The translations under genes and the position numbers were made by a program. A DNA stretch of 64,000 bases, from positions 124,001 to 188,000 of the forward strand of contig NZ_CP065047.1 in assembly GCF_015689175.1 (NCBI RefSeq), given 5' to 3'. Of the stretch, positions 1-64,000 are shown piece after piece. Each line of letters opens with the position of its first letter. The stretch's first letter is position 1. The notes under the pieces are model-generated. The model was not told where the DNA came from and did not search any database. It saw only the letters and a list, made by a program, of their open reading frames with translations. Source of the DNA: Mycobacterium kubicae (GTDB taxonomy: Bacteria > Actinomycetota > Actinomycetes > Mycobacteriales > Mycobacteriaceae).

Positions 1-258
1 GACGACTGGACGCCTCGGCAACTGGGTATCGTGGTGCACGCCGAGACTGTGCGCATCCATCCATTTACGGATGGAAATGGGCGTACCACAAGGTTTCTCG
101 CTGACTTAGTGTTCGCGACAGCTCAAGATCCCACCCAACTGCAATACGACTGGGAGCTTGACAAGACACGGTACATCCAGCTGCTTCGGGCTTACGACGG
201 ACACCGAGACGTGGCCGATCTTGCGGCTTTCATTGGTATGGAGCCGATCGAACCCTAA
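1..258 (+). CDS. Fic-domain protein, C-terminal part (5' end outside window)
   Basis: The frame is open from base 1 and ends at TAA 256-258, so only the C-terminal 85 residues are present. They contain the Fic signature HPFTDGNGR with the catalytic His and the phosphate-binding GNGR loop. Fic enzymes usually transfer AMP (or another nucleotide-derived group) from a nucleotide to a hydroxyl side chain of a target protein; many act as toxins or effectors. The inhibitory helix that would show which class this is must lie upstream or be absent. It sits at the edge of an island of other conflict-type genes, which fits a toxin or defence role, but that is inference. Family assignment is firm; target and role are unknown. 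Confidence 0.88.
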   Translation, partial: DDWTPRQLGIVVHAETVRIHPFTDGNGRTTRFLADLVFATAQDPTQLQYDWELDKTRYIQLLRAYDGHRDVADLAAFIGMEPIEP

Positions 259-478
259 ACCCCTGCGAGATTCACGGATCAGAGTTTGCGTGCGACGGCG
301 CGCCCGCGATCCACGTAGCCACCAGAGAAGAAATTCAAGACGCCCTGAGAACCCGGCAACGTCGATCGCGTGCCTCGTAGGAAATGAAGCGCTTCGTGAA
401 ACAAACCGCACGCAGCCGCAGTGAGACAGAAACGAAAACCTCAGGTCAGACAAGCCGGCAGAGGCGGCCGATCGCGAG

Positions 479-721
479 AACCTACAACCAACGCAGGCCT
501 TTTATCCAATCGGATGCCGCGAAGAACGAAGGGACTGTCGACGACGCGGACCGCGCCGCCGTGCTGGCGATGTTCACTGTCATGCGCGACGCGGTCGAGA
601 CGTTCGCGCCGCGGTTGCAGATTATCGTGAGCGATCACGCTGACCTCGTTGACAAGGGTGGTTCCAGAACGCGGTAGAACACCGGTGGCCAGCGCCCCCT
701 TCATCGACCGACGGGCGTTAA
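479..721 (+). pseudogene. Decayed C-terminal remnant of a DUF3732-type protein
   Basis: No single frame is coding, but three frames read in turn give a recognisable DUF3732 tail. QPTQAFYP is read from 485. After a one-base shift comes SDAAKNEG, then DDADRAAVLAMF and LQIIVSDHADL. After a second shift near 655-659 comes WFQNAVEHRW, ending at TAA 719-721. From memory, the family carries a DQPSQ-x-YFP type motif, then a VI(T/S)DHADL motif and a WF...RW tail. DUF3732 proteins are ABC-like ATPases of three-component conflict systems. Here only the last ~80 residues remain, with at least two frameshifts and no start, so it is a fossil. A profile search of the three-frame translation would settle the family. 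Confidence 0.55.
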
Positions 722-737
722 GGGATGAGCTGGCATT

Positions 738-754
738 TGCAGCGAAGATTGACA
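738..754 (-). repeat. 17-nt remnant of the island hairpin repeat
   Basis: The bases TGCAGCGAAGATTGACA are the exact reverse complement of the right arm of the 91-bp element at 13790-13880 (its bases TGTCAATCTTCGCTGCA). The flanks do not match well, so this is a half-copy in inverted orientation. Confidence 0.5.
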
Positions 755-1129
755 CGCACGCACTGATTAGCTAACAACAACGTCAGCTCGGCTAAACTCT
801 GATCGCAGTCGTGGGTCAGGCGTGCCTACACGACGACGGGTTGTCGAACTCGCCGATAAGGGTCTCGGAGGGCTGACGCATTCGGGTGTTATCGGCTGAC
901 GGTCGACAGTGATGTAGTTACGGGCCGGCCGCATATGCCTCTGAGTGTCACGTTGAATATGCCGCGTGTGCTCTACCCCGACGCCGTGCCGATTCGCCGA
1001 AAGGCGGCGGACTGACGGTCGCCAGCATCGAAGCGCTTGCTGCTCAGGGCCGGGGGTTGTACTGGTCGCCACAGGGCGAAGTTACGTCTGACGGCAAAAC
1101 TTTGGCCATGGCTTAGGTACGCTTCGGCG
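755..1129. other. 375-bp stretch without a recognised gene, upstream of the deaminase
   Basis: No open frame here resembles a protein. One inverted repeat stands out: GCCGATAA at 852-859 pairs perfectly with TTATCGGC at 889-896 around a 29-nt loop. In Vibrio cholerae the AvcD deaminase is held inactive by a small RNA (AvcI) encoded just upstream, so an RNA in this stretch would be in the expected place. That is analogy only; nothing here was matched to AvcI. Confidence 0.3.
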
Positions 1130-2542
1130 ATGGCAACCAGTGATCCCGAGCTGGTCATCGGTTTAGTGGCGCCGCTAGGCACGAGCACTACCGATCTGAC
1201 CAAGGAGATCCAGGGCTCGTTGTCGCGCTTCGGTTACAAGGCCGTGCCGATCAAACTGTCGGAGCTACTGGGGACTGCTGCGCCGGCGCCTACCGGTGAG
1301 ACCGAGGATCAGCGGATCCGGCGGCTGATAGAAGCTGGGAACCAGTTCTGCAAAGTCAACGAGGATGCCGCCGCAGTTGCGCGTTTGGCGGTCAGCGCGA
1401 TTCAAGCACGGCGGATCGAATTGATCCGAGTGGACGGCGATGATCGACCGATCGATGAGATTACAAGTAGGCCGCGGACGGCCTACATTGTGCAGTCGCT
1501 GAAGCGGCGGGAGGAGGTACAGCTGCTGCGAGAGGTCTACGGCAATCAGTTCATCCTGATTGGCAGCCAGGGCAGTGTCGCCGAGCGAACGCACAGCCTG
1601 CTTCAACTAAATTTGTCCTCCGCCGATGACAAGAAAAAAGACGACATCGTCAAGATCTTGATCGAGATCGATGCCGACGAACGGGAACAGCTTGGGCAGA
1701 ACGTAAACCGGACATATCCACAGGCTGACCTCTTCATCCGAAACAACGACCGCGCGGATATCGACCGGGTGTTCGACCTTTTGTTTCAGAAGCCTGAAGC
1801 TCCAACGATCGGCGAGTACGCGATGTATGTGGCATTGGCCAGTAGTGCGCGCTCACTTGCGGCTAGCCGCAAGGTCGGCGCCGCGATCGTCGTTGACGAC
1901 GCGGTCATCGCCACCGGCTATAACGAGGTGCCGCACGGTCAGATCCCAGACATCTTGGAGGGTGAGGACACCAGCGAAACGTTCAAGCGGGAGAACTTGC
2001 GGGACACCCTGAAACGATTGAAGGAATCCGGCCTACTCGCCGACAAGCTTGAAGCTGACGACGACGGGGTGGCGCTCGCCGCCGCGGCGCTCGACAAGGG
2101 TGAGCTGTTGAGCGTTATCGAATATCAGCGTGCAGTGCACGCCGAAGCCAAGGCGATCGACGACGCAACGGTCCGCGGAGTGTCGCCCGCTGGTGGAACC
2201 CTGTTTGTCACGACCTACCCCTGCCACCTGTGCTACAAGCAAGCCCTATCGGTGCGCCTAGCCCGCATCGAGTACATCGAGCCGTACCCGAAGAGCCGGG
2301 CGGTTGCGATGTTCTCCAAGGAAGCCGAAGACAAGTTGGTCCCGTTCGCCGGCGTGGCGCCGCGCCGCTACATGCAAATTTTTGGTGATCGGCCTGCGTT
2401 TGTTGCTGATATGGCCGGGAAATTTCGTAAGTACGACCGGAAGTTCGCGCAGCCACTTGTCGGTGAGATGCGAGAAGATGAGGATCGAGCCGAGAGAGAG
2501 CGGCGAGCGATCAACGCATTGAAGAAGGAGTTCCGAACATGA
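1130..2542 (+). CDS. avcD: AvcD-type antiphage cytidine/deoxycytidylate deaminase
   Basis: 470-residue two-domain protein. The N-terminal ~230 residues are P-loop-like: GLVAPLGTSTTD near the start resembles a degenerate Walker A and the fold looks like a nucleotide kinase. The C-terminal half is a zinc deaminase, with VHAEAKA (H337, catalytic E339) and PCHLC (C365, C368) as metal ligands. This architecture matches the AvcD/DCD antiphage deaminases, which remove dCTP/dCMP during infection so that phage DNA synthesis fails. ATG 1130 is chosen because it precedes the GLVAP strand; the 31 upstream in-frame residues look non-coding. The stop overlaps the start of a 58-codon gene (ATGA). Which nucleotide it deaminates cannot be read from the sequence. 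Confidence 0.85.
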   Translation: MATSDPELVIGLVAPLGTSTTDLTKEIQGSLSRFGYKAVPIKLSELLGTAAPAPTGETEDQRIRRLIEAGNQFCKVNEDAAAVARLAVSAIQARRIELIRVDGDDRPIDEITSRPRTAYIVQSLKRREEVQLLREVYGNQFILIGSQGSVAERTHSLLQLNLSSADDKKKDDIVKILIEIDADEREQLGQNVNRTYPQADLFIRNNDRADIDRVFDLLFQKPEAPTIGEYAMYVALASSARSLAASRKVGAAIVVDDAVIATGYNEVPHGQIPDILEGEDTSETFKRENLRDTLKRLKESGLLADKLEADDDGVALAAAALDKGELLSVIEYQRAVHAEAKAIDDATVRGVSPAGGTLFVTTYPCHLCYKQALSVRLARIEYIEPYPKSRAVAMFSKEAEDKLVPFAGVAPRRYMQIFGDRPAFVADMAGKFRKYDRKFAQPLVGEMREDEDRAERERRAINALKKEFRT

Positions 2543-2715
2543 CCTCACCGTTGTCGCGATTGACACCACAAGATCGCGCGGCCCTGAGCAAGTCGGCAGA
2601 TGACCTCAGCGACATTGATGATCGCCGCCTCGCACGCATCGACGCTGGATTTAAGCGAGCCTACGAGACGGCGCGCGGCATTGCCAACGACACACTCAAT
2701 CCGCTGACGCACTGA
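2539..2715 (+). CDS. Small protein (58 aa) coupled to the deaminase
   Basis: ATG 2539 overlaps the deaminase stop in an ATGA arrangement, so translation is probably coupled. The 58-residue product (starts MTSPLSRLTPQD, ends NDTLNPLTH) is charged and likely helical, with an acidic middle (DDLSDIDDRR). It has no membrane segment, no cysteine and no motif I recognise. Being locked to a nucleotide-depleting enzyme, it could be a regulator, an inhibitor or a subunit; none of these is shown. The overlap and the normal codon pattern support a real gene. Confidence 0.6.
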   Translation: MTSPLSRLTPQDRAALSKSADDLSDIDDRRLARIDAGFKRAYETARGIANDTLNPLTH

Positions 2716-2949
2716 AGATCTGGATGCTTGCCCGGGAGCCCTCAGTGGAGAACCTCTACGTCAAAACTTGCGTTACCAGTTGAGAAGTCAATGCGCTCAA
2801 CAGAATCGGCTTAGCCGCATTCGCATGATTAGCAATCATCAGCAGTTGTTCCGCAAGTCGACTAGTCGAGACCGACAGAGCGGGGTGTTATCGCTGGAAG
2901 AAGAAGTCGCGGTGACCTAACCAGGACTGCTGGTACTCGGGAGATGCCG

Positions 2950-4491
2950 TCAACGGCGCGGTCGCCGAGCAAGCACATAGTTGGTGGCGCGTCGCATCGC
3001 AGACTCGGCTGAATCAACAAGTCGCAGAAACGGGTTCGGTTTTCGGTCCCTGCGCTCGGCAACGATCCGTCGCCAGCTGTCCTGACTCGCGGTCAGGATG
3101 GGTCGCCGGTTGCCGGTTGCGGTCTCGGATTCGTAAACGCAGTGCTCACCGCGTTCCGCGGTCGAGTGTTCGAGGTGGTGTGCGGCGAGGATGTAGCGCA
3201 GCGGTGCGGGGACACCGCGTCCTCCGGGGTGGGCCGCGAGGCTCACGAACTGGGCGAGTAGCGCCGCGCTCACGCTCGCCGAAAGGACGGCGACATTCTG
3301 ACGGGCGGGTGCCGGCCGGCCCGCCCGCTCGATATAAGAGGGATCGTCGAGCAAGCCCCGTCGGTCCAGGGCGAGCTCGCCCAGATCAAGCTGGCCGATG
3401 CAGACCATGCAAGGGCGGTTCGGCACCAGAGTGTGGGCGCGCCAGACCCCTCCACGGAGCCGACCGTCGTCAAACGTGTCGAGAGCGATGCCGCCGTCAA
3501 TCACTGGTACGAGGTCGCTGTAGGCAATCAGATTGAGCACCGCCCGCGGCCAGGGCCGGTCCACGCAGGAGAAGATCACGTCGTAGTCCAACGCGCTCCG
3601 CAGTCCGACGGGATCGCTGACACTTGTCTCGTGCTTCACTGGCGTGAAGTTCTCGGCCGTCGCGGCCGACGTCATCAGCCGCTCGGCGACGTCGACCTTG
3701 GCCCTGCCCAGGGCGGCGTCGAGACGTGTCGCGCCGATCATGCGATCCAAGTTGACGGATTCAACGGCATCGAAATCCATCACGCCGACCTCGAGGAGCC
3801 CGGTCGCTGCGAGACGCTGGGCCACATCGAGGCCCACGCTGCCGGTTCCGACGACAAGCACGCGCAGGCGCGCGATCGACGCCTGCATGCGGTCTCCCCA
3901 CGCTGACACCGTGCGTTGCTGCGAACCGGTCGGCGGCGGGGGCGGGCGCAGGTCGTCGTTCCAGCAGACGACGAGCCGGTCGGACACGGACCGCACCGAC
4001 TCAGCCCAGCGCGGCTGGGCGCGGTCGAACCAGATGCGTGCCGACCAGGTGTCGTCGCCGGCGAGTGTCATACCGACCAGCGGCAGACCTGTGTAGGCGC
4101 GGGCGACGCGCTCGTAGTCGGCTTCAGTGTCGTGGTCGACGATGCTCATGCCTTGCCATCCGCGACCCCTCGGGTGCGAGTGCAGCAGTACGAGCCCGGC
4201 GTTGTCGGCGCGCGCCTGAGCTGCGGCCCGCAGCACATAGGCGCTCGTGAACGACGCGTTGCCGTGGACAAGGCGTTCACCATCGCGGGGCATGATCACG
4301 CGGTTCACCAACGCGGTCATGCGCTGCACGCCCGTGGAGGGCACGAAGGTTGCGGCGAGCACGTCTTCCTGGCCGTCGGAGCGCAGCAGGTGCTCACGCA
4401 TAACCTTGTGCACCGAGCCTGTCATAGCCACCGACAGCCGCGCGGACGCGCGCAGCGGGAGGGTAGTTGGAGTCCGGTCGTCGCCGCTCAT
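2950..4491 (-). CDS. JAB peptidase-E1 activating enzyme fusion (ubiquitin-like conjugation)
   Basis: 513 residues. Residues ~20-165 are a JAB/JAMM metalloprotease domain: H104-S-H106, S116 and D119 form the HxH...SxxD zinc motif. Residues ~205-430 are an E1/ThiF adenylating domain: nucleotide loop GTGSVG (215-220), then DFDAVESVNLDR (D239, N247, R250), which binds ATP-Mg, and DRPWPR. C361 and C364 form a CxxC, perhaps zinc-binding. The JAB domain would trim or remove the ubiquitin-like protein and the E1 would adenylate and thioesterify it. It is the third gene of a leftward operon with an E2-like and a two-domain ubiquitin-like gene, an arrangement known in bacterial conflict loci. The catalytic E1 cysteine could not be assigned. 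Confidence 0.85.
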   Translation of the reverse strand: MSGDDRTPTTLPLRASARLSVAMTGSVHKVMREHLLRSDGQEDVLAATFVPSTGVQRMTALVNRVIMPRDGERLVHGNASFTSAYVLRAAAQARADNAGLVLLHSHPRGRGWQGMSIVDHDTEADYERVARAYTGLPLVGMTLAGDDTWSARIWFDRAQPRWAESVRSVSDRLVVCWNDDLRPPPPPTGSQQRTVSAWGDRMQASIARLRVLVVGTGSVGLDVAQRLAATGLLEVGVMDFDAVESVNLDRMIGATRLDAALGRAKVDVAERLMTSAATAENFTPVKHETSVSDPVGLRSALDYDVIFSCVDRPWPRAVLNLIAYSDLVPVIDGGIALDTFDDGRLRGGVWRAHTLVPNRPCMVCIGQLDLGELALDRRGLLDDPSYIERAGRPAPARQNVAVLSASVSAALLAQFVSLAAHPGGRGVPAPLRYILAAHHLEHSTAERGEHCVYESETATGNRRPILTASQDSWRRIVAERRDRKPNPFLRLVDSAESAMRRATNYVLARRPRR

Positions 4492-4494
4492 GGT

Positions 4495-4872
4495 CTACGC
4501 CGCAGTGACGGCGAGTGAGAGAACGCCGCGAACGTGGCGCAGCCATGCTGTCGCCGGCGGGACCGACGTGTCTGTGAACGCGAATTCGCGGGAGTGTCGG
4601 CGCCATCCGGGTGGGCAATCGGTGGTGTCGGTGTTGGTGTTTTCGATCACCACGCTGTCGCGCAGATGCACCCAGTGCGGCGGTACCAGGGGCCAGTTCT
4701 CGACCTCGACCTGGCTGACGCCGGTCTCGACCTTCAGGCCGGATAAAGCGCCGCCGATCGCGAGGACCTCGTACATCAGGCGGCCGGGCTCGACGCGCAC
4801 CGGCGACCCCGCGAGCGTGATGTCGTCGATGAAGCGACGTGCCGCCGAACCCGGCGGTGGCAGCTCCGTCAC
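4495..4872 (-). CDS. E2-like protein (prokaryotic E2 family E type)
   Basis: 125 residues. The core PPHWVHLRDSV, then DCPPGW-RRHSREF, matches what I recall of Prok-E2_E, small UBC-like proteins that sit beside multi-ubiquitin and JAB-E1 genes. C86, in the TTDCPPGW segment, is the only cysteine and so the likely thioester residue; H93 follows. Its start overlaps the stop of the ubiquitin-like gene by 4 bp, and its stop lies 3 bp before the JAB-E1 start, so the three are one transcript and probably translationally coupled. The role as a transfer enzyme is from the family, not shown here. Confidence 0.75.
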   Translation of the reverse strand: MTELPPPGSAARRFIDDITLAGSPVRVEPGRLMYEVLAIGGALSGLKVETGVSQVEVENWPLVPPHWVHLRDSVVIENTNTDTTDCPPGWRRHSREFAFTDTSVPPATAWLRHVRGVLSLAVTAA

Positions 4873-5291
4873 GCGACGGGGCCTGCGCGTCGAGCGGTGA
4901 CGAACTCATCCCCGTCGCTGATCGTCACGATCTGGTCGGCGGTGAAGGTCTGCGGACCGTTCGCGCCGTTCACGCGCGCCAAGTCATAACGGGCCGGATC
5001 GACACCCGCCAAGCGCATCAGGTCGGCGGCGGTTTGGTCGTCGTCCCAGGTGCTGTGGCGCTCGCCGTCGATGGTGAAGCGCACCTTGCGGCGGGTGCGG
5101 AACCGCTGGCGGTCTCGGGGATTGACGATCTGCTTGTCCTTGACATGGGTCTCGACCCCGTGCTTGTCGACGATGAAGAGGTCGTAGTCGGCGGGATCGC
5201 GGCCGGCGAGCCTCACCAACGCCGCAGCCTCGAAGTCGTCGTCGTTGACGGGGTGCGTCACCCCGTCGATCTCGACGCGGATGTCGGTCAT
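4869..5291 (-). CDS. Two-domain ubiquitin-like (multi-ubiquitin) protein
   Basis: 140 residues made of two tandem beta-grasp repeats, about 3-66 and 69-134. They share a pattern: 'EIDGVTHPV...LVRLAGRDPADYDL' against 'TIDGERHS...LMRLAGVDPARYDL'. This is the multi-ubiquitin architecture. It would be the modifier activated by the JAB-E1 protein and moved by the E2-like protein. The C-terminus is RRAGPVA rather than a bare glycine, so trimming by the JAB domain to expose ...RRAG is an attractive but untested idea. ATG 5291 is chosen over upstream codons because GGAG lies at a good distance before it. First gene of its operon, divergent from the HTH-ImmA pair. Confidence 0.8.
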   Translation of the reverse strand: MTDIRVEIDGVTHPVNDDDFEAAALVRLAGRDPADYDLFIVDKHGVETHVKDKQIVNPRDRQRFRTRRKVRFTIDGERHSTWDDDQTAADLMRLAGVDPARYDLARVNGANGPQTFTADQIVTISDGDEFVTARRAGPVA

Positions 5292-5388
5292 GACGGTGTC
5301 TCCGATCTGTTCGCGCACGTGTCCGTGCTGACATGCGGCGCCCACGAACTATGCTTGGTGTATCCGGTAACCCACTCTACACGACATT

Positions 5389-5411
5389 GTTATTACCTTG
5401 GAGGTAACAAC
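5389..5411. promoter_or_regulatory. Palindromic operator candidate between ubiquitin-like operon and HTH-ImmA genes
   Basis: GTTATTACC (5389-5397) and GGTAACAAC (5403-5411) form an inverted repeat with one mismatch around a 5-nt centre. A further GGTAAC occurs at 5366-5371. It sits in the 339-bp divergent intergenic region (5292-5630), about 100 bp upstream of the ubiquitin-like gene. The XRE-type HTH protein encoded to the right is the natural candidate to bind it. Nothing else in this gap is recognised. Confidence 0.5.
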
Positions 5412-5630
5412 ATTTTTCTGGCGTGGTCTTCCCCGAACGTTCACGGGGTCTGCACATCCGGCGAGGCGCTGGCGAGGGCGTGCCCCGCGTCTCCGGCCGC
5501 CGCGCGTCTACTGCTGTCGGTGATCGCGAACGCTCCGACACTTTTCGCAGTGGCACGTTTGCGCAGTATTGGGATACGGCTGACCGATCCCGCCCAGGGC
5601 CGCATAGTCGTCGAACATAAGGAGGTAGGC

Positions 5631-5774
5631 ATGCATGCCGCTGTCTTGAACCGGAGCGGACGCGTACTCGAAGGTGACGGCGAGTCGTTTTGGACCGCCG
5701 CTCTGCAGTCGTCGGCGCTACGCGTCGATGACATTCGCGTCGACGGCACGAGCTTTATGCGAAACGCCGGCTGA
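5631..5774 (+). CDS. Small protein (47 aa) coupled to the HTH-ImmA/IrrE gene
   Basis: A near-perfect Shine-Dalgarno, AAGGAGG at 5619-5625, precedes ATG 5631. The frame runs 47 codons to TGA, whose A starts the ATG of the next gene (TGATG), a classic coupling overlap. The product (starts MHAAVLNRSG, ends SFMRNAG) has no cysteine, no membrane segment and no motif I know. Small genes before HTH-ImmA/IrrE proteins are often toxins or partners, but it does not look like HigB/RelE. The ribosome site and coupling make it a likely real gene. Confidence 0.6.
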   Translation: MHAAVLNRSGRVLEGDGESFWTAALQSSALRVDDIRVDGTSFMRNAG

Positions 5775-6913
5775 TGGCCGCCGAGTCTCGCACTGGCCCT
5801 GGCGTCACGTACGTGGCGACTCAATTCGAACCGGATTGGGCCGAGCCGCCGGGTTCACTCATCAAGACTGAACTCGACGCTCTCGAATATTCTCAATCTG
5901 ATGTGGCGGCACGCGCGAATGTGAGCACCAAGCATTTCAATCAATTGCTAAACGGACATGTTCCACTATCGCCCGATATTGCAATATCTTTAGAGCGTGT
6001 CTTGGGAATTCCGGCGGAGATTACGTTGCGAATGGACGCCACCTGGCAGGCGGAGAGGGTACGGCGCGCATCGTCTTCTGTTCTGGCGGGATTGAGTCGA
6101 TGGATCGATAAATTTCCTCGCGAAGCGCTTCGAAAGTATCAAATAATAGATTTTCAGAAGGCGGTCGAGGAGCGCGCAGACGAGCTCTTGCGCTTCTTCC
6201 GCGTGGCCGATGAGAAATCGTTCGACAGGATCTGGCTAGCGCCGCAAGTGAATTATCGTCGAAGCCAGAAGTTCACCGTCGACCCCTATGCGACAGCGTT
6301 GTGGCGCCGTCTCGCCGAGGTAAAGGCGGAAGCTCTGGTACCCTCCGCGAGGGCCTACGATGCGGTGAAATTAAGACGCGCCGCCGAGCGGATACCACCG
6401 CTGACTCAAATGGACTTGCGACGCGGTTTCCAAAACGCGATCGACATTCTCGCCGATGCCGGAGTGTTACTAGTCTTTATTCCTGAAATTGACGGTACGC
6501 GAATATCGGGTGCGACGTGGTGGCTCACTCCTTCTCATCCCATCATTGCGTTAACCGGGCGGTATCGCTTCGTCGATACATTTTGGTTCACAATGGTTCA
6601 TGAAATTGCTCATGTATTACTGCATCCGAAAAGGGTGACATTTATGCATTTTGATCGAAAGGGGTCTGTTTCCGATGACCAGGACCGGCAGGAGACTGCG
6701 GCCGACTCGTTTGCGGCCGATACATTCTTAACCGATAAGCAGCGCTGCGCGTTGGTGCTGTTGACGACGGTTGCCGATGTTGAAGAATTCGCTGCGAAGA
6801 CGAAGTTGTCCGTTGGGGTGGTAGCGGGTCAGTATGCCCACTGCACGGGAAACTGGTCGCGCTTCGGGAAAATGAGGGAATCCGTAGACATCGCCGCAGC
6901 GATCGCTCATTAG
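5774..6913 (+). CDS. XRE/HigA-like HTH protein with ImmA/IrrE metallopeptidase domain
   Basis: 379 residues. Residues ~28-82 are a HigA-type helix-turn-helix (DVAARANVSTKHFNQLLNG). Residues ~215-350 are an ImmA/IrrE zinc peptidase with HEIAH (H276, E277, H280) and the third-ligand helix QETAADSFA (E307). Such proteins bind operators and, when triggered, cleave repressors; others are antitoxins. The gene is coupled to the 47-aa gene before it and divergent from the ubiquitin-like operon, with a palindrome between. It could thus control that operon or its own toxin. Codons are AT-richer than in the rest of the window, in keeping with recent transfer. Confidence 0.85.
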   Translation: MAAESRTGPGVTYVATQFEPDWAEPPGSLIKTELDALEYSQSDVAARANVSTKHFNQLLNGHVPLSPDIAISLERVLGIPAEITLRMDATWQAERVRRASSSVLAGLSRWIDKFPREALRKYQIIDFQKAVEERADELLRFFRVADEKSFDRIWLAPQVNYRRSQKFTVDPYATALWRRLAEVKAEALVPSARAYDAVKLRRAAERIPPLTQMDLRRGFQNAIDILADAGVLLVFIPEIDGTRISGATWWLTPSHPIIALTGRYRFVDTFWFTMVHEIAHVLLHPKRVTFMHFDRKGSVSDDQDRQETAADSFAADTFLTDKQRCALVLLTTVADVEEFAAKTKLSVGVVAGQYAHCTGNWSRFGKMRESVDIAAAIAH

Positions 6914-7186
6914 ACACGAGAAGGATCGATAGCGGGACGACTAGGGCCTCGGAGCCATGACCCCAGCGCCGTGATACCGAGTTCGTCCAACGTGTGGCGA
7001 GCCGAGCCCGGAACAGCAATTCTTGATGGCAGCAGTTGCTGCGGCTATTAGAACGGACTATGGCGGTCGGATAATTTTCCGCGCAAGAACAACTGCTTTC
7101 CGAGACGCCGCGGACGTATCGGACTTCATCGACAGAGCCGAAAACTTGACGCGATCTCGCGGGCACCACGGTCAGCGCGAGGTGGA

Positions 7187-8422
7187 GTGCACAATCGTCC
7201 GATGGGTACCTCGAGACGCGAACCGAACGATGGTCGGATCCGCCGTGATCGAAATAGCGGCGGGTGGTACTTCGGCACGAAGTTTCGGGGAAGAGAGGTC
7301 TACTCGGACCGAATAATTGCCCGCCTACCCGACCTCGACGGGCATACGGCGATAGACCTGCGTCGCGCGTTGCGCGCCGACGTACGCGCGGGTATCGAGA
7401 ATTCGGGACTACTGATAAGTGCTGACGATGACGCCTACTACGACGACGAGGAATGCTCACAAGAGCCAGTCTCTTTCGGTCTAAATGGCGACGCGCTATC
7501 AATCTTCTTCGAGTTCACCACTAACACCTGGATGGCTCCAGATCGGCACAGCGATGAGGCTGCGCCGTTCCGCCGCCGAGACGAACTCGAAGACGGCGGC
7601 GAGTACTACGACGAAGACGCGGCTGTAGCGCACGTCTTGTCAGGAGTGCTGAAAACTTTCATGATGCGAAATGGCTTGGAACTCTGCCTCATTGAACTCC
7701 ACCCGCAGTATGCGTATCCGCCGTGGCGGTGGCGTGCCGCCGCCACTGTGCAGGTCCGTGGGAAAAGCATTACGGATTGCGTGGCGCTTGCGAAAGACGC
7801 GATAGCCTTGGCCGAAGCATTCGGGCAGAACGGTAATCTCAATCGCCAGATTGCCGCTGATCTGGTTCGCGCCGGGCACGTTTCATCCCTGTTGGGTCAG
7901 CCTGAGGGGCACTGGCTCGAGGTCAAGAGACAGCACTTTGAACTGCCCGGCCCGGTTGGAACCATCAGGCTCGCCGAAGCGGTCGCAAAGTTCGCAAACT
8001 CAGAATTGGGAGGGCTCATTGTCATCGGGCTTGCTGCGAAGAAGATTCCCGGTGGGGAAGTGATACACAGACACTGTCCTGTACCGATCGATGGCAAGAC
8101 GGTCAAGCGGTATCGCCAGGCGCTTGAGTTCCGGCTCTACCCCCCGCCCGATCGCCTGACTATCGAACCTATCGGAGATCCAGGGAACCTTGGGGTGATT
8201 CTGATTGACATCCCGCCCCAGCCGGAAGAACTCAAGCCTTTCCTTGTTCATGGCGCGATCGTGAACGGCGCAGTGGAGGGAGCATTCATTAGTATCGTCC
8301 GCCGCAGAGGTGAGTCCTCTATACCGACAACCGCGTCGATGATTCACTCGACACTTGCCGCTGGACGGGCGCTCCTAAGACGTGGCGAATTGCGAGGCCA
8401 GAACGAGGATTTCGGCAACTAA
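7187..8422 (+). CDS. Schlafen/AlbA_2 domain protein
   Basis: 411 residues. The N-terminal ~230 residues are unfamiliar, with an acidic stretch (DDDAYYDDEE). Residues ~245-360 are the AlbA_2 (Schlafen-type nucleic-acid-binding) domain: GHWLEVKRQHF, then KFANSELGGLIVIGL. AlbA_2 occurs in RNA/DNA-binding and conflict-related proteins. GTG 7187 (GAGG just before it) is used; ATG 7202 is the alternative. A second frame, 7023-7316, is also open and overlaps the 5' end, so the N-terminus may be altered by a frameshift. It lies between HTH-ImmA and the TIR/NTPase block. Exact activity unknown. Confidence 0.75.
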   Translation: MHNRPMGTSRREPNDGRIRRDRNSGGWYFGTKFRGREVYSDRIIARLPDLDGHTAIDLRRALRADVRAGIENSGLLISADDDAYYDDEECSQEPVSFGLNGDALSIFFEFTTNTWMAPDRHSDEAAPFRRRDELEDGGEYYDEDAAVAHVLSGVLKTFMMRNGLELCLIELHPQYAYPPWRWRAAATVQVRGKSITDCVALAKDAIALAEAFGQNGNLNRQIAADLVRAGHVSSLLGQPEGHWLEVKRQHFELPGPVGTIRLAEAVAKFANSELGGLIVIGLAAKKIPGGEVIHRHCPVPIDGKTVKRYRQALEFRLYPPPDRLTIEPIGDPGNLGVILIDIPPQPEELKPFLVHGAIVNGAVEGAFISIVRRRGESSIPTTASMIHSTLAAGRALLRRGELRGQNEDFGN

Positions 8423-8794
8423 AGCGACGTGGCGACTGCGCCAACATTCCTTCAGAACGCACCGGTAGATTCGGAGGAGAAGTCGGCTTTCAGACGCAAA
8501 ATGGTCGCGCGCGTTGATCGACCGCATCCGGACAGCCGGGTCGATTAAGCTCGTACGAACTTTTGCAACGAACATTAACAAGCCCACCCGACACGCCGAA
8601 GTCTTGTCAAAGTAGCCAGGCGTGTCCTGTCAATCTTCGTTGCATCTCGACATTCTTCTATAGACGGCGAATTTCCCTAATTGCAAGACTTTCGGCTGAG
8701 GCGAAACACCGTCTGGAGCGCGTTTCCCCTCGAAGAATACCGGTGGAGAGTTGCGGCGCCGTTTCCGGTAGCGGCGTTTCGGTAAAGTCGAGAC
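8423..8794. other. 372-bp gene-free stretch holding hairpin repeat copy 1
   Basis: Apart from the 91-bp hairpin element at 8564-8654 nothing is recognised. The reading frame through the repeat from TTG 8563 encodes a peptide resembling the one read through copy 2, but this follows from the DNA similarity and is not evidence for a gene. Confidence 0.6.
8564..8654. repeat. 91-bp hairpin repeat, copy 1
   Basis: Matches 13790-13880 in direct orientation over the same 91 bases with 11 differences. The outer arms pair TGCAACGAA with TTCGTTGCA; the inner arms pair GACACGCC with GGCGTGTC. The loop holds TCAAAGTA, identical in both copies. Position 5 of the left arm is A here and G in copy 2, and its partner changes from T to C, so pairing is kept. 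It lies 140 bp before the TIR gene. Confidence 0.8.
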
Positions 8795-9943
8795 GTGGCG
8801 CATTCAAAAGACTTCTTCATCAGCTATAACAAGGCGAACCGTGCTTGGGCTGAGTGGATCGCGTGGGTGCTTGAAGCCGAAGGGTATAGGACGGTAGTCC
8901 AGGACTGGGATTTCAAGCCCGGCGGTAATTTTGTCGTGGAGATGGACACCGCCACTAAAGAGTGCGCGCGGACGATTGCGGTCCTGTCGCAGGATTATCT
9001 AGATGCCGAATTCACCGTGCCGGAATGGGCAGCGCAGTTCGCAACTGATCCGAAAGGTCTCAACCGCAGGCTTGTTCCGGTGCGCGTGGACTCCTGTGAC
9101 ATCGAGGGCCTGCTCGGCCAGGTCATCTACTGTGATCTCGTTGGCCTCGATGAGGAAGCTTCGCGAAAGCGTCTATTGTCGCAGCTGAGCCCGGGGCGTA
9201 CGAAACCCGCTGTCGCACCGCCATTTCCAGGTGCCTCAAGTGGCACACCCTTCCCCATTCCGAAACAGCCGAGTAGCTCAAGCAAACGAGCGCTCTGGAG
9301 ACCTCTGGCTAAGCCGATTCATCCCCAATGGAGGGGAGACACCATGCACGGTGGATACTCGCGATCGACGCTTGAGCTGCACAGCATCCCAATCGATCAA
9401 CAGACCCTCGAGGCTCGGTCACTACGGGAGTTGGCCAACGCCCTGCCAGCACTCGGTCGACAAAGCGGGTTGTTCGACCAAACGGAAGCTGTCGAAGCTG
9501 GTGCAGCAGAGGACCGTGCTGAAGCACATGCAACCGGTGCCCAGGGCTGGCGTGGCTCAAAAGGGATTGCCGTTGAGAGAGATCGGGGTGTGAGCAGTTG
9601 GCTCCCGTTGCCACACGGAAGCCTCGGGTCGGTCTTCGACGAGGAAGACGTAAGTAATCGCCTGGTCGCCGCATTGGCACTGCACGCAAGCACGGGTCTG
9701 CACGAAGAAGGGGAAGTGGCGCTGGCACTTTCGATCGAGCCGATCAGCATGTTAATGGTAGGACGGGCGGGTGAAGTTGAGACGCGTTCCTCTGCGCAAT
9801 TGCTCTACACGATGGCGCCAAAGTCGGCACTCCGCATAGAACCGACCGATTCAGTCCCCGTCTCCGCGCTGGGGGCTCGCGCGGCGGAGATCGCGCACGA
9901 ACTGACGGCCAGGCTGGTGCTACGTCTAGCCGCGATTCGCTGA
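8795..9943 (+). CDS. TIR-domain protein
   Basis: 382 residues. Residues 1-~135 are a TIR domain of the bacterial TIR_2 kind: FFISYNKANRAWAEW at the start, VVQDWDF, then the box LSQDYL-DAEFTVPEW. E77 in PEW is the best candidate for the catalytic glutamate of a NAD+-cleaving TIR. A proline/serine-rich linker (~140-180) joins a C-terminal region (~190-382) I do not recognise. TIR proteins in defence loci usually hydrolyse NAD+ or make a cyclic-ADPR signal when a sensor detects phage. The P-loop NTPase downstream could be that sensor. GTG 8795 is used because the domain begins at once. Bracketed by hairpin repeats together with that NTPase. Confidence 0.85.
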   Translation: MAHSKDFFISYNKANRAWAEWIAWVLEAEGYRTVVQDWDFKPGGNFVVEMDTATKECARTIAVLSQDYLDAEFTVPEWAAQFATDPKGLNRRLVPVRVDSCDIEGLLGQVIYCDLVGLDEEASRKRLLSQLSPGRTKPAVAPPFPGASSGTPFPIPKQPSSSSKRALWRPLAKPIHPQWRGDTMHGGYSRSTLELHSIPIDQQTLEARSLRELANALPALGRQSGLFDQTEAVEAGAAEDRAEAHATGAQGWRGSKGIAVERDRGVSSWLPLPHGSLGSVFDEEDVSNRLVAALALHASTGLHEEGEVALALSIEPISMLMVGRAGEVETRSSAQLLYTMAPKSALRIEPTDSVPVSALGARAAEIAHELTARLVLRLAAIR

Positions 9944-10071
9944 GGAAATGGGCGGTGCAGCGGTGTACGACGAAAGGCTCAAGTGTGAACGTCTTGCTCT
10001 AACGCTGAGCAATTCTCGGGCGCAATCGTCGCGCGGCAATCTGTTCCGCACAACGCCCTCGGTATCGGAGC

Positions 10072-10551
10072 TCATGAGTCGCCTGGACTGGATTTGGCCG
10101 CGATCGCTGCGACAAGGGCGTCGATGAAGCCATCAGCGCGTAGGCGTAGGTGTCCCGTGCAGCTTTCCACGTCCACGACTAGATCTTCGCCGCCATCGAC
10201 GACAACAGTTATTTGGCGGCGGCCATGGCCAAAGTGGTAGTCGTCGAGGGTGACCTCGGCGGCTAAGTGCACTGTTCTGATGTTGGAGATCAGGTGAATC
10301 GAGCCGGTGACCGTCAAACCATTCTCGTCGCCCCTCGCCGTCAGTTGTCCGAGCGCGTTGCCCTTCAGCCAGTAAAGTTTTCGCAGACGCCCTTGCTCGT
10401 CTCGCATGCCCGCCCAGGCATCAACCGGCCAGCCTGTAAAACTGTTGACAGCTAACGCGAATGCCGAACTGGCTTCGCCATCTGGCGACCATCTGTCGCC
10501 TCCAGTCAGTTCCTCACGAATCGCCTCAACATCGTTCATAGGTGCGGACAA
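10072..10551 (-). CDS. Hypothetical protein (159 aa)
   Basis: I do not recognise this protein. It is acidic and soluble, with an alternating pattern in the C-terminal half (e.g. GLTVTGSIHLISNI, TVVVDGGEDLVVDV) that suggests beta strands, and no membrane segment. TTG 10551 is used because GGAG lies 7 nt before it; ATG 10539 is the alternative but has no ribosome site at a proper distance. It is on the opposite strand to the TIR and NTPase genes, inside the block bounded by hairpin repeats. It might be an immunity or accessory component of that block, which is inference. Confidence 0.6.
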   Translation of the reverse strand: MSAPMNDVEAIREELTGGDRWSPDGEASSAFALAVNSFTGWPVDAWAGMRDEQGRLRKLYWLKGNALGQLTARGDENGLTVTGSIHLISNIRTVHLAAEVTLDDYHFGHGRRQITVVVDGGEDLVVDVESCTGHLRLRADGFIDALVAAIAAKSSPGDS

Positions 10552-10747
10552 TATGCGCTCCGACCGACAAGCGCGCTCCCCGGCGGCAAACCCATCTCAA
10601 GGGTTGCTCTGATGGCGCTCCGCGGCGGGGTCAGCGCCATAGCCTCTGATTTCTCGATCCGGCACGAGCAGCCACGTGTGCTCACGGCTATTTCGCTTCG
10701 AGCGAAAGTCTCAGCTCGCATACGTGGAACGGGGACAATATGAGCTA

Positions 10748-10933
10748 ATGCTTGAATACGAGTGTTCAGCGAGCGGGCAGCCGGTATCCGGCACTCCGCC
10801 GACCAGTATGTCGTGCGCAAGTTGTGGCAGATCCGTGAACACCGTCCAGGACATAGATGGTGCCTGGGTCGTCGAGATCCACAGCATGATGGCCGCAACC
10901 GAGAATCGGCGCCGCCAGCACGACACGTCGTAA
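10748..10933 (+). CDS. Possible small zinc-ribbon protein
   Basis: A 61-codon frame from ATG 10748 (in-frame GTG 10676 possible) gives a peptide with YEC, then SCASCGRSV and a short strand AWVVEIH, which looks like half of a zinc ribbon (C, CxxC). The rest of the 10552-10995 gap shows nothing. The start has no convincing ribosome site, so this is tentative. Confidence 0.35.
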   Translation: MLEYECSASGQPVSGTPPTSMSCASCGRSVNTVQDIDGAWVVEIHSMMAATENRRRQHDTS

Positions 10934-10995
10934 TTCGAAACGTCCTAGCGTGCGGCTAATCGGTTCTGTCGGATACAGCTGGGAGGGTGATCCCT

Positions 10996-13763
10996 ATGCG
11001 CCCCGAGGTGTGGCAGGTGGTTACTAGCACCGCGCCCGTTGTGCTCGTCACCGGGGACACCGGCACCGGAAAGTCTTCGGTCCTTCAATCAACTCTCGCG
11101 GAGTACGCGAGCACGGTCGTGGCGCCGCCGGTATCAGTGTGCCTTTTCGACAGTGGGGCGCTGCAAGTGGCGCTGTTTGAGGCTTTGGCGACAGTGCTTG
11201 CCACTGCGGGACCCGGCGAATCAAAGTGGCGCGATCTGGCGAAGCGCTTTCGGCATGCGACCCGTGAAGCGGCCCTCGAGGTCGGGAAGGCACTCGCGGA
11301 TGCGGTCGTCGAGGAGGTGGTTGAGTTCGCGAAGACCAAGCTTGGTGAGAACGCCGGCAAGGGATTGCTCAAGTTTTGGAAGTCACTGAAAAAGGACACG
11401 AGCCCAGACCTACGACGTACGCTCCGTGCGCAGTCCGACACCAACGTGGTTCGACTGCTAATGCAAATGAGCGACGAAGTCGCCAGCGTTGTTGGTCGAG
11501 ACCTCGTCATCACCCTGGATGAGGGCAACCGTCTCAGCGATGACGATCAACGAATTCTCGCTTCTATCGCTGCCGCACCGGCGCGTCGCGTTCGGATCGT
11601 GATCGCGTGGTCGACTGCGGAAATCGATTCGTTGCCGGGCTTGGTGAGACTCAGAAAGTTGAGCGTGCCGGAGATTGAGGTCGCGGGCTTAAGTCGTGAG
11701 GACATCGAACGGTGGCTCACGAGTGTGGGTATGGCACAGATGACCGACGACATTCACTCGCTAACGGCGGGCTACCCGCTATTGGTTGAAGGCCTCGTCG
11801 CATACCTGCGAAGCGGCGGCCCCCTCGACCGATACTCAGCACCAACGCTTTTCACGACGTGCTGGCCGACGCGCTCACGCGACTGCCGACAGACGCCCAT
11901 CATGCTGCACGCAGACTGTCTGCTTTCGCGTACCCGCTGCCCGAGAGCGAGATTCCGGGCTATCTCGGCGTTGACGCTGTCGCGTGGGGTGCAATGCGCA
12001 ATGCTCTTGAACGCGAAAAAGTTTTCTCCGTGCCCTACCCCGACGGCACGTGGTTCCACGAAACACGGCGCGCTTACCTATGGGGCGCTGTCTTAACCAA
12101 GCCAGAACGCGAGCAAGTCGGGCAGTCGGCATATTCGCGGCTACTCGAGCAGCAGCGCCGTGCCGAAGCCACCTACTCCGCAGGCCTCTTTCGGCAGATA
12201 TCTGCCTTGGCTCCCTACGCCCACGAAAGCCTTGCCGCCAGCCCCACATTGGCGTCGGTTATAGGCCTGGATGTCGACCAGCTGGGCGTACTCGCAGCCG
12301 TCATCGAATTGACCAACGTCGAATCAGGATCACCCACGCCTGCAGACCAGGTGGTTATCCATGCGCATACCGCATACGGGGTCGATCGAGCCAAAGCGAT
12401 CTACGCCCTTCCGGCCCTTCAAGAGCTGAAAATTGTCGATTTAAAAGAGATTTCAAGCGATCCGCCCGATACTACAGAGTCGGTGACATATCTGCTGCTC
12501 GATTACGAATCCGACATCGTCGCACGGGGTCGGATCCAGGCAGTATTGGGCAAGGCCGCGGTGCCCCATTTGGCTGATCACGTCGTCCGCACTCATCTGG
12601 AGCGTGTGAGGCTCGAGTCATATGCAATGATCACCCAGGTTGGCCACGCCGACGCTATGCAAGTCATCGATAATGCCAATCTCGTTCGCGCGCCGGCACT
12701 ATTCCGGCGTATTGGCGATCCAGCTCTCGGCATATGGCTTCGCTACGGCGACCAACCAGTAACTGTGGTCGGAGTTTTCAATACGACCGCCGACCGCGCT
12801 GCCGCCGAGCGCGAGATCGCCGACCTTTCGAGCAGCTCATTCGGCCGACGCGTAGTAGTAGACCGAACCTTTAAAGATCCGACACACACAATCCCTTCGC
12901 TCAGGTTCATGCGAGCTGTTTATTTCGCGACAGGTCTCAGCGTCCATTCCGATCATCGCGAATACTGGCTCGACCATCCGCCGCCGCTACCGATGCTCGA
13001 GTTCGCGCAAAGGCAAGTCGACCTACTCGGCCTATTGCGCTCGGAGACAGACGAACTCGAACGCGAAGTCTACGGCCTAACCCAACTATCCGGAGTTGCC
13101 ATCGCACGCCAGGGCAAGACGGAATACCGCCTTGACGTCCAGGGAACAGCACACGTCTACTCGATGGACTTTAATAAGACAACTGACATCCTGGCAAACA
13201 GGTCACTCGTGTCAGCCCGAATGGAGCTGGCGCTGGGCCTTACATCAACTGCCTCGACGAAGCACCTAACCACGCAGACATGGCAAGGAGAGCGGACTCA
13301 AGATCCCGTGGTCGAACTGCTGGGCACGCTTCGGAAACAAGCCGAAAAATTCAATACGCGTCAACCGCGTACCGTCGTACGCCTCGAAAAGGATTTACTG
13401 CAAGCTCAATTGGCGGAAGCGCACATACGCGAGCAACATCTCGCGCGTAAGTTATCTGAGACAATCACCATCGGCGGCGAGCGCGGAATTCGCCCCATGA
13501 GAGCGCTGCGCCTCGCGATATTGACGCATGGGCGCCGGGATCGACCAACTCAGCGTGGAGCCATCTGCGCATGGCCTGAAGGAGACCCGGATGACGTCGA
13601 GATTCGCTACGTGTCAGATGTACCGCACGACACCGCGGAAGGTGCTTACAAGGCGGCATTCGGCACTGACGCCGACACGACGGACCTCCACGGCAGCATG
13701 CTGCCGGCAGTGCTGCCGTCCCTACTAGGTTTTGCCGATAACGAGATCGAGCTCGCGGATTGA
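10996..13763 (+). pseudogene. STAND-like P-loop NTPase, one-base frameshift near 11846
   Basis: A large NTPase (about 920 residues if repaired) now lies in two frames. The first frame has Walker A GDTGTGKS and Walker B LVITLDE, then a winged-helix-like lid (LSREDIERWL...YPLLVEGL). It loses sense after 'DRYSAP'. The second frame starts 'AFHDVLADALTRLP' at about 11850 and runs to TGA 13763. One missing base near 11846 (tcagcaccaacgctt) would restore the frame; no slippery heptamer is seen, so it is a mutation or sequencing error. The second frame has no known domain; a region near 13380-13450 looks like a short coiled coil. ATG 10996 has GGGAGG 9 nt before it. With the TIR gene it resembles a sensor-effector pair. 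Confidence 0.7.
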
Positions 13764-13789
13764 TTCGATAGGTGGCTGAACTGGGGTTA

Positions 13790-13880
13790 TGCAGCGAAGA
13801 TTAGCGAGCCCCCGCGACACGCCGACGTTTCGTCAAAGTAGGCAGGCGTGTCCTGTCAATCTTCGCTGCATCTCGACATT
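13790..13880. repeat. 91-bp hairpin repeat, copy 2
   Basis: Direct copy of 8564-8654. Here the outer stem is perfect over 13 bp (TGCAGCGAAGATT with AATCTTCGCTGCA) and the inner stem over 8 bp (GACACGCC with GGCGTGTC). It starts 26 bp after the NTPase stop and marks the right edge of the defence-type genes. Confidence 0.8.
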
Positions 13881-14005
13881 TCTGGTGGTGCCGTTTCCAG
13901 GAATTCCGAGGGTACCGCCGCGCGTGCGAAGTCAGTCGCATCCGACCTCCGCGGCGTCGACGGTTGCGCTGGTGAGGTCGGAGCGTCGCGAATGGCAGAA
14001 CGAAA

Positions 14006-14725
14006 TTAGCGAGTGGGCGGCTCGGGTGATGCGATCGGTGTTGGCCAATTCGCGGGCGAGTCACGCAATGTCGACACGTCCGGCAGCGGCTTCTCGCATA
14101 TCGCCCGGGCTTGCTTGGGGGTCATTCCCAACGTTCGCAGCAGACGTTCGGTGACTTCATCGACTGTCGCGTCGGCGTCGCGCTCGGGTCGTTCCCGCAG
14201 CAGCACCGCCAAGCCGACGAACATCCCGCCTGCGATGGCAAGACCGAGTTCTGGATCGGAGATGGTGAACCGGCCCCGTTCGACCGCCGCGGTGATGTCA
14301 CGCAGCGCCCGCGGGGATAGCCCGCGATCGGACAGGATGAGGGACCCGCTGTGGGCCAATAGCATCGCCGCTTCCTGCGGGCGGTATCGGAACAGTCGTC
14401 CGCTCAGGCGGTAATTCGCGGCGAAGGCCTCGGCCGGGTCGCAGATGGATGCGGTGAAACCGTCGAGTAGGGCGCCAAGGTTGTCGAGGGCATCGGTCAC
14501 GGCCGCCTCGAACAACTGTTCTTTGCTGTCGAAGTGGTTGTAGAAGGACCCCATTCCGACGTCCGCGGCTTGGGTGATCTCCAGGATGGGGACGCTCAGT
14601 TTGCCCTGCGCGATGAACTGCTGAGCGGCGCGGATGAGCGCGCTGCGCGTGCGCATCTTGCGGCGCTCGAGACGGTTGACCGGCACAGTAGGCGACTGGT
14701 GAGCGTCGCGTCCGTGCGCGTCCAT
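14006..14725 (-). CDS. TetR-family transcriptional regulator
   Basis: 239 residues. Residues ~28-75 are the TetR helix-turn-helix (ALIRAAQQFI... ADVGMGSFYNHFDSKEQLFEAAV); the rest is the ligand-binding half, with a proline-rich tail. ATG 14725 is used because upstream residues are unlike the family. It is divergent from the dioxygenase operon with a 113-bp gap that holds a TTGACT -35-like box at 14777, so it most likely represses that operon until a substrate binds. Confidence 0.88.
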   Translation of the reverse strand: MDAHGRDAHQSPTVPVNRLERRKMRTRSALIRAAQQFIAQGKLSVPILEITQAADVGMGSFYNHFDSKEQLFEAAVTDALDNLGALLDGFTASICDPAEAFAANYRLSGRLFRYRPQEAAMLLAHSGSLILSDRGLSPRALRDITAAVERGRFTISDPELGLAIAGGMFVGLAVLLRERPERDADATVDEVTERLLRTLGMTPKQARAICEKPLPDVSTLRDSPANWPTPIASPEPPTR

Positions 14726-14838
14726 GCGGTGGACTATATCAGCTGGCTTCAACTCTGATGGTTTCGTCAGAATGTCTTGACTGAGTATCTGATCGCATGT
14801 GACGATTTCCTCAATTAGAGCGACGAAGAGGCAGACGT

Positions 14839-15981
14839 ATGACGGATGTAGTGACCCCGGTGGTCGACGGACACAAGAATCTCCACGGTGAACGGGGAGC
14901 GCTGCGCGGCGAACACCCCGGCCGGTCGGGCGATCCGATCATTCGGGTCGCCGATATAGCGTGGCTGGAGTTCGACAAGCCCGACCTCATGCGGGCTGAG
15001 GCATTCGCCCGCGCCTTCGGCTTCGGCATCGCCCTGCGCGATCCGGCCCAGCTTCATCTGAGAGGCACCAAGGCTGGGGGTCCGTGCGTCATTCTGCGCC
15101 GCGGCCAGCGGATGCGCTTCAGCGGCTTGGCATTTCGCGCCGCGGAGGAAATCGACGTTTTGCGTCTGGCCGATAAGACCGGAGTCCCGGTGCACCGGCT
15201 TCCTGAGTCGGTCGGGGGTGTCGCGGTGCAGTTGACCGACCCGAGCGGCGTGGCGGTCAAGGTCGTCACCGGGCTTCACGAGTTGCCGGCCCAGCCCGAT
15301 CAGCCCCCGCAAGTGAGCAACGTCGGCTCAGTCGACGGGCGCATCAACGCCACAGTCCGGCCGCCGCGGGTTCCTGCCCGCGTGCAGCGTCTGGGGCACG
15401 TGGTGCTGCAGTCCACCACGTACCTGCGAACTCTGAACTGGTATCTGGACACCTTCGGGATGATCGTCAGCGACTTCCTGTTCTTCCCGGGGCAGCGTGC
15501 CCGTGGTCCGGCGATGAGTTTCATCCGCTGCGACCGCGGCGCAACCCCGGCCGACCATCACACGTTGGCACTGGCTCTGGGCCCGGCCAACCGCTACGTC
15601 CACTCTGCCTACGAAGTCAGCGATCTCGACGCGCTGGCCGCCGGCGGCGAATACCTCAAGGACCGCGGCTACTACCGGTCCTGGGGTATCGGCCGCCACA
15701 TCCAGGGCAGCCAACTCTTCGACTATTGGCGCGATCCCGACGGCTTCCTGGTCGAGCACTTCGCCGACGGCGACATGTTCGACAACACCCTCGAACCCGG
15801 CTGGTCGCCCTTCACCGCGAGCGGCCTCGCGCAATGGGGCCCGCCCGCCACAAGGGACTTCCTCGACGCCAGCCCACGCGCCGCGCGCCATCAGGTGACC
15901 GCAATGCTCACCGCCCTGCGCGGCGACAACGAAATCGACCTCAACCGCCTCATCGGCCTGCTGAAAGTAGCGACGTCGTGA
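14839..15981 (+). CDS. Extradiol ring-cleavage dioxygenase, VOC family
   Basis: 380 residues with two VOC halves. The first (~35-150) lacks a metal site. The second (~180-340) has the iron triad: H187 in LGHVVLQS, H240 or H241 in DHHTLAL, and E306 in FLVEHFADGD. Such enzymes split catechol-type rings next to the hydroxyls using Fe(II) and O2. It opens a five-gene operon with a FAH-type hydrolase, an FAD aromatic hydroxylase and a P450, which fits degradation of an aromatic or polycyclic compound. GAGG precedes ATG 14839. The stop overlaps the next start (GTGA). Substrate unknown. Confidence 0.87.
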   Translation: MTDVVTPVVDGHKNLHGERGALRGEHPGRSGDPIIRVADIAWLEFDKPDLMRAEAFARAFGFGIALRDPAQLHLRGTKAGGPCVILRRGQRMRFSGLAFRAAEEIDVLRLADKTGVPVHRLPESVGGVAVQLTDPSGVAVKVVTGLHELPAQPDQPPQVSNVGSVDGRINATVRPPRVPARVQRLGHVVLQSTTYLRTLNWYLDTFGMIVSDFLFFPGQRARGPAMSFIRCDRGATPADHHTLALALGPANRYVHSAYEVSDLDALAAGGEYLKDRGYYRSWGIGRHIQGSQLFDYWRDPDGFLVEHFADGDMFDNTLEPGWSPFTASGLAQWGPPATRDFLDASPRAARHQVTAMLTALRGDNEIDLNRLIGLLKVATS

Positions 15982-16916
15982 CCACTACCGTCCTTCGCAC
16001 GGCGACCGGCTGGTGGGTGCAGACGCCCACCGGCGCCGCCCCAATCCACACCCCGGCGAACAGCACTGGCGAATTGCTGGCCGACCGGGCCGCGGTCGAC
16101 GCGGCGGCTACCGCCGGCGGCACCGTCGCGATCGACGAGCTGCAACTGCTCTCCCCGGTCACCGCGCCATGCCGCGTCATCGCGCAGATGACCAACTTCG
16201 AATCGCATGTCAACGATTCGGGTATGGACCCGAAAACCACTCCGCTGACGTTCTTTCGGAAGTCATCGGCCTCCATCACCGATCCCTTCGGCGAGATCAT
16301 CCGGCCCGCGCATGTAGCGCTGTTGGATTACGAGGTCGAGATCGGTCTGGTCGTCGGAAGAGACATCCCGCTGGGCGTCCGCATCACGGACGCCAACCTG
16401 TCCGACTACATAGCCGGCCTGGTGATCACCAACGACGTGTCCGCTCGCGACATCCAGCTTCCCCAAACACAGTTCTACGAGGCCAAGTCGTATCCGACCT
16501 TCACGCCGGTCGGGCCCGCGCTGGTGCTCGTCGACGCCGCAGAGCTGGCCCGCTTCGGCGACCTCCGGCTACGACTGAGCGTCAGCGGCGAGGAGCGCCA
16601 GAACGCGGTCGTCGACGGGGACATGCTGTATCGACCGCTGCAGGCGCTGCAGTCGCTGACGCGGTTCCAGAACCTGGCCGCCGGTGATCTCATCCTCACC
16701 GGGACACCAGCAGGCACCGCGCTGAGCGCGCCCCCGAAACCGATCGAAGTGATCGGCAACTTTCTGCCCCCGGCGGTCAAGTGGAAGGCGTTCTTCGCCC
16801 GGCAGGCCAGAAACCCGAAGTACCTGCAGCACGGCGATGTCGTCGAGGCGGCGGTCGCCACCGACGACGGGGCCATCGACCTCGGCGCACAGCGGTTGAC
16901 GGTGCGGCACGCATGA
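15978..16916 (+). CDS. Fumarylacetoacetate hydrolase (FAH) family protein
   Basis: 312 residues from GTG 15978, which overlaps the dioxygenase stop (GTGA). The FAH fold is clear: RVIAQMTNFESHV, FFRKSSASITDPFGEI, the metal motif DYEVEIGLVVGRD, then the DVSARDIQ loop and LILTGTPAGT. FAH-family enzymes hydrolyse or decarboxylate ring-cleavage products at a divalent-metal site. Following an extradiol dioxygenase, it probably acts on the meta-cleavage product. Exact reaction (C-C hydrolase, decarboxylase or tautomerase) is not decided by the sequence. Confidence 0.88.
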   Translation: MTTTVLRTATGWWVQTPTGAAPIHTPANSTGELLADRAAVDAAATAGGTVAIDELQLLSPVTAPCRVIAQMTNFESHVNDSGMDPKTTPLTFFRKSSASITDPFGEIIRPAHVALLDYEVEIGLVVGRDIPLGVRITDANLSDYIAGLVITNDVSARDIQLPQTQFYEAKSYPTFTPVGPALVLVDAAELARFGDLRLRLSVSGEERQNAVVDGDMLYRPLQALQSLTRFQNLAAGDLILTGTPAGTALSAPPKPIEVIGNFLPPAVKWKAFFARQARNPKYLQHGDVVEAAVATDDGAIDLGAQRLTVRHA

Positions 16917-17086
16917 ACGCTGACTTGCGGTGGCAGGCTTCTTACCCGCCCGAAGACCCGCGAGCGGCCGTCATGCGCGCCGGGAAGCTGTGGCCTGACC
17001 GTGCTGCGATCACGGATCTGTCGGGCGAGGCCGTTCACCGGGCCAGCGCCCGCCACACCGTCGGTCAACTCGGCTACGAGCAATGA
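16913..17086 (+). CDS. Small protein (57 aa) inside the aromatic operon
   Basis: 57 codons overlapping the upstream stop (ATGA) and the downstream start (ATGA). The product has RWQASYPPEDPRAAV and LWPDRAAITDLSGEAV; the second part recalls the N-terminus of AMP-binding acyl-CoA synthetases (PDR-A-x-x-D-x-x-G), so it may be the stub of such an enzyme or a small partner. No metal motif or membrane segment. The tight overlaps on both sides argue that it is translated. Confidence 0.6.
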   Translation: MNADLRWQASYPPEDPRAAVMRAGKLWPDRAAITDLSGEAVHRASARHTVGQLGYEQ

Positions 17087-18690
17087 CGCACGGCCTCAAC
17101 GACGTAGCAGTCGAGCATGTGCCGGTCGCCGTGGTGGGCGGCGGCCCCACCGGGGTCACCGTCGCTACCCTGCTGGCCCAGTACGGGGTGGACACCCTGG
17201 TCCTCGACCGGTGGCCGCAGGTCTACGCGCAACCGCGCGCGGTGCACCTCGACGACGAGGTCCATCGTGTGCTGGCGCGGCTTGGCGTTGCCGCGGAGTT
17301 CGCCAAGATCTCTCGCGCGGCCCACGGCTTACGGCTCGTCGAGCGCGATTTGTCGGTGCTGATTCAGTTCGAGCGCGATACAGCGTTGACGCGCAACGGT
17401 TTTCCGGCGGCCAGCATGTTCGATCAACCAGAGCTCGAGCATCTCCTCCGCCGCAACCTCGCTCGCCATCCGCATGCCCGGTTCCGCGGCGGCGTCGAAG
17501 TTCTCGACATCACCACAGCCGCCGCGGTACGCCCGCTGCGACTGAAGGTGCGCGACCGCAGCAGCGGTGCCGAATCGGTGATCACCGCCGACTACGTGCT
17601 GGGATGCGACGGCGCCAACAGCATGGTGCGCACCGCGATCGGTGCCACGATGCGCAACCTGAGATTCGATCAGCGCTGGCTGGTGGTCGACATCACTACG
17701 ACCGTCGACCTGAACCAATGGGAAGGCGTGCACCAAGTGTGCGACGCCGGCCGCGCAGGGACGTACATGCGGATCGGCCCTACGAGGTATCGCTGGGAAT
17801 TCGCGCTCCTCGAGCACGAATCGGCCGACGACTACACCACCCTGGCCGCGCTTCGGCCGCTGATCGGCCCGTGGACGCGCCACGTCGCCGACGCCGACAT
17901 GCAGATAATGCGGGTCGCGGAGTACACGTTTCGTGCCCAGATCGCCGACCGCTGGCGCCACGGAAATCTCTTCCTGCTCGGTGACGCCGCCCACCTGACC
18001 CCGCCGTTCATCGGCCAGGGCCTGGGTGCGGGACTGCGCGATGCGATGAATCTGGCCTGGAAGATCGCCGGGGTGCACCACGGTGATCTACCACCGGAGG
18101 TGCTCGACAGCTACGAGACCGAGCGCCGGCCCCATGCCCGCGCCATGATCACCCTCGCGCTCAACGTCGGACGCGCGATGACCGCCGGCGGCCGGCTCGG
18201 CACCGCGATACGACGACTGCTGCTGCCCAGGCTGCACCTGGTGCCCGGTCTGCGCGCCAAGGTCACCGACTCCGAAACCCCGCCGCTGCGGCGCTCACTC
18301 CTGATCAAGCGCACCCTGTTCACTCGCCGCATCACCGGACGTCTCTGCCCTAATGCGTTGCTCGACACGGGCCGTCGCCTCGACGACGAGCTGGACCAAG
18401 GATTCGGATTGGTGTCGACGGTCGCACTGACGTCCGCGCAGCGCGAGATGGTGTCTGCGCGCGGTGCCCGCGCCGTACACGCCTCTGCCGGGTCCGAATT
18501 GGCCCGCTGGCTGAACCGCCACCACGTCAAGGCTGCGGTGGTGCGACCCGACCGCACCGTGATGATCGCCGGCCGTGACGTCACCACAGCGTGCCGGGCC
18601 CTGCCGCTGTTCCTGCTGAACCATCCGGGGGCCACCTCGCGGACGCCGGTGCCCCCTCCGCATCGCGCCCCCCGGAAAGGGATCGCGTGA
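17083..18690 (+). CDS. FAD-dependent aromatic monooxygenase (MhpA-like)
   Basis: 535 residues, class A flavin hydroxylase. The FAD Rossmann loop is GGGPTG (19-24). A DG motif lies in YVLGCDGANSMVR, and the second FAD-ribose motif is LLGDAAHLTPPFIGQG near residue 300. The C-terminal ~130 residues form the usual thioredoxin-like tail. These enzymes hydroxylate phenols or phenylpropionates with NAD(P)H and O2, making the catechol for ring cleavage, which fits the dioxygenase earlier in the operon. Stop overlaps the P450 start. Confidence 0.88.
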   Translation: MTHGLNDVAVEHVPVAVVGGGPTGVTVATLLAQYGVDTLVLDRWPQVYAQPRAVHLDDEVHRVLARLGVAAEFAKISRAAHGLRLVERDLSVLIQFERDTALTRNGFPAASMFDQPELEHLLRRNLARHPHARFRGGVEVLDITTAAAVRPLRLKVRDRSSGAESVITADYVLGCDGANSMVRTAIGATMRNLRFDQRWLVVDITTTVDLNQWEGVHQVCDAGRAGTYMRIGPTRYRWEFALLEHESADDYTTLAALRPLIGPWTRHVADADMQIMRVAEYTFRAQIADRWRHGNLFLLGDAAHLTPPFIGQGLGAGLRDAMNLAWKIAGVHHGDLPPEVLDSYETERRPHARAMITLALNVGRAMTAGGRLGTAIRRLLLPRLHLVPGLRAKVTDSETPPLRRSLLIKRTLFTRRITGRLCPNALLDTGRRLDDELDQGFGLVSTVALTSAQREMVSARGARAVHASAGSELARWLNRHHVKAAVVRPDRTVMIAGRDVTTACRALPLFLLNHPGATSRTPVPPPHRAPRKGIA

Positions 18691-19892
18691 TGTTTCGTCA
18701 TCCCACGGACGTGCCGGTGTACCGGCCGGACATCTACACCACCTCGGCGATCCTCGATCCCTACCGGCACTACTGCGCCATGCGGGAGCTCGGACCCGTC
18801 GTATGGCTGCCCCGCCACCGCCTCTACGGCCTGCCGCGCTACGCCGAGTGCAAGGCCACCCTGCGCGACGACGGCGTCTACCTGTCCGGACACGGTGTCG
18901 CGGCCAATGCCATCGCCAACCGACTGTCGCGCGGGACCACACTCAACAGTGACGGCGCTGACCACGACCGACGCCGCAAACTCGTCGCGCACCGATTGAT
19001 GCCCCGCGCGCTGCGCGCTCTCGGCGACGACGTCGACGTACAGGCTCGCTCCCTCGTCCAGCGCGCCGTGCACCGCGGCAGTGTCGATGCGGTGACCGAC
19101 CTGGCCACTGCTCTCCCGCTGGCCGTGGTTCCCGACATGGTCGGGTGGCCCCGCGACGGTCGCGCTCACCTGCTGGATTGGGCCGCAGCGACTTTCGACA
19201 TCCTCGGGCCGCTGAACCGGCAGGCCGTCAGAGCCGTGCCGCGCAGTCTGCAGATGCTGCGCTTCGCGCGTCGCGTCGTCCGCGAGCGTGACGTGCTGCC
19301 CGGCAGCATGGCGCACGAACTGCTCAGCGCCGTTGACGAGGGCACCCTGACCGTCGAGGAAGTGCCGCCACTGCTGATCGACTACCTCGGCCCGTCGCTG
19401 GACACCACGATCAGCGCCATCTCCAGCGCCATCTACCTGTTCGCCACCCACCCCGACCAGTGGCAGCTCCTCAAAGAGGAACCCTCGCTGCTTCCCAACG
19501 CCGTCAACGAAGTGGTGCGCTTCGAGTCGCCGCTACGCGCCTTCACCCGAAAAGCGCTGCGCGACAATGAGATCAATGGTACGCAGATACCGGCAGGTGC
19601 CCGGGTGCTCGTCCTCTATGCTTCGGCCAACCGTGACGAACGCGAGTGGAAACACCCCCACCTCTTCGACATCCGCAATGACGCTGGGCGTCACGTCGGT
19701 TTCGGTAACGGTGCCCACGCCTGTGCCGGTCAAGGCCTTGCTCGTCTGGAGACCACCGCGATGCTCAAAGCGCTCATCGATCTCGTCGACCGCATCGAGA
19801 TCACCGCCGAACCCACGTGGGTTATCAACAACGTCATTCACCGCCACAAACAGCTTCCGGTGCGGCTCGTCGCCAATAGCGCGCAGCGGTAG
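18690..19892 (+). CDS. Cytochrome P450
   Basis: 400 residues. Heme motif FGNGAHACAG with ligand C345; ExxR at E274/R277; I-helix GPSLDTTISA (A/G-G-x-D/E-T-T type, with S in place of the usual acidic neighbour). Soluble bacterial P450 needing a ferredoxin partner; none is encoded next to it. ATG 18690 overlaps the upstream stop (GTG 18687 is also possible). Last gene of the dioxygenase operon; it probably makes the first hydroxylation of the substrate. Confidence 0.92.
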   Translation: MFRHPTDVPVYRPDIYTTSAILDPYRHYCAMRELGPVVWLPRHRLYGLPRYAECKATLRDDGVYLSGHGVAANAIANRLSRGTTLNSDGADHDRRRKLVAHRLMPRALRALGDDVDVQARSLVQRAVHRGSVDAVTDLATALPLAVVPDMVGWPRDGRAHLLDWAAATFDILGPLNRQAVRAVPRSLQMLRFARRVVRERDVLPGSMAHELLSAVDEGTLTVEEVPPLLIDYLGPSLDTTISAISSAIYLFATHPDQWQLLKEEPSLLPNAVNEVVRFESPLRAFTRKALRDNEINGTQIPAGARVLVLYASANRDEREWKHPHLFDIRNDAGRHVGFGNGAHACAGQGLARLETTAMLKALIDLVDRIEITAEPTWVINNVIHRHKQLPVRLVANSAQR

Positions 19893-19910
19893 CAGAGGAT
19901 TGCGCCATGA

Positions 19911-20165
19911 CCGGCCCGGTTGGCCATCGAGGCCGGCGTCCCCATCGTCCCCATCATCACCGCCGGTGCTGGGGAATCCCTTTTCGTGATTTCCAGCGGT
20001 GAACGCCTGGCTCGCGCGCTTCGGCTCGACAAGCTTCTTCGGGTCAAACCGGCTCCGCTCAGCGTCTCCCTTCCCTGGGGGCTCAGCATCGGCGCCGTCG
20101 GCCTACTCCCATACCTCCCGCTGCCCACCAAGCTGCGAACCCGAGCGTTGCACTCACCGACATGA
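19911..20165 (+). pseudogene. C-terminal fragment of a lysophospholipid-type acyltransferase
   Basis: The frame reads ARLAIEAGVPIVPIITAGAGESL, later SVSLPWGLSIG and LPLPTKLRTR, the end of a mycobacterial LPLAT/diacylglycerol acyltransferase-like protein. The N-terminal part with the HxxxxD active site is missing, so it is a dead fragment left after the P450 gene. Confidence 0.65.
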
Positions 20166-20268
20166 CCGCCTCGCGAGTCCCCCTCATCGGATGACCATGG
20201 CCCGCTGCGCGTCTCATTGCGCGCAGAAGGCCACCGGGGCACCTTGTGGTGGGACGCGAAGCAGCAGC

Positions 20269-20910
20269 CTAATTGCTGCCCAGCCCACGATCGGGTGCAC
20301 TCATGTCACCGGTAGTAGGGATGCCGTCGGCCAGGCCGTAGCGGAGGAAGACCGTGCCCTTCCCACCGGATGCCGGCGGTTCGAGAAGGGTGAGGTTCGT
20401 GGGCACCACGCCACCGTCGAACACCTTCTTGCCCTCGCCGAGCATGATGGGGTGCAGCCAGAGGTCGATGCGGTCGAACAGCTTCTCGCGCAACAAGGTT
20501 CGTACCAAGTCGAGACTGCCGACGACCTTGATGTTTTCGTGTCGATCGCGAATCTCGCGCACCGCGCCGGCCAGGTCCGCGCCGAGTTGGGTGGACCCGC
20601 GCCACGACAGATCCGGTCGGCCGCGCGAAGCCACGTACTTCGGCACGCTGTTGAACAGCGTGGCGATGTCGTTGTCCTCGCCACCTTCCTGGTGTGGCCA
20701 ATAAGCGGCGAACATGTCGTACGTCCGCCGACCGAGTAGGAGGGCGTCCGTTCCCTCGTACGCTGCACCTACCTGGGCGCCGGTGACCTCGTCGATCAGT
20801 GGCGCCTGCCAGCCACCGAAGGAGAATCCAACTGGGTCTTCCTCGGGGCCCCCGGGCGCCTGCCCGACGAGGTCGAGGGTCGCGAAAAGTTCGATGCAGA
20901 TGAGGCCCAT
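20269..20910 (-). CDS. Dihydrofolate reductase-like (RibD C-terminal) protein
   Basis: 213 residues with the RibD_C/DHFR-like fold: start MGLICIELFATLDLVG, LLLGRRTYDMF, KYVASR, and KVVGSLDLVRTLL near the NADP-binding end. These are NADP-dependent reductases of unknown substrate, usually stand-alone. Next to it on the same strand is a MarR gene. Role not known. Confidence 0.85.
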   Translation of the reverse strand: MGLICIELFATLDLVGQAPGGPEEDPVGFSFGGWQAPLIDEVTGAQVGAAYEGTDALLLGRRTYDMFAAYWPHQEGGEDNDIATLFNSVPKYVASRGRPDLSWRGSTQLGADLAGAVREIRDRHENIKVVGSLDLVRTLLREKLFDRIDLWLHPIMLGEGKKVFDGGVVPTNLTLLEPPASGGKGTVFLRYGLADGIPTTGDMSAPDRGLGSN

Positions 20911-20979
20911 GCCTTGCTCCCAACATTCGGTCAGTGCGGTCGGGAGGTTAGACCTCCGAGCGCACGCAGACTCATCGCG

Positions 20980-21495
20980 TCAACCGCCACTGCGATGGTC
21001 GAGACGTCGCAGTTGCCCGTCGGTGTAGTCCGACCGGTTCTCCTGAATAGCAGCGATGACGTCCTCGGAGGCCTGGCGGAAAATTGCAAGGCGCTCCCGG
21101 CCCAGCACGTCGATGAACAGCCGGCGCACTCGGGCGGCGTTCGCGGGCGCGGCCGAGCCGATCGCCGCCCTGCCAGCAGCGGTAAGCACGATCTGCGGAA
21201 AGCGCGAATCACCGTGCGGGTCGGGCTCGCGGCTGACCAGTCCTCGCTTCTCCATCCGGCCAAGGTGATGAGATAACCGACTCTTCTCCCACGATGTGGC
21301 CCGGCCTAATTCGTAGGCGCGCAGGCGTCCCGCCGGCGCCTCGGAGAGGTTCACCAAGATCTCGAAGTCGGCAGCCGAGAGACCGAATTCGCGCTGCAGG
21401 TTACTGGCCAGGTGTCGTTCGAGCAGGTGATGCATGTCGACGAAACTTCGCCATGCCGCCTGCTCGTCCGCATCGAGCAGCCACTGTTCGTCCAT
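20980..21495 (-). CDS. MarR-family transcriptional regulator
   Basis: 171 residues. Winged helix at ~40-105: LSAADFEILVNLSEA, ATSWEKSRLSHHLGRMEKRGLVSRE. ATG 21495 is chosen; the frame continues upstream without typical sequence. Divergent from the NmrA gene, with two identical GTTGA-N4-TCAAC sites in the 87-bp gap. It almost certainly binds these and controls both genes. Confidence 0.9.
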   Translation of the reverse strand: MDEQWLLDADEQAAWRSFVDMHHLLERHLASNLQREFGLSAADFEILVNLSEAPAGRLRAYELGRATSWEKSRLSHHLGRMEKRGLVSREPDPHGDSRFPQIVLTAAGRAAIGSAAPANAARVRRLFIDVLGRERLAIFRQASEDVIAAIQENRSDYTDGQLRRLDHRSGG

Positions 21496-21517
21496 AGCGC
21501 AGATCTTACTGCGTCGG

Positions 21518-21567
21518 GTTGACATATCAACTCAAAGAGGTATCGTCGTTTGGGTTGACATATCAAC
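21518..21567. promoter_or_regulatory. Tandem MarR operators
   Basis: Two copies of GTTGACATATCAAC (21518-21531 and 21554-21567), each a GTTGA/TCAAC inverted repeat, 36 bp apart. The second ends just before the AGGAGG ribosome site of the NmrA gene, so binding would block transcription. Confidence 0.75.
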
Positions 21568-21582
21568 CAGGAGGCGATGAGC

Positions 21583-22557
21583 ATGACAGAGAAGAAGTTG
21601 ATATCCGTGGTCGGGGCTACCGGGTCACAGGGTGGCGGCTTGGTAAAGGCGATCCTCGACAATCCCGACGGGCAATTCAGCGTGCGCGCGCTCACTCGTA
21701 ATGCGCAGTCCGCGACCGCTCGCAAGCTGGCCGCCGCCGGTGCTGAAGTGGTGGAAGCGGATTTGGACGACGGTCCAAGCGTCCGCCGTGCTTTCGAGGG
21801 CGCACACGGGGCGTTCGTCGTCACCAACTATTGGGCCGAGTTGTCATCCCAAGCCGAGGGCGTGCGGACGAGAGCGGAAAGGGAACTGGCGCAGGCTGAT
21901 TCGGCGGCGCGCGCGGCCAAGGAGGCCGGCGTCGAACACGTGGTGTGGTCCACATTGGAGGACACTCGTGACTTCTTCGGCGACGACGACCGGGTACCGA
22001 CCGTCGAGGAGCGGTTCAAGGTTCCGCACTTCGATGCCAAGGCCGAGGCTGATGCATTGTTTCGTCAGTACGGGGTGCCCACAACGTTTCTGCGCACCGC
22101 GCTGTTCTTCGAGGGCTTCATCAACTCCTTCCCACCGCGACGTGGTGCTGACGGCGCAGTCAGTTTGACCCTGCCCATCGCCGACCAGCCGATGCCCGGC
22201 ATCGCCGTGGGCGACATCGGCAAGACGGCACTGGAACTCTTCGCGCGCGGCGAGGCATACATCGGCAAGACCGTCAGTATCGCTGGCGATCACCTCACCG
22301 GCGAGCAGTATGCCGCCGCGCTGAGTGACGCTCTGAAAGAACAAGTGACCTATCGACCCATGACCTGGGACGCCTTTCGGAAGCAAGGGTTTCCCAGCGC
22401 GGTCGAAATGGGCAACATGTTCCAGTACTACGCGGAGAACTCGGCAGCCTTCGTCGGTGCCCGCGACTTGGCCAAAGTGCGCGAACTCAACCCGCAACTG
22501 CAGTCCTTCCCGGACTGGCTTTCGTTGCATAGCGGGGAAATAGCGGTGGCGGACTGA
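21583..22557 (+). CDS. NmrA/NAD(P)-binding family protein
   Basis: 324 residues with Rossmann loop VVGATGSQGGG near the N-terminus and NmrA-like features (RALTRNAQSATARKL, VVEADLDD, HVVWSTLED). Most members are NAD(P)H-dependent reductases or redox sensors that may not be catalytic. ATG 21583 is preferred to 21577 since AGGAGG (21569-21574) is 8 nt before it. Under the divergent MarR. Confidence 0.85.
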   Translation: MTEKKLISVVGATGSQGGGLVKAILDNPDGQFSVRALTRNAQSATARKLAAAGAEVVEADLDDGPSVRRAFEGAHGAFVVTNYWAELSSQAEGVRTRAERELAQADSAARAAKEAGVEHVVWSTLEDTRDFFGDDDRVPTVEERFKVPHFDAKAEADALFRQYGVPTTFLRTALFFEGFINSFPPRRGADGAVSLTLPIADQPMPGIAVGDIGKTALELFARGEAYIGKTVSIAGDHLTGEQYAAALSDALKEQVTYRPMTWDAFRKQGFPSAVEMGNMFQYYAENSAAFVGARDLAKVRELNPQLQSFPDWLSLHSGEIAVAD

Positions 22558-22564
22558 TGTCCGC

Positions 22565-23464
22565 TCAGCTGTCGGCTCCCGATGTCAGTCCGGCGGCGTG
22601 TCTTGCCGTCTCGTAGAGCGCGACGTAGTCGGTGTCGCGGTACCCGTATCCGATGGCGGCTTGGATCAGTTGCTGCGTCGCGGCGCCCAGCGGTAGCGGA
22701 ACCTCCAGCGTTCGTGCTGCAGCTAGGGCCAAATCGAAGTCTTTACGCATATTCACCGTGGTCAAGGTGGCTTCGTAGTCGCGGTTACGGATGGCGCTGC
22801 CTTTGTGCCGAATGAAGATTGAGCCCAAGACCGAACCGTCGAGGAAGTCGAGGAACGCTGCGGGTGAAACGCCGCCCTTTTCGGCCAACGTGGTGGCTTC
22901 GGCGAGGGCCTGGGTGAGCACTCCCAGCATGAGGTTGTGGCATAGCTTCACCAGTCGGGCTTCTTCGCCGGTGCCGCTGTAGACGACCGTGCCAGCGATC
23001 ACCTGTAGGTAGTCGCGGGCCCGATCGAACGCCTGGCGTGACCCCGACGAGACGATGGCGGCTGCGCCGTCGGCGACCATCACCGGGTTTCCACTGATGG
23101 GTGCGGACAGCAGCTCACTGCCCAGACCTCGTGCGGTCTCGCGCACTTCAGCGGCGGACTCCACCGACACCGTCGAGCAATCGACAATGATCGACGGAAC
23201 ACCCTCGCCGCTCAACAGCCCGCCAGGTCCGATTGTCACCGCCAGCAGGTCAGTGGACGAAGTCACCGTGGTGAACACAATGTCGCAGTGGGCAAGATCG
23301 GCGATGCTGCCGGCTTGCGTGGCGCCCAACTCGAGCAGGGGGCCCGTCTTGTCGGCAGTCCGATTCCACACGGTGACGGCAATGCCGGCGTTGAGTAAGC
23401 GCGCGGCCATGGCTGTGCCCATCCGCCCGGTTCCCAGCCAGCCGATCCGGTGGTTTGTGTGCAT
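22565..23464 (-). CDS. 6-phosphogluconate/3-hydroxyisobutyrate dehydrogenase-like oxidoreductase
   Basis: 299 residues, beta-hydroxyacid dehydrogenase superfamily. Residues ~6-160 are the NAD(P) Rossmann domain (GWLGTGRMGTAMA), with the substrate loop DCSTVS. The C-terminal helical domain carries the catalytic lysine in VKLCHN. These enzymes oxidise 3-hydroxyacids or reduce imines. Convergent with the NmrA gene. Specificity unclear. Confidence 0.87.
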   Translation of the reverse strand: MHTNHRIGWLGTGRMGTAMAARLLNAGIAVTVWNRTADKTGPLLELGATQAGSIADLAHCDIVFTTVTSSTDLLAVTIGPGGLLSGEGVPSIIVDCSTVSVESAAEVRETARGLGSELLSAPISGNPVMVADGAAAIVSSGSRQAFDRARDYLQVIAGTVVYSGTGEEARLVKLCHNLMLGVLTQALAEATTLAEKGGVSPAAFLDFLDGSVLGSIFIRHKGSAIRNRDYEATLTTVNMRKDFDLALAAARTLEVPLPLGAATQQLIQAAIGYGYRDTDYVALYETARHAAGLTSGADS

Positions 23465-23551
23465 GGTGTGCCTTTCTGTGCGTGAATGAAGCCCAAATAC
23501 TGTGAGAGATAACCGGACTGGTCTCCGAACACCGCGCGTTGTGTCCGCGTG

Positions 23552-24499
23552 TCAGGACGCACGGTAGGAGGCAAGGAACTCGTCGAGGACAGCGAGCACT
23601 TCGTGGGGCGCTTCTTCCGCGGGGAAGTGCCCGCAGCCGGCCAGCACGATATGCGCGTGCACGTGCTCGGCGACGGGATTCATGGTCGCCGCGACCAAGT
23701 CCCCGGTGGAGCGATCTCCGGCAATCGTCAACACTGGTGCCGACAACTGGCGCTGGCTGCGCCGGGCGTTCTGCTCGATGGTGCTGCCGAGTTCTTGGTA
23801 TGGGGCGAAGCTGCCGTGTAGGGCGTCGGGGCCCGTGGTCAGTGCATCGATATAGACGTCGACTGCGTCCGGGGGCAGCGGTGTCACGGCCTTGTGCTCG
23901 AACTGCCAGCCGAAGAACAACCGTTCCCGTCCCGCGACGAGCTCCTCACTGAGGTCGGTAATTCTGTTGAAACCCCAGTGCCACAGTGCATTCGACGTCT
24001 CTTGAGCGCGCAGTAGGTCGCGGTCCGGGGTGAGCCCGGGAACCGCGGCTTCGAGGAACGCCACTCGTTCGACCCGTTCAGGGTGATCAGCCGCCAAGGC
24101 GTAGGCGATCCACATGCCTACGTCGTGGCCGACCACCGCGAAACGTTCGTGGCCCAACTCGTCCATCACGGCGACCATGTCGTCGGCCAATGTCGCGCTG
24201 TCGTACCCCTCGGCGGGCTTATCCGATAGGCCTACGCCGCGACGGTCGGCAGCCACGACTGTGAAGTGACGGGCCAGCGAGGGCATCACGAGACGCCACG
24301 CGTACCACGTCTCGGGCCAGCCATGCAGTAACAACACCGGTGGACCGGCACCACCGACGACCGCGTGAAGTCGCACGTCACCTGAGTTCACCCAGCGGCT
24401 GGTGAAGAGATCACCGAATTCGCGAGGCAACCCTCTTGTAGTGGTCGCCGCGCCGGCCCGGTCGGGTTGTGCCGCGCGGCCGCTCGAATCGATGACCAA
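23552..24499 (-). CDS. Alpha/beta hydrolase, epoxide-hydrolase type
   Basis: 315 residues. Oxyanion motif HGWPETWYAWR, nucleophile elbow VGHDVGMWIA with Asp, and the catalytic His in GCGHFPAEEAP. Asp nucleophile and HGxP are typical of epoxide hydrolases/haloacid-type esterases. Start: TTG 24499 follows AAAGGAAA directly and gives a normal length; 68 upstream codons are open but low in similarity. Divergent from the SDR at 24670. Confidence 0.82.
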   Translation of the reverse strand: MVIDSSGRAAQPDRAGAATTTRGLPREFGDLFTSRWVNSGDVRLHAVVGGAGPPVLLLHGWPETWYAWRLVMPSLARHFTVVAADRRGVGLSDKPAEGYDSATLADDMVAVMDELGHERFAVVGHDVGMWIAYALAADHPERVERVAFLEAAVPGLTPDRDLLRAQETSNALWHWGFNRITDLSEELVAGRERLFFGWQFEHKAVTPLPPDAVDVYIDALTTGPDALHGSFAPYQELGSTIEQNARRSQRQLSAPVLTIAGDRSTGDLVAATMNPVAEHVHAHIVLAGCGHFPAEEAPHEVLAVLDEFLASYRAS

Positions 24500-24669
24500 C
24501 TTTCCTTTCCCACCGGCCGCACACGACTTCAGCCTCACCTTCACAATAAGACGGTCGCTGTCGCGATTAGGGTCCGCAATCTGTCGGAAATTGCTGCGCC
24601 TCAACCCGATCTTGCTCCGCCGAGGCGACCGACCTCCCAAGAGTGCACCAACGGGCCAATAGTGTGTCC

Positions 24670-25476
24670 ATGACCGAATCACCGGTGCCCACAACGTCTG
24701 CACCGCATCTCATCTCGGGTAGGCCGCTGGCCGGTCGAGTCGCTGTTGTCACGGGCGCATCCAGTGGAATAGGGGAAGCCACCGCGGCTCGACTCGCTGA
24801 ACTGGGCGCCAGCGTTGCCCTCGTCGCTCGACGCGGTGATCGGCTCGACGCGCTGCAGGAACGCATCGCAGCTGCCGGTGGCCATGCGCTCGCGCTGCCG
24901 ACCGACGTCCGCGACCGTTCCAGCGTCCTGGCCACCGCGGAGCGGGTCGCGGGCGACCTGGGTGTCGTCGACTTGGTCTTCGCCAACGCCGGTATCCAGC
25001 TCATCTCCAGCATCACCGACCTTGCCGTCGACGACTGGGACACCCAGGTGACAACCAACGTGGGCGGGGTGATGAACGCGATCCAGGCATTCGTCCGGCC
25101 GCTGCGCGAGGCGGCATCCCACGGCCGGCCGGCGGATTTGATCACGACATCGTCCATTGCCGCGGTTCGTATCCTCGACCGATTCCAGGTCTACTCGGCC
25201 ACCAAGGCCTACATCACCCAGCTGTCCCGGCTACTGCGTACCGAACTTGGTAAGGAGAAGATCCGGGTCTCGACCATTGAGCCGGGCATGGTCGACACCG
25301 AACTTCCCGACCACGTGACAGATCCGAGCGCGACCAAGTTAATGGCGGATTTGATCGAGCAGATCGATGTTCTGCGGTCAGAGGACATTGCAGAACTCGT
25401 AGCATTCATAGCCGCCCTGCCCAAACACGTTAATCTCGCCGAAGTCATCGTGTTGCCAACCGAACAAGCCATTTGA
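24670..25476 (+). CDS. Short-chain dehydrogenase/reductase (SDR)
   Basis: 268 residues, classical SDR: TGASSGIG, NAG (FANAG), catalytic Ser in TTSSIA and YSATK (Tyr/Lys). NAD(P)-dependent oxidation or reduction of an alcohol/ketone. ATG 24670 (MTESPVP) is used. Divergent from the epoxide-hydrolase-like gene, so the two may share a substrate. Specificity cannot be told. Confidence 0.88.
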   Translation: MTESPVPTTSAPHLISGRPLAGRVAVVTGASSGIGEATAARLAELGASVALVARRGDRLDALQERIAAAGGHALALPTDVRDRSSVLATAERVAGDLGVVDLVFANAGIQLISSITDLAVDDWDTQVTTNVGGVMNAIQAFVRPLREAASHGRPADLITTSSIAAVRILDRFQVYSATKAYITQLSRLLRTELGKEKIRVSTIEPGMVDTELPDHVTDPSATKLMADLIEQIDVLRSEDIAELVAFIAALPKHVNLAEVIVLPTEQAI

Positions 25477-25505
25477 GCGTCCGATGGCCCGGCAGGACGC
25501 AGGTT

Positions 25506-26429
25506 TCAGAGTCGGTAGTAGCTGCTGGGTGGGACTCCGTAGTGCTGACGGAACACGGCGGTGAAGCGTCCCACGCTGGCATACCCGCACAACGATGCGA
25601 TCGCGGACACGGTATGCCGTTGTGACGCCAACAGTTCTGCGGCGCGCTGCATCCGCAGCTCAGTAAGGTAGCGGTGTGGTGTCATCCCGACTGATGCTTT
25701 GAAGGCCCGGAGGAAATGGAATTTGCTCAGGTGCACTTGCTTGGCCAAATCCGCCAGGGCGATTTGGTCGGGTAAGTGCGCATGCATGTAATCCACGACG
25801 CAGTTCATCGCGCGCTGCGATAGCCCACCCGATGCGTTGGCTTGCGCTGCGGCACCCGCAGTCGATGGGGAAAGAAGTTGCGCCGCAAGGGCTTGTGCCA
25901 ACGAATCGGCGACCACGGCCTCCGCCTGCCGACGCAGAGCACTGTGTAGCGCCCGCAAAATGGCGGCCGCGACGAGATCTTTTAGATCAAGAGCGTCTAA
26001 ATCTGCTATGCGCGACGCACGTGGCAGGTCCGCACGGGTCGTTTCGAGTAACTCCGACGGCAGGTGCACATGCAAGGTCATACGAGGGCTGGAGTTGATC
26101 ATGTGCCAGCGCAATGTATCTGAGCTGCCGGGAGCGGTCAGACCTATAGTGCCACTGTGATATTGGGCGGCCTGCCAGCGACCGCCGACGCGCGACTGCA
26201 CCTGAAGCGGTCCCAGCAGGCCCATGACCACCAGCAGATCCGGTGTCGCTGGCGTGGTGAATTCTGTTGCCACCGCTGGCTGCTCGATGACCTCAACAAG
26301 TGAGGAGTCCCAATCCAAGGCCGCACTCGAAGACACCCGCTTGCCCGGCAGGTGGCGGTGCGACGACAGACTCGCCAGCGCCAGCGAAGTCACGACGGCA
26401 CCGAACTTGCAGGATTCCGCTGCGACCAC
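25506..26429 (-). CDS. AraC-family transcriptional regulator
   Basis: 307 residues. The C-terminal ~100 residues are the AraC double HTH: IALADLAKQVHLSKFHFLRAFKASVGMTP and VSAIASLCGYASVGRFTAVFRQ, ending in PPSSYYRL. The N-terminal part is a cupin-like sensor (LHVHLPSELL). GTG 26429 is the only early start in frame. Convergent with the SDR; probable activator of a nearby gene. Confidence 0.87.
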   Translation of the reverse strand: MVAAESCKFGAVVTSLALASLSSHRHLPGKRVSSSAALDWDSSLVEVIEQPAVATEFTTPATPDLLVVMGLLGPLQVQSRVGGRWQAAQYHSGTIGLTAPGSSDTLRWHMINSSPRMTLHVHLPSELLETTRADLPRASRIADLDALDLKDLVAAAILRALHSALRRQAEAVVADSLAQALAAQLLSPSTAGAAAQANASGGLSQRAMNCVVDYMHAHLPDQIALADLAKQVHLSKFHFLRAFKASVGMTPHRYLTELRMQRAAELLASQRHTVSAIASLCGYASVGRFTAVFRQHYGVPPSSYYRL

Positions 26430-26564
26430 CGTGCCGAGCCGGACACCATCCCCGTACCGCCCTTTCGGATCAACACTTCGTGAGCTGACGGTACCCCGTC
26501 CATGCCGCTCAGGCAGCGTGGCGTTCGGTGACGCTCACCTTTTGCGCATCGCCACGCAACGGCG

Positions 26565-27200
26565 CTATGTCGCAGCCCTCGAACACTCTCGGGTCCAATT
26601 CGGATTCCGCCCGAGGTGGCGCAGGATTCGATCGAGGTTCGTCACACTCGGGGCGTCGAGGGCACGCGCGAACGGTACGGCCGAGGTGTCGCGGTAGTCG
26701 CCGTCGGGTATGGCGAGAGCCAAGGGCAGCGCCGCGTCGATGACGTCGCTGGGCAGGGCATAGGTGACGCCCAGCGATGCGGCGACGTCCCAGCCGTGGA
26801 CCACGTAGTCGATGAAGTGGAAGCCAATGGCGATGATTCCCGGGAACGTGGCATTAGGCCCGAAGTCCGGCAGCGCAAACGAAGCCTGAAGTACCGCGTC
26901 GTCGGTGAAGGCGGCCAACACGTCGTTCGCCGCGGCGACGTACGTCTCGATAACACCGGCGGCGGTCGCACCCGCCAGGGTGTCGACTCGCCACACGTCG
27001 GCGTCATCCCCGAACCCCCTTGCGGCAGCGGCGAATCCGCGATGTTGTGCGGTCATGTGGGCGAGCAGGTCGTTCAGGTTCCACCCGGCGCACGGCGTAG
27101 GCGCATCGAGGTCAGCTCCCTCGACGGAGTTGACGACCGCAATGGAGTTCAACACGGTGACGCGATGGAGCCTACGGATGTCTTTCAGATCAGTATGCAT
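26565..27200 (-). CDS. TIGR03086-type mycothiol-dependent isomerase-like (DinB) protein
   Basis: 211 residues. The LDAPTPCAGWNLNDLLAHM motif with the following HMTAQHRG is that of the actinobacterial DinB/maleylpyruvate-isomerase N-terminal family, with three metal-ligand histidines (HM, HFIDYVVHGWD). These proteins are thought to use mycothiol. ATG 27200 has GGTAGG before it. Divergent from the MarR gene at 27246, probably its regulator. Confidence 0.85.
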   Translation of the reverse strand: MHTDLKDIRRLHRVTVLNSIAVVNSVEGADLDAPTPCAGWNLNDLLAHMTAQHRGFAAAARGFGDDADVWRVDTLAGATAAGVIETYVAAANDVLAAFTDDAVLQASFALPDFGPNATFPGIIAIGFHFIDYVVHGWDVAASLGVTYALPSDVIDAALPLALAIPDGDYRDTSAVPFARALDAPSVTNLDRILRHLGRNPNWTRECSRAAT

Positions 27201-27219
27201 CTGCCTACCATAAGCATCT

Positions 27220-27247
27220 ACATATGATTGTGCAACGCTTAATATGT
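27220..27247. promoter_or_regulatory. Inverted repeat between DinB-like and MarR genes
   Basis: ACATAT (27220-27225) and ATATGT (27242-27247) form an inverted repeat around a 16-nt centre in the 45-bp divergent region. It could be a MarR operator; short arms make this tentative. Confidence 0.4.
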
Positions 27248-27701
27248 GGCCGTGCCGCCGAAGCCCCGTCGTGACGACCTCGCAGCCATGCTGCACCCGT
27301 TGCTCAGAGATCTTGTGGCGGCCGAACTGCCGATCCTGGCCGCGCATGACACGACCATGTGGGGATACGTGGTGCTCAACGCGCTGGACAAAGCGCCGGT
27401 ACGCACGCAGGCCGCCCTGGCCGATGCAATCGGCGCCGACAAGACACGGATTATCGGCACACTCGACGAGCTGCAGCAGCGCGGCTACATCGAGCGCACT
27501 CCCGATCCCGACGATCGCCGAGTGCGCCTGCTGAAGATCACCCCGGCGGGTCGCGCGGCCAAGAATGCGGTGCAATCCGACATCCAACGCGGGGAGGAAC
27601 GCTGGCTCTCCAAACTGACGGCCGAGGAGCGCAGCGTCTTCCTTCGTGTGCTCGCTCGGCTGAGCGGCGCTGAAGCCCGATCCGCGCAGAACTCGACCTA
27701 G
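27246..27701 (+). CDS. MarR-family transcriptional regulator
   Basis: 151 residues with a clear winged helix: RTQAALADAIGADKTRIIGTLDELQQRGYIER, then the wing PDPDDRRVRLLKIT. GTG 27246 is the start; the region just before it is the inverted repeat. It most likely regulates itself and the DinB-like gene in the other direction. Ends 23 bp before the convergent dehydratase stop. Confidence 0.9.
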   Translation: MAVPPKPRRDDLAAMLHPLLRDLVAAELPILAAHDTTMWGYVVLNALDKAPVRTQAALADAIGADKTRIIGTLDELQQRGYIERTPDPDDRRVRLLKITPAGRAAKNAVQSDIQRGEERWLSKLTAEERSVFLRVLARLSGAEARSAQNST

Positions 27702-27724
27702 GCGCCGCTATCGGGCACCGCTGA

Positions 27725-28756
27725 TCAGCGGAAGCGTACGTTCATCGTCGCCAGGCCGAAGATCTTGCGGCCACCGGACTTTGCCCCGACGATGACGACA
27801 CCGGTGCGGGTGGCCGGATCCAATGACTTGATCCGGCCGCTGTACTCGATATCTGCGCCGTCGCTGGCCGACACGATCGCAGGCGCAGAAAGCCGCACCG
27901 CGTAGCGCGTCACAGCGCCGGGATCACCGGACCACGCCGACAAGAAGCCGGCCCCCAGACCCATGGTGAGCATCCCGTGGGCGATCACGTCGGGCAGCCC
28001 GGCCACCTTGGCGATGCCCTCATCCCAGTGAATGGGGTTGGCGTCCCCGGCTACGCCGGAATAGTTCACCAGATCACCGCGCGACAGGCGGGCGTGGTGT
28101 ACCGGGAGCTCGTCGCCGACTTTCACTTCATCGAAGGACGGCGTGCCGGGCGTTCGGGTAGCGCCTCCCTCGGCGATCCGGATCTCTCCGTCGGGACGCA
28201 CCGTCTTTTGGTAAGCCGCGTCGGATTCCTCGCTTCCGAGGATGTTCACGTCGTGCATCATCGCCCGCTGGACAACCGCCTTGATCGCGGGATCGACTTC
28301 CTCGGCCGTGACGCCGACGACCGTGGTGTGCAGGGTGTGCACGCGTTCGCCGGCGGTGTCGGTGAACGTGTTGGTCACGGTGATCAGATCTCTGCCGGCG
28401 ACCTTGCGCACCGATGACAACTCGACGTCGATGTGCAGTTCGTCCCCGGCCACGATCGGACGGTGCTGCTCGAAGACCTCTTCGGTCTGCACGTAGGTGT
28501 CGTAACCGACGACCACCGACTCGAACATGCGGCGATTACAGGTCATACCCGGAACCGACGTGAACGTCAGGGGGGCCACCAGGTCCGAATATCCCAACTC
28601 CGCCGCGGCTTCGACTTCCCAGTGTGCAGGGTGGTAGTCCTGCACGGCACGGGCGTACTCGCGCACCTTCTCGCGGCCGACGACGTAGGTGTGGCCCATC
28701 CGGTAGTAGTGGCCCACCCGCGATTCGATCGTCGATGCTTCTGCTGCTGCAGTCAT
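27725..28756 (-). CDS. Fused HadA/HadB-type (3R)-hydroxyacyl dehydratase
   Basis: 343 residues made of two hot-dog halves. The N-terminal half is HadA-like (DYHPAHWEVEAAAELGYSDLVAP, ~residue 40-65). The C-terminal half is HadB-like, with the hydratase-2 motif GDANPIHWDEGIAKVAGLP and AHGMLTMG. Catalytic Asp/His sit in GDANPIH. These fusions dehydrate (3R)-hydroxyacyl chains in mycobacterial fatty/mycolic-acid metabolism. ATG 28756 gives the family start (MTAAAEAS). Confidence 0.88.
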   Translation of the reverse strand: MTAAAEASTIESRVGHYYRMGHTYVVGREKVREYARAVQDYHPAHWEVEAAAELGYSDLVAPLTFTSVPGMTCNRRMFESVVVGYDTYVQTEEVFEQHRPIVAGDELHIDVELSSVRKVAGRDLITVTNTFTDTAGERVHTLHTTVVGVTAEEVDPAIKAVVQRAMMHDVNILGSEESDAAYQKTVRPDGEIRIAEGGATRTPGTPSFDEVKVGDELPVHHARLSRGDLVNYSGVAGDANPIHWDEGIAKVAGLPDVIAHGMLTMGLGAGFLSAWSGDPGAVTRYAVRLSAPAIVSASDGADIEYSGRIKSLDPATRTGVVIVGAKSGGRKIFGLATMNVRFR

Positions 28757-28861
28757 GAATTCGCCCAACCGTTCTGTCGGCTTGTTCGCTGAGTCCGACC
28801 ACAGCACAGTAACGGCTTATCCGATCGAGACGACGCAGGTCGTCAGTGCGAAACGCGATCG

Positions 28862-29671
28862 TCAGCGGCCCTCGGGTGTCTGACCTGGCTGGCAACGCGG
28901 GCACCACCAGGTGCGGCGGCGCTCCGGGTCGTTCGGGATCTCGGCGACCACCTGGACCTCGGTACCGCATCGTAGACATGGCCGACCCGCACGTCCGGCC
29001 ACCCAGTGTTGCTCGCCTTTGCGCCGCATTCCGGTGGTGACTTGCATGGCGCCGGGAAGCGTAGCCGAATGGCGCAACGCCCGCGCTCCGACCTCCAGCA
29101 ACGCGCGCACGTCGACCTCACCCACCGGCGTCCACGGGTAGTGGCCGCGCAGGAAACACAGTTCGTTCGCCCACAGGTTGCCGAACCCGGCGACGCAGCG
29201 TTGGTCCAAGAGGGCGGCGACGAGGGGGCGGTCCGGATCACCGGCGACCCGGCGGGTCGCCTCGGCGATATCCCAGTCGTCCCGCAGTGGGTCGGGGCCG
29301 AGGTGGCCGACGACACACGCCTCATCCCGGGTGCGAAGGAGTTCGACCACCGGAAGCCGTATCCCGTAAGCCGCCGGGCCGTCGGTGCGTAACACGACCC
29401 GAACGTCGGGCATCACCGATCGCGGTAGCCAGCGACCGGCCTGCGAAACAGTCCAGGACCCAGACATCTTCAGATGCGTGTGCAGGGTGAGATCTCCGGA
29501 GAATCTGGTCAGCAGGTGCTTGCCATGTGTGACGTGCGCCAGCACCAACCGCCCGCCGATGTCCGCCGTGGCGTAAGCCGGCACCCGTAGGTCGGCGTGG
29601 GTCAGGACGCGACCGCGCAGGGCAGCGTCCAGACGGCGGGCCAGCGCGTAGACGGTGTCGCCTTCGGGCAC
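28862..29671 (-). CDS. nei: Endonuclease VIII/Fpg-Nei family DNA glycosylase
   Basis: 269 residues. It starts VPEGDT (GTG 29671), giving P-E-G-D after processing, the catalytic N-terminal Pro-Glu of Fpg/Nei. H2TH region around DQRCVAGFGNLWANELCF. The C-terminal zinc finger has CLRCGTE and WWCPRCQPGQ (four Cys). It excises oxidised bases and cleaves the abasic site. The PEGDT start and sequence fit mycobacterial Nei2 rather than MutM. Confidence 0.92.
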   Translation of the reverse strand: MPEGDTVYALARRLDAALRGRVLTHADLRVPAYATADIGGRLVLAHVTHGKHLLTRFSGDLTLHTHLKMSGSWTVSQAGRWLPRSVMPDVRVVLRTDGPAAYGIRLPVVELLRTRDEACVVGHLGPDPLRDDWDIAEATRRVAGDPDRPLVAALLDQRCVAGFGNLWANELCFLRGHYPWTPVGEVDVRALLEVGARALRHSATLPGAMQVTTGMRRKGEQHWVAGRAGRPCLRCGTEVQVVAEIPNDPERRRTWWCPRCQPGQTPEGR

Positions 29672-29806
29672 ATGCTCAATCCTGCCCGCACCCGGCGGCC
29701 CGCGAACCACGCTCAATGAATCGGACAAGTCGGCGCGGCCTGAGCAGCCCCAATGGGTATAAGGGCAATGACATCGCTTCACCGGAGAGGCCAAAGGAGC
29801 ACAGTT

Positions 29807-30622
29807 ATGCAGTCCGTCAGCGGAACCAACGTCCTAGTCACCGGGGCCGCCATGGGCCTGGGCAAGCTGTTCGCCACCCAAGCTGTCAAGGAAGGTGCCG
29901 CGGCGGTGGTGCTCTGGGACGCCAACGAGGCCGCGCTGAAGGAGACCGCAGCCGAGTTGGAAGCGGCTGGCGGCAAGGTCCTTTACGAAGCCGTCGACGT
30001 CACCTCCCAGGACCGGGTGACCGAAGCCGCCGAGCGCGTCCGCACCGACATCGGCACGATCCATGTGCTGTTCAACAACGCTGGCATCGTGCGTGGCAAT
30101 GGCTACTTCTGGGAGAACGAGCCGCGCGACTTCCTACTCACCGTGGAAGTCAACTCGATCGGTCCCATGCTGGTGACGCGGGAGTTCCTGCCCGCGATGA
30201 TCAAGTCCGGCACGCAATGCCGCATCGTCAACATCGCATCGTCGGCCGGACTGAACGCCATCCCGCGCATGGCCGCGTACGCCGCCTCCAAGTGGGCGGC
30301 GATCGGATTCTCCGACTCCGTGCGGCTAGAGCTCGAACAGGCCGGCCATGATCGGGTCAAGGTCACCACGGTCTGCCCGACCTACATCAACACCGGCATG
30401 TTCGACGGCGCCAAAGGCATCCTGTTCACCCCGATGCTCGAGCAGGAGGACGTCGTGGACCGGACGTGGCAGGCGATGCTGGCGGGCCGCCCATTCGTCG
30501 TCATGCCATGGACGTCGAAGCTCAACAAGGTGCTCTCCGCAGTGCTACCCGTCCGGCTGCGCGACGTGTATCTCCGGCGCGTCGGCGTCTACAACTCCAT
30601 GGACGAGTTCCAGGGCCACTAG
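29807..30622 (+). CDS. Short-chain dehydrogenase/reductase
   Basis: 271 residues, extended-tail SDR (retinol-dehydrogenase-like): TGAAMGLG, FNNAGIV, Ser in NIASSAG, YAASK. AAGGAG (29794-29799) is 7 nt before ATG 29807, so this start is preferred over upstream ones. The C-terminal segment (VLSAVLPVRLRDVYLRRVG) may be membrane-associated. Convergent with and overlapping the MpaB gene by 4 bp. Confidence 0.9.
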   Translation: MQSVSGTNVLVTGAAMGLGKLFATQAVKEGAAAVVLWDANEAALKETAAELEAAGGKVLYEAVDVTSQDRVTEAAERVRTDIGTIHVLFNNAGIVRGNGYFWENEPRDFLLTVEVNSIGPMLVTREFLPAMIKSGTQCRIVNIASSAGLNAIPRMAAYAASKWAAIGFSDSVRLELEQAGHDRVKVTTVCPTYINTGMFDGAKGILFTPMLEQEDVVDRTWQAMLAGRPFVVMPWTSKLNKVLSAVLPVRLRDVYLRRVGVYNSMDEFQGH

Positions 30623-31491
30623 TGGTCGGTGCTCGACGGCATCACCCAGCGAATGCCTCCGACGAGTAACCGGCCGGCCGCGCGCGTCACGGTCGCCTCT
30701 ACCGGCGGAGCGTAGGGGAGCAGCAGAGGCAGCCGCGCCCACCTGGGCAGCATCGCGACCGCGGTAGCCGCCAGCACCCCGTACACGGGCCGGACCGGCA
30801 GCGCCAACGGCGGAGTCAGCAGCAGGAACCGCGCAGCGTCGCGCGCGGCGGCCGTTCCCCGCAATTCGGGGCGATAGGCGTTGATCCGGTCGTGCAATTC
30901 CCCTTCCGAGCGCGGCGGATCCGGCACGCCAAGCGCTGATGCCACGACGGCCATGTCGGCTACGTAACCGTCCCGCCCAGCCTGGCCGAAGGGGGCCGCA
31001 CCGTACATCTGATAGGCCAGCAAGAAGCTGTCCACTTCGGCGATGTGAACCCATTCGAGCAAATGCGGATCCGACGCGTGATAGGGCCGGCCATCCGGTG
31101 CGACGCCGTGCACGTACTCATGGATGCGCCGAACGTGGTCGACGGCCCGCTGGGCATCGGCAGCGCAACCGAACGTGGTCTCGGCCAGGAATGTGCTGGT
31201 GCGCTGGAGGCGTCCCCACGGATCGCCTCGATAGTCGGAATGCTCGGCGACGCCGGCCATGGCCAGCGGGTGCAGAGACTGCAGCAGCAAGGCCCGCAGC
31301 CCGCCCACGAACATTGCCGCGTCCGCGTGCACCCGCCGAATCGGACGGTCGTCGTCGAACCACCGCGCTCCCGGGGTGCCGTGTATGCGCTCTCGATTCG
31401 CCGGCCCCTCAGGCCCAGCCACCATCGCGAACAACTTGCTCCCCAGGTCGCGCCGAACCGCGCTGACCGCCTTCGAAACAGGCACAGTCAT
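30619..31491 (-). CDS. MpaB/DUF2236 family oxygenase-like protein
   Basis: 290 residues. The MpaB signature is plain: RRVHADAAMFVGG, LLLQSLHPLAMAGVAEHSDY and DPWGRLQRT, with HEYVHG and EWVHIAEVDSF, histidines thought to hold heme b. Such proteins include latex-clearing oxygenases; most mycobacterial ones have no known substrate. ATG 31491 is used (MTVPVSK). Divergent from the ArsR gene; the palindrome at 31521-31548 may control both. Confidence 0.88.
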   Translation of the reverse strand: MTVPVSKAVSAVRRDLGSKLFAMVAGPEGPANRERIHGTPGARWFDDDRPIRRVHADAAMFVGGLRALLLQSLHPLAMAGVAEHSDYRGDPWGRLQRTSTFLAETTFGCAADAQRAVDHVRRIHEYVHGVAPDGRPYHASDPHLLEWVHIAEVDSFLLAYQMYGAAPFGQAGRDGYVADMAVVASALGVPDPPRSEGELHDRINAYRPELRGTAAARDAARFLLLTPPLALPVRPVYGVLAATAVAMLPRWARLPLLLPYAPPVEATVTRAAGRLLVGGIRWVMPSSTDH

Positions 31492-31516
31492 AGCTCCACC
31501 GTACGAGCCGGAAGTC

Positions 31517-31553
31517 TTGACAACATACAACCGATTGGTTGTATGTTGTGTGC
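31517..31553 (+). promoter_or_regulatory. Promoter with overlapping ArsR palindrome
   Basis: A 12-bp-arm perfect palindrome: CAACATACAACC (31521-31532) and GGTTGTATGTTG (31537-31548). TTGACA (31517-31522) is a good -35, and TATGTT (31542-31547) a TANNNT -10. A start about 7 nt on falls on the GTG at 31554, so the mRNA may be leaderless. An ArsR dimer here would shut the promoter. Confidence 0.7.
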
Positions 31554-31895
31554 GTGACCGTAGACAGCGAGGACCGGGCGGACGCCTTGTTTCACGCGCT
31601 TGCCGACCGGACCCGGCGCGACATCATGCGCCGAGTGTTGACCGGGGAACACTCGGTTTCGGCGCTGGCGGTGAAGTACCAGATCAGCTTCGCAGCGGTG
31701 CAAAAGCACGTCGTCGTCCTGGAGAAGGCGGGCTTGCTCACCAAGCGACGCAGCGGTCGCGAGCAGCTGGCCAGCGGCGACGTGGCGGCGGTGCGGTCGG
31801 TGGCGTCCATGCTCAGCGATCTGGAGCAGGTATGGCGCGACCGCGTCGCGCGCATCGACGAACTCATCTCATCCGACACGATCAAGGAGGACTGA
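31554..31895 (+). CDS. ArsR-family transcriptional regulator
   Basis: 113 residues with the ArsR winged helix (FHALADRTRRDIMRRVLTGEHSVSALAVKYQISFAAVQKHVVVLEKAGLL broken by the recognition helix). No cysteine metal site, so it is the metal-free kind usually paired with an SRPBCC (AHSA1) gene, which follows 3 bp on. GTG 31554 is the start suggested by the promoter. Likely autoregulator. Confidence 0.9.
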   Translation: MTVDSEDRADALFHALADRTRRDIMRRVLTGEHSVSALAVKYQISFAAVQKHVVVLEKAGLLTKRRSGREQLASGDVAAVRSVASMLSDLEQVWRDRVARIDELISSDTIKED

Positions 31896-31898
31896 ACA

Positions 31899-32384
31899 AT
31901 GCCGGTGACCGACGTCCAACATGACCTGGACAACCTGACCCTGACCATCATCGCCGACTTCGCCGCGCCGGTGGAGCGGATCTGGCAGGTCTACGCCGAC
32001 CCGCGGCAACTGGAAAAAGTGTGGGGGCCGCCGAGCTATCCGGCGACCGTGGTCGACCACAACCTGACACCCGGCGGCCGCGTCACGTACTTCATGACCG
32101 GCCCAGAGGGCGACAAGCACGCCGGCTACTGGCAGATCACTGCCGTCGACGAGCCGACAAGCTTCTCCTTCATCGACGGCTTCGCCGACCTGGACTTCAA
32201 CCCGGACCCAGGGCTGCCCGTCTCGAAGAACGTCTACACCTTCACTGAACACGACGGCGGCACCCGCGCGACGTTCGTCAGCACCTACGAGTCGGCCGAG
32301 GCGCTTCAGCAGGTACTGGACATGGGCGTCGTGGAAGGCGCGTCGTCGGCGATCAACCAGATCGACGACTTGGTCGCTTCCTGA
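31899..32384 (+). CDS. SRPBCC/AHSA1 family protein
   Basis: 161 residues, START/AHSA1 fold: IIADFAAPVERIWQVYADPRQLEKVWGPPSYPATV, later GYWQITAVDEP and the C-terminal helix. Binds a hydrophobic ligand; function not known. AAGGAG precedes ATG. In one operon with the ArsR gene. Confidence 0.9.
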   Translation: MPVTDVQHDLDNLTLTIIADFAAPVERIWQVYADPRQLEKVWGPPSYPATVVDHNLTPGGRVTYFMTGPEGDKHAGYWQITAVDEPTSFSFIDGFADLDFNPDPGLPVSKNVYTFTEHDGGTRATFVSTYESAEALQQVLDMGVVEGASSAINQIDDLVAS

Positions 32385-32393
32385 AGCCGCCGC

Positions 32394-34055
32394 CTACTGG
32401 CTGGCCACCGACACGTGCTCGTTGGGCACGCAGTGGGTCATCGTCATGCCCGCGACGTCGCGCGGGCCGTTCTTGCCGAGGTTGGCCCGGCGCTGCTCTT
32501 CGTCGTCGGACAACGTCTGCGATTTCAGCGGCTCCAGGTGACGGACGTCATCGGGTGTGATGCCAAGCCCCTGCCCGACCCGAATTCCCAGTTCGTCGTC
32601 GCACATGAGGAAGTGCCACACCATGCGTTCCTGCACCTCGCGCACGGCCTCAGAGATACCGTTGACCAGGTTGAGCACCAGGTCGTCCTTCTCCCATTGC
32701 TCCATCAGCTGGTAGCGCTGACCGGCCTGGGTGTAGTCGTCGGTGCGCGGAATCCGCTTCTTGGTCAGACGCCCGCGGATCTCGGGGCCGACCTCGTCTT
32801 GACGTGGGCTGCTCGCCTCGCGGAGACCGCCGGTGATCGACGGCTCGTAATTCACGTGTGGGTTGGCCCCGTTGTTGTCGACGCGGTACTGCATCTGGCC
32901 GCCCTGCTGGTTGGTCGACACCTTGGTGTTCTTGGCTTGATTCACCGGAAGCTGCAGATAGTTCGGCCCGACCCGGTAGCGCTGAGTGTCGGAATAGGAG
33001 AACGTCCGCCCGACCAGCATCTTGTCGTCGGAGAACTCCAGCCCGTCGACGAGCACGCCGGTGCCGAAGGCGGATTGTTCGTTCTCGTTGAAGTGGTCGG
33101 AGACGTTGCGGTTGAGCACCATCGTGCCGACCAGCTTCGGCGGGAACTCGTTCTCCGGCCACACCTTGGTGTCGTCGAGTGGGTCGAAGTCCAGTTCGGG
33201 GTGATCGTCGTCGCTCATCATCTGGACCAGCAGGTCCCATTCGGGATAGTCGCCGGCCTCGAGGGCTTCGTAGAGGTCCTTGCTCGCGTGTGCGAGGTCT
33301 TGAGCCTGGATGGCCGCGGCGTCCGCCTCGGTCAGGCTCTTCACCCCGATCTTGGGCATCCAGTGGTATTTGACCAGGCGGCTCTCCCCGTCGGCGTTGA
33401 CCCACCGGTAGGTGTTGACGCCGAAGCCTTGCATGGTGCGGTAGTTGGCCGGGATGCCGCGCGGGGAGAACAAGTTGACCAGCATGTGCATCGACTCGGG
33501 AGTCTGGGACATGAAGTCGAAGATGCGCGCGGGCTCCTGCCGGAAGGTGACCGGATCCGGCTTGAGCGCGTGAATGACGTCTGGGAACTTGACCGCATCG
33601 CGAATGAAGAAGACGCCGAGATTGTTGCCGACCAGATCCCAGTTGCCGTCTTCGGTATAGAACTTCACCGCGAATCCCCTTGGGTCGCGGGCGGTTTCCG
33701 ACGAGTCGCGACCGCCAATCACTGTGGACAACCGGATGACCAGATCGGTGCGCTTGCCCGGCTCGGCGAAGATTTTCGCTCGGGTGAACTTCGCGACCGG
33801 CTCGTCGCCCCACTTACCGGTGGACTCGAAATAGCCGTATGCGACAAAGCCGCGAGCGTGCACGACCCGCTCCGGTATCCGTTCCCGGTCGAAATGACTG
33901 ATCTTCTCGAGGAAGTGGTAGTTCTCCAGGGTTGCCGGGCCGCGGGCGCCGATCGTCCGCTGATTTTGATTGTCGTAGATCGGGTGACCTTGCCGGTCGG
34001 TCAGGATGTCCCGGGTGTCGTCGGGGTCGGGTTGCAGTGAGGACACATCGGTCAT
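32394..34055 (-). CDS. Monofunctional heme catalase
   Basis: 553 residues, within the usual range of small- to mid-subunit catalases. H66 in VVHARGF is the distal histidine, N144 the distal asparagine, and R350-x3-Y354 ([11 protein letters not shown]) the proximal tyrosine. CAGGAG precedes ATG 34055. It decomposes H2O2 to water and O2. Downstream of an ECF sigma gene on the same strand, which may drive it. No haem-pocket residue is missing. Confidence 0.95.
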
Positions 34056-34217
34056 GTCTTGCTCCTGGTCGGTTGGGGGTCAGCACAAGGTCCCCCGAAT
34101 CGAGACCTGGACATGGCGACACGTCATGCCTGGGCCGTCTTATCGAAAGGTCTGCCTATGGCGGCGTACCCCGACGTCCCGTGCTGAAACAAGCGGCCCG
34201 GGGGACCGGTCAGTGAG

Positions 34218-34802
34218 CTATCCGGCGAGCCCGTGCTCCGAAGCCAGGTCGGCCAACAGCACGCGCAATCGGCGACGGGCAGTGGACAGGCGTGACGTCA
34301 CTGTTCCGATGGGGATGTTCAGCATGTCTGCGATTTCTCGATAGTGGTATCCGTGGACGTCGGCGTAGAAGACAGTGGTCCTGAAGTTCTCCGGCAACGC
34401 TTCGAGCGCTTCGATGATCTTCTGATTGGGGAGTTTTTCGAGAACGTCGAGTTCTGCGGCCCGGCATTCCGCGGAGTCATGATGCTGGCGACTGCTTGCT
34501 TGCTGCCAGTCGGTGATGTCGGCGCTGAGCTGTAAAGCCGGGCGGCACAAGGACTTGCGATGGTTGTTGATCCATGTGTTGCGCAAGATGCGGTATAGCC
34601 ATGCATTCAAGCGCGACCCTTCAGTGAAGAGGTGAAAACGACTGTATGCCTTGAGCATGGTGTCCTGGAGCAGGTCCTCGGCGTCAGCGCTATTGCGCGT
34701 CAGCCGCCGAGCGGCGGTGTAGAGGTCGTCAAGCAGCGGAACCACGTCACGTTCGAAGCGCATCTTCAATTGGGCGGCGCTGTCGGGGTAATCGGTGCTC
34801 AT
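34218..34802 (-). CDS. ECF RNA polymerase sigma factor
   Basis: 194 residues with sigma region 2 ([27 protein letters not shown]) and region 4 ([44 protein letters not shown] in pieces). It resembles the SigE/SigH group. No anti-sigma gene follows; 162 bp on is the catalase. So it is either free-acting, controlled elsewhere, or part of oxidative stress control. No -35/-10 of ECF type was found before the catalase by eye. Confidence 0.9.
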
Positions 34803-34833
34803 GGAGATATGGTTGCCACACAGCAGTGTGTCG

Positions 34834-34856
34834 TGAAGTTCTAAAATAGAACTTCA
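34834..34856. promoter_or_regulatory. Perfect palindrome, HxlR operator candidate
   Basis: TGAAGTTCTA (34834-34843) AAA TAGAACTTCA (34847-34856): perfect 10-bp arms in the 86-bp gap between the divergent ECF sigma and HxlR genes. The HxlR protein encoded to the right probably binds it. Confidence 0.7.
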
Positions 34857-34888
34857 CCGCCGACTCTGCCGCACGCATAATCGAAGCC

Positions 34889-35674
34889 GTGGTCACCTAC
34901 CGTCAGTACTGCCCGGTCGCTGTGGCAGCCGAGGTCGTCGCGGAACGCTGGAATCCGCTGATCATCCGCAATCTCATGCTCGGCGCCAACACGTTTTCAG
35001 GGATCGCCAACGGCGTGCCGACGATGTCTCGGTCGATGCTGCTCAAGCGGCTCGATGAGCTGCAGCGGGCGGGAGTGATCGAGACCGAGCCCAAGCCGGG
35101 GGGCCGCGGCTCTCTCTACCGACTCACCGAAGCCGGCGCCGACCTGGTGGGGGTGATCGCCGCGCTCGCCGAGTGGGGCCGACGGTGGGTCGACGTCACC
35201 GCAGAACAATCTGATCCCGGTTATGCGCTGTGGGCATGGTGCCAGTCACAGGTCGATCGGGATGCCCTGCCGGGTGGCCGGGTGGTAGTTGCTTTCACGT
35301 TTCCCGAAGAGCGCCCGATCAACCGGCGGTACTGGATTTTGATCGACCGGCACGACGCGGAGTTATGTCATTCCGACCCCGGTGGCCAGCCGGATCTGAC
35401 CGTTGAGGCCAACTCCAAAGCTTTCGTCGACTGGCACCGTGGTGCGCGAACGTGGCGTGATGTGCTTCGCAGCGGGGAGGTCACGGTCAGCGGCCCGGCG
35501 CGGCTACGCCGGGCCTTCCCGACGTGGAACCTGCATGCGCCGGTCTTCGAGCCGCAGTTCAGCGAACTGGCCGGCCAAGAAGCACTGCAGACGGCGAGTC
35601 AGCGGTCTTCGTCGTCATCGGGCCGGGGACGGCCGTCATCCCGTTCGCCGGTAGAGAGGCGGCGCGGGGCTTGA
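34889..35674 (+). CDS. HxlR-family regulator with C-terminal SCP2-like domain
   Basis: 261 residues from GTG 34889. Residues ~5-100 are the HxlR winged helix: AVAAEVVAERWNPLIIRNLMLG, then MSRSMLLKRLDELQRAGVIETE. The rest looks SCP2/sterol-carrier-like. The last ~25 residues (Ser/Arg-rich) overlap the end of the convergent ammonium transporter gene by 76 bp, so the stop may once have been earlier. Confidence 0.85.
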   Translation: MVTYRQYCPVAVAAEVVAERWNPLIIRNLMLGANTFSGIANGVPTMSRSMLLKRLDELQRAGVIETEPKPGGRGSLYRLTEAGADLVGVIAALAEWGRRWVDVTAEQSDPGYALWAWCQSQVDRDALPGGRVVVAFTFPEERPINRRYWILIDRHDAELCHSDPGGQPDLTVEANSKAFVDWHRGARTWRDVLRSGEVTVSGPARLRRAFPTWNLHAPVFEPQFSELAGQEALQTASQRSSSSSGRGRPSSRSPVERRRGA

Positions 35675-36906
35675 TGCCCATAAACACCCTCGGGATAGGC
35701 GGTTTCGGCATGCTGAGTGAGGTCGACACCGCTCACCTCATCCTCAGCGCTGAGGCGAAAGCCCATGAGTCGGTCGATGAGCGCCGCCAACCCGTAGCTC
35801 ACCGCGAACGCATAGAGGCCAACGACCACCATCGCCAGCGCCTGCTTGCCCAGCTGCCCTGGACCTCCGCCGTAGAGCAGGCCGCGCGGGCCATGCGTCA
35901 TGACGGCGGTGGCCAGCAACCCGATCAACAGGACACCGACGACTCCCCCGACAAAGTGCACGCCCACCACGTCCAGCGAATCGTCGTAGTTGAGTCTGAA
36001 TTTGAGCGCGATCGCAAACGAGCACACGATGCCCGCTGCGAGTCCGATGACGGCGGCGCCCAAGGTGTTCACCGTGCCGCAGGACGGTGTGATCGCCACC
36101 AGGCCGGCAACCACACCGGAAGCGGCACCGAAGGTCGTCGGTTTCCCATCCCGGATCTGTTCGACCGAAAGCCAACCCAGCATGCCCAGACAACCGGCGA
36201 CCAGGGTATTGAGAAATATTGCGGACGCTAAACCGTTGGCCGCCAACGCCGATCCGGCATTGAACCCGAACCATCCGAACCACAGCAGCCCCACACCAAG
36301 GAGCACGAACGGCAGGTTGTGCGGGCGCATCGCCTCCACTTTGAACCCGATGCGCCGGCCCAGCACCAGCGCCAACGCCAGCGCCGAGGAACCCGAGACG
36401 ATTTCGACGACCAGCCCACCCGCGTAGTCGAGCACCCCCATCTTGGCCAGCCAACCGCTGGGCGCCCAAACCCAATGCGCGACAACGCAGTAGACCGCCA
36501 CCGACCAAAGCGGCACGAACACCATCCAGGCCGCGAACTTGGCGCGGTCGGCGATGGCGCCGCTGACCAGGGCGGCGGTGATGATCGCGAAGCTCAGCTG
36601 GAACGTGGCGAACAGCAGTTCGGGAACAGCACCGTGCGCGGTTTCCGGACCTATCCCTTGCATCCCGGCGTGCGCCAATCCGCCGAGGAACCCGCCCGCG
36701 CCACCGTCGGAGAACGCCAGGCTGTAACCGACCAGCAACCACGCCACCGTCACCAGTGGAATGGAGATGAAGCTCATCATGATCATGTTGAGCACGCCAC
36801 TGGTGCGCACCATGCCCCCGTAGAAGATCGCCAGCCCAGGCGTCATCAGCAGGACGAGTGCGGTGCTTGCCAGCAACCAGCCGGTAGCGGCGGGATCGAT
36901 GTTCAA
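35599..36906 (-). CDS. amt: Ammonium transporter (Amt family)
   Basis: 435 residues, about 11 membrane helices. Conserved pore histidines in CVVAHWVWAP and VGVHFVGG, FYGGMVR near the N-terminus, and PSCG-TVNTLGA. Takes up NH4+/NH3 across the membrane. Start TTG 36906 is placed by AAGGAG 7 nt before it; the frame is open further up without family sequence. No glnK/glnB gene is beside it. C-terminal tail is charged. Confidence 0.92.
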   Translation of the reverse strand: MNIDPAATGWLLASTALVLLMTPGLAIFYGGMVRTSGVLNMIMMSFISIPLVTVAWLLVGYSLAFSDGGAGGFLGGLAHAGMQGIGPETAHGAVPELLFATFQLSFAIITAALVSGAIADRAKFAAWMVFVPLWSVAVYCVVAHWVWAPSGWLAKMGVLDYAGGLVVEIVSGSSALALALVLGRRIGFKVEAMRPHNLPFVLLGVGLLWFGWFGFNAGSALAANGLASAIFLNTLVAGCLGMLGWLSVEQIRDGKPTTFGAASGVVAGLVAITPSCGTVNTLGAAVIGLAAGIVCSFAIALKFRLNYDDSLDVVGVHFVGGVVGVLLIGLLATAVMTHGPRGLLYGGGPGQLGKQALAMVVVGLYAFAVSYGLAALIDRLMGFRLSAEDEVSGVDLTQHAETAYPEGVYGHQAPRRLSTGERDDGRPRPDDDEDR

Positions 36907-36998
36907 CTCAGTGCTCCTTCGAAGTCGTCGATGAGGATATCCGCGCGGTGCTGCGGCGGCGGTAGGCGGCGGCATTCGCGTGTGCAACGATCGTCGAT

Positions 36999-37451
36999 GT
37001 GGCTGACCCGCTCGTCGACATGATGAACGCCGGCATGGCAACGACCATCCCCACCGCGGACAAGATGGGCGTGCGAGTGCTCGAGGCGCGGCGCGGGTTT
37101 GCTGCCGCCAGCGTCCCGGCCGAAGGCAACGGCAACCATTTCGGCGTCATCTACGCCGGCGTGCAATTCACCGTCGCCGAAATGCTCGGCGGCATCATCG
37201 CCCTGGCGACATTCGACTCCAGCAAGTACTTCCCGCTGGTCAAGAACCTCGAGATCGCCTTCCTCGGCATGGCCACGACGGCCCTACGCGCCGAGGCGAG
37301 CATGGACGACGAAACGATCGCCCGCGTGGAAGCCGAGGCCGCGGCCAAGGGCAAGGCTGACTATGTGTTGGACGCGGTGGTCACCGACGCGGCGGGCACA
37401 GTCGTCGCGACCACCCACGGCCTATATCAGTTGCGCGCGCATCGACGTTGA
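36999..37451 (+). CDS. DUF4442/PaaI-type hot-dog thioesterase-like protein
   Basis: 150 residues. Core HFGVIYAGVQFTVAEMLGG is the hot-dog thioesterase helix region, with FLGMATTALRAEA strands. Probably an acyl-CoA thioesterase or lipid binder. GTG 36999 (ATG 37020 is in frame). Stands alone. Confidence 0.8.
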   Translation: MADPLVDMMNAGMATTIPTADKMGVRVLEARRGFAAASVPAEGNGNHFGVIYAGVQFTVAEMLGGIIALATFDSSKYFPLVKNLEIAFLGMATTALRAEASMDDETIARVEAEAAAKGKADYVLDAVVTDAAGTVVATTHGLYQLRAHRR

Positions 37452-37820
37452 GTTCTACGACCGTGGCGCAGCCGCGGGTGGAGTGAGTTAGCGGCTGCCG
37501 CAATCATTTTCGCCCTGCCGACGTGGCGGATGCCGACCGTTGCGTCTGCACACGAGTACGGGCCTCAACTGTCGCGTGCTGAGGTACCGGAGTCAGGGTC
37601 TTGCGCTTCCTGGCTGTCGTCGATCCCTTCACCGGATGCGTTTTGGGGCGGTTGTTCGCCGCCCTCGGGCGGCGGCTGCTCGGCAGTGGTCACTGTTCCT
37701 CCGTCGGAGTCGTACGACTCAATCACAGCTACCCGGTGTGACGACGCGGGAAACGGCTTCGCGTCCGCGCATTCCGGGTACAGGCTGCCAATACCGAACG
37801 CGGGAAAGGATGGCCGGGGG
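37452..37820. other. 369-bp stretch without a firm gene
   Basis: Both strands have long open frames, but none resembles a known family. The frame upstream of GTG 37821 and a minus-strand frame (37565-37852, with QPPPEGGEQPPQ) are low-complexity or unmatched. No promoter was evident. Confidence 0.5.
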
Positions 37821-38807
37821 GTGAAACCGTCGACGGACCTCGGATGTCCCAAGCGAATGCAGTACGGCCCGTGCGGCGGTGTTCGGCCCGACGGTCAATG
37901 TGAGATGCGGGCCGGCGAGTGCGCGTTTCCCGAAGTGGTGCCCTGGTCGGGTTCGCAGTATCGGACCGCACCGGTCCAGGCGCCGCTGGTGCTCACCGAC
38001 TTCAGTTGCACCCCGTTCGATGAGGCGGACGTTGCAGCAACCGCAGCCATGCTGGCTGGCTCGGCTGATGCGGTACTCGTCGGCGAACATCAGAACCGAC
38101 CGGACTTTCCACCCACCCTGATGGGGCGGTTGCTGCTCGAGGTGGGTGCGTCCCCGTGGATCACCTTGTCGTGCCGGGACCGCAATCGGGTGGTCCTCGA
38201 GCAGGAGTTGCGCGGGCTACAAAGTCTTGGCCTGCGCACAGTCTTGTGCGTGACCGGAGATGGCCGCGGATATGACGTGCGCCCGGACGTTACGCAGACT
38301 TTCGACCTGGACGGTCCACGACTGGTGTCGCTGGCGGCATCGCTGGGAATGGTGGCGGCCGTCCCCGAGACTCCTACCGCCCCGCCGATCCACGGTCGGC
38401 CGCTGCGCCTGGTGGAGAAACAGCGAGCCGGAGCAAGCCTGGCGGTGCTCAACCACGTGCCGTATCCGCAGATGATCGCCGACTTCGTGTCCTGCGCTCG
38501 AGGTGCGGGGCTGTCCATCCCGATCATCGCCGCGGTGGCGGTGTACACCGACGCCGTCTCCGCAGCGGTTCTGGAAGGGCTTCCCGGGCTCGAACTCGAC
38601 CACGCGGTGGTCGACGAGGTGCTACATGCGGCGGATCCCATCGCGGCCGGAATATCGGCTGCGGTCACCGAGGCGCGTGCCCTGTTGTCGATCGACGGTG
38701 TCGAGGGCGTCAACCTGTCCGGGTTGGCGTCGGCCTCCGGAACTCGCGTCGGCGCAGAGATCAAGGCTGAAGTAGGCCGGCGCATCAAGGAGGAGGCGGT
38801 GTCATGA
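37821..38807 (+). CDS. Methylenetetrahydrofolate reductase-like with MTHFR C-terminal Cys domain
   Basis: 328 residues. The N-terminus has the Cys-rich CPKRMQYGPCGGV-RPDGQCEM and GECAFP (MTHFR_C type, metal- or Fe-S-binding), usually at the end of such proteins. The remainder is a MTHFR-like TIM barrel (WITLSCRDRNRVVLEQELRGLQSLG, CVTGD-GRG). So this may be a one-carbon folate enzyme. GTG 37821 is chosen as GGAAAGGA lies just upstream. Its stop overlaps the methyltransferase start by ATGA. Confidence 0.75.
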   Translation: MKPSTDLGCPKRMQYGPCGGVRPDGQCEMRAGECAFPEVVPWSGSQYRTAPVQAPLVLTDFSCTPFDEADVAATAAMLAGSADAVLVGEHQNRPDFPPTLMGRLLLEVGASPWITLSCRDRNRVVLEQELRGLQSLGLRTVLCVTGDGRGYDVRPDVTQTFDLDGPRLVSLAASLGMVAAVPETPTAPPIHGRPLRLVEKQRAGASLAVLNHVPYPQMIADFVSCARGAGLSIPIIAAVAVYTDAVSAAVLEGLPGLELDHAVVDEVLHAADPIAAGISAAVTEARALLSIDGVEGVNLSGLASASGTRVGAEIKAEVGRRIKEEAVS

Positions 38808-39559
38808 CCGAAGCGATGGAAGCTGAATTCGACACCGTCGCCGAATGGACTGCGCAGGTGGCCGTCGATCTGGGTCCCGACTACTACGTTCCCGCGGGCT
38901 GCCGGGGCAGTGGGAGTCCGGCGGCTCTGGATTGGTTGATCGACGAGCTGGGCTTGACGGCAGACGAAACGCTGCTCGACTCCGGTGCGGGGGTGGGAGG
39001 CCCCGCCGCGTATGCCGCGCAGGCCGTGGGCGTGACGCCGCTGCTCGTCGAGCCGGAGGCGGGGGCGTGCCGCGCGGCTCGCACCCTGTTCGACTATCCG
39101 GTCCTGCAGGCGATCGGGTCGGCGCTGCCGCTGGCCGACGCGACCTTCGACGCGGCTTGGTCGCTGGGCGTGCTGTGCACGACACCCGATCAGCGAGAGT
39201 TGTTGACGGAATTGCGGCGAACCGTACGACCGCCCGGCCGGGTCGCGTTGCTCACGTTCGTGGCGCGCGAGTCGGTCGACGCAGAACAGCCGGAGGGCAA
39301 TCACTTTCCGACGACCGACCGCCTCACCGAGTTGGTCGAGGCGGCCGGTCTACGAGTGCAGAGTTGGCGAAGCACAGCCGACCTGCCCGACATCCCACAG
39401 GAGTGGACGCGCCGCGTCGACGCAGTTACTGACGCACTGGCCGAACGGCACGGCCGATCGCAGACCTGGCAACTCGCCGAACGCCAGAGCAACCGGATCG
39501 GCGAGCTACTCGCGCAAGAGAAGGTCACCGGTGAACTGCTGGTGCTGCGGCACGCGTGA
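38804..39559 (+). CDS. Class I SAM-dependent methyltransferase
   Basis: 251 residues. SAM loop LLDSGAGVGGPAAYAA (motif I), acidic end VEPEAGA, and motif IV-like AAWSLGVLCTT. Coupled to the MTHFR-like gene by an ATGA overlap, so SAM methyl and folate methyl chemistry may be linked. Substrate unknown. Confidence 0.85.
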   Translation: MTEAMEAEFDTVAEWTAQVAVDLGPDYYVPAGCRGSGSPAALDWLIDELGLTADETLLDSGAGVGGPAAYAAQAVGVTPLLVEPEAGACRAARTLFDYPVLQAIGSALPLADATFDAAWSLGVLCTTPDQRELLTELRRTVRPPGRVALLTFVARESVDAEQPEGNHFPTTDRLTELVEAAGLRVQSWRSTADLPDIPQEWTRRVDAVTDALAERHGRSQTWQLAERQSNRIGELLAQEKVTGELLVLRHA

Positions 39560-39574
39560 GCGGCCGGCGCGGCA

Positions 39575-40501
39575 CTAGGTCAGTGTCGCCGTCAGATAAC
39601 CGGAGGAATCACCGAACGACGCCAACTCGTCGTCGGGCAGGTCGAACCCGTGCGCGGCGTACGCCTGCTCGGTGGTGCGGACATCCACCCGCCAACCATG
39701 ACCGCTGAGGTAGTCGGCGGCCGTGTTGCGGTCACCGGTGTAGAACAGCTCGGCCAGGTTGATATTCGAGCCGAGGCGGCGCGAACGCTCGGTGAGCTTT
39801 TCGGCCCAGTCCGCCGGAATGTTGCGCAGGTCCATGTGCTCGGTGGCGATACGGCTGCCCGGCGCAGACAAGGCCGCGATGTTGTCGAACAAACGATCCT
39901 GTGCCTCGGGCGGCAGGTAGACCAACAGCCCTTCGGCGCTCCATGCGGTCGGCTTCGCGGTATCGAAGCCGGCCTCGCGCAACGCTGTTGGCCAGTCGTC
40001 ACGCAGATCGATCGGCACCGTGCGGCGCTGCGCGGCCGGCTGGGCACCCAGGTCGGCCAGCGTTCGAGTCTTGAATTCAATGACCTCGGGCTGGTCGATT
40101 TCGTACACCACGGTGTCGGCCGGCCAGGGCAGCCGGTAGGCCCGAGTGTCCAGACCGGAAGCCAAGATCACGGCCTGCCGGATACCCGCGTCGGTCGCCT
40201 GCATGAAGAAGTCGTCGAAGAAGCGGGTGCGCACGGTGATCTGCTCGCTCATGGCCTGCCTGTTCAGCAAGGGATCGTCGGCACCCTCGATCTCGCCGTC
40301 CACGAGCTTGATGAAAGTGTCAATACCGACCGCGCGGACCAGCGGGTCGGGCCACGGGTCGGCCAGCAAGGCGTTATCTCCCGCCGACGCAATTGCCCGC
40401 GACGCCGCGACCGCGGTAGCGGTCGCTCCGACGCTGGACGCAAGATCCCAGGTGTCATTCTCCGTGCGGGCCACGGCCACACTCCTCTCGGCTCTGCGCA
40501 T
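39575..40501 (-). CDS. Mycobacterial SAM-dependent methyltransferase (UPF0677 type)
   Basis: 308 residues, the class expanded in mycobacteria: [20 protein letters not shown] at the start, [32 protein letters not shown], and [21 protein letters not shown]-binding; physiological substrate unknown. Convergent with the previous methyltransferase (16 bp between). ATG 40501 near GAG site; M1 uncertain within a few codons. Confidence 0.9.
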
Positions 40502-40566
40502 TAGTTAGCTCATTTAACTTATAGCTTCACTATACGCTGCGCTGGGCGCGGTATGTGGTCGCGTGA

Positions 40567-41667
40567 TTACAGATCGAGGCCGAGGACGGCGCCTTTGCGC
40601 CCCCGGCTGCGGCACAACAGCATCGCTTCGCCGCGCTCGTCCTCTGTCAGCAGGGTGTCTCGGTGGTCGACGGTTCCGTCGAGAACTCTGGTGCGACACA
40701 ACCCGCAGAATCCTTGATGGCACGAATAGCGGACTGGAACGGCGGCCCGCTGTAGCGCCGCCAGCACTGTCTCGTCTGCGCCGACATCGACGATCATCCC
40801 GGTCGACGCAATCGACACACGGCACTCTTCGCCGTCAATCACCGGTGGTGCTGCGAATCGCTCGAAATGCAATTCCACTTGGCGCCGGCCGGCCAGCGCG
40901 GTCCGGATCGCCGTCAGCATCGGCGCCGGTCCGCAGGCATACACCGCCGTACCGTCGGGACAATCACCCAGAAGGTCTGCGGCCGTTGGTGTTCCGTGGA
41001 CATTGTCGGTTCGCACGACGACGCGGTCGCCGTAACGGACTAGCTCGTCAAGGAAAGGCATGCTGTCCGCGCTTCGACCGGCGTACAGCATCGACCAGTT
41101 CACGCCAACAGCCTCCGCCTTCGCCAACATCGGCAAAATCGGTGTGACACCGATGCCACCGGCAATGAATCTCAGGTGTTGCATCGTGGACCCATGGCCA
41201 GGCAGCGATAGCGGGAAGCCGTTGCGCGGACCTTCAGTGGTGACCATGGCGCCCACGCGCATATCGTCGTGCATTTCCATTGACCCGCCACCGCCGGCAG
41301 TGATGCGGCGCACCGCAATTCGATACGAATCGCGATTGTCGGGCGCCCCGCACAGCGAGTACTGACGCACTCGACCGCTGGGCAGGTGAACCTCGATATG
41401 AGCACCGGGGAACCAGTGCGGCAATGGTTGTCCGTCGATGGCCGCCAGGGTCAGCGCGACCACATCCGCATCCTGGGCCACGATGCGTCGGTCGACCACG
41501 GTCAGCACCTGGGTTCGCTTCTGTTCGGCCAATTCAGGCGGAACCCGGATGGATCCGCTCAACGCCCACACGCAGGAAAGCGCCGCACCGAATGAACCGG
41601 TCAACATATTTAGTAAGCGCCCAGACTTCTCTGTCCGCTTCGGACGAGCGGCGTTGTCTGCGGCCAT
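40567..41667 (-). CDS. PDR/VanB-type flavin/2Fe-2S oxidoreductase
   Basis: 366 residues: FMN/FAD domain (PGAHIEVHLPSGRVRQYSLCG), NAD domain (RFIAGGIGVTPILPM, YACGPAPML), and C-terminal plant-type 2Fe-2S ferredoxin with CHQGFCGLCRTR and a last Cys in MLLCRSRG. Delivers electrons from NAD(P)H to an oxygenase. A 41-residue leader (MAADNAARPKR...) precedes. It overlaps the stop of the upstream diiron-like gene (TAATG), so they act together. Confidence 0.92.
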   Translation of the reverse strand: MAADNAARPKRTEKSGRLLNMLTGSFGAALSCVWALSGSIRVPPELAEQKRTQVLTVVDRRIVAQDADVVALTLAAIDGQPLPHWFPGAHIEVHLPSGRVRQYSLCGAPDNRDSYRIAVRRITAGGGGSMEMHDDMRVGAMVTTEGPRNGFPLSLPGHGSTMQHLRFIAGGIGVTPILPMLAKAEAVGVNWSMLYAGRSADSMPFLDELVRYGDRVVVRTDNVHGTPTAADLLGDCPDGTAVYACGPAPMLTAIRTALAGRRQVELHFERFAAPPVIDGEECRVSIASTGMIVDVGADETVLAALQRAAVPVRYSCHQGFCGLCRTRVLDGTVDHRDTLLTEDERGEAMLLCRSRGRKGAVLGLDL

Positions 41668-42563
41668 TATTGGGTTGCAGCTCGTGCGGCAGGTGAACTC
41701 GCGAGATAGGCGACGGCTTGGGCCATCGAGCCCACCTCATCGGGCGAAAAGCCGGGCCGCAAGTAGGTCAACGTCTCCTTGCCGAAGGCCTCCCAGTACC
41801 GCGGAAGGAGTCGATGCTTAGCGTCCAGCCAACGTGCGCGCTGGGCTTGCCACCAAGTCATCTCGACCTGCGGATCATTCTTCATCAGGTACCAGGTGCC
41901 TGATTGAAACGCTCCGAACAGAAAAATTACGGCGAAGATGGCACCGCTGAGCCGGTCCCAGTAACTGTCACTGAAATAAGTGGCTACATCGTGGGACACT
42001 GTGCGGTGCTCGACCTCTTCGGCTCCATGCCATCGGTAGAGATCAACGAGCGTCGGATGCGCGCCATAATCGTCCCAGGCGCTGTTCAGTGCGAAGTGAC
42101 CGAACACGGCCGTGTAATGCTCCATTGCCGCGATCAACCACAATCTGTCGCACAGATGGTTGTGCCGCCGTTTCGGGTTCGTTGACCGCGAAGGTGCAAG
42201 CACCTTGCTGAATAGGTAGTCGATCTGCCGCAACATCGCGGTGGGCTCCACGCCGTTGGCGACCATGAAGTCGCGCAGCGCCCGCTCGTGGTTGGCGGCG
42301 TGAATTGACTCCTGGCCGATGAACGCGCGCATGTCCTCGGCCAACTTGTCGTCCTTGACCAGCGGCAACGCTTCGTTGAATGTCTCCACGGTCCATCTCT
42401 CAAACGCCGGCACGCCGATATTCAGTAAGCCGATGAGGTCAGAAGCCACCGGGTGACCTGGGATCCAATGCAGCGGAATGTCGGAGAAATCGAATTGGAC
42501 CTGCCGCGGCCGGATCTGGACCGGACCTGGGTCGATCGGCTCGGCATTGCGCGACCGCCGCAT
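41667..42563 (-). CDS. PF10118-type putative metal-dependent hydrolase (ferritin-like)
   Basis: 298 residues. Ligand-like motifs: GQESIHAANHE, AAMEHYTAVFGH and HGAEEVEHRTVSHDV give two E...ExxH clusters typical of diiron four-helix proteins. The name 'hydrolase' is inherited; an oxygenase-type diiron enzyme fed by the coupled VanB-type reductase is a fair alternative. GTG/ATG region: ATG 42563. Confidence 0.82.
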   Translation of the reverse strand: MRRSRNAEPIDPGPVQIRPRQVQFDFSDIPLHWIPGHPVASDLIGLLNIGVPAFERWTVETFNEALPLVKDDKLAEDMRAFIGQESIHAANHERALRDFMVANGVEPTAMLRQIDYLFSKVLAPSRSTNPKRRHNHLCDRLWLIAAMEHYTAVFGHFALNSAWDDYGAHPTLVDLYRWHGAEEVEHRTVSHDVATYFSDSYWDRLSGAIFAVIFLFGAFQSGTWYLMKNDPQVEMTWWQAQRARWLDAKHRLLPRYWEAFGKETLTYLRPGFSPDEVGSMAQAVAYLASSPAARAATQ

Positions 42564-43045
42564 GACAACTCCTCGTCGCGTCGCGGTGGCGCTGCGGGAG
42601 ACACCACCTTCAGGAACGTGGCGACCGGGATGCCCGTTGTTTTCGGGTTTAAACAGCTTGATGGCGACGTCTTAGCGCTCACGGCATGCGCTTGCTTTGC
42701 TTGCGCAAATTCTTACTGAACGCCGGGATTTGCACAATAATGGTGGCCGAGGTCCACGGACCGCCTCTAATAAGTTAGCGGACTGAGCGGTCGAGCTTAC
42801 CGATACCTAGCTGGACTTGGTAAAGAGAGCATTTCGATCTTTGACCTGGCAAAATATCTCCAGCAAATTTCTAACGCAATGTGACATTTTCCACTATGGC
42901 CCTATTGGCCGGTTTGGCATTGCTCCGACGTGGGCAATCGTCGGAGGACGGGCCGTCGAGCAGTGGCGCCCAACGCAGTTCGGACGCTCGGGCTCTCGAT
43001 GTTGTCGGGGCGTCAGTTCGAAAACAGACCCAAGGAGCATTTCAA
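42564..43045. other. 482-bp divergent intergenic region
   Basis: Lies between the leftward PF10118-like gene and the rightward membrane protein. No gene is convincing. A weak inverted repeat TGCGC...GCGCA (around 42686-42706) and an AT-rich patch at 42850-42890 may be promoter parts. Confidence 0.5.
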
Positions 43046-43369
43046 ATGGTCAGCAGCAATGCCGCATCTGTGCGCGACGTCGACACGTCGAACACCCACG
43101 GTGGCCCAGTCGGTGCACAGCCGACTCGCAGTATTTCTCGTTTCGGCCACGAAACCAAGGTGTTCTACAAAACCAGCGAATTCTTGGTTTTCGTTGTCGC
43201 AGCCATCGGTGTCCTGCTGGCGTCGTACCTGGTGAAGGCGACCGACGGGCACGGCGACTACTTCCAGGCCGACAAAGCGTGGCTGTACATTTCGATTCTG
43301 AGCGTCGGCTACATGGTTAGCCGCGGGCTGGCGAAGTCGGGCACCCGTCACCACGGCGACGACCGATAA
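43046..43369 (+). CDS. Small membrane protein (107 aa)
   Basis: AAGGAG (43032-43037) lies 8 nt before ATG 43046. The product has ~45 polar residues, then two hydrophobic helices (FLVFVVAAIGVLLASYLV and WLYISILSVGYMVSRGL) and a charged tail. It resembles short conserved mycobacterial membrane proteins, with no known function. Ends ahead of a strong terminator. Confidence 0.8.
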   Translation: MVSSNAASVRDVDTSNTHGGPVGAQPTRSISRFGHETKVFYKTSEFLVFVVAAIGVLLASYLVKATDGHGDYFQADKAWLYISILSVGYMVSRGLAKSGTRHHGDDR

Positions 43370-43399
43370 CCCCACCCCGGCAACACGACCGGCGAATTG

Positions 43400-43440
43400 A
43401 TCCGGGCCCCTCGCACCGCCGAGGGGCCCGGATTTCTCTT
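43400..43440 (+). terminator. Rho-independent terminator after the membrane protein
   Basis: ATCCGGGCCCCTCG (43400-43413) pairs perfectly with CGAGGGGCCCGGAT (43420-43433), followed by TTCTCTT. A strong 14-bp stem. Confidence 0.88.
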
Positions 43441-43480
43441 TGGGTGCCATCACCAACAGATCCTCGAGCCGAAGATACGC

Positions 43481-44089
43481 TCACAGCCGCATTACCGTCG
43501 CCAGCACATCTGCGGGATCACTCCTTTGCGTGTAATCCGGCAGCGCTTCGGCGAAACGCACCAGGCCGGAGCGGTCGACGACAAAAGTCGCGGACACGGG
43601 CAGTTCCCAATCGTCGGTGCCGTTGAACGCGGGTAATGGATGACCCAGCTGGCGGTACACCTCCTGAAGGTAGTTCGGGAGCTTGAACACCAAGCCATAG
43701 TTGCTAGACACCGCGCCGCCGAGGTCACTCAGCACCGGATAGCTGAGCCGGTTGCGCTCAGCCATGGTCAGGGAGTCGTCCGGCGTTTGCAGGGAGATCC
43801 CCACCAGGGATGCTCCCGCCGAGCGCAAGTCCGGCAGGTACTGCTCGTATGCCCGCAGCGTCAGAGTGCAGAACGGACACCACACGCCGCGGTAGAAGAC
43901 GAGGACAGCGGGCCCGGTAGCCAGTAGTCCGTCCAACGAAACGAGGGCGCCGATCTGGTTCGGCAGCTCGAACTTCGGGGCGGGGTCACCGACGCCCGGC
44001 ACCATCGTGAGCGAATCAGCGTCCGCCAACTCGGCTACCGCCTGATCCATCAGCGCGGCGATGTCAGGTCCCCTCGCTGACTTCTTCAT
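43481..44089 (-). CDS. Peroxiredoxin (AhpC/TSA family)
   Basis: 202 residues. FYRGVWCPFC holds the peroxidatic C71 and C74. Reduces H2O2 or organic peroxides. ATG 44089 is the first methionine in the family's N-terminal region; the frame is open upstream to 44326. Divergent from the GMC oxidoreductase, whose reaction can yield H2O2, so a detoxifying pair is possible. Confidence 0.87.
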   Translation of the reverse strand: MKKSARGPDIAALMDQAVAELADADSLTMVPGVGDPAPKFELPNQIGALVSLDGLLATGPAVLVFYRGVWCPFCTLTLRAYEQYLPDLRSAGASLVGISLQTPDDSLTMAERNRLSYPVLSDLGGAVSSNYGLVFKLPNYLQEVYRQLGHPLPAFNGTDDWELPVSATFVVDRSGLVRFAEALPDYTQRSDPADVLATVMRL

Positions 44090-44390
44090 GTCGCGTAGTC
44101 GCCGCAGCGCCGCGGGCAATTCGAAGGGGCCGGTTGGGAATAGTTCGTACGGGAGTGAGTAACTCTTCTCACGATCGTTCGCACCGATGGCGTGCGGACC
44201 CGACTTCACCGCGACCTCCCTGCCGTCCGGAACCGCAGAAACGCTCCCTTTCGGCGTTACCGGCGTTACTGGCCTCACGGTACCACCGGAACAGCTACCG
44301 CAGCGTTTCCGGCGGAAACAGTTCAACGATATCAGTGTGTTACATTGCCCTGGGCCCTATAAGCATCACCAAGTACCACGGAGGTCCGGC
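44090..44390. other. 301-bp divergent region before the first GMC gene
   Basis: Includes the CGATATCA box (44327-44334) and the GGAGG site at 44380-44384. The peroxiredoxin frame stays open up to 44326 but without family sequence. No other gene is seen. Confidence 0.5.
44327..44334. promoter_or_regulatory. CGATATCA box upstream of GMC gene 1
   Basis: CGATATCA, 57 bp before the GMC start. The same 8-mer (either strand) is found before the cutinase, a TetR gene and the second GMC gene; probably an operator. Confidence 0.5.
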
Positions 44391-45489
44391 ATGGTCGAAG
44401 CAGACTTCTACGACGTCATTGTCGTGGGCGGTGGTACCGCTGGTTGCGTACTGGCCCGTCGGTTGACCGAAGACGAGGGCATCAAGGTGCTGCTCATAGA
44501 AGCCGGCAGCGCAACGCCTCCCACGGAGAGTGCCCAGCCGCCCCTGTGGCCGACCTTGGTCCGCGGCCCTGCTGACGGCGGCGGCGTCACGGCAGTGCAG
44601 GCCGCGACCGGCAACGCCGTGCACCTGTCGCGGGGGCACGTGATCGGCGGTTCATCAGTGATCAACGCGATGATGTTCGCCCGCGGTCACTGTGACAGCT
44701 ACGCGGATTGGCCTGACGGCTGGAGATTCGACGATCTCTTGCCGTACTTCAAGCGAAGCGAGAGCGTCCCCCACGGTGATCCAGCGTTGCGCGGGAAAAG
44801 CGGCCCGTTACGGGTGAGCCCAGTATCACCGGCCAACGACGTCCTGGTCGCGGCCATGCGTGGAGCACTTGATTGCGGATACCGTCGAGCTGACGACCTG
44901 AGCGGCGGATGCGAAACGGGCTTCGGCGCACCAGACGCGACCATCTTTGAAGGGCGGCGCCAAAGCGCCGCAGATGCCTATCTACGACCGGCGATGAATC
45001 GCCCCAACCTCGACGTCATCACTGATGCAATCGCTCACCGTCTACTGATCAGAAAGGGACGGTGCACCGGTGTCGAATACAGCACCGCAGGCAACCCGTC
45101 GACAATTGTGTCCAGCGCAGCCGCCGAGATTGTCGTGTCTGCGGGAGCCATCGGAACGCCAAAGCTGTTGATGTTGTCCGGGATCGGACCGAAGTCGCAC
45201 CTGCGTGACGTCGGTATCGACGTCGTCGTCGATCTTCCAGGCGTCGGATCCAATCTGCAGGACCACCCTTTGGCCGGTCTCGTTCTTGCCGCCGCACAAC
45301 CGATTCCGGCACCCCGGAACAATCGCGGCGAAATGATGGGGGTGATCCGAACGAACGGCAGCGCGGCAGCGCCCGATTTGCAGATCCTCTTCGTCGACAC
45401 CGCCGCTGTCACTGGGCTGGATCTGCCCAACAGCTTCCTCATCGGAGCGGCCGCCATGCAACCGTTCAGTAGAGGCAGCGTCCGACTAG
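44391..45489 (+). pseudogene. GMC oxidoreductase 1, N-terminal part (split by mobile DNA)
   Basis: 366 codons from ATG 44391 (GGAGG 6 nt before). N-terminal FAD loop VVGGGTAGCVLARRL, GGSSVINAMMFARG and SGIGPKSHL are GMC hallmarks. The frame runs intact to 'SRGSVRL' (CTA at 45486-45488), then enters inserted DNA and ends at a stray stop (45560). The missing end is at 52575-52997; joined at the ACTAG duplication they give a 506-residue enzyme. GMC enzymes oxidise alcohols with FAD. Confidence 0.9.
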
Positions 45490-45605
45490 ACGGTATGGAG
45501 GCTGACTCGAGGCCGAAGGCCTCGGGCTGCAATCGGACGTGGGTTGCCGGTGTCGGGTGAACACTCGCACGGGTAGAGCCACAGTTGCAGATCAGGAGGC
45601 CTCCG
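45490..45605. other. Non-coding end before the IS110 transposase, bridge-RNA candidate
   Basis: No gene. A perfect hairpin: CGAGGCC (45508-45514), loop GAA, GGCCTCG (45518-45524). IS110-family elements carry a structured bridge RNA in a non-coding end, so this 116-nt stretch (or the one downstream) is a candidate site. Confidence 0.35.
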
Positions 45606-46688
45606 GTGAGTTTCAACGGTACGAGTGTCGGGTTGGACGTGCACGCGCTTTCGGTGGTTGCTCATGCCGTCGATGAACAGACGGGTCGAGTCGAACGGGC
45701 GCGGTTGTGTCCTGATCACGGTGAGATCTTGGATTGGTTGCACCGGTTGCGAGGCCCGGTGCGAGTGGCCTATGAGGCCGGGCCAACGGGGTTTGGTCTG
45801 GCACGAGCTCTAGCGGATGCCCAGATCGACTGCGTGGTCGCCGCGCCATCGAAGCTGATCCGCCCGGCCGGGGATCGGGTCAAGACCGATGCTCGTGATG
45901 CTGCGCATCTGACCAGGTTGCTGCGGTTGGATGAGATCACTGCGGTTACGGTGCCCGACGTTGAGGTCGAGGCGGTGCGAGATTTGGTTCGTGCTCGCGA
46001 GGACGCCCGTGCGGATCTGATGCGTGTTCGGCACCGGTTGTCGAAGCTGTTGCTGCGCCAAGGCCGGGTCTACTCAGGTGGTCAGGCCTGGACCGGAGTG
46101 CACGAAACGTGGCTTAGGCGCCAACGATTCGACGATGTCCACACCGCGGCGGCGTTTGATCATCACTTTGACGCGGTGCTCACCGCTACCGCGGCCAGGA
46201 ACCGTCTCGACGAGCAGATCGTCATGGTCGCGGCCTCACCGCGCTGGGCCGATCCGGTCAACCGGCTGGGCTGCCTACGCGGGATCTCGGCGTTGACTGG
46301 TCTGGCCTTAGCCGTAGAAATCGGGGACTGGACCCGATTCACCGGTGCCTCGATCGGCGCCTACGTCGGTCTGGTGCCCACCGAGTACTCCTCGGGGACT
46401 TCACGGGTCCAGGGTTCGATCACCAAGGCTGGCAACGCCCACGTCCGCAGACTGCTGATCGAATCGGCCTGGCACCACCGCGCCGGCTACCGCACCCCCG
46501 GTCCGACGATGCGGGCCCGATGGGCCAAGGTCGACCCAGCGCTCAAGGACCGCGGGCACGCCGGAAACCGCCGTTTACATCAGCAGTGGTGCCGGTTCAA
46601 TGAGCGCAAGAAGCCCCACGTCGTGGCCAACGTCGCGGTCGCTCGTCAACTGGCCGGTTGGTGTTGGTCGCTGGCCACGCTGACATAA
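45606..46688 (+). CDS. IS110-family transposase
   Basis: 360 residues. N-terminal RuvC-like DEDD part: SVGLDVHALSVV, VAYEAGPTGFGL, DCVVAAPSKLIRP and KTDARDAAHL. C-terminal Tnp-20 part: LRGISALTGLALAVEIGDW and GSITKAGNAHVRRLLIESAW. GTG 45606 has AGGAGG 6 nt before it. The enzyme is guided by a bridge RNA. It looks intact. Confidence 0.92.
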   Translation: MSFNGTSVGLDVHALSVVAHAVDEQTGRVERARLCPDHGEILDWLHRLRGPVRVAYEAGPTGFGLARALADAQIDCVVAAPSKLIRPAGDRVKTDARDAAHLTRLLRLDEITAVTVPDVEVEAVRDLVRAREDARADLMRVRHRLSKLLLRQGRVYSGGQAWTGVHETWLRRQRFDDVHTAAAFDHHFDAVLTATAARNRLDEQIVMVAASPRWADPVNRLGCLRGISALTGLALAVEIGDWTRFTGASIGAYVGLVPTEYSSGTSRVQGSITKAGNAHVRRLLIESAWHHRAGYRTPGPTMRARWAKVDPALKDRGHAGNRRLHQQWCRFNERKKPHVVANVAVARQLAGWCWSLATLT

Positions 46689-46993
46689 GCGCAGCCGCCC
46701 GAAGCTTGATCGGAGTCAGCCGGTCGGCGGTGAGGTAGGCGAACTGGACCTGCGTTACAGCTATGAGCAACAACAGCATTCGACCAATGCTGATGTGACG
46801 CCCGCCCCTAGAAAGCAGCCACCGTTCGCGCCGAACCATCGTCTTGCGGTACCCAACCCGCGTATATCAGTCTGACACCACCGTCGTTGACCAACGACCG
46901 CCGCGACGCCCGACTGACCCCGATCAAACGAAAGCCGCCCCGGCCCATACCGGGGCGGCTTTCACCTGCCTATTGACAAACAGTGCCTACATA
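46689..46993. other. Non-coding stretch between IS110 transposase and IS481 fragment
   Basis: No convincing gene. Holds imperfect inverted repeats (TTGATCGGAGTCAG near 46706 and CTGACCCCGATCAA near 46913) and a strong hairpin at 46930-46963. Could include an IS110 end or bridge RNA. Confidence 0.4.
46930..46963. terminator. Strong bidirectional hairpin
   Basis: GAAAGCCGCCCCGG (46930-46943), CCCATA loop, CCGGGGCGGCTTTC (46950-46963): 14-bp perfect arms. Terminator-like in both directions, though lacking a long T run; it may insulate the mobile DNA from outside transcription. Confidence 0.6.
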
Positions 46994-47066
46994 TCAGCTG
47001 TACTGCTCAGGCAGGTTGGTCAACCGTGTGATGGGTGGGGTCTTGCCGATTGCGGAGTGTGGACGG
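46994..47066 (-). pseudogene. IS481-type transposase, C-terminal fragment
   Basis: Reads ...RPHSAIGKTPPITRL and TNLPEQYS to TGA at 46994-46996, the end of an IS481-family transposase. It belongs with 51529-52448: joined there it gives YNHHRPHSAIGKTPP in frame. Confidence 0.82.
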
Positions 47067-47178
47067 TTCTCTTGGGCTCGCGGCCTGAGTCGCGGTAGTG
47101 TCCCGGTGTTTCCGCAGTTCGCGCGGCTGGCTGCTGAAGAATATGGTGCGCAACAGGTGTGGTGCAAGGACTCATTTG

Positions 47179-47730
47179 TCAGCCGGTCGGCTGGGAGAGG
47201 TTGAGCTGGGCCATAAGTTCGCGGTTGGCGGCGCGGGCGGCGGTGAGGTCTTGGTCGCGTTCTTCGAGTTGCAGCCGTAGCTCGACGATTTGTTGTTCGA
47301 GCGTGACGATGCGTTGCTGAAGTTGCTCGATGTCGGTTGGCGCGCCGAGTCCGCTTGCGCGCCATGCTTGTTCGCCGAGCAGTTCAGACAGACGGATCTC
47401 GAGTTGTTGGGTGCGTGCGGCCATGCGGGTGCAGCGGTGCTGGGCGGCGAGCAAGTCGGCCTGCAGTGAGGCACGGGTGACCTGGTGACCGATCTCGGAT
47501 TTGTCTGGTGGCTGGGTTGCAGCGGCGTGGATGCGTTCGAGCAGGTCGCGGTGGCGGTATAGGAAGGTGCGGTCGACTCCGGCGCGTTGAGCGATGCTGG
47601 TGGCGCTGAGTTCTGCGCCGTCTTTGATGGCGACCTCGAGGGCGGAAAGGACGCGTTGGCGGCGTCTGGTGGAGTCGGCTCGTCGTCCGTCGATCATCGC
47701 GTCGAGGGCATGGGTGGTGTTGGTGGTCAT
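47179..47730 (-). CDS. TnpC-like (DUF6262) accessory protein
   Basis: 183 residues. N-terminal helix-turn-helix-like region (ATSIAQRAGVDRTFLYRHRDLLERIH) followed by long coiled coils (~90-175: LEIRLSELL, QLQQRIVTLEQQIVELRLQLEE). Matches the third gene of Tn554-type elements. Its ATG overlaps the stop of the large recombinase. Probably helps target or orient integration. Confidence 0.8.
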   Translation of the reverse strand: MTTNTTHALDAMIDGRRADSTRRRQRVLSALEVAIKDGAELSATSIAQRAGVDRTFLYRHRDLLERIHAAATQPPDKSEIGHQVTRASLQADLLAAQHRCTRMAARTQQLEIRLSELLGEQAWRASGLGAPTDIEQLQQRIVTLEQQIVELRLQLEERDQDLTAARAANRELMAQLNLSQPTG

Positions 47731-50219
47731 GGGGTTCTCTCTGGGCGCAGGTCGGGCAGGATTTGGCGGGTGCGAGGCATGCCGAGCATGACGCTGCGGT
47801 GTCGGCGCACGACGGTGACGGCTTGTTGAAGTTGTTGTCGCTGTTCGGGTTCGAGTTCGCCGAGCCCGTTTCTGATCTGGTCGATCAGGCGGCGGATGCG
47901 GCGGATTTCCTCCTCGGAGGGCATCGCCTCGACGCGGGCCCAGTCATCGAGGTCGGTGGTGGCGAGCAGGCGTTCCCGGGTGCGCAGCAGGTCGTCGAGG
48001 TAGGCGCGCAGGTCGGGCAGATAGGAGACGTCGGTGCGGAAGTGGTCGCATCCAGCGCAGCGGAACCGGAACGGACAGGCACCGCCGCCGGCCTTGACGT
48101 TGGACGGTTCGGCGCAGACACCGAATGGAACCGCGACCTCGCCGACGGCGCGACGGGCGTGTTCGGAGTCCAACAATGCTTGGGCTTGCCGCCAGATGCG
48201 GTTGCCATGCCGGTCGAACTGCATCGCGGTGACGCGATCGACGGCTTCACGGCGGCGGGTTTCGCCGATGCGGTAGTAGCAGCTGGTGGTGTCGAGTTTG
48301 CGGTGCGACATCAGCTCACGCAACACCTCGATGGGGACGCCGGCGTCAGCGTGGCGTTGGGCGTAACTGTGCCGGTAGGCGTAGAGCACCACCTTGCTCT
48401 TGTCATATTCGACACCATCGGCGTTGCGCAGCACCGGCAGTCGGTCGACCCAGGTGCGGTGGGCGAACGCGAGAGAAAAGCCGGTGATCGCGCGGCGTCC
48501 GCCGGGGTTGCGCCGGTCGGTGGGCAGCAGCTTGAGCTCGCCGATCGGAGTGTTTGGGTAGCGGTTCCGGACTTGTTGCTGCTGGGCGAGTATTACGGCG
48601 GCGGTCTGCTCGCTGATCGGCAGGCGTCGTGCGAGCCGGTTGGCCTTATGGTTGTCGTAGATCAGCACGGGCTGTCCGTCGTCGTCTCGGGTCAGGCAGT
48701 CGAAGTCCAGCTCGCAGATCTCTTCGGGACGGCGGCCGGTGTCGATGGCCAACTCGACCGCGGTGCGCATCTCTGATGAGGTCAGTTCATCCAGGTGTTC
48801 GCATAACTGCTTCATGATTTCCGGCGGCAGGTCCCGGTTGGGTTCGCCCGGTTCGGGTTCGACAGGCACGTCCGCCTGCCCAATCACAAAGTCCTCGCCC
48901 AGCCCGGCGGCGATGCCGCCGGGCCGCGTCAGCCCCATCGCCCGGATGCGGGTGAGCACGGCACGAACCTCGCGGCAGGCCCGGATCCGGGCATCGCCAC
49001 TGATCTGACCGACCGATTCAAGGTAGGCCAGCCGGTGCAGGAACGCCTCCATATCGGTGCGTCCCAACGCCGCTGGGTGTTCGCCGCGGTCCTCGCGCAT
49101 GCGCAGCGACTCTGACAACCGCACCAGGCAGCCGATGTAGTGGCGCACGGCCAGGCCGGCGCTGGTGCGCCGCCCGGCTCGGACACGTCGTTTCGGCAGG
49201 TCATCGGCGGCCCACCGCTTGGCGGCCTCCCGCAGCCAGGACTGGCTGATGCCGGTAAACGACACCGTGCCGTGATGCCCAAACACCGCCAGGTCCCATT
49301 CGTCCTGGGCGACTTCGGTTTCCGGGCTCGACAAGGCGCGCCGAGCATGACCGATCAGGCAGTTGACCAGCCCGGTGAACTCCAGGCCCCGGCCGTCACC
49401 GATGACATAGTCGGCGATCGACCCCACCTGCTGGCCCAGCAAGTCGTTACAGAACGCGCGCAGCACGGCCTCGTCGGTCTTGACCGCGTTGATCCGGCAG
49501 CGCTGCTGCAAGCCCACCAGCAATTCAGCGACCACCAGCGGCGTCAGGCCCCGCAGACTAACCTCGCCGCCGCGACCGATCGCTGGTTCGGTTGCCCGCC
49601 AGACGATTTCATCTAAATGTGGGTCACGTGCGCGGACGGTGCGCAGCCGCTGCTGGTGCGCCTCACAGTACAGACCGTCGGGATGGCGCCGCTGGCGAGT
49701 GCAGGCGGCCACCGCGCACGGCGGACACGGCGGAAGCGGCCTGGTTTGCCGGTGAGCACGGAACTCGTCGACATCGGCAACCGGCAAGGCGCGCAGCTGT
49801 TCTGCGTGGGCGTGACACAGCCCGGAACTCGCCGATTCCCACTCGCGTCGACAACCGTCGACGACACAAGCATCCGGCCCGCGCCCCATTCGTTCGCGAC
49901 CCCGCGGCGGAAGCGAGGCGATCTCGTCGTCACCGAGCCCGTGTTCGGCAAGCCGACGCCGGCACGAGGCGCAGATCCGCGTCGCTGCCGGCGCGGATGT
50001 CAAACAGCCCGACGCGCGGCAGACCGGGCGTCCCAGCAGCGGATGCTCCGGTGCGAACGACAGCACCTTTCGCGCCGCGTCCCAGCCGGCTTCGGCGAGG
50101 AACGCGGGATCGATCACCACGGTGATCGACGCAGCGTGCCGGTCGATTCCTGCTGGATCGGCGAACACGTGCACTCTGCCGGCGACGATCGCAGCCGTCG
50201 GCATCGTCACGGCGCTCAC
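47727..50219 (-). CDS. Large tyrosine recombinase (TnpB-like)
   Basis: 830 residues, GTG 50219. N-terminal cysteine-rich part (CRASGCLTSAPAATRICASC) looks zinc-binding. C-terminal catalytic part has AIDTGRRPEEI (Arg), LYAYRHSYAQRHADAG and LMSHRKLDTTSCYYRI with the tyrosine. Length and place fit the second Tn554-type recombinase. Start overlaps the previous stop. Confidence 0.87.
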   Translation of the reverse strand: MSAVTMPTAAIVAGRVHVFADPAGIDRHAASITVVIDPAFLAEAGWDAARKVLSFAPEHPLLGRPVCRASGCLTSAPAATRICASCRRRLAEHGLGDDEIASLPPRGRERMGRGPDACVVDGCRREWESASSGLCHAHAEQLRALPVADVDEFRAHRQTRPLPPCPPCAVAACTRQRRHPDGLYCEAHQQRLRTVRARDPHLDEIVWRATEPAIGRGGEVSLRGLTPLVVAELLVGLQQRCRINAVKTDEAVLRAFCNDLLGQQVGSIADYVIGDGRGLEFTGLVNCLIGHARRALSSPETEVAQDEWDLAVFGHHGTVSFTGISQSWLREAAKRWAADDLPKRRVRAGRRTSAGLAVRHYIGCLVRLSESLRMREDRGEHPAALGRTDMEAFLHRLAYLESVGQISGDARIRACREVRAVLTRIRAMGLTRPGGIAAGLGEDFVIGQADVPVEPEPGEPNRDLPPEIMKQLCEHLDELTSSEMRTAVELAIDTGRRPEEICELDFDCLTRDDDGQPVLIYDNHKANRLARRLPISEQTAAVILAQQQQVRNRYPNTPIGELKLLPTDRRNPGGRRAITGFSLAFAHRTWVDRLPVLRNADGVEYDKSKVVLYAYRHSYAQRHADAGVPIEVLRELMSHRKLDTTSCYYRIGETRRREAVDRVTAMQFDRHGNRIWRQAQALLDSEHARRAVGEVAVPFGVCAEPSNVKAGGGACPFRFRCAGCDHFRTDVSYLPDLRAYLDDLLRTRERLLATTDLDDWARVEAMPSEEEIRRIRRLIDQIRNGLGELEPEQRQQLQQAVTVVRRHRSVMLGMPRTRQILPDLRPERTP

Positions 50220-51388
50220 CCGTCCGTCCCGGCAAGCTCGCGGGGACTGCGGACCCGGTCGACGGCCTCACGCAACCGGGCCGGGTCGGGATGCAGATAG
50301 ACCTGCGACGAACTCATCGCCGCATGCCCCAGCAGGGCGGCGATCTCGTCCAGACCGGCACCGGCGTCGGCAAGGTTACTGCCGAACGCATGCCGCAGCC
50401 GATGCGGCGTCATATGCTCGATTCTGGCCCGCCGCGCGCAGGCGGTGATCAATTCATTAATCGTATCCGGGCGCATCGGTGCGCCGATCGGCTCGCGAAA
50501 CAGGTTGACCAACAACAAATCCGACTCAGCCGCCCGCGGCACCGCAAACCGCTCGAACTCGTAGACATCGAACAGCTGAACCGCCAGAAAATCCAGCGGC
50601 ACCACGCGTTGGCGACGCGATTTGGCCCACGCGCCGTTCGGATTCTCCCGCCGCACCACATGCAGGTGCGCTCGCGGGATTTCACAGCCCAGCAGACGTG
50701 AGTCGGCCAACAGGTGAACGTCCGAGCGCCGTAGGCCACACAACTCGCCGCGCCGCAGCCCGGCCCTGGCCATCAACAGCACGATCAGCCTGTCCCGCGC
50801 CGACTGGCAGGCCCGCAGCAGCGCCACGATCTCGGCATCGCTGGCCCGGTCCACCATCGCCTCTGGCTCGTGCAACCGATGCCGCGCCCGCATCCGCCAG
50901 GCCATCCGATGTTCCTCACCGCGGGCCTGCGCGGGCAGGTCACGCTCGTCGGCCAGCTCATAGATCAACGGCATCAGCTCGCCAGGCGCCTGACCGGATG
51001 CCACCGCGTGAGCGACGAAGCCCCGCACCGCGGTCAGCACACCGTTGATCCGCCGCGCCCCACGCACCGGCTCAACGCCCGGACCAGCCAGCACCTGCCC
51101 ACCCGCCACGACCTCGACACCGCTGGACTGCGGCCCCGCGTGACGCAGCCAGGTGATGAACAGCCCCAGCGCCGCCACCCCGTCATGCCAATGCCGGCCG
51201 GTGCGAACACACCAGCGCAGAAACAATGCGATGGCGCCCGCATATGACCTTGTGGTCAACTCCGAACCGTCACGGCCGAATCGGACATGCCGCAAGAACG
51301 CATCCGCTTCGGCCACCACCGCCAAATCCTCATCCAGCACCGTCCAGTACCTCGCCCCGGACGGCAACCTCACCAGAAACGCCCGCAC
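50216..51388 (-). CDS. Tyrosine recombinase/integrase (TnpA-like)
   Basis: 390 residues from GTG 51388 (GAGGAG just before it). N-terminal SAM-like DNA-binding part ~30-135. Catalytic residues: R212 or R213 (GLRRGE), H329-R332 (HRLRH), H355 (LLGH) and Y364 (QVYLHPD). First gene of the trio; catalyses strand exchange. Confidence 0.9.
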   Translation of the reverse strand: MRAFLVRLPSGARYWTVLDEDLAVVAEADAFLRHVRFGRDGSELTTRSYAGAIALFLRWCVRTGRHWHDGVAALGLFITWLRHAGPQSSGVEVVAGGQVLAGPGVEPVRGARRINGVLTAVRGFVAHAVASGQAPGELMPLIYELADERDLPAQARGEEHRMAWRMRARHRLHEPEAMVDRASDAEIVALLRACQSARDRLIVLLMARAGLRRGELCGLRRSDVHLLADSRLLGCEIPRAHLHVVRRENPNGAWAKSRRQRVVPLDFLAVQLFDVYEFERFAVPRAAESDLLLVNLFREPIGAPMRPDTINELITACARRARIEHMTPHRLRHAFGSNLADAGAGLDEIAALLGHAAMSSSQVYLHPDPARLREAVDRVRSPRELAGTDG

Positions 51389-51528
51389 CCTGATCTCCTC
51401 TCGCAGCAGGCAGCTTTACCACTACCAGCCACGAGCACCACACCCCGGGAGATCTGTTGCAGAACCGGGCCGTGTCGCCGGTTTACGCAACGTCACACAA
51501 CAGGGCAGCTAACCCCAGAAAATGCCGG

Positions 51529-52448
51529 TGGTGATTGTAGGTGTGTAGCCACGCCGGTAGAGCTGAGCGGCGGGTGCGTTCGTTGGGGTAGTGACGGGCG
51601 AAGGCCCATTCGGCGGTCATGGTGCGGTGAAAGCGCTCGATTTTGCCGTTGGTCTGAGGCCGGTAGGGGCGGGTCCGTTTAGGCACGATGTGCAGCTCAG
51701 CACAGGCGTGGCGCCAGGCATGGGAGCGGTAGCACGAGCCATTGTCGGAGAGCACACGTTGCACCGTCACTCCGCGCACGGCGAACCAGCCCACAGCGCG
51801 GCGCAACACCGCGATCGCGGTGGCCGCAGTTTCGTCGTCGTGGATTTCGGCGTAGGCCACCCGCGAGTGGTCATCGATTACGGTGTGCACGAAGCCATGC
51901 CCCATCAATTCGTTGCGGTAACGACTGCGTTTGGTGTCGGGCATCGAACGTCGGTTCTGCCATCCTTGCGCTCGTCCCACAAATCGCCAGCCGCCGCCGT
52001 CGGGGATGTTGCCCAATTTCTTCACATCGACGTGGAGGAGCGCACCGGGGCGATCGTGTTCATAGCGACGAATGACCTCTCCAGTGCGAAGATCGATGTA
52101 CGACAGGCGATTCAGTCGGCACCGCACCAGAACGGCGTGCACTGTGGAGGCCGGCATCGACAACCGCGACGCGATCGCCAGCGGTGAGAGGCGATGTCGC
52201 CACCGCAGCTCCACGATGCGGCGCACGACCGGCGGCGGTGTGCGGTTAGGGCTGTGATGGGGTCGGCTAGAGCGATCGGTCATCCCGGCCTCGCCCATCG
52301 CCGCATACCGCACCGCCCAACGTTTAGCGGTCGGCCACGACACATGGAAATGTTCAGCGGCCCGCACGATCGGCCATCCCTCATCAACGACACGACGAGC
52401 CAGCATCAACCGACCCCGAGGCGTCAAAACAGCGTTAGCGTGGACCAC
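51529..52448 (-). pseudogene. IS481-type transposase, N-terminal part
   Basis: From GTG 52448: HANAVLTPRGRLMLARRVV, HTH (IVRAAEHFHVSWPTAKRW), then the rve integrase core with DDHSRVAYAEI, LSDNGSCYRS (D) and KIERFHRTMTAEWA (E), i.e. a DDE triad. Sense ends at TYNHHR; the next residues (to a stop at 51483) come from the inserted element. Right end at 52570 carries the GGGCACTACA inverted end. Confidence 0.88.
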
Positions 52449-52574
52449 GAAGGTCTCCTGTTCGTTGTGGGTGCAGTGGTAGCAGCTCCACTCCACGACA
52501 GGAGACCTTCACCCATCAACGACCGCTACAGCGTGTCGTCACATCTCAACCAACGACCCTGGGCACTACAACTA

Positions 52575-52997
52575 GCCGGCTCAGCCGCCGATCAGCCGCC
52601 GATCGTTGATCCGAACTATTTGAGCGACGCGCGAGACATGGACACATTGATCACGGGATTGAGAATCGCCCGTGACATCGCGGCGGCCGCGTCGTTGAAG
52701 CCTTGGTACGGGCAGGAAATCGCGCCTGGGCCGAAAGCTGACGACGATCAAAGTCTGCGCATGTATATCCGCCAAACCCTCAGCTCCTATTTCCATCCGG
52801 CAGGGACATGTGCGATGGGCGAAACCGAGCAGTCCGTGACAGACACCCAACTGCGGGTACATGGGATCACGGGTCTGCGCATCGTGGATGCGTCGGTGAT
52901 GCCTTCCTTGCCGTCAAACAACCCACTGGCAACGGTGTATGGGATCGCCGAACAGGCAGCCGAATTGATCCGACACTCCACCACTCCGAACGGCTGA
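52575..52997 (+). pseudogene. GMC oxidoreductase 1, C-terminal part
   Basis: 140 codons beginning AGSAADQPPIVDPNYL and ending QAAELIRHSTTPNG. Contains the catalytic His region YFHPAGTCAMG and the FAD motif SNNPLATVYGI. Directly continues the N-terminal half (44391-45489) in frame, so no bases were lost. On its own it cannot be active. Confidence 0.9.
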
Positions 52998-53051
52998 GAC
53001 CAGCGGCACAGCGGCAGAGAACAACGAGGCATTGCGTCACCGTGATTCCAT

Positions 53052-53059
53052 CGATATCA
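53052..53059. promoter_or_regulatory. CGATATCA box upstream of cutinase
   Basis: CGATATCA, 108 bp before the cutinase start. One of four copies in the GMC/cutinase cluster. Confidence 0.45.
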
Positions 53060-53166
53060 TAACGACGATTCCACCGGAAACATCGCAACGGGAAGCCGAT
53101 CGAAGTGGTCGATATTTCAGTCCTTTACGGCGTGACTCGCGCTGCGTTCGAGCTGAAGCGCCGTCG

Positions 53167-53853
53167 ATGATGAATCGGTATGCAGCCGGACTGGCGGCCC
53201 CAGCGTTGACGGCTACGGTCTTGCTGGCGCTATCCGTGGTGAGTCTTCATGGCTATTGGGCATTCCACCCGGTTGTCACGAAGTCTGAGTGCGCGGACAT
53301 CCAAGTGGTTTTGGCGCGCGATACTGACGAGCCACCAGGGCCCGGGCGCGTGGGGGAAGCGTTCGCTGACTCCCTGCGATCGCTGATGTCGGACAAGTCG
53401 GTCAAGGTATATGCCGTCGACTATCCGGCATCCCATGACTATTGGCGCGCGGCCGACGGCGCCAACGACGCCAGCCGCTTCCTTCAAATCATCGTCAAGC
53501 AGTGTCCTGCTTCTCAATTGGTGCTCGGCGGATACTCGCAAGGGGCCGCGGTAATCGATTTCGTTACCGTCGCCGAGCGCCCCATGTTCGGATATACGGA
53601 CATATTGCCGACGGATGTAGCGACTCATGTGGCAGCCGTAGTCGTCTTCGCGAACCCACTACGAGCCAGCGGGCCCCTGAACGCCGTCACGCCGTTGTAC
53701 GCGTCCCGGACAATCGATCTCTGCAACGGCGCAGACCCGATGTGCTCGAACGGTGTTGATCTCGCGGCGCACAACTCTTACGTCGAATCCGGCAAGACCA
53801 CCGAAGCCGCGCGTTTCGCCGCTAGTCGCCTCAGTGCAAGCACGAAGGTCTGA
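53167..53853 (+). CDS. Cutinase-family secreted serine esterase
   Basis: 228 residues with a hydrophobic signal/anchor helix (~8-30). Catalytic S124 in GGYSQGA, D190 in GADPMC and H202 in AHNSY; C42/C113 and C186/C193 would form the disulfides. Cleaves ester bonds of lipids or cutin outside the cell. ATG 53167 or 53170. Between two GMC genes under a shared box, suggesting release then oxidation of hydroxylated fatty acids. Confidence 0.9.
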   Translation: MMNRYAAGLAAPALTATVLLALSVVSLHGYWAFHPVVTKSECADIQVVLARDTDEPPGPGRVGEAFADSLRSLMSDKSVKVYAVDYPASHDYWRAADGANDASRFLQIIVKQCPASQLVLGGYSQGAAVIDFVTVAERPMFGYTDILPTDVATHVAAVVVFANPLRASGPLNAVTPLYASRTIDLCNGADPMCSNGVDLAAHNSYVESGKTTEAARFAASRLSASTKV

Positions 53854-53980
53854 ACGAGCCTGCCAGCCATGTGCCACCGCGCATGGTCAGGATAACGCCA
53901 ATTCTATCGTGCGGTATACCGGATACGACGAACACCGTTAGGGCGTAGTCATATCAGTTCGCCCGGCGGAAACGGTAAAA

Positions 53981-53988
53981 TGATATCG
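53981..53988. promoter_or_regulatory. TGATATCG box upstream of TetR gene
   Basis: TGATATCG, 8 bp before the TetR start; the fourth gene sharing the motif. Fits autoregulation. Confidence 0.5.
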
Positions 53989-53996
53989 TCGGAAAC

Positions 53997-54725
53997 ATGC
54001 CGACCGTACGTGTTCGGAAAGATCCTTCGGCAACTGCCGAACGGCAGATACTTCAGGCTGCTGCTGACTTGCTCCGTGCCGGTGGTATCGATGCATTGTC
54101 CACCAGGGCCGTCGCTATGGCCGCCGGTGTTCAGCCCCCGGTCATCTACCGCCGGTTCGGTGACAAGAAGAGGCTGCTGGATGCCGTTACGCGCTTCGTA
54201 TTTGACCAATACATTGCCGACAAGCGTCGCTTGATCGCCACCTACCCCGACCCGCTTCGAGAACTCGAGCATCTGTGGGACCTGCATGTCGATTTCGGGC
54301 TGACTCACCCGGATTGTTATTTGCTTGCTTACGCTTACAGCGGGCGCGACAAGATGTCCGCGTGTGCCGCTCAGTCGTTCGCGCTCCTGCACGGAGTGGT
54401 CGCTGAGCTGGGAAACCAAGGGCGGTTACGGATCAGTGTCGAGCGCGCTGCCGCCCTGATCCGGTCGGCAGGATTGAGCGTCGTTCTCGCATTGATGCCG
54501 CTTCCCGCGCACGAAAGGGATCCAGAGATATCACGCGTGCTGCGCGACAGCACACTTTCCGCAGTGGTCCTTGACGAATTCGAGCCGCAGCAGGCGCTGT
54601 GGAACGTCTCAGCGCGCGCACTCGCGCTCCGGGAGGAGTTATGCGCCTGTCATGCGGACACGCTCTCGGAGTCGGAGCGCGCATTGTTGGGCGAATGGCT
54701 CGACGAACTGGCCAAGGAGCCTTGA
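53997..54725 (+). CDS. TetR-family regulator (paralogue of the one at 56413)
   Basis: 242 residues. HTH: ILQAAADLLRAGGIDALSTRAVAMAAGVQPPVIYRRFGDKKRLL in pieces; C-terminal ligand domain. Shares GVQPPVIYR and 'LLR.GGIDA.STRAVA' with the second TetR in the cluster. It likely binds the TGATATCG sites around it. Confidence 0.9.
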   Translation: MPTVRVRKDPSATAERQILQAAADLLRAGGIDALSTRAVAMAAGVQPPVIYRRFGDKKRLLDAVTRFVFDQYIADKRRLIATYPDPLRELEHLWDLHVDFGLTHPDCYLLAYAYSGRDKMSACAAQSFALLHGVVAELGNQGRLRISVERAAALIRSAGLSVVLALMPLPAHERDPEISRVLRDSTLSAVVLDEFEPQQALWNVSARALALREELCACHADTLSESERALLGEWLDELAKEP

Positions 54726-54771
54726 CGCCGTTGCCGCCCAGAACATGAGGTTTCCACTGATATACATATGG

Positions 54772-54779
54772 TGATATCG
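54772..54779. promoter_or_regulatory. TGATATCG box upstream of GMC gene 2
   Basis: TGATATCG, 8 bp before the GTG start of the second GMC gene, so a bound repressor would cover the transcription start. Confidence 0.5.
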
Positions 54780-54787
54780 CTGATACC

Positions 54788-56354
54788 GTGAGCGGTATGT
54801 TGAACAGGCAAGCGACACCACAGTACGACTTCATCGTGTGCGGGTCCGGGTCAGCCGGTTCGGTCGTGGCTGGGCGCTTAGCAGCGAACCCCGACGTCAG
54901 CGTGTTGTTGTTGGAAGCCGGCGGTACTGACGACGTGCCCGAGGTGATGAACGCCGCCCGATGGCCGGCGAACCTGGGTAGCGAGCGGGATTGGGGTTTC
55001 GTCGCGATGCCCAGTCGGCACCTGAATGGCCGATCGATACGGCTTTCGATGGGCAAGGTGCTCGGCGGCGGATCCAGCATCAATGTCATGTGCTGGGCGC
55101 GGGGACACAAGAATGACTGGGACTTCTTCGCTGAGGAGGCGGGCGACAAATCGTGGAGTTACGAGGCGATCTTGCAAACCTACCGTCGGATCGAGGACTG
55201 GCATGGTCCAGCCGACCCGCACTACCGCGGGACCGGGGGCCCGGCATTCGTCGAGCCGTCACCGGACCCACATCCACTGGCCGCCGCGGTCGTCAAAGCT
55301 GCTGAGGGCGTGGGGATTCCTGCCTACCGAAGTCAAAACGGCGCCATGATGGAGTCCGACGGCGGCGCGTCAATTCAAGAAATCCGGATCCGCAACGGGC
55401 GCCGCCAGTCCGCGTTCCGCGCCTACGTTGGACCGCACTTGCACCGGTCAAACCTCACGGTGCTGACCCGCGCCCTGGTCACCAGACTGACCATGGATAG
55501 CCGGGGAGTTACCGGTGTGGAGTTCCGGATCGGCAACGAAACGCGCCGGGTTCGAGCGACCAGTGAGGTGATCGTGTCCCTCGGCGCAATCCACACGCCG
55601 AAGCTGCTCATGCAGTCAGGGATCGGCGATGCGGCCGAACTGCGCAAGTTCGGGATTCCGGTGAATCAGCATCTACCTGGCGTGGGACAGAACTATCAGG
55701 ATCACGCTTTGATCCCCTGTCTGTGGGAGGCGCCGGAGCCGATGTTCCCACGCAATAATGGATCAGAAGCGACGTTCTTTTCCAAGAGCGACCCCTCACT
55801 GGACACACCGGATCTACATTGCTGCGTTGCGGAAATTGCGCTGGCCAATCATCGAGTCAGCAGTAGATTCGTTGCCCCGCAGAACGCTTGGACCATGGCT
55901 CTGGGGCTGGCGAAGCCAAGAAGTCGAGGCCGTGTTTGCCTAACCGGACCGCAGCCCACCGATCCCGTAGCCGTCGATGCCGGCCTCCTGGCAGATCCTG
56001 ACGACGTCAAGGCCGCCGTGGCGGGGGTGAAACTTTGTCGGGAAATCGCGGCTTCCCGAGCCTTGCGGCCGTATGCACGGCGAGCGGTCGCACCTGGTGA
56101 CTTGCCCGACGCCGACTTGGAAACGTACGTGCGTGACGCTGCTACCACGTACTGGCACCAAACCTGTTCCGCCAAAATGGGGTTTGGACGAGATGTCCGT
56201 TGTCGACAGCAACCTGAAAGTTTACGGCGTGGAGCGCCTTCGGATCGCTGACGGCTCGATCATGCCGCGCATCACGACGGGCAACACCATGGCGCCATGC
56301 ATGGTCATCGGAGAGCGCGCCGCCGACATCATCAAAGCGGCTTACGGAATCTAG
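54788..56354 (+). pseudogene. GMC oxidoreductase 2 with one-base frameshift near 56185
   Basis: From GTG 54788 (or ATG 54797) reads FIVCGSGSAGSVVAGRL, GGGSSINVMCWARG, MQSGIGDAAEL and SRGRVCLTG, all GMC features, down to YWHQTCSAKMG. There one extra base in the GGGGTTT run shifts the frame; the true end (DEMSVVDSNLKVYGVERLRI, ending DIIKAAYGI at 56354) lies in the next frame. Repaired length ~521 residues. May be a real mutation or a homopolymer error. Confidence 0.85.
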
Positions 56355-56412
56355 ATCACCCGCCGCTCTACACGCTTGAGCGCGTAATCCGAGAGGAAGG
56401 GAGTAGATATCA

Positions 56413-57168
56413 CTAATCCCGGTCGGCCAAACGCTTAAGCCACTCCAACAGCAGGCTACGTTCGGCGGGGCTCAGTGGCGTGTCGTCGGCTCGCCGAACA
56501 GCTTCGCGCAGCGCGACCGCACGTGCTGTGAGTGGCGACGACTTTGCAGCTGCAGCCTTCTTGTCATTGCAGATTGCGGATATCACGTTGTCGCGGCCGA
56601 GTACTGACAACTGCATATCACGCTCATCGGGCGGCATGGCGATCAGCGTCAGGACGGTGCCGATACCGGCCGAGTGGAAGAGCATGGTCGCGCGCTCCAC
56701 GCTCATCCGCAGCCGCCCCTCGTCTGCGACCCTCGCGATTGCTCCCTCTAACAACTTGATGGTTTCGGCGGCCGCGGTACTCCGCGCACCGGCTCGAGAT
56801 TGCACGAAGGTCAGTACATAAGTGTCCGGATGCTTGAGGCCGAATTCGACATGCCGGTCCCATGACTCGCGAAGGTAATGCAACGGGTCCCCCGAAGCTT
56901 GCTGCAGTCGCCGGCGCTTGCTATGTAGGTAGCTCTCCAGCACAAATTGCGAAACGGCATCGAGCAGTTCATCTTTGCCGCCGAACTCCCGGTAGATAAC
57001 AGGCGGTTGCACACCGGCGGCTGCCGCGACTGCCCGGGTCGAGACGGCGTCTATGCCGCCGGTACGCAACAGCTCCGCCGCGGCCTGCAGCACCCTCTCC
57101 GACCGAGTGGGTGCAGGGGCTTCAATGCCTGCCCTCTGCGACTTGCCGCGTCGACTCTGCTCTGACAT
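56413..57168 (-). CDS. TetR-family regulator (paralogue of the one at 53997)
   Basis: 251 residues from ATG 57168. HTH: LLRTGGIDAVSTRAVAAAAGVQPPVIYREFGGKDELL. Close kin of the 53997 protein over the HTH and beyond (e.g. HVEFGLKHPD against HVDFGLTHPD; RMSVERA against RISVERA). So a duplication flanks the GMC2 gene. It may recognise the same site. Confidence 0.9.
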   Translation of the reverse strand: MSEQSRRGKSQRAGIEAPAPTRSERVLQAAAELLRTGGIDAVSTRAVAAAAGVQPPVIYREFGGKDELLDAVSQFVLESYLHSKRRRLQQASGDPLHYLRESWDRHVEFGLKHPDTYVLTFVQSRAGARSTAAAETIKLLEGAIARVADEGRLRMSVERATMLFHSAGIGTVLTLIAMPPDERDMQLSVLGRDNVISAICNDKKAAAAKSSPLTARAVALREAVRRADDTPLSPAERSLLLEWLKRLADRD

Positions 57169-57263
57169 GTTGTCGATGATATGGGTCAATGGTGGGCGAA
57201 GCTGCACCCACGGGATCGGCGCGGCGACGCAGCGCCCGGCCAACACAACAGCGTGCGGTCGGA

Positions 57264-57869
57264 TCACCTGCTATCGGGCATCACACCCCGGAAAAGATTG
57301 GTGACCAAGTTGTCAACGAATTCCTCGGTCAGCGGTTCGTCGGGGAGCAGCAAACGGTGATAACACGCACCCCACAGTTGGTCGACGACACTCTGTGTGT
57401 CGAGGTCTGAGCGTAGCTGTCCGCGAGCCTTGGCGCGGTCCATCGCTGCTACGGCCAGCAGTCGTCGGGGCGACGAATAACGTTGCAGGTAAGCTGCTTT
57501 CAGCTCGGGGTCGGACTGCGCTTGTCCGATGAGTTCGGCGATCACGCGTCCGGCCGGGGAGTCGCTGATGACGCGAACGAACCTGTGCATTTGCGCCCGC
57601 AGGTCTTCCTCGATAGCGCCGGTGTCGGCGAAGGCCAACTCCGGCTCTACTGTGGCGAAATAGCTGTCTAGCGCCAGTGCGCCCTTCGTCGGCCACCACT
57701 TGTAGATCGTCATCTTGCTGGCACCCGAGCGGCCGGCCACCTTTTCCATTGTGAAACCGGCCATGCCCTCCTCGAATAGCAACGCGCCGGCCGCCGCCAA
57801 GATCTCGCGGCGAACCTGCTCACTGGGACGACGTCCCCGGCCTCGCCGGGGTGGCACTGGTTGACTCAT
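57264..57869 (-). CDS. TetR-family regulator
   Basis: 201 residues: RRPSEQVRREILAAAGALLFEEGMAG, then VAGRSGASKMTIYKWWPTKGAL, and a TetR_C ligand domain. Divergent from the SDR at 57928 with a palindrome at 57892-57912; probable repressor of both. Confidence 0.92.
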   Translation of the reverse strand: MSQPVPPRRGRGRRPSEQVRREILAAAGALLFEEGMAGFTMEKVAGRSGASKMTIYKWWPTKGALALDSYFATVEPELAFADTGAIEEDLRAQMHRFVRVISDSPAGRVIAELIGQAQSDPELKAAYLQRYSSPRRLLAVAAMDRAKARGQLRSDLDTQSVVDQLWGACYHRLLLPDEPLTEEFVDNLVTNLFRGVMPDSR

Positions 57870-57891
57870 CGACCTCCTTTCCGGATATAGT

Positions 57892-57912
57892 ATATGTACG
57901 CACCGTACATAT
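57892..57912. promoter_or_regulatory. TetR operator between TetR and SDR genes
   Basis: ATATGTACG (57892-57900), CAC, CGTACATAT (57904-57912): perfect 9-bp arms. Sits in the 58-bp divergent gap, overlapping both promoters. Confidence 0.8.
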
Positions 57913-57927
57913 CAATAGGAGGGTGAC

Positions 57928-58653
57928 ATGACAAGGGTGGCGATGGTTACCGGAGCTTCGGGCGGCATCGGCCGTGCGGTATGCGTGCAGCTGGCCCGGG
58001 CGGGAATGGCGGTGGCCGTGCACTACGCCGGCAATCGCGACAGCGCGCAGCAGACCGCAGATCAGATCGTCGGCGCGGGAGGCCGCGCCATGGTGGTGTC
58101 AGCAGATGTCGCCGACGAGGCGCAGGTCGCCGACATGTTCGATCAAGTGGAAGCGGAATTCGGTGGCGTCGACGTGGTGGTTAACACCGCCGGCATCATG
58201 CTGGTGAAACCGTTGCTGGAGTTGAACTTCGACGATTTCGACCGGATGCACCGCACCAACGTGCGAGGTACTTTCGTAGTCAGTCAGCAGGCCGCGCGTC
58301 GCGTGCGAGCGGGCGGCGCCATCATCAACTTCTCGTCGTCGGTGGTCAAAATCGCCTTGACCGGCTACGCGGCCTACGCCGCGACCAAGGGCGCCGTGGA
58401 CGCCATGACACTGATTCTTGCCAAGGAGTTGCGCGGCCGCGATATCACCGTCAACGCCGTCGCCCCCGGACCGACCGCCACACCGCTCTTCCTCGATGGC
58501 AAGCCGCAGGAGGCCATCGAGCGCCTCAAATCGATGCCGCCAATGGAGCGACTGGCAGAGGCCGGCGACATCGCCGATGTCGTTGCCTTCCTTGCCGGTC
58601 CTGGCCGTTGGGTCAACGGACAGGTGATCTACGCCAACGGCGGGGTGGTCTGA
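57928..58653 (+). CDS. Short-chain dehydrogenase/reductase
   Basis: 241 residues, FabG-like SDR: TGASGGIG, NTAGIM (in place of NNAG), Ser in NFSSSV, YAATK, and the C-terminal GQVIYANGG. AGGAGG precedes ATG 57928. Under the divergent TetR. NAD(P)-dependent; substrate unknown. Confidence 0.92.
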   Translation: MTRVAMVTGASGGIGRAVCVQLARAGMAVAVHYAGNRDSAQQTADQIVGAGGRAMVVSADVADEAQVADMFDQVEAEFGGVDVVVNTAGIMLVKPLLELNFDDFDRMHRTNVRGTFVVSQQAARRVRAGGAIINFSSSVVKIALTGYAAYAATKGAVDAMTLILAKELRGRDITVNAVAPGPTATPLFLDGKPQEAIERLKSMPPMERLAEAGDIADVVAFLAGPGRWVNGQVIYANGGVV

Positions 58654-59297
58654 GGAAATGCCGCCCTCTGCTATTCGCGATCTGGTCGGCAAAGTGTGAC
58701 CCTTTGCTGTCCCCTGCCTGTGCTGAGGCAGGCGGCAGGAGGGACAGCGGGAATGTCGCACATGAGACGAAGAAGCGACCTGTTGATTGCGAATGCCTCT
58801 GTCCCACAACACCTGAGGGGATGGTACCGGCGGAAATGTTGTGTCTCAACGAGTTTCATCCGGGGCGACCAAGACGTTCATAGTAGTGGCATCGGCTGAC
58901 CGCTACGCCGACGGTACGCCCCCGCTAGCTGTCACGGCTCGAGCAACCGGCGCGCACGATCATCTCTGGACGCAACAGCGTCCGGCCAGCCCGGTCACGA
59001 TGCTCCTGTCTGTCGAAGCGGCGCAATCCTGCCCTCTTGGCGGCGAGGGACTGCGGTCCGCTTCATTCGATCACGACAATCCGCCGCCAGGAAGCGTGTT
59101 GGCCGATCTGACCGGCGCGGCGTTCAGGGAATCGTAGTGAGACAATGAGCGGACAACACCAATAATCGGCGCCTACCGCCTGGAGTTCTCAAGATAGTGA
59201 CTCGGGGACTCATCGTGGTCGGTAGTACGTCAGCGGACCGCCATCGTCGTGAAGAAGCGCAGATCGAGCATCATCACGACTGCGGGAGGGGCACATC
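58654..59297. other. 644-bp stretch without a recognised gene
   Basis: Several short open frames on both strands look non-coding. No terminator, repeat or promoter was convincing; the last ~20 bp before 59298 hold a GGGAGGGG ribosome site. Confidence 0.5.
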
Positions 59298-60299
59298 ATG
59301 GCTTTACAAACGAAGGCAAACGCGCGGGTGGTCGTGATTGTCGTCTTCGATGAAGTGACGCTCTTGGATGTCGCCGGAGCGGGCGAGGTGTTCGCCGAAG
59401 CTAACCGGGCGGGCGCCAACTATCTCATCAAGACCGCCTCGCTTGGCGGGCGCGACGTGATGACCTCGATCGGGTCGCGGTTAGGCGTCACCGACGACAT
59501 TTCGTCGATCGAGTCCGCCGACACCGTGATGGTCGCGGGCGGCGACGACCTGTTCCGACGTCCGATCGATCCCTTGCTGGTGGACGCCATCAGGTCGGTG
59601 TCGGCCCGCACCCGCCGGATCGCCTCGATCTGCACCGGTTCTTTCCTGTTGGCACAAGCCGGCTTGCTCAGCGGCCGGCGAGCCACTACCCATTGGCGAG
59701 ACGCACGATTGTTTGCCCGCGTGTTCGGCGACATCCGTGTGGAACCGGACGCAATCTTTGTGCGCGACGGCAACGTCTTCACTTCGGCGGGAGTGTCGGC
59801 AGGGATCGACCTTGCGCTGGCGTTGGTCGAGCAGGATCATGGCGCCGAGTTGGTTCGAGAGGTCGCCCGGTCGTTAGTGGTCTATCTCAAACGGGCGGGC
59901 GGCCAGTCGCAGTTTTCTGTGCTCGTCGAGGCCGAGCCACCGCCACAGTCGGCCCTGCGTCCCGCCACCGACGCGATCGCGGCTGACCCGGCCGACGACC
60001 ATAGCGTGAACAAGCTTGCCGCCAGAGCGTGCTTGAGTACGCGCCAGTTGACCAGGCTGTTTCAATCCGAACTCGGCATGACTCCGGCCCGCTACGTCGA
60101 GATGGTGCGTATCGATGCGGCGCGAGCAGCCCTTGACGCGGGGCACACGGTCAGCGACACAGCGCGGTTGTCCGGTTTCGGCAGCACAGAAACTCTCCGC
60201 AGGGCGTTCGTGGAGAATCTCGGTGTCTCACCAAAGAACTACCGGGACAGATTCCGTACCACCACCAACCACCGGGCGGAAGACGCTGTCCTCGTCTGA
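59298..60299 (+). CDS. GlxA-type AraC regulator with DJ-1/PfpI domain
   Basis: 333 residues. Residues ~10-190 are DJ-1/PfpI-like (VVIVVFDEVTLLDVAGAGEVF, ASICTGSFLLAQAGLL with the nucleophile-type Cys, TTHW). The C-terminal ~100 are the AraC HTH pair (LAARACLSTRQLTRLFQSELGMTP and VSDTARLSGFGSTETLRRAF). Likely transcription activator with a sensing domain. Confidence 0.92.
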   Translation: MALQTKANARVVVIVVFDEVTLLDVAGAGEVFAEANRAGANYLIKTASLGGRDVMTSIGSRLGVTDDISSIESADTVMVAGGDDLFRRPIDPLLVDAIRSVSARTRRIASICTGSFLLAQAGLLSGRRATTHWRDARLFARVFGDIRVEPDAIFVRDGNVFTSAGVSAGIDLALALVEQDHGAELVREVARSLVVYLKRAGGQSQFSVLVEAEPPPQSALRPATDAIAADPADDHSVNKLAARACLSTRQLTRLFQSELGMTPARYVEMVRIDAARAALDAGHTVSDTARLSGFGSTETLRRAFVENLGVSPKNYRDRFRTTTNHRAEDAVLV

Positions 60300-60590
60300 T
60301 GCTCGTGCGGTACCCGCGGGTCCCGTTGCACCTTGAGTTACATCAGCGGATGCATTGTTACCCCCTACCGCCGCGATGGCAAAGATACCGCGGTCTGGCT
60401 GGCTGAACCCGGTTGGTTCCCCACCTGCACGCTCCCTGACTGAAGCCGGTGCGGCGCATATTCACCCGACCAAGCCGCTAAAACCACCGCAATCACCGTC
60501 TCGTGCACTGATCACGACCGATCTTGGGTATTACTCGCTTGTCCAGCAACGGCTAATCGAGATACGCATGACAGTTCGACTGGGAGATAG

Positions 60591-61961
60591 ACGATTAACT
60601 CCGGGGATCGCAACTTCACTGGCGACGATGAGGCCGCGCGCCTGCGTGCGGTCGAGCGCTACCAGGTACTCGACGCGCCGCCCAATCGGGTATTCGGCCG
60701 GATCGCAGGCTTGGCCGCTCACGTCTTCGACGCACCGATAGCGGTGGTGTCCGTTGTCGGTCACGATCGCATCTGGTTCATGGGCGTGCACGGGCTGGAG
60801 TCATTGCGGCAAATCCCGCGCGACGAGGGGCTGTGCGGGTCGGCCGTCGTGAGCGACACACCCTACGTGGTGTCCGACACGCTGACCGATTCCCGCACTG
60901 CCCACAATCGATTCGTCGAGGAGCGCGGTATCCGGTTTTACGCCAGCGCGCCCATCGTGAGTTTTGAAGGACACCGACTGGGTGTGGTTGCGGTGATGGA
61001 CACCAAGGTCGCCACCGCTTCGGAGAAGCAGCTGAGCATCCTGCAGGACTTGGCGGCAATCGTGATGGAACAGCTGGAGCTGCGGTTGTCGTCCCTCGAC
61101 GCGGTGCGGGTGGAACGGCGATTACGGGGTGCTGCCGAATATGCCCGCGACGACGCCCGCCGCGGGCGGGACGCGGCGCGCCAAGCCCGTGACGACGCAC
61201 GGTTGGACCGCGACATTGCCGAGCGGGAGCGCGACCTGATCGAGCAGTACGCAACCGTCCTGCAGCGCACGCTGTTACCGCCGGCGCTGCCCGACATTCC
61301 CGGGTTGGCCCTGGCTTGCCTGTATCACCCAGCTTCCGCCCGGCAGGTCGGAGGCGACTTCTACGACGTTTTCGCCTTGGACGATCAGCGGTGGGCGTTC
61401 TTCATCGGCGACGTCGAGGGCCACGGTGCCGAAGCCGCCGTCGTGACGTCACTGATCCGCTACACACTGCGATCGGCCGCCTTGCACATAAGCGACCCCA
61501 CCGAGGGGTTGGCCCAACTGAACACGGTGTTGCTGAAAGAGATGAATCCGCGGCGGTTCTGCACGGTGCTGTTCGGGACGCTGCGGTCCAGTGGTGACGG
61601 CGGTGGCTTCGAGATCACCATGGCCACCGGAGGGCATCCGCCGGCGCTGCGCTTGGACGCCGGCAGCGGTACGGCGGAGAAGATCCGGTCCAGCGGGGGA
61701 ATGCTGGTGGGCGCCACCCCCAGCGCCACCTTCGACGCGTGCAGGTTGCACCTGCAGCCGGGCCAGACACTGCTGTTCTATACCGACGGGCTCATCGAAG
61801 CTCGCCACAGCCGTTTCCCCTTCGGGGAGGAGGACTTGGCTGCCTTCGCCCGTCAGCGCGCGGCGATGGGCGCCCGCGGACTCGTCGACGACCTCGCCGC
61901 GTTGATACCCAAACTCGAGCCCGACGACGATGTCGCCGTCCTGGCGATCACCGCCCGTTAG
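60591..61961 (+). CDS. GAF domain PP2C/SpoIIE-type phosphatase
   Basis: Clear from TTG 60711 on, but protein-like sequence of this family (DDEAARLRAVERYQVLDAPP) extends up to about 60620 in the same frame, which is open from 60591 yet has no ATG, GTG or TTG there. GAF domain ~60660-61080 (IAVVSVVGHDRIWF, DEGLCGSAVV), then a charged helix (RDDARRGRDAARQARDDAR) and the SpoIIE PP2C domain (VGGDFYDVFALDD, GDVEGHGAEAAVV, ATGGHPPALRL, EPDDDVAVLAI). Dephosphorylates Ser/Thr of a partner such as an anti-sigma antagonist. A frameshift near 60603 from ATG 60568 is possible. Confidence 0.8.
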   Translation, partial: TINSGDRNFTGDDEAARLRAVERYQVLDAPPNRVFGRIAGLAAHVFDAPIAVVSVVGHDRIWFMGVHGLESLRQIPRDEGLCGSAVVSDTPYVVSDTLTDSRTAHNRFVEERGIRFYASAPIVSFEGHRLGVVAVMDTKVATASEKQLSILQDLAAIVMEQLELRLSSLDAVRVERRLRGAAEYARDDARRGRDAARQARDDARLDRDIAERERDLIEQYATVLQRTLLPPALPDIPGLALACLYHPASARQVGGDFYDVFALDDQRWAFFIGDVEGHGAEAAVVTSLIRYTLRSAALHISDPTEGLAQLNTVLLKEMNPRRFCTVLFGTLRSSGDGGGFEITMATGGHPPALRLDAGSGTAEKIRSSGGMLVGATPSATFDACRLHLQPGQTLLFYTDGLIEARHSRFPFGEEDLAAFARQRAAMGARGLVDDLAALIPKLEPDDDVAVLAITAR

Positions 61962-61979
61962 CGCTCGGCAGACGCCTGA

Positions 61980-62693
<714 letters not shown>

Positions 62694-62712
62694 TCAACCG
62701 GCCTGATATATG

Positions 62713-63603
62713 TCAAGTGGATTGATATGGCGGCCGTATGCCAAGGCCCCAATGCTCTTGTAGCAACTCCACGAACTCTGCTGCCCGTTCGTCGGGGAAA
62801 AACAGACGTCCCCCGCGGATTGTCGCGACTTTGGTAGTGCCAGGAATGAGCTCGGCAAGCCGATGTGCCCATTTGAGTCGAAAGAAGGGATCACCTGTGC
62901 CCCAAGCAATCAGGGTGGGCACGTGCAGTTGGCGAAGTTGAGGTGTGACGGCCGCTAGGTCGTCGGAATCGATGGATGCCAGTAAATGCGCGAATGAACG
63001 CGCCCGATCGCCGGTGCCGAGAACCGGTTGCCAATAGGCGGTGAGGATCTGCGCCGGCACCCGTTGAATATCTTGGTAACCCGCCGCTAGAAGCACACGC
63101 ATCAGTCGTGGATGAGCCGCTGCCCATGGCCCCACCCGCGCAAAGATACGAGGCCACCGTGCGGTGAAGACCACCGGCTTGAACAGCGGTGGCGGAACGT
63201 TGCCTTCTGTATCACAGTTGGTTAAGGTCAATGTTGCCAACCTGTTTCGCAGGCGCGTTGCGGCTATCTGAGCCACCGCACCGCCGGTGTCATTGCCAAT
63301 CAAATCAATCTGATCAAGCTTCAAGTGATCACACAGCTCGATCACGCGATTAGCCAGAGCTGTGAGCGAGACATCGGCCTCAATGGTGGCTGCAGGCGTA
63401 TGTCCATGACCAGGCAGGTCCATGGCGATACAACGACGGTCCGCCGAAGCGACGGCGGAGATGACGTTTCGCCATAGCAAGCTATTGGTGACAACACCAT
63501 GAATGAAAACGGCAGTTCGGCCGCGGCCGACGTCAAGGTAGCTCACCGGTCCCGACGAGATGGTGGCGAACTGGCGATGTAGATCGAGGGTGTTGACGTC
63601 CAT
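62713..63603 (-). CDS. Alpha/beta hydrolase lacking the usual catalytic His
   Basis: 296 residues. Oxyanion HGVVTNSLLWR, nucleophile elbow LIGNDTGGAV with D105 and an acid D238 (WGTGDPFF), as in dehalogenase/epoxide-hydrolase kin. Where GGH is expected near the C-terminus the sequence is IRGGRLFFPDERA: R266 (CGT) replaces His. So activity is doubtful. GAGGAG 9 nt before ATG 63603. Divergent from the TetR gene across a palindrome. Confidence 0.85.
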   Translation of the reverse strand: MDVNTLDLHRQFATISSGPVSYLDVGRGRTAVFIHGVVTNSLLWRNVISAVASADRRCIAMDLPGHGHTPAATIEADVSLTALANRVIELCDHLKLDQIDLIGNDTGGAVAQIAATRLRNRLATLTLTNCDTEGNVPPPLFKPVVFTARWPRIFARVGPWAAAHPRLMRVLLAAGYQDIQRVPAQILTAYWQPVLGTGDRARSFAHLLASIDSDDLAAVTPQLRQLHVPTLIAWGTGDPFFRLKWAHRLAELIPGTTKVATIRGGRLFFPDERAAEFVELLQEHWGLGIRPPYQST

Positions 63604-63642
63604 CGGGGTCAGCTCCTCTGCGATGGCGGATACTCAAGGACT

Positions 63643-63665
63643 GTCACATACCCGGAGTATGTGAC
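63643..63665. promoter_or_regulatory. TetR operator candidate
   Basis: GTCACATAC (63643-63651), CCGGA, GTATGTGAC (63657-63665): perfect 9-bp arms in the divergent gap between the hydrolase and TetR genes. Confidence 0.8.
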
Positions 63666-63677
63666 CTACGGATGACT

Positions 63678-64000
63678 ATGCTCAGGGCCGTGGACGCTGT
63701 CAAGACCCGCCGCGAGGAATACGCCGAACAAACCCGTCAAGCGTTGTTAGCCGCCGCCGCATCCGCGTTTGCCCAGGACGGCTTCGCGGCGACCTCGATC
63801 GCCGACATCGCCGCAGCCGTGAGAGTCACCAAAGGCGCGGTCTACCACCACTTCTCGGATAAGCGCGCATTGTTCGAAGAGGTGCTGAGACAATGCGACG
63901 AGGAGGCGCAAAGCAAAGTGCTGGCAGCCGTCGCCAAGCATCCAGACGATTTGTGGCGTGGCGCGCTGGCCGCGCTCGAAGTCACCCTCGATGCATGTGT
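63678..64000 (+). CDS. TetR-family regulator, N-terminal part (runs off window)
   Basis: Open from ATG 63678 (GTG 63690 also possible) to the window end, ~107 residues. TetR HTH: ALLAAAASAFAQDGFAATSIADIAAAVRVTKGAVYHHFSDKRALF in pieces. Beside the 63643-63665 palindrome, so it probably represses the divergent hydrolase. Confidence 0.9.
   Translation, partial: MLRAVDAVKTRREEYAEQTRQALLAAAASAFAQDGFAATSIADIAAAVRVTKGAVYHHFSDKRALFEEVLRQCDEEAQSKVLAAVAKHPDDLWRGALAALEVTLDAC

Follow-up and report, generated by a model that had tools for sequence, protein, structure and literature searches.

Twin 91-bp repeats of Mycobacterium kubicae as probable cargo-side ends of a Tn7-like transposon family with dnaB-adjacent partner ends

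In a 64,000-nt stretch of the Mycobacterium kubicae genome (the window; NZ_CP065047.1, positions 124,001 to 188,000), two direct copies of a 91-bp element (8564-8654 and 13790-13880, here RE1 and RE2) lie just outside the genes of a TIR-domain protein and a P-loop NTPase, which raises the question of whether these elements are structures selected for their fold or ends that moved the DNA beside them. As described previously, the two copies are equally long, with exactly 11 differences over 91 positions; the repeat is far above chance (E 6.9e-27 for the alignment given in Table 1), and a search of the 6.0-Mb genome yielded no further copies. Both copies have identical inner arms, GACACGCC/GGCGTGTC, and the A-T to G-C swap reported for the outer stem is present at alignment columns 8/82. 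The inverted repeats are strong and the folding energies beat those of shuffled sequences (z -3.7 to -5.1, two copies on two strands). These features, with cargo between copies in the same orientation, would suit a structured RNA or a DNA hairpin selected for its fold, e.g., an attC-like single-strand site of integron-like cassettes, and the swap had been read as a compensatory change. A class of this kind is recognized by covarying base pairs. Over 43 copies, however, stem pairing occurred in 88.8% of cells and in 88.5% when the partners were shuffled (84 of 500 shuffles were as high), 4 double-change stem pairs were observed where 3.8 were expected, and in 13 copies the swapped pair was broken, so that the swap can no longer be taken as compensatory. 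Slid versions of the stem paired in 29-41% only, far below the true register, and the inverted repeat itself is therefore conserved. Furthermore, RNAalifold on the aligned copies gave no consensus hairpin of this kind, and an Rfam scan of the window returned no described RNA family at gathering scores. The claim of a structure under selection was thus not borne out, and since partner ends, 5-bp duplications and tns genes (see below) fit a transposon, we consider a fold-selected RNA or hairpin very improbable.

The outer edge of RE is a 26-bp terminal repeat, TGTCGAGATGCARCGAAGATTGACAA, and in other mycobacteria the same repeat is also found on a partner end, LE. It was detected in 72 of 297 genomes of the genus, against 0 in 297 for a reversed-pattern control; a phage collection searched with RE1 and one LE gave no match. 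On contigs with at least two matches, neighbouring repeats within 130 kb faced inward in 24 pairs (5 of them miniature elements) and outward in 8 (including 4 abutting junctions), whereas a further 12 pairs were in tandem. In at least 23 genomes (17 by coordinates, 6 by reading of the loci) LE follows the dnaB match, counted with its stop codon, after a gap of 8-18 bp. The stretches behind dnaB that were parsed numbered 24. The preliminary description had held that broken stems in other copies, or random scatter, would speak against a functional boundary: stems were indeed broken, but the RE copies are not randomly scattered, as the partner end is frequently located at dnaB. Thirty LE-like ends were read in detail (non-miniature and with a second core; one, L078:4324, is more like a cut RE), of which 16 are at dnaB and 14 elsewhere or in locus sequences that lack dnaB. 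A tniQ/tns match was observed no more than 6.5 kb inside 12 of the 30, and none within that distance in the other 18. Inside 7 LEs TniQ, TnsA, TnsB and TnsC were all found, the farthest gene being 8.6 kb in. TniQ (PF06527, 81.7 bits) and TniB (36.1 bits) scored above cut-off, as did TnsA (NF033179 TnsA_like_Actin, 143.4 bits vs 110), and TnsB remained under the Pfam rve cut-off (22.1 vs 32.6).

The flanks of the paired ends were then compared. An exact 5-bp duplication was present in 7 of 19 LE-RE pairs and in 2 of 272 mismatched pairs, which were built from 17 of the 19; among the remaining 12 pairs one matches at a 1-bp shift and one at 4 of 5 positions. None of 7 miniature elements checked had an exact 5-bp duplication. 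Counted from the outer edge, TnsB-like direct cores begin at +19 in 40 of the 43 REs and at +42 in 40 as well, and in the LEs, with a slightly looser pattern, at +19 (20 of 22) and +41 (18 of 22), in a hand-picked set that includes one RE fragment (L110). The family therefore shows the 5-bp target-site duplication and the site-directed insertion, here at dnaB, that mark Tn7-like elements; judged from sequence, it also appears to have their ends, with paired TGT...ACA repeats and several putative TnsB-type sites, and their predicted gene set of TnsA, TnsC, TniQ/TnsD and a sub-cut-off TnsB. Each 91-bp element is, with high confidence, the cargo-side end of a mycobacterial Tn7-like transposon family, and we infer that the elements transpose.

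Tn7 itself inserts at attTn7 behind glmS by means of TnsABC and TnsD, and carries its tns genes at the target-side end. The mycobacterial family resembles it in the TGT...ACA-type ends with several TnsB-like sites each, the 5-bp duplication, tnsA/B/C with TniQ/TnsD, the insertion downstream of a conserved gene at a constant spacing and the target-side position of the tns genes. In contrast to Tn7, it targets the 3′ end of dnaB, TniQ adjoins LE ahead of tnsA, the end sequences are distinct, and there are abutting mixed units and units without tns genes. The targeting of glmS by TnsD is treated in PMC2918618. An Actinobacteria-dominated Tn7-like clade, likened here by shared features, has the same core genes, ~20-bp subterminal repeats and defence-rich cargo according to the main text of PMC8649781, in which the words Mycobacterium and dnaB do not occur. 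Tn7706 of Rhodococcus erythropolis, as presented in the main text of PMC12915292, is likewise actinobacterial with tnsA, tnsB, tniQ, tniB and inverted-repeat ends; it is set apart by its description as a 19-kb multicopy unit, found on plasmids in other strains, and dnaB is absent from that text. Integron attC arrays likewise have sites in one orientation that enclose exchangeable cargo, but differ from the present elements, which have a fold without covariation, 5-bp duplications, LE/RE pairs and tns genes; an integron or cassette reading was dropped on account of the LEs, the duplications and the tns genes.

Alternatively, the ends could belong to tyrosine recombinases rather than to TnsABC. 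Such a gene lies ~470 bp from the RE on the M. abscessus plasmid NC_021278.1, two related repeats on Rhodococcus plasmids are near recombinase genes, and a precedent exists in TnsF, presented in the text of PMC10293859 as the recombinase-like target selector of Tn6022. Around the three plasmid REs the annotation names no IntI, and tyrosine recombinases are listed around two. On mycobacterial chromosomes, however, tniQ-tnsABC are directly inside the LEs, and the 5-bp duplication fits DDE transposition, so that we give this alternative hardly any credence. By eye, a tyrosine recombinase was also seen inside one element (G230).

When the window was read with these ends in mind (Table 1), RE1 and RE2 proved to be one and the same end, oriented alike, and, as a consequence, not two borders of one TIR/NTPase module, as had been proposed; RE1 closes the preceding unit. 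The earlier suggestion of recombination ends by which the module was moved is therefore retained as to their kind, transposon ends, and abandoned as to their bracketing role. The unit that ends at RE1 has a worn LE and ubiquitin-like/dCTP-deaminase defence cargo. In local alignment with LEs from three other genomes the worn LE scored 54-61 (15-19 for two other stretches), and an island scan gave 58, whereas one shuffle reached 21 at best; since the homology starts 8 bp inside the terminus, the outermost 8 bp have been lost or changed. The ThiF/E1-like protein has a counterpart in a repeat-bounded unit of the Nocardioides plasmid pCHL (57% identity over 453 residues). In the NTPase, AAA_16/AAA_22 were found in the first frame, and the second frame had no Pfam match. 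No LE was found for the TIR/NTPase unit and tblastn detected no tns genes within the two units, so that neither should move alone. Nor is a tie to defence genes general, as some LE-RE units elsewhere carry, by eye, TetR regulators, methyltransferases, a FAD-dependent oxidoreductase or an amidase.

Table 1. Features of the two units in the window
Feature	Position	Strand	Remarks
Worn LE (tns-side end), unit 1	738..822	+	local alignment to LEs of three other genomes
Unit 1: deaminase, PADLOC dCTPase defence family	1037..2542	+	E 5.8e-115; PF00383
Unit 1: ThiF/E1-like protein	2950..4491	-	PF00899
Unit 1: small partner of ThiF protein	4495..4872	-	41% identical to adjoining pCHL protein
Unit 1: multiubiquitin-domain protein	4869..5345	-	PF14452
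Unit 1: HTH + ImmA/IrrE-like protein	5774..6913	+	PADLOC PD-Lambda-2_B
Unit 1: protein adjoining RE1	7187..8422	+	no Pfam, PADLOC or NCBIfam match at E 0.001
RE1, unit 1 cargo-side end	8561..8652	+	outer terminus 8652; aligned with other 42 copies
RE1 inner inverted copy of terminal-repeat sequence (earlier outer-stem arm)	8564..8580	+	17 nt, 88% complementary to 8628-8644
RE1 26-bp terminal repeat TGTCGAGATGCAACGAAGATTGACAG	8627..8652	-	1 mismatch to family repeat
Unit 2: TIR-domain protein	8795..9943	+	PF13676, E 3.9e-31
Unit 2: P-loop NTPase, two overlapping frames	10987..13763	+	ORFs 10987-12096, 11859-13763
RE2, unit 2 cargo-side end	13787..13878	+	outer terminus 13878; aligned with other 42 copies; 87% identity over 94 bp to RE1
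RE2 inner inverted copy of terminal-repeat sequence	13790..13802	+	inside 25-nt, 80% inverted repeat 13778-13802/13858-13882
RE2 26-bp terminal repeat TGTCGAGATGCAGCGAAGATTGACAG	13853..13878	-	1 mismatch to family repeat

We envisage the biochemistry, the succession of insertions and a mobilization of the window's units by the same route as follows. TnsB, a DDE transposase, would bind the two direct cores of RE and pair RE with LE, with TnsA responsible for the cut in the other strand, and TnsC (AAA+) with the TniQ/TnsD-like protein (~575 residues) would direct insertion to a nearly constant position shortly downstream of dnaB, where the 5-bp duplication would result. The newest insertion would adjoin dnaB and displace older units outward, which would generate a tandem array. 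The window would represent the dnaB-distal part of such an array, with unit 1 from its worn LE through the defence cargo to RE1, followed by unit 2, in which the TIR/NTPase cargo ends at RE2 and the LE would have been lost. In the window's own genome dnaB ends at 93952 of contig C1, 44 kb left of RE2. Both REs might instead be debris, kept by chance after decay, the unit 2 module having arrived by another route, a possibility that concerns the history of unit 2 alone and not the identity of the elements. The missing LE of unit 2, the lost terminus of the unit 1 LE and the NTPase gene split over two frames are in keeping with decay; the REs, at 39 and 44 kb from dnaB, are nevertheless near consensus and in the predicted orientation to it, and we regard the debris explanation as rather unlikely. 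An empty site, proposed earlier as a check, was sought for the window's array by means of the TetR gene to the right of RE2 and the dnaB flank of relatives, and no clean one was found. The sequence that follows dnaB in relatives gave three weak matches to the window, at 23-28% identity. TniQ matches in this genome lie away from the ends of the 91-bp-element family.

The dnaB attachment site, the mixed tandem arrays and the units without tns genes seem to be new, as none was found described in the literature searched. RE and LE point to dnaB as a chromosomal docking site and, in many species of mycobacteria, mark where mobile units for defence and metabolism begin and end. No member of the published clade had been characterized experimentally as of the text of PMC8649781; ends, a target, the length of the duplication and a candidate for the selector protein are now available for an actinobacterial family, and suffice for a direct test of it.

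A second end sequence, TGTNGGTTCTCA, was seen by eye beside 13 of 44 RE flanks. In the window's own genome this sequence is located 13 bp behind the dnaB stop and is followed by a tnsA remnant, and locus L145 has a tnsA match behind dnaB; for these reasons we favour TGTNGGTTCTCA as the LE of a putative second, Tn7-like family over an IS21 end, although the TGTNGGTTCTCA flank of locus L027 has, by eye, an IstA-like ORF that speaks for IS21. Tentatively, and with some doubt, the 3′ end of dnaB may be a general mycobacterial docking site for at least two Tn7-like families (LE starts TGTCGAGATGCA and TGTNGGTTCTCA) inserted in tandem, in which LE-cargo-RE units, down to ~192-bp miniatures, would be mobilized in trans by resident TnsABC and TniQ. 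If so, the dnaB locus would handle defence and metabolic genes in the manner of a cassette array. A possible end of the second family at position 486 of the window, seen as one short match, is not counted here.

The twin 91-bp elements RE1 and RE2 were verified both in their places and in their difference count (exactly 11 differences between the two), and no further copies were found in the 6.0-Mb genome of M. kubicae. Their inverted repeats are real, and each strand of the copies folds better than its dinucleotide shuffles. The preliminary description had taken a compensatory A-T to G-C swap in the stem as the sign of a fold under selection, a reading that did not hold when 43 copies, chromosomal and plasmid (the window's two and 41 others), were aligned. 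In 88.8% of the cells of this alignment the bases of the named 25-pair structure can pair, compared with 88.5% when the 3′ letters were re-dealt among sequences (84 of 500 shuffles were as high), and 4 pairs were changed on both sides vs 3.8 expected. The pair that bears the swap is G-C in 19 copies, A-U in 6, G-U in 4, C-G in 1 and broken in 13 of the 43, and RNAalifold on the aligned copies did not recover the hairpin. Given that there is neither excess pairing over the shuffles nor an RNAalifold hairpin, both arms are conserved in sequence, as protein-binding sites are, without covariation.

A BLAST search with RE2 gave a match in 72 of 297 genus genomes. Many of these matches were limited to roughly the outermost 25 bp, lay in the opposite orientation and some distance off, and thereby revealed a partner end (LE), which starts with the same 26 bp as the RE and then diverges. 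The outer sequence common to both ends, TGTCGAGATGCARCGAAGATTGACAA, was present with up to 3 mismatches in 72 genomes, a set different from the 72 BLAST-positive ones, and the reversed control pattern had 0 matches in any of the 297. On contigs with at least two pattern matches (single-hit contigs excluded), neighbouring matches up to 130 kb apart were inward in 24 cases (5 of them miniature elements), outward in 8 (4 abutting) and tandem in 12. In the REs, TTGACAA-like cores begin at +19 and at +42, counted inward from the outer edge, each in 40 of 43; in 22 hand-picked LEs, one of which (L110) is an RE fragment, they were found with a slightly looser pattern at +19 in 20 and at +41 in 18. 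Each end type has two direct sites with a spacing of about 22-23 bp, the arrangement that TnsB sites would be expected to show. On its inner side the RE repeats the terminal sequence in inverted form, which accounts for its hairpin. Typical Tn7-like ends are described as arrays of about 20-bp inverted repeats (PMC8649781). Judged from sequence, the 91-bp elements are very probably transposon ends of a Tn7-like family.

Among 30 LE-like, non-miniature ends with the second core in retrieved mycobacterial loci (one, L078:4324, resembles a cut RE more), tblastn with Tns proteins located tniQ or tns genes no farther than 6.5 kb inward of 12; the other 18 had no tniQ/tns match in the sequence examined up to that distance. 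TniQ, TnsA, TnsB and TnsC all lie inside seven LEs (L073, L094, L098, L101, L102, L105 and L106, the last with TnsA split over two frames), the farthest of the four genes being 8.6 kb inward. Partial sets were found at L065, L083 and L108, and TniQ fragments are retained at L067 and L045. Family matches were to TniQ (PF06527) and TniB; TnsA matched TnsA_like_Actin above the cut-off, and TnsB matched rve below the cut-off only.

In at least 23 of the 72 pattern-positive genomes (17 from coordinates, 6 from retrieved loci) an LE lies 8-18 bp past the point where the dnaB match, including its stop codon, ends, and points away from dnaB. Identical 5-bp flanks were observed in 7 of 19 LE-RE pairs (G207, G230, G261, G129, G052, G011 and G242), and near-duplications in G092 (1-bp shift) and G075 (4 of 5), vs a 5-bp match in 2 of 272 cross-paired combinations from 17 of these pairs. 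In G242 the duplication selects an RE 109 kb distant, not the internal RE. Of 30 loci with best matches to dnaB, 24 downstream stretches were parsed and 6 were not; under a strict pattern, an LE of this family was found in 4 and another LE-like end, TGTNGGTTCTCA, in 3, with several degenerate ends visible by eye, so the site is in repeated use. Among the ends examined, dnaB would be the commonest docking site of the family. Attachment sites named in the literature consulted include glmS, tRNA genes, parE, comM, guaC, yciA, ffs and rsmJ (PMC8649781, PMC10293859, PMC11406308, PMC12231136, PMC12915292, PMC10991518); dnaB was not found in the literature searched, where subscription papers are mostly uncovered. 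On the outer flank at L017, a glmS-like gene (by eye) is directed at the RE and ends about 500 bp away, the family's usual site being dnaB.

By eye, TGTNGGTTCTCA also borders 13 of 44 REs on their outer side, and it occurs in the M. kubicae chromosome at C1:93966; 6 more RE flanks abut an LE of the first family. Behind TGTNGGTTCTCA a short motif is repeated, with a sequence that changes from copy to copy (TGTCCAAT, GACTGCA, ATGGCGG), and this end is probably the LE of another Tn7-like family with a variable binding motif. Where RE and LE abut, the 2-16 bp between them resemble GCN/CCA on inspection by eye, more than one 5-bp duplication would account for.

The dnaB of M. kubicae ends at C1 93952, and the window starts at 124001. 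Thirteen bases past the dnaB stop stands TGTAGCTTCTCA..., an end of the TGTNGGTTCTCA type, then a tnsA remnant (65% identity over 46 residues to the TnsA of an M. abscessus plasmid). Three TniQ-domain matches with identical scores, at C1:5212085 and on two other contigs (C2:30076, C3:17343), point to another TniQ element in the genome. Inside the window a worn LE was missed by the pattern searches because its outermost 8 bp are gone; it sets the extent of unit 1. Between RE1 and position 9000 no LE similarity above background remains. The proposal that the elements are recombination ends of the TIR/NTPase module stands as to transposon ends, but not as to a pair, RE1 terminating unit 1 and RE2 unit 2. 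The exact history of the two units as Tn7-like insertions is likely, at lower confidence than the identity of the elements.

Features of the two units (window positions)
Feature	Position	Remark
Worn LE of unit 1	738-822	scores 54-61 vs three LEs; 15-19 in two other stretches
Unit 1	about 738-8652	worn LE to RE1
RE1	8564-8654	91 bp
Unit 2	8653-13878	to RE2; without LE
NTPase, first frame	10987-12096	overlaps second frame
NTPase, second frame	11859-13763	overlaps first frame
RE2	13790-13880	91 bp

Unit 1 carries a dCTPase-family deaminase, a ThiF/E1-like protein, a small partner, a multiubiquitin protein and an ImmA-like protein. Two neighbouring proteins in a repeat-bounded unit of the Nocardioides plasmid pCHL share 57% identity with the ThiF protein and 41% with the small partner, whereas the ImmA-like proteins of the two units do not resemble each other. 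At two junctions on pCHL, consecutive units are divided by an identical 5-base sequence, ACGGC. Three repeat-bounded units, one with ThiF/ImmA-type genes, succeed one another there (L062, 15207-35386), and drug-resistance genes are also annotated on the plasmid. The cargo of unit 2 is a TIR protein and a P-loop NTPase, whose two overlapping frames could come from a frameshift or an assembly error, or be two separate genes. Some other units, read by eye, hold non-defence genes; these ends therefore do not mark defence cargo only, and any tie to defence genes is not a general one.

Miniature elements of about 192 bp, composed of LE and RE and mutually similar, were found at L043, L047, L054, L082 and L083, and some genomes have several. 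None of seven showed an exact 5-bp duplication, and one matched with a 1-bp shift. They often lie within three-base-periodic sequence, e.g., GTTGTTGT or ACCACCAC.
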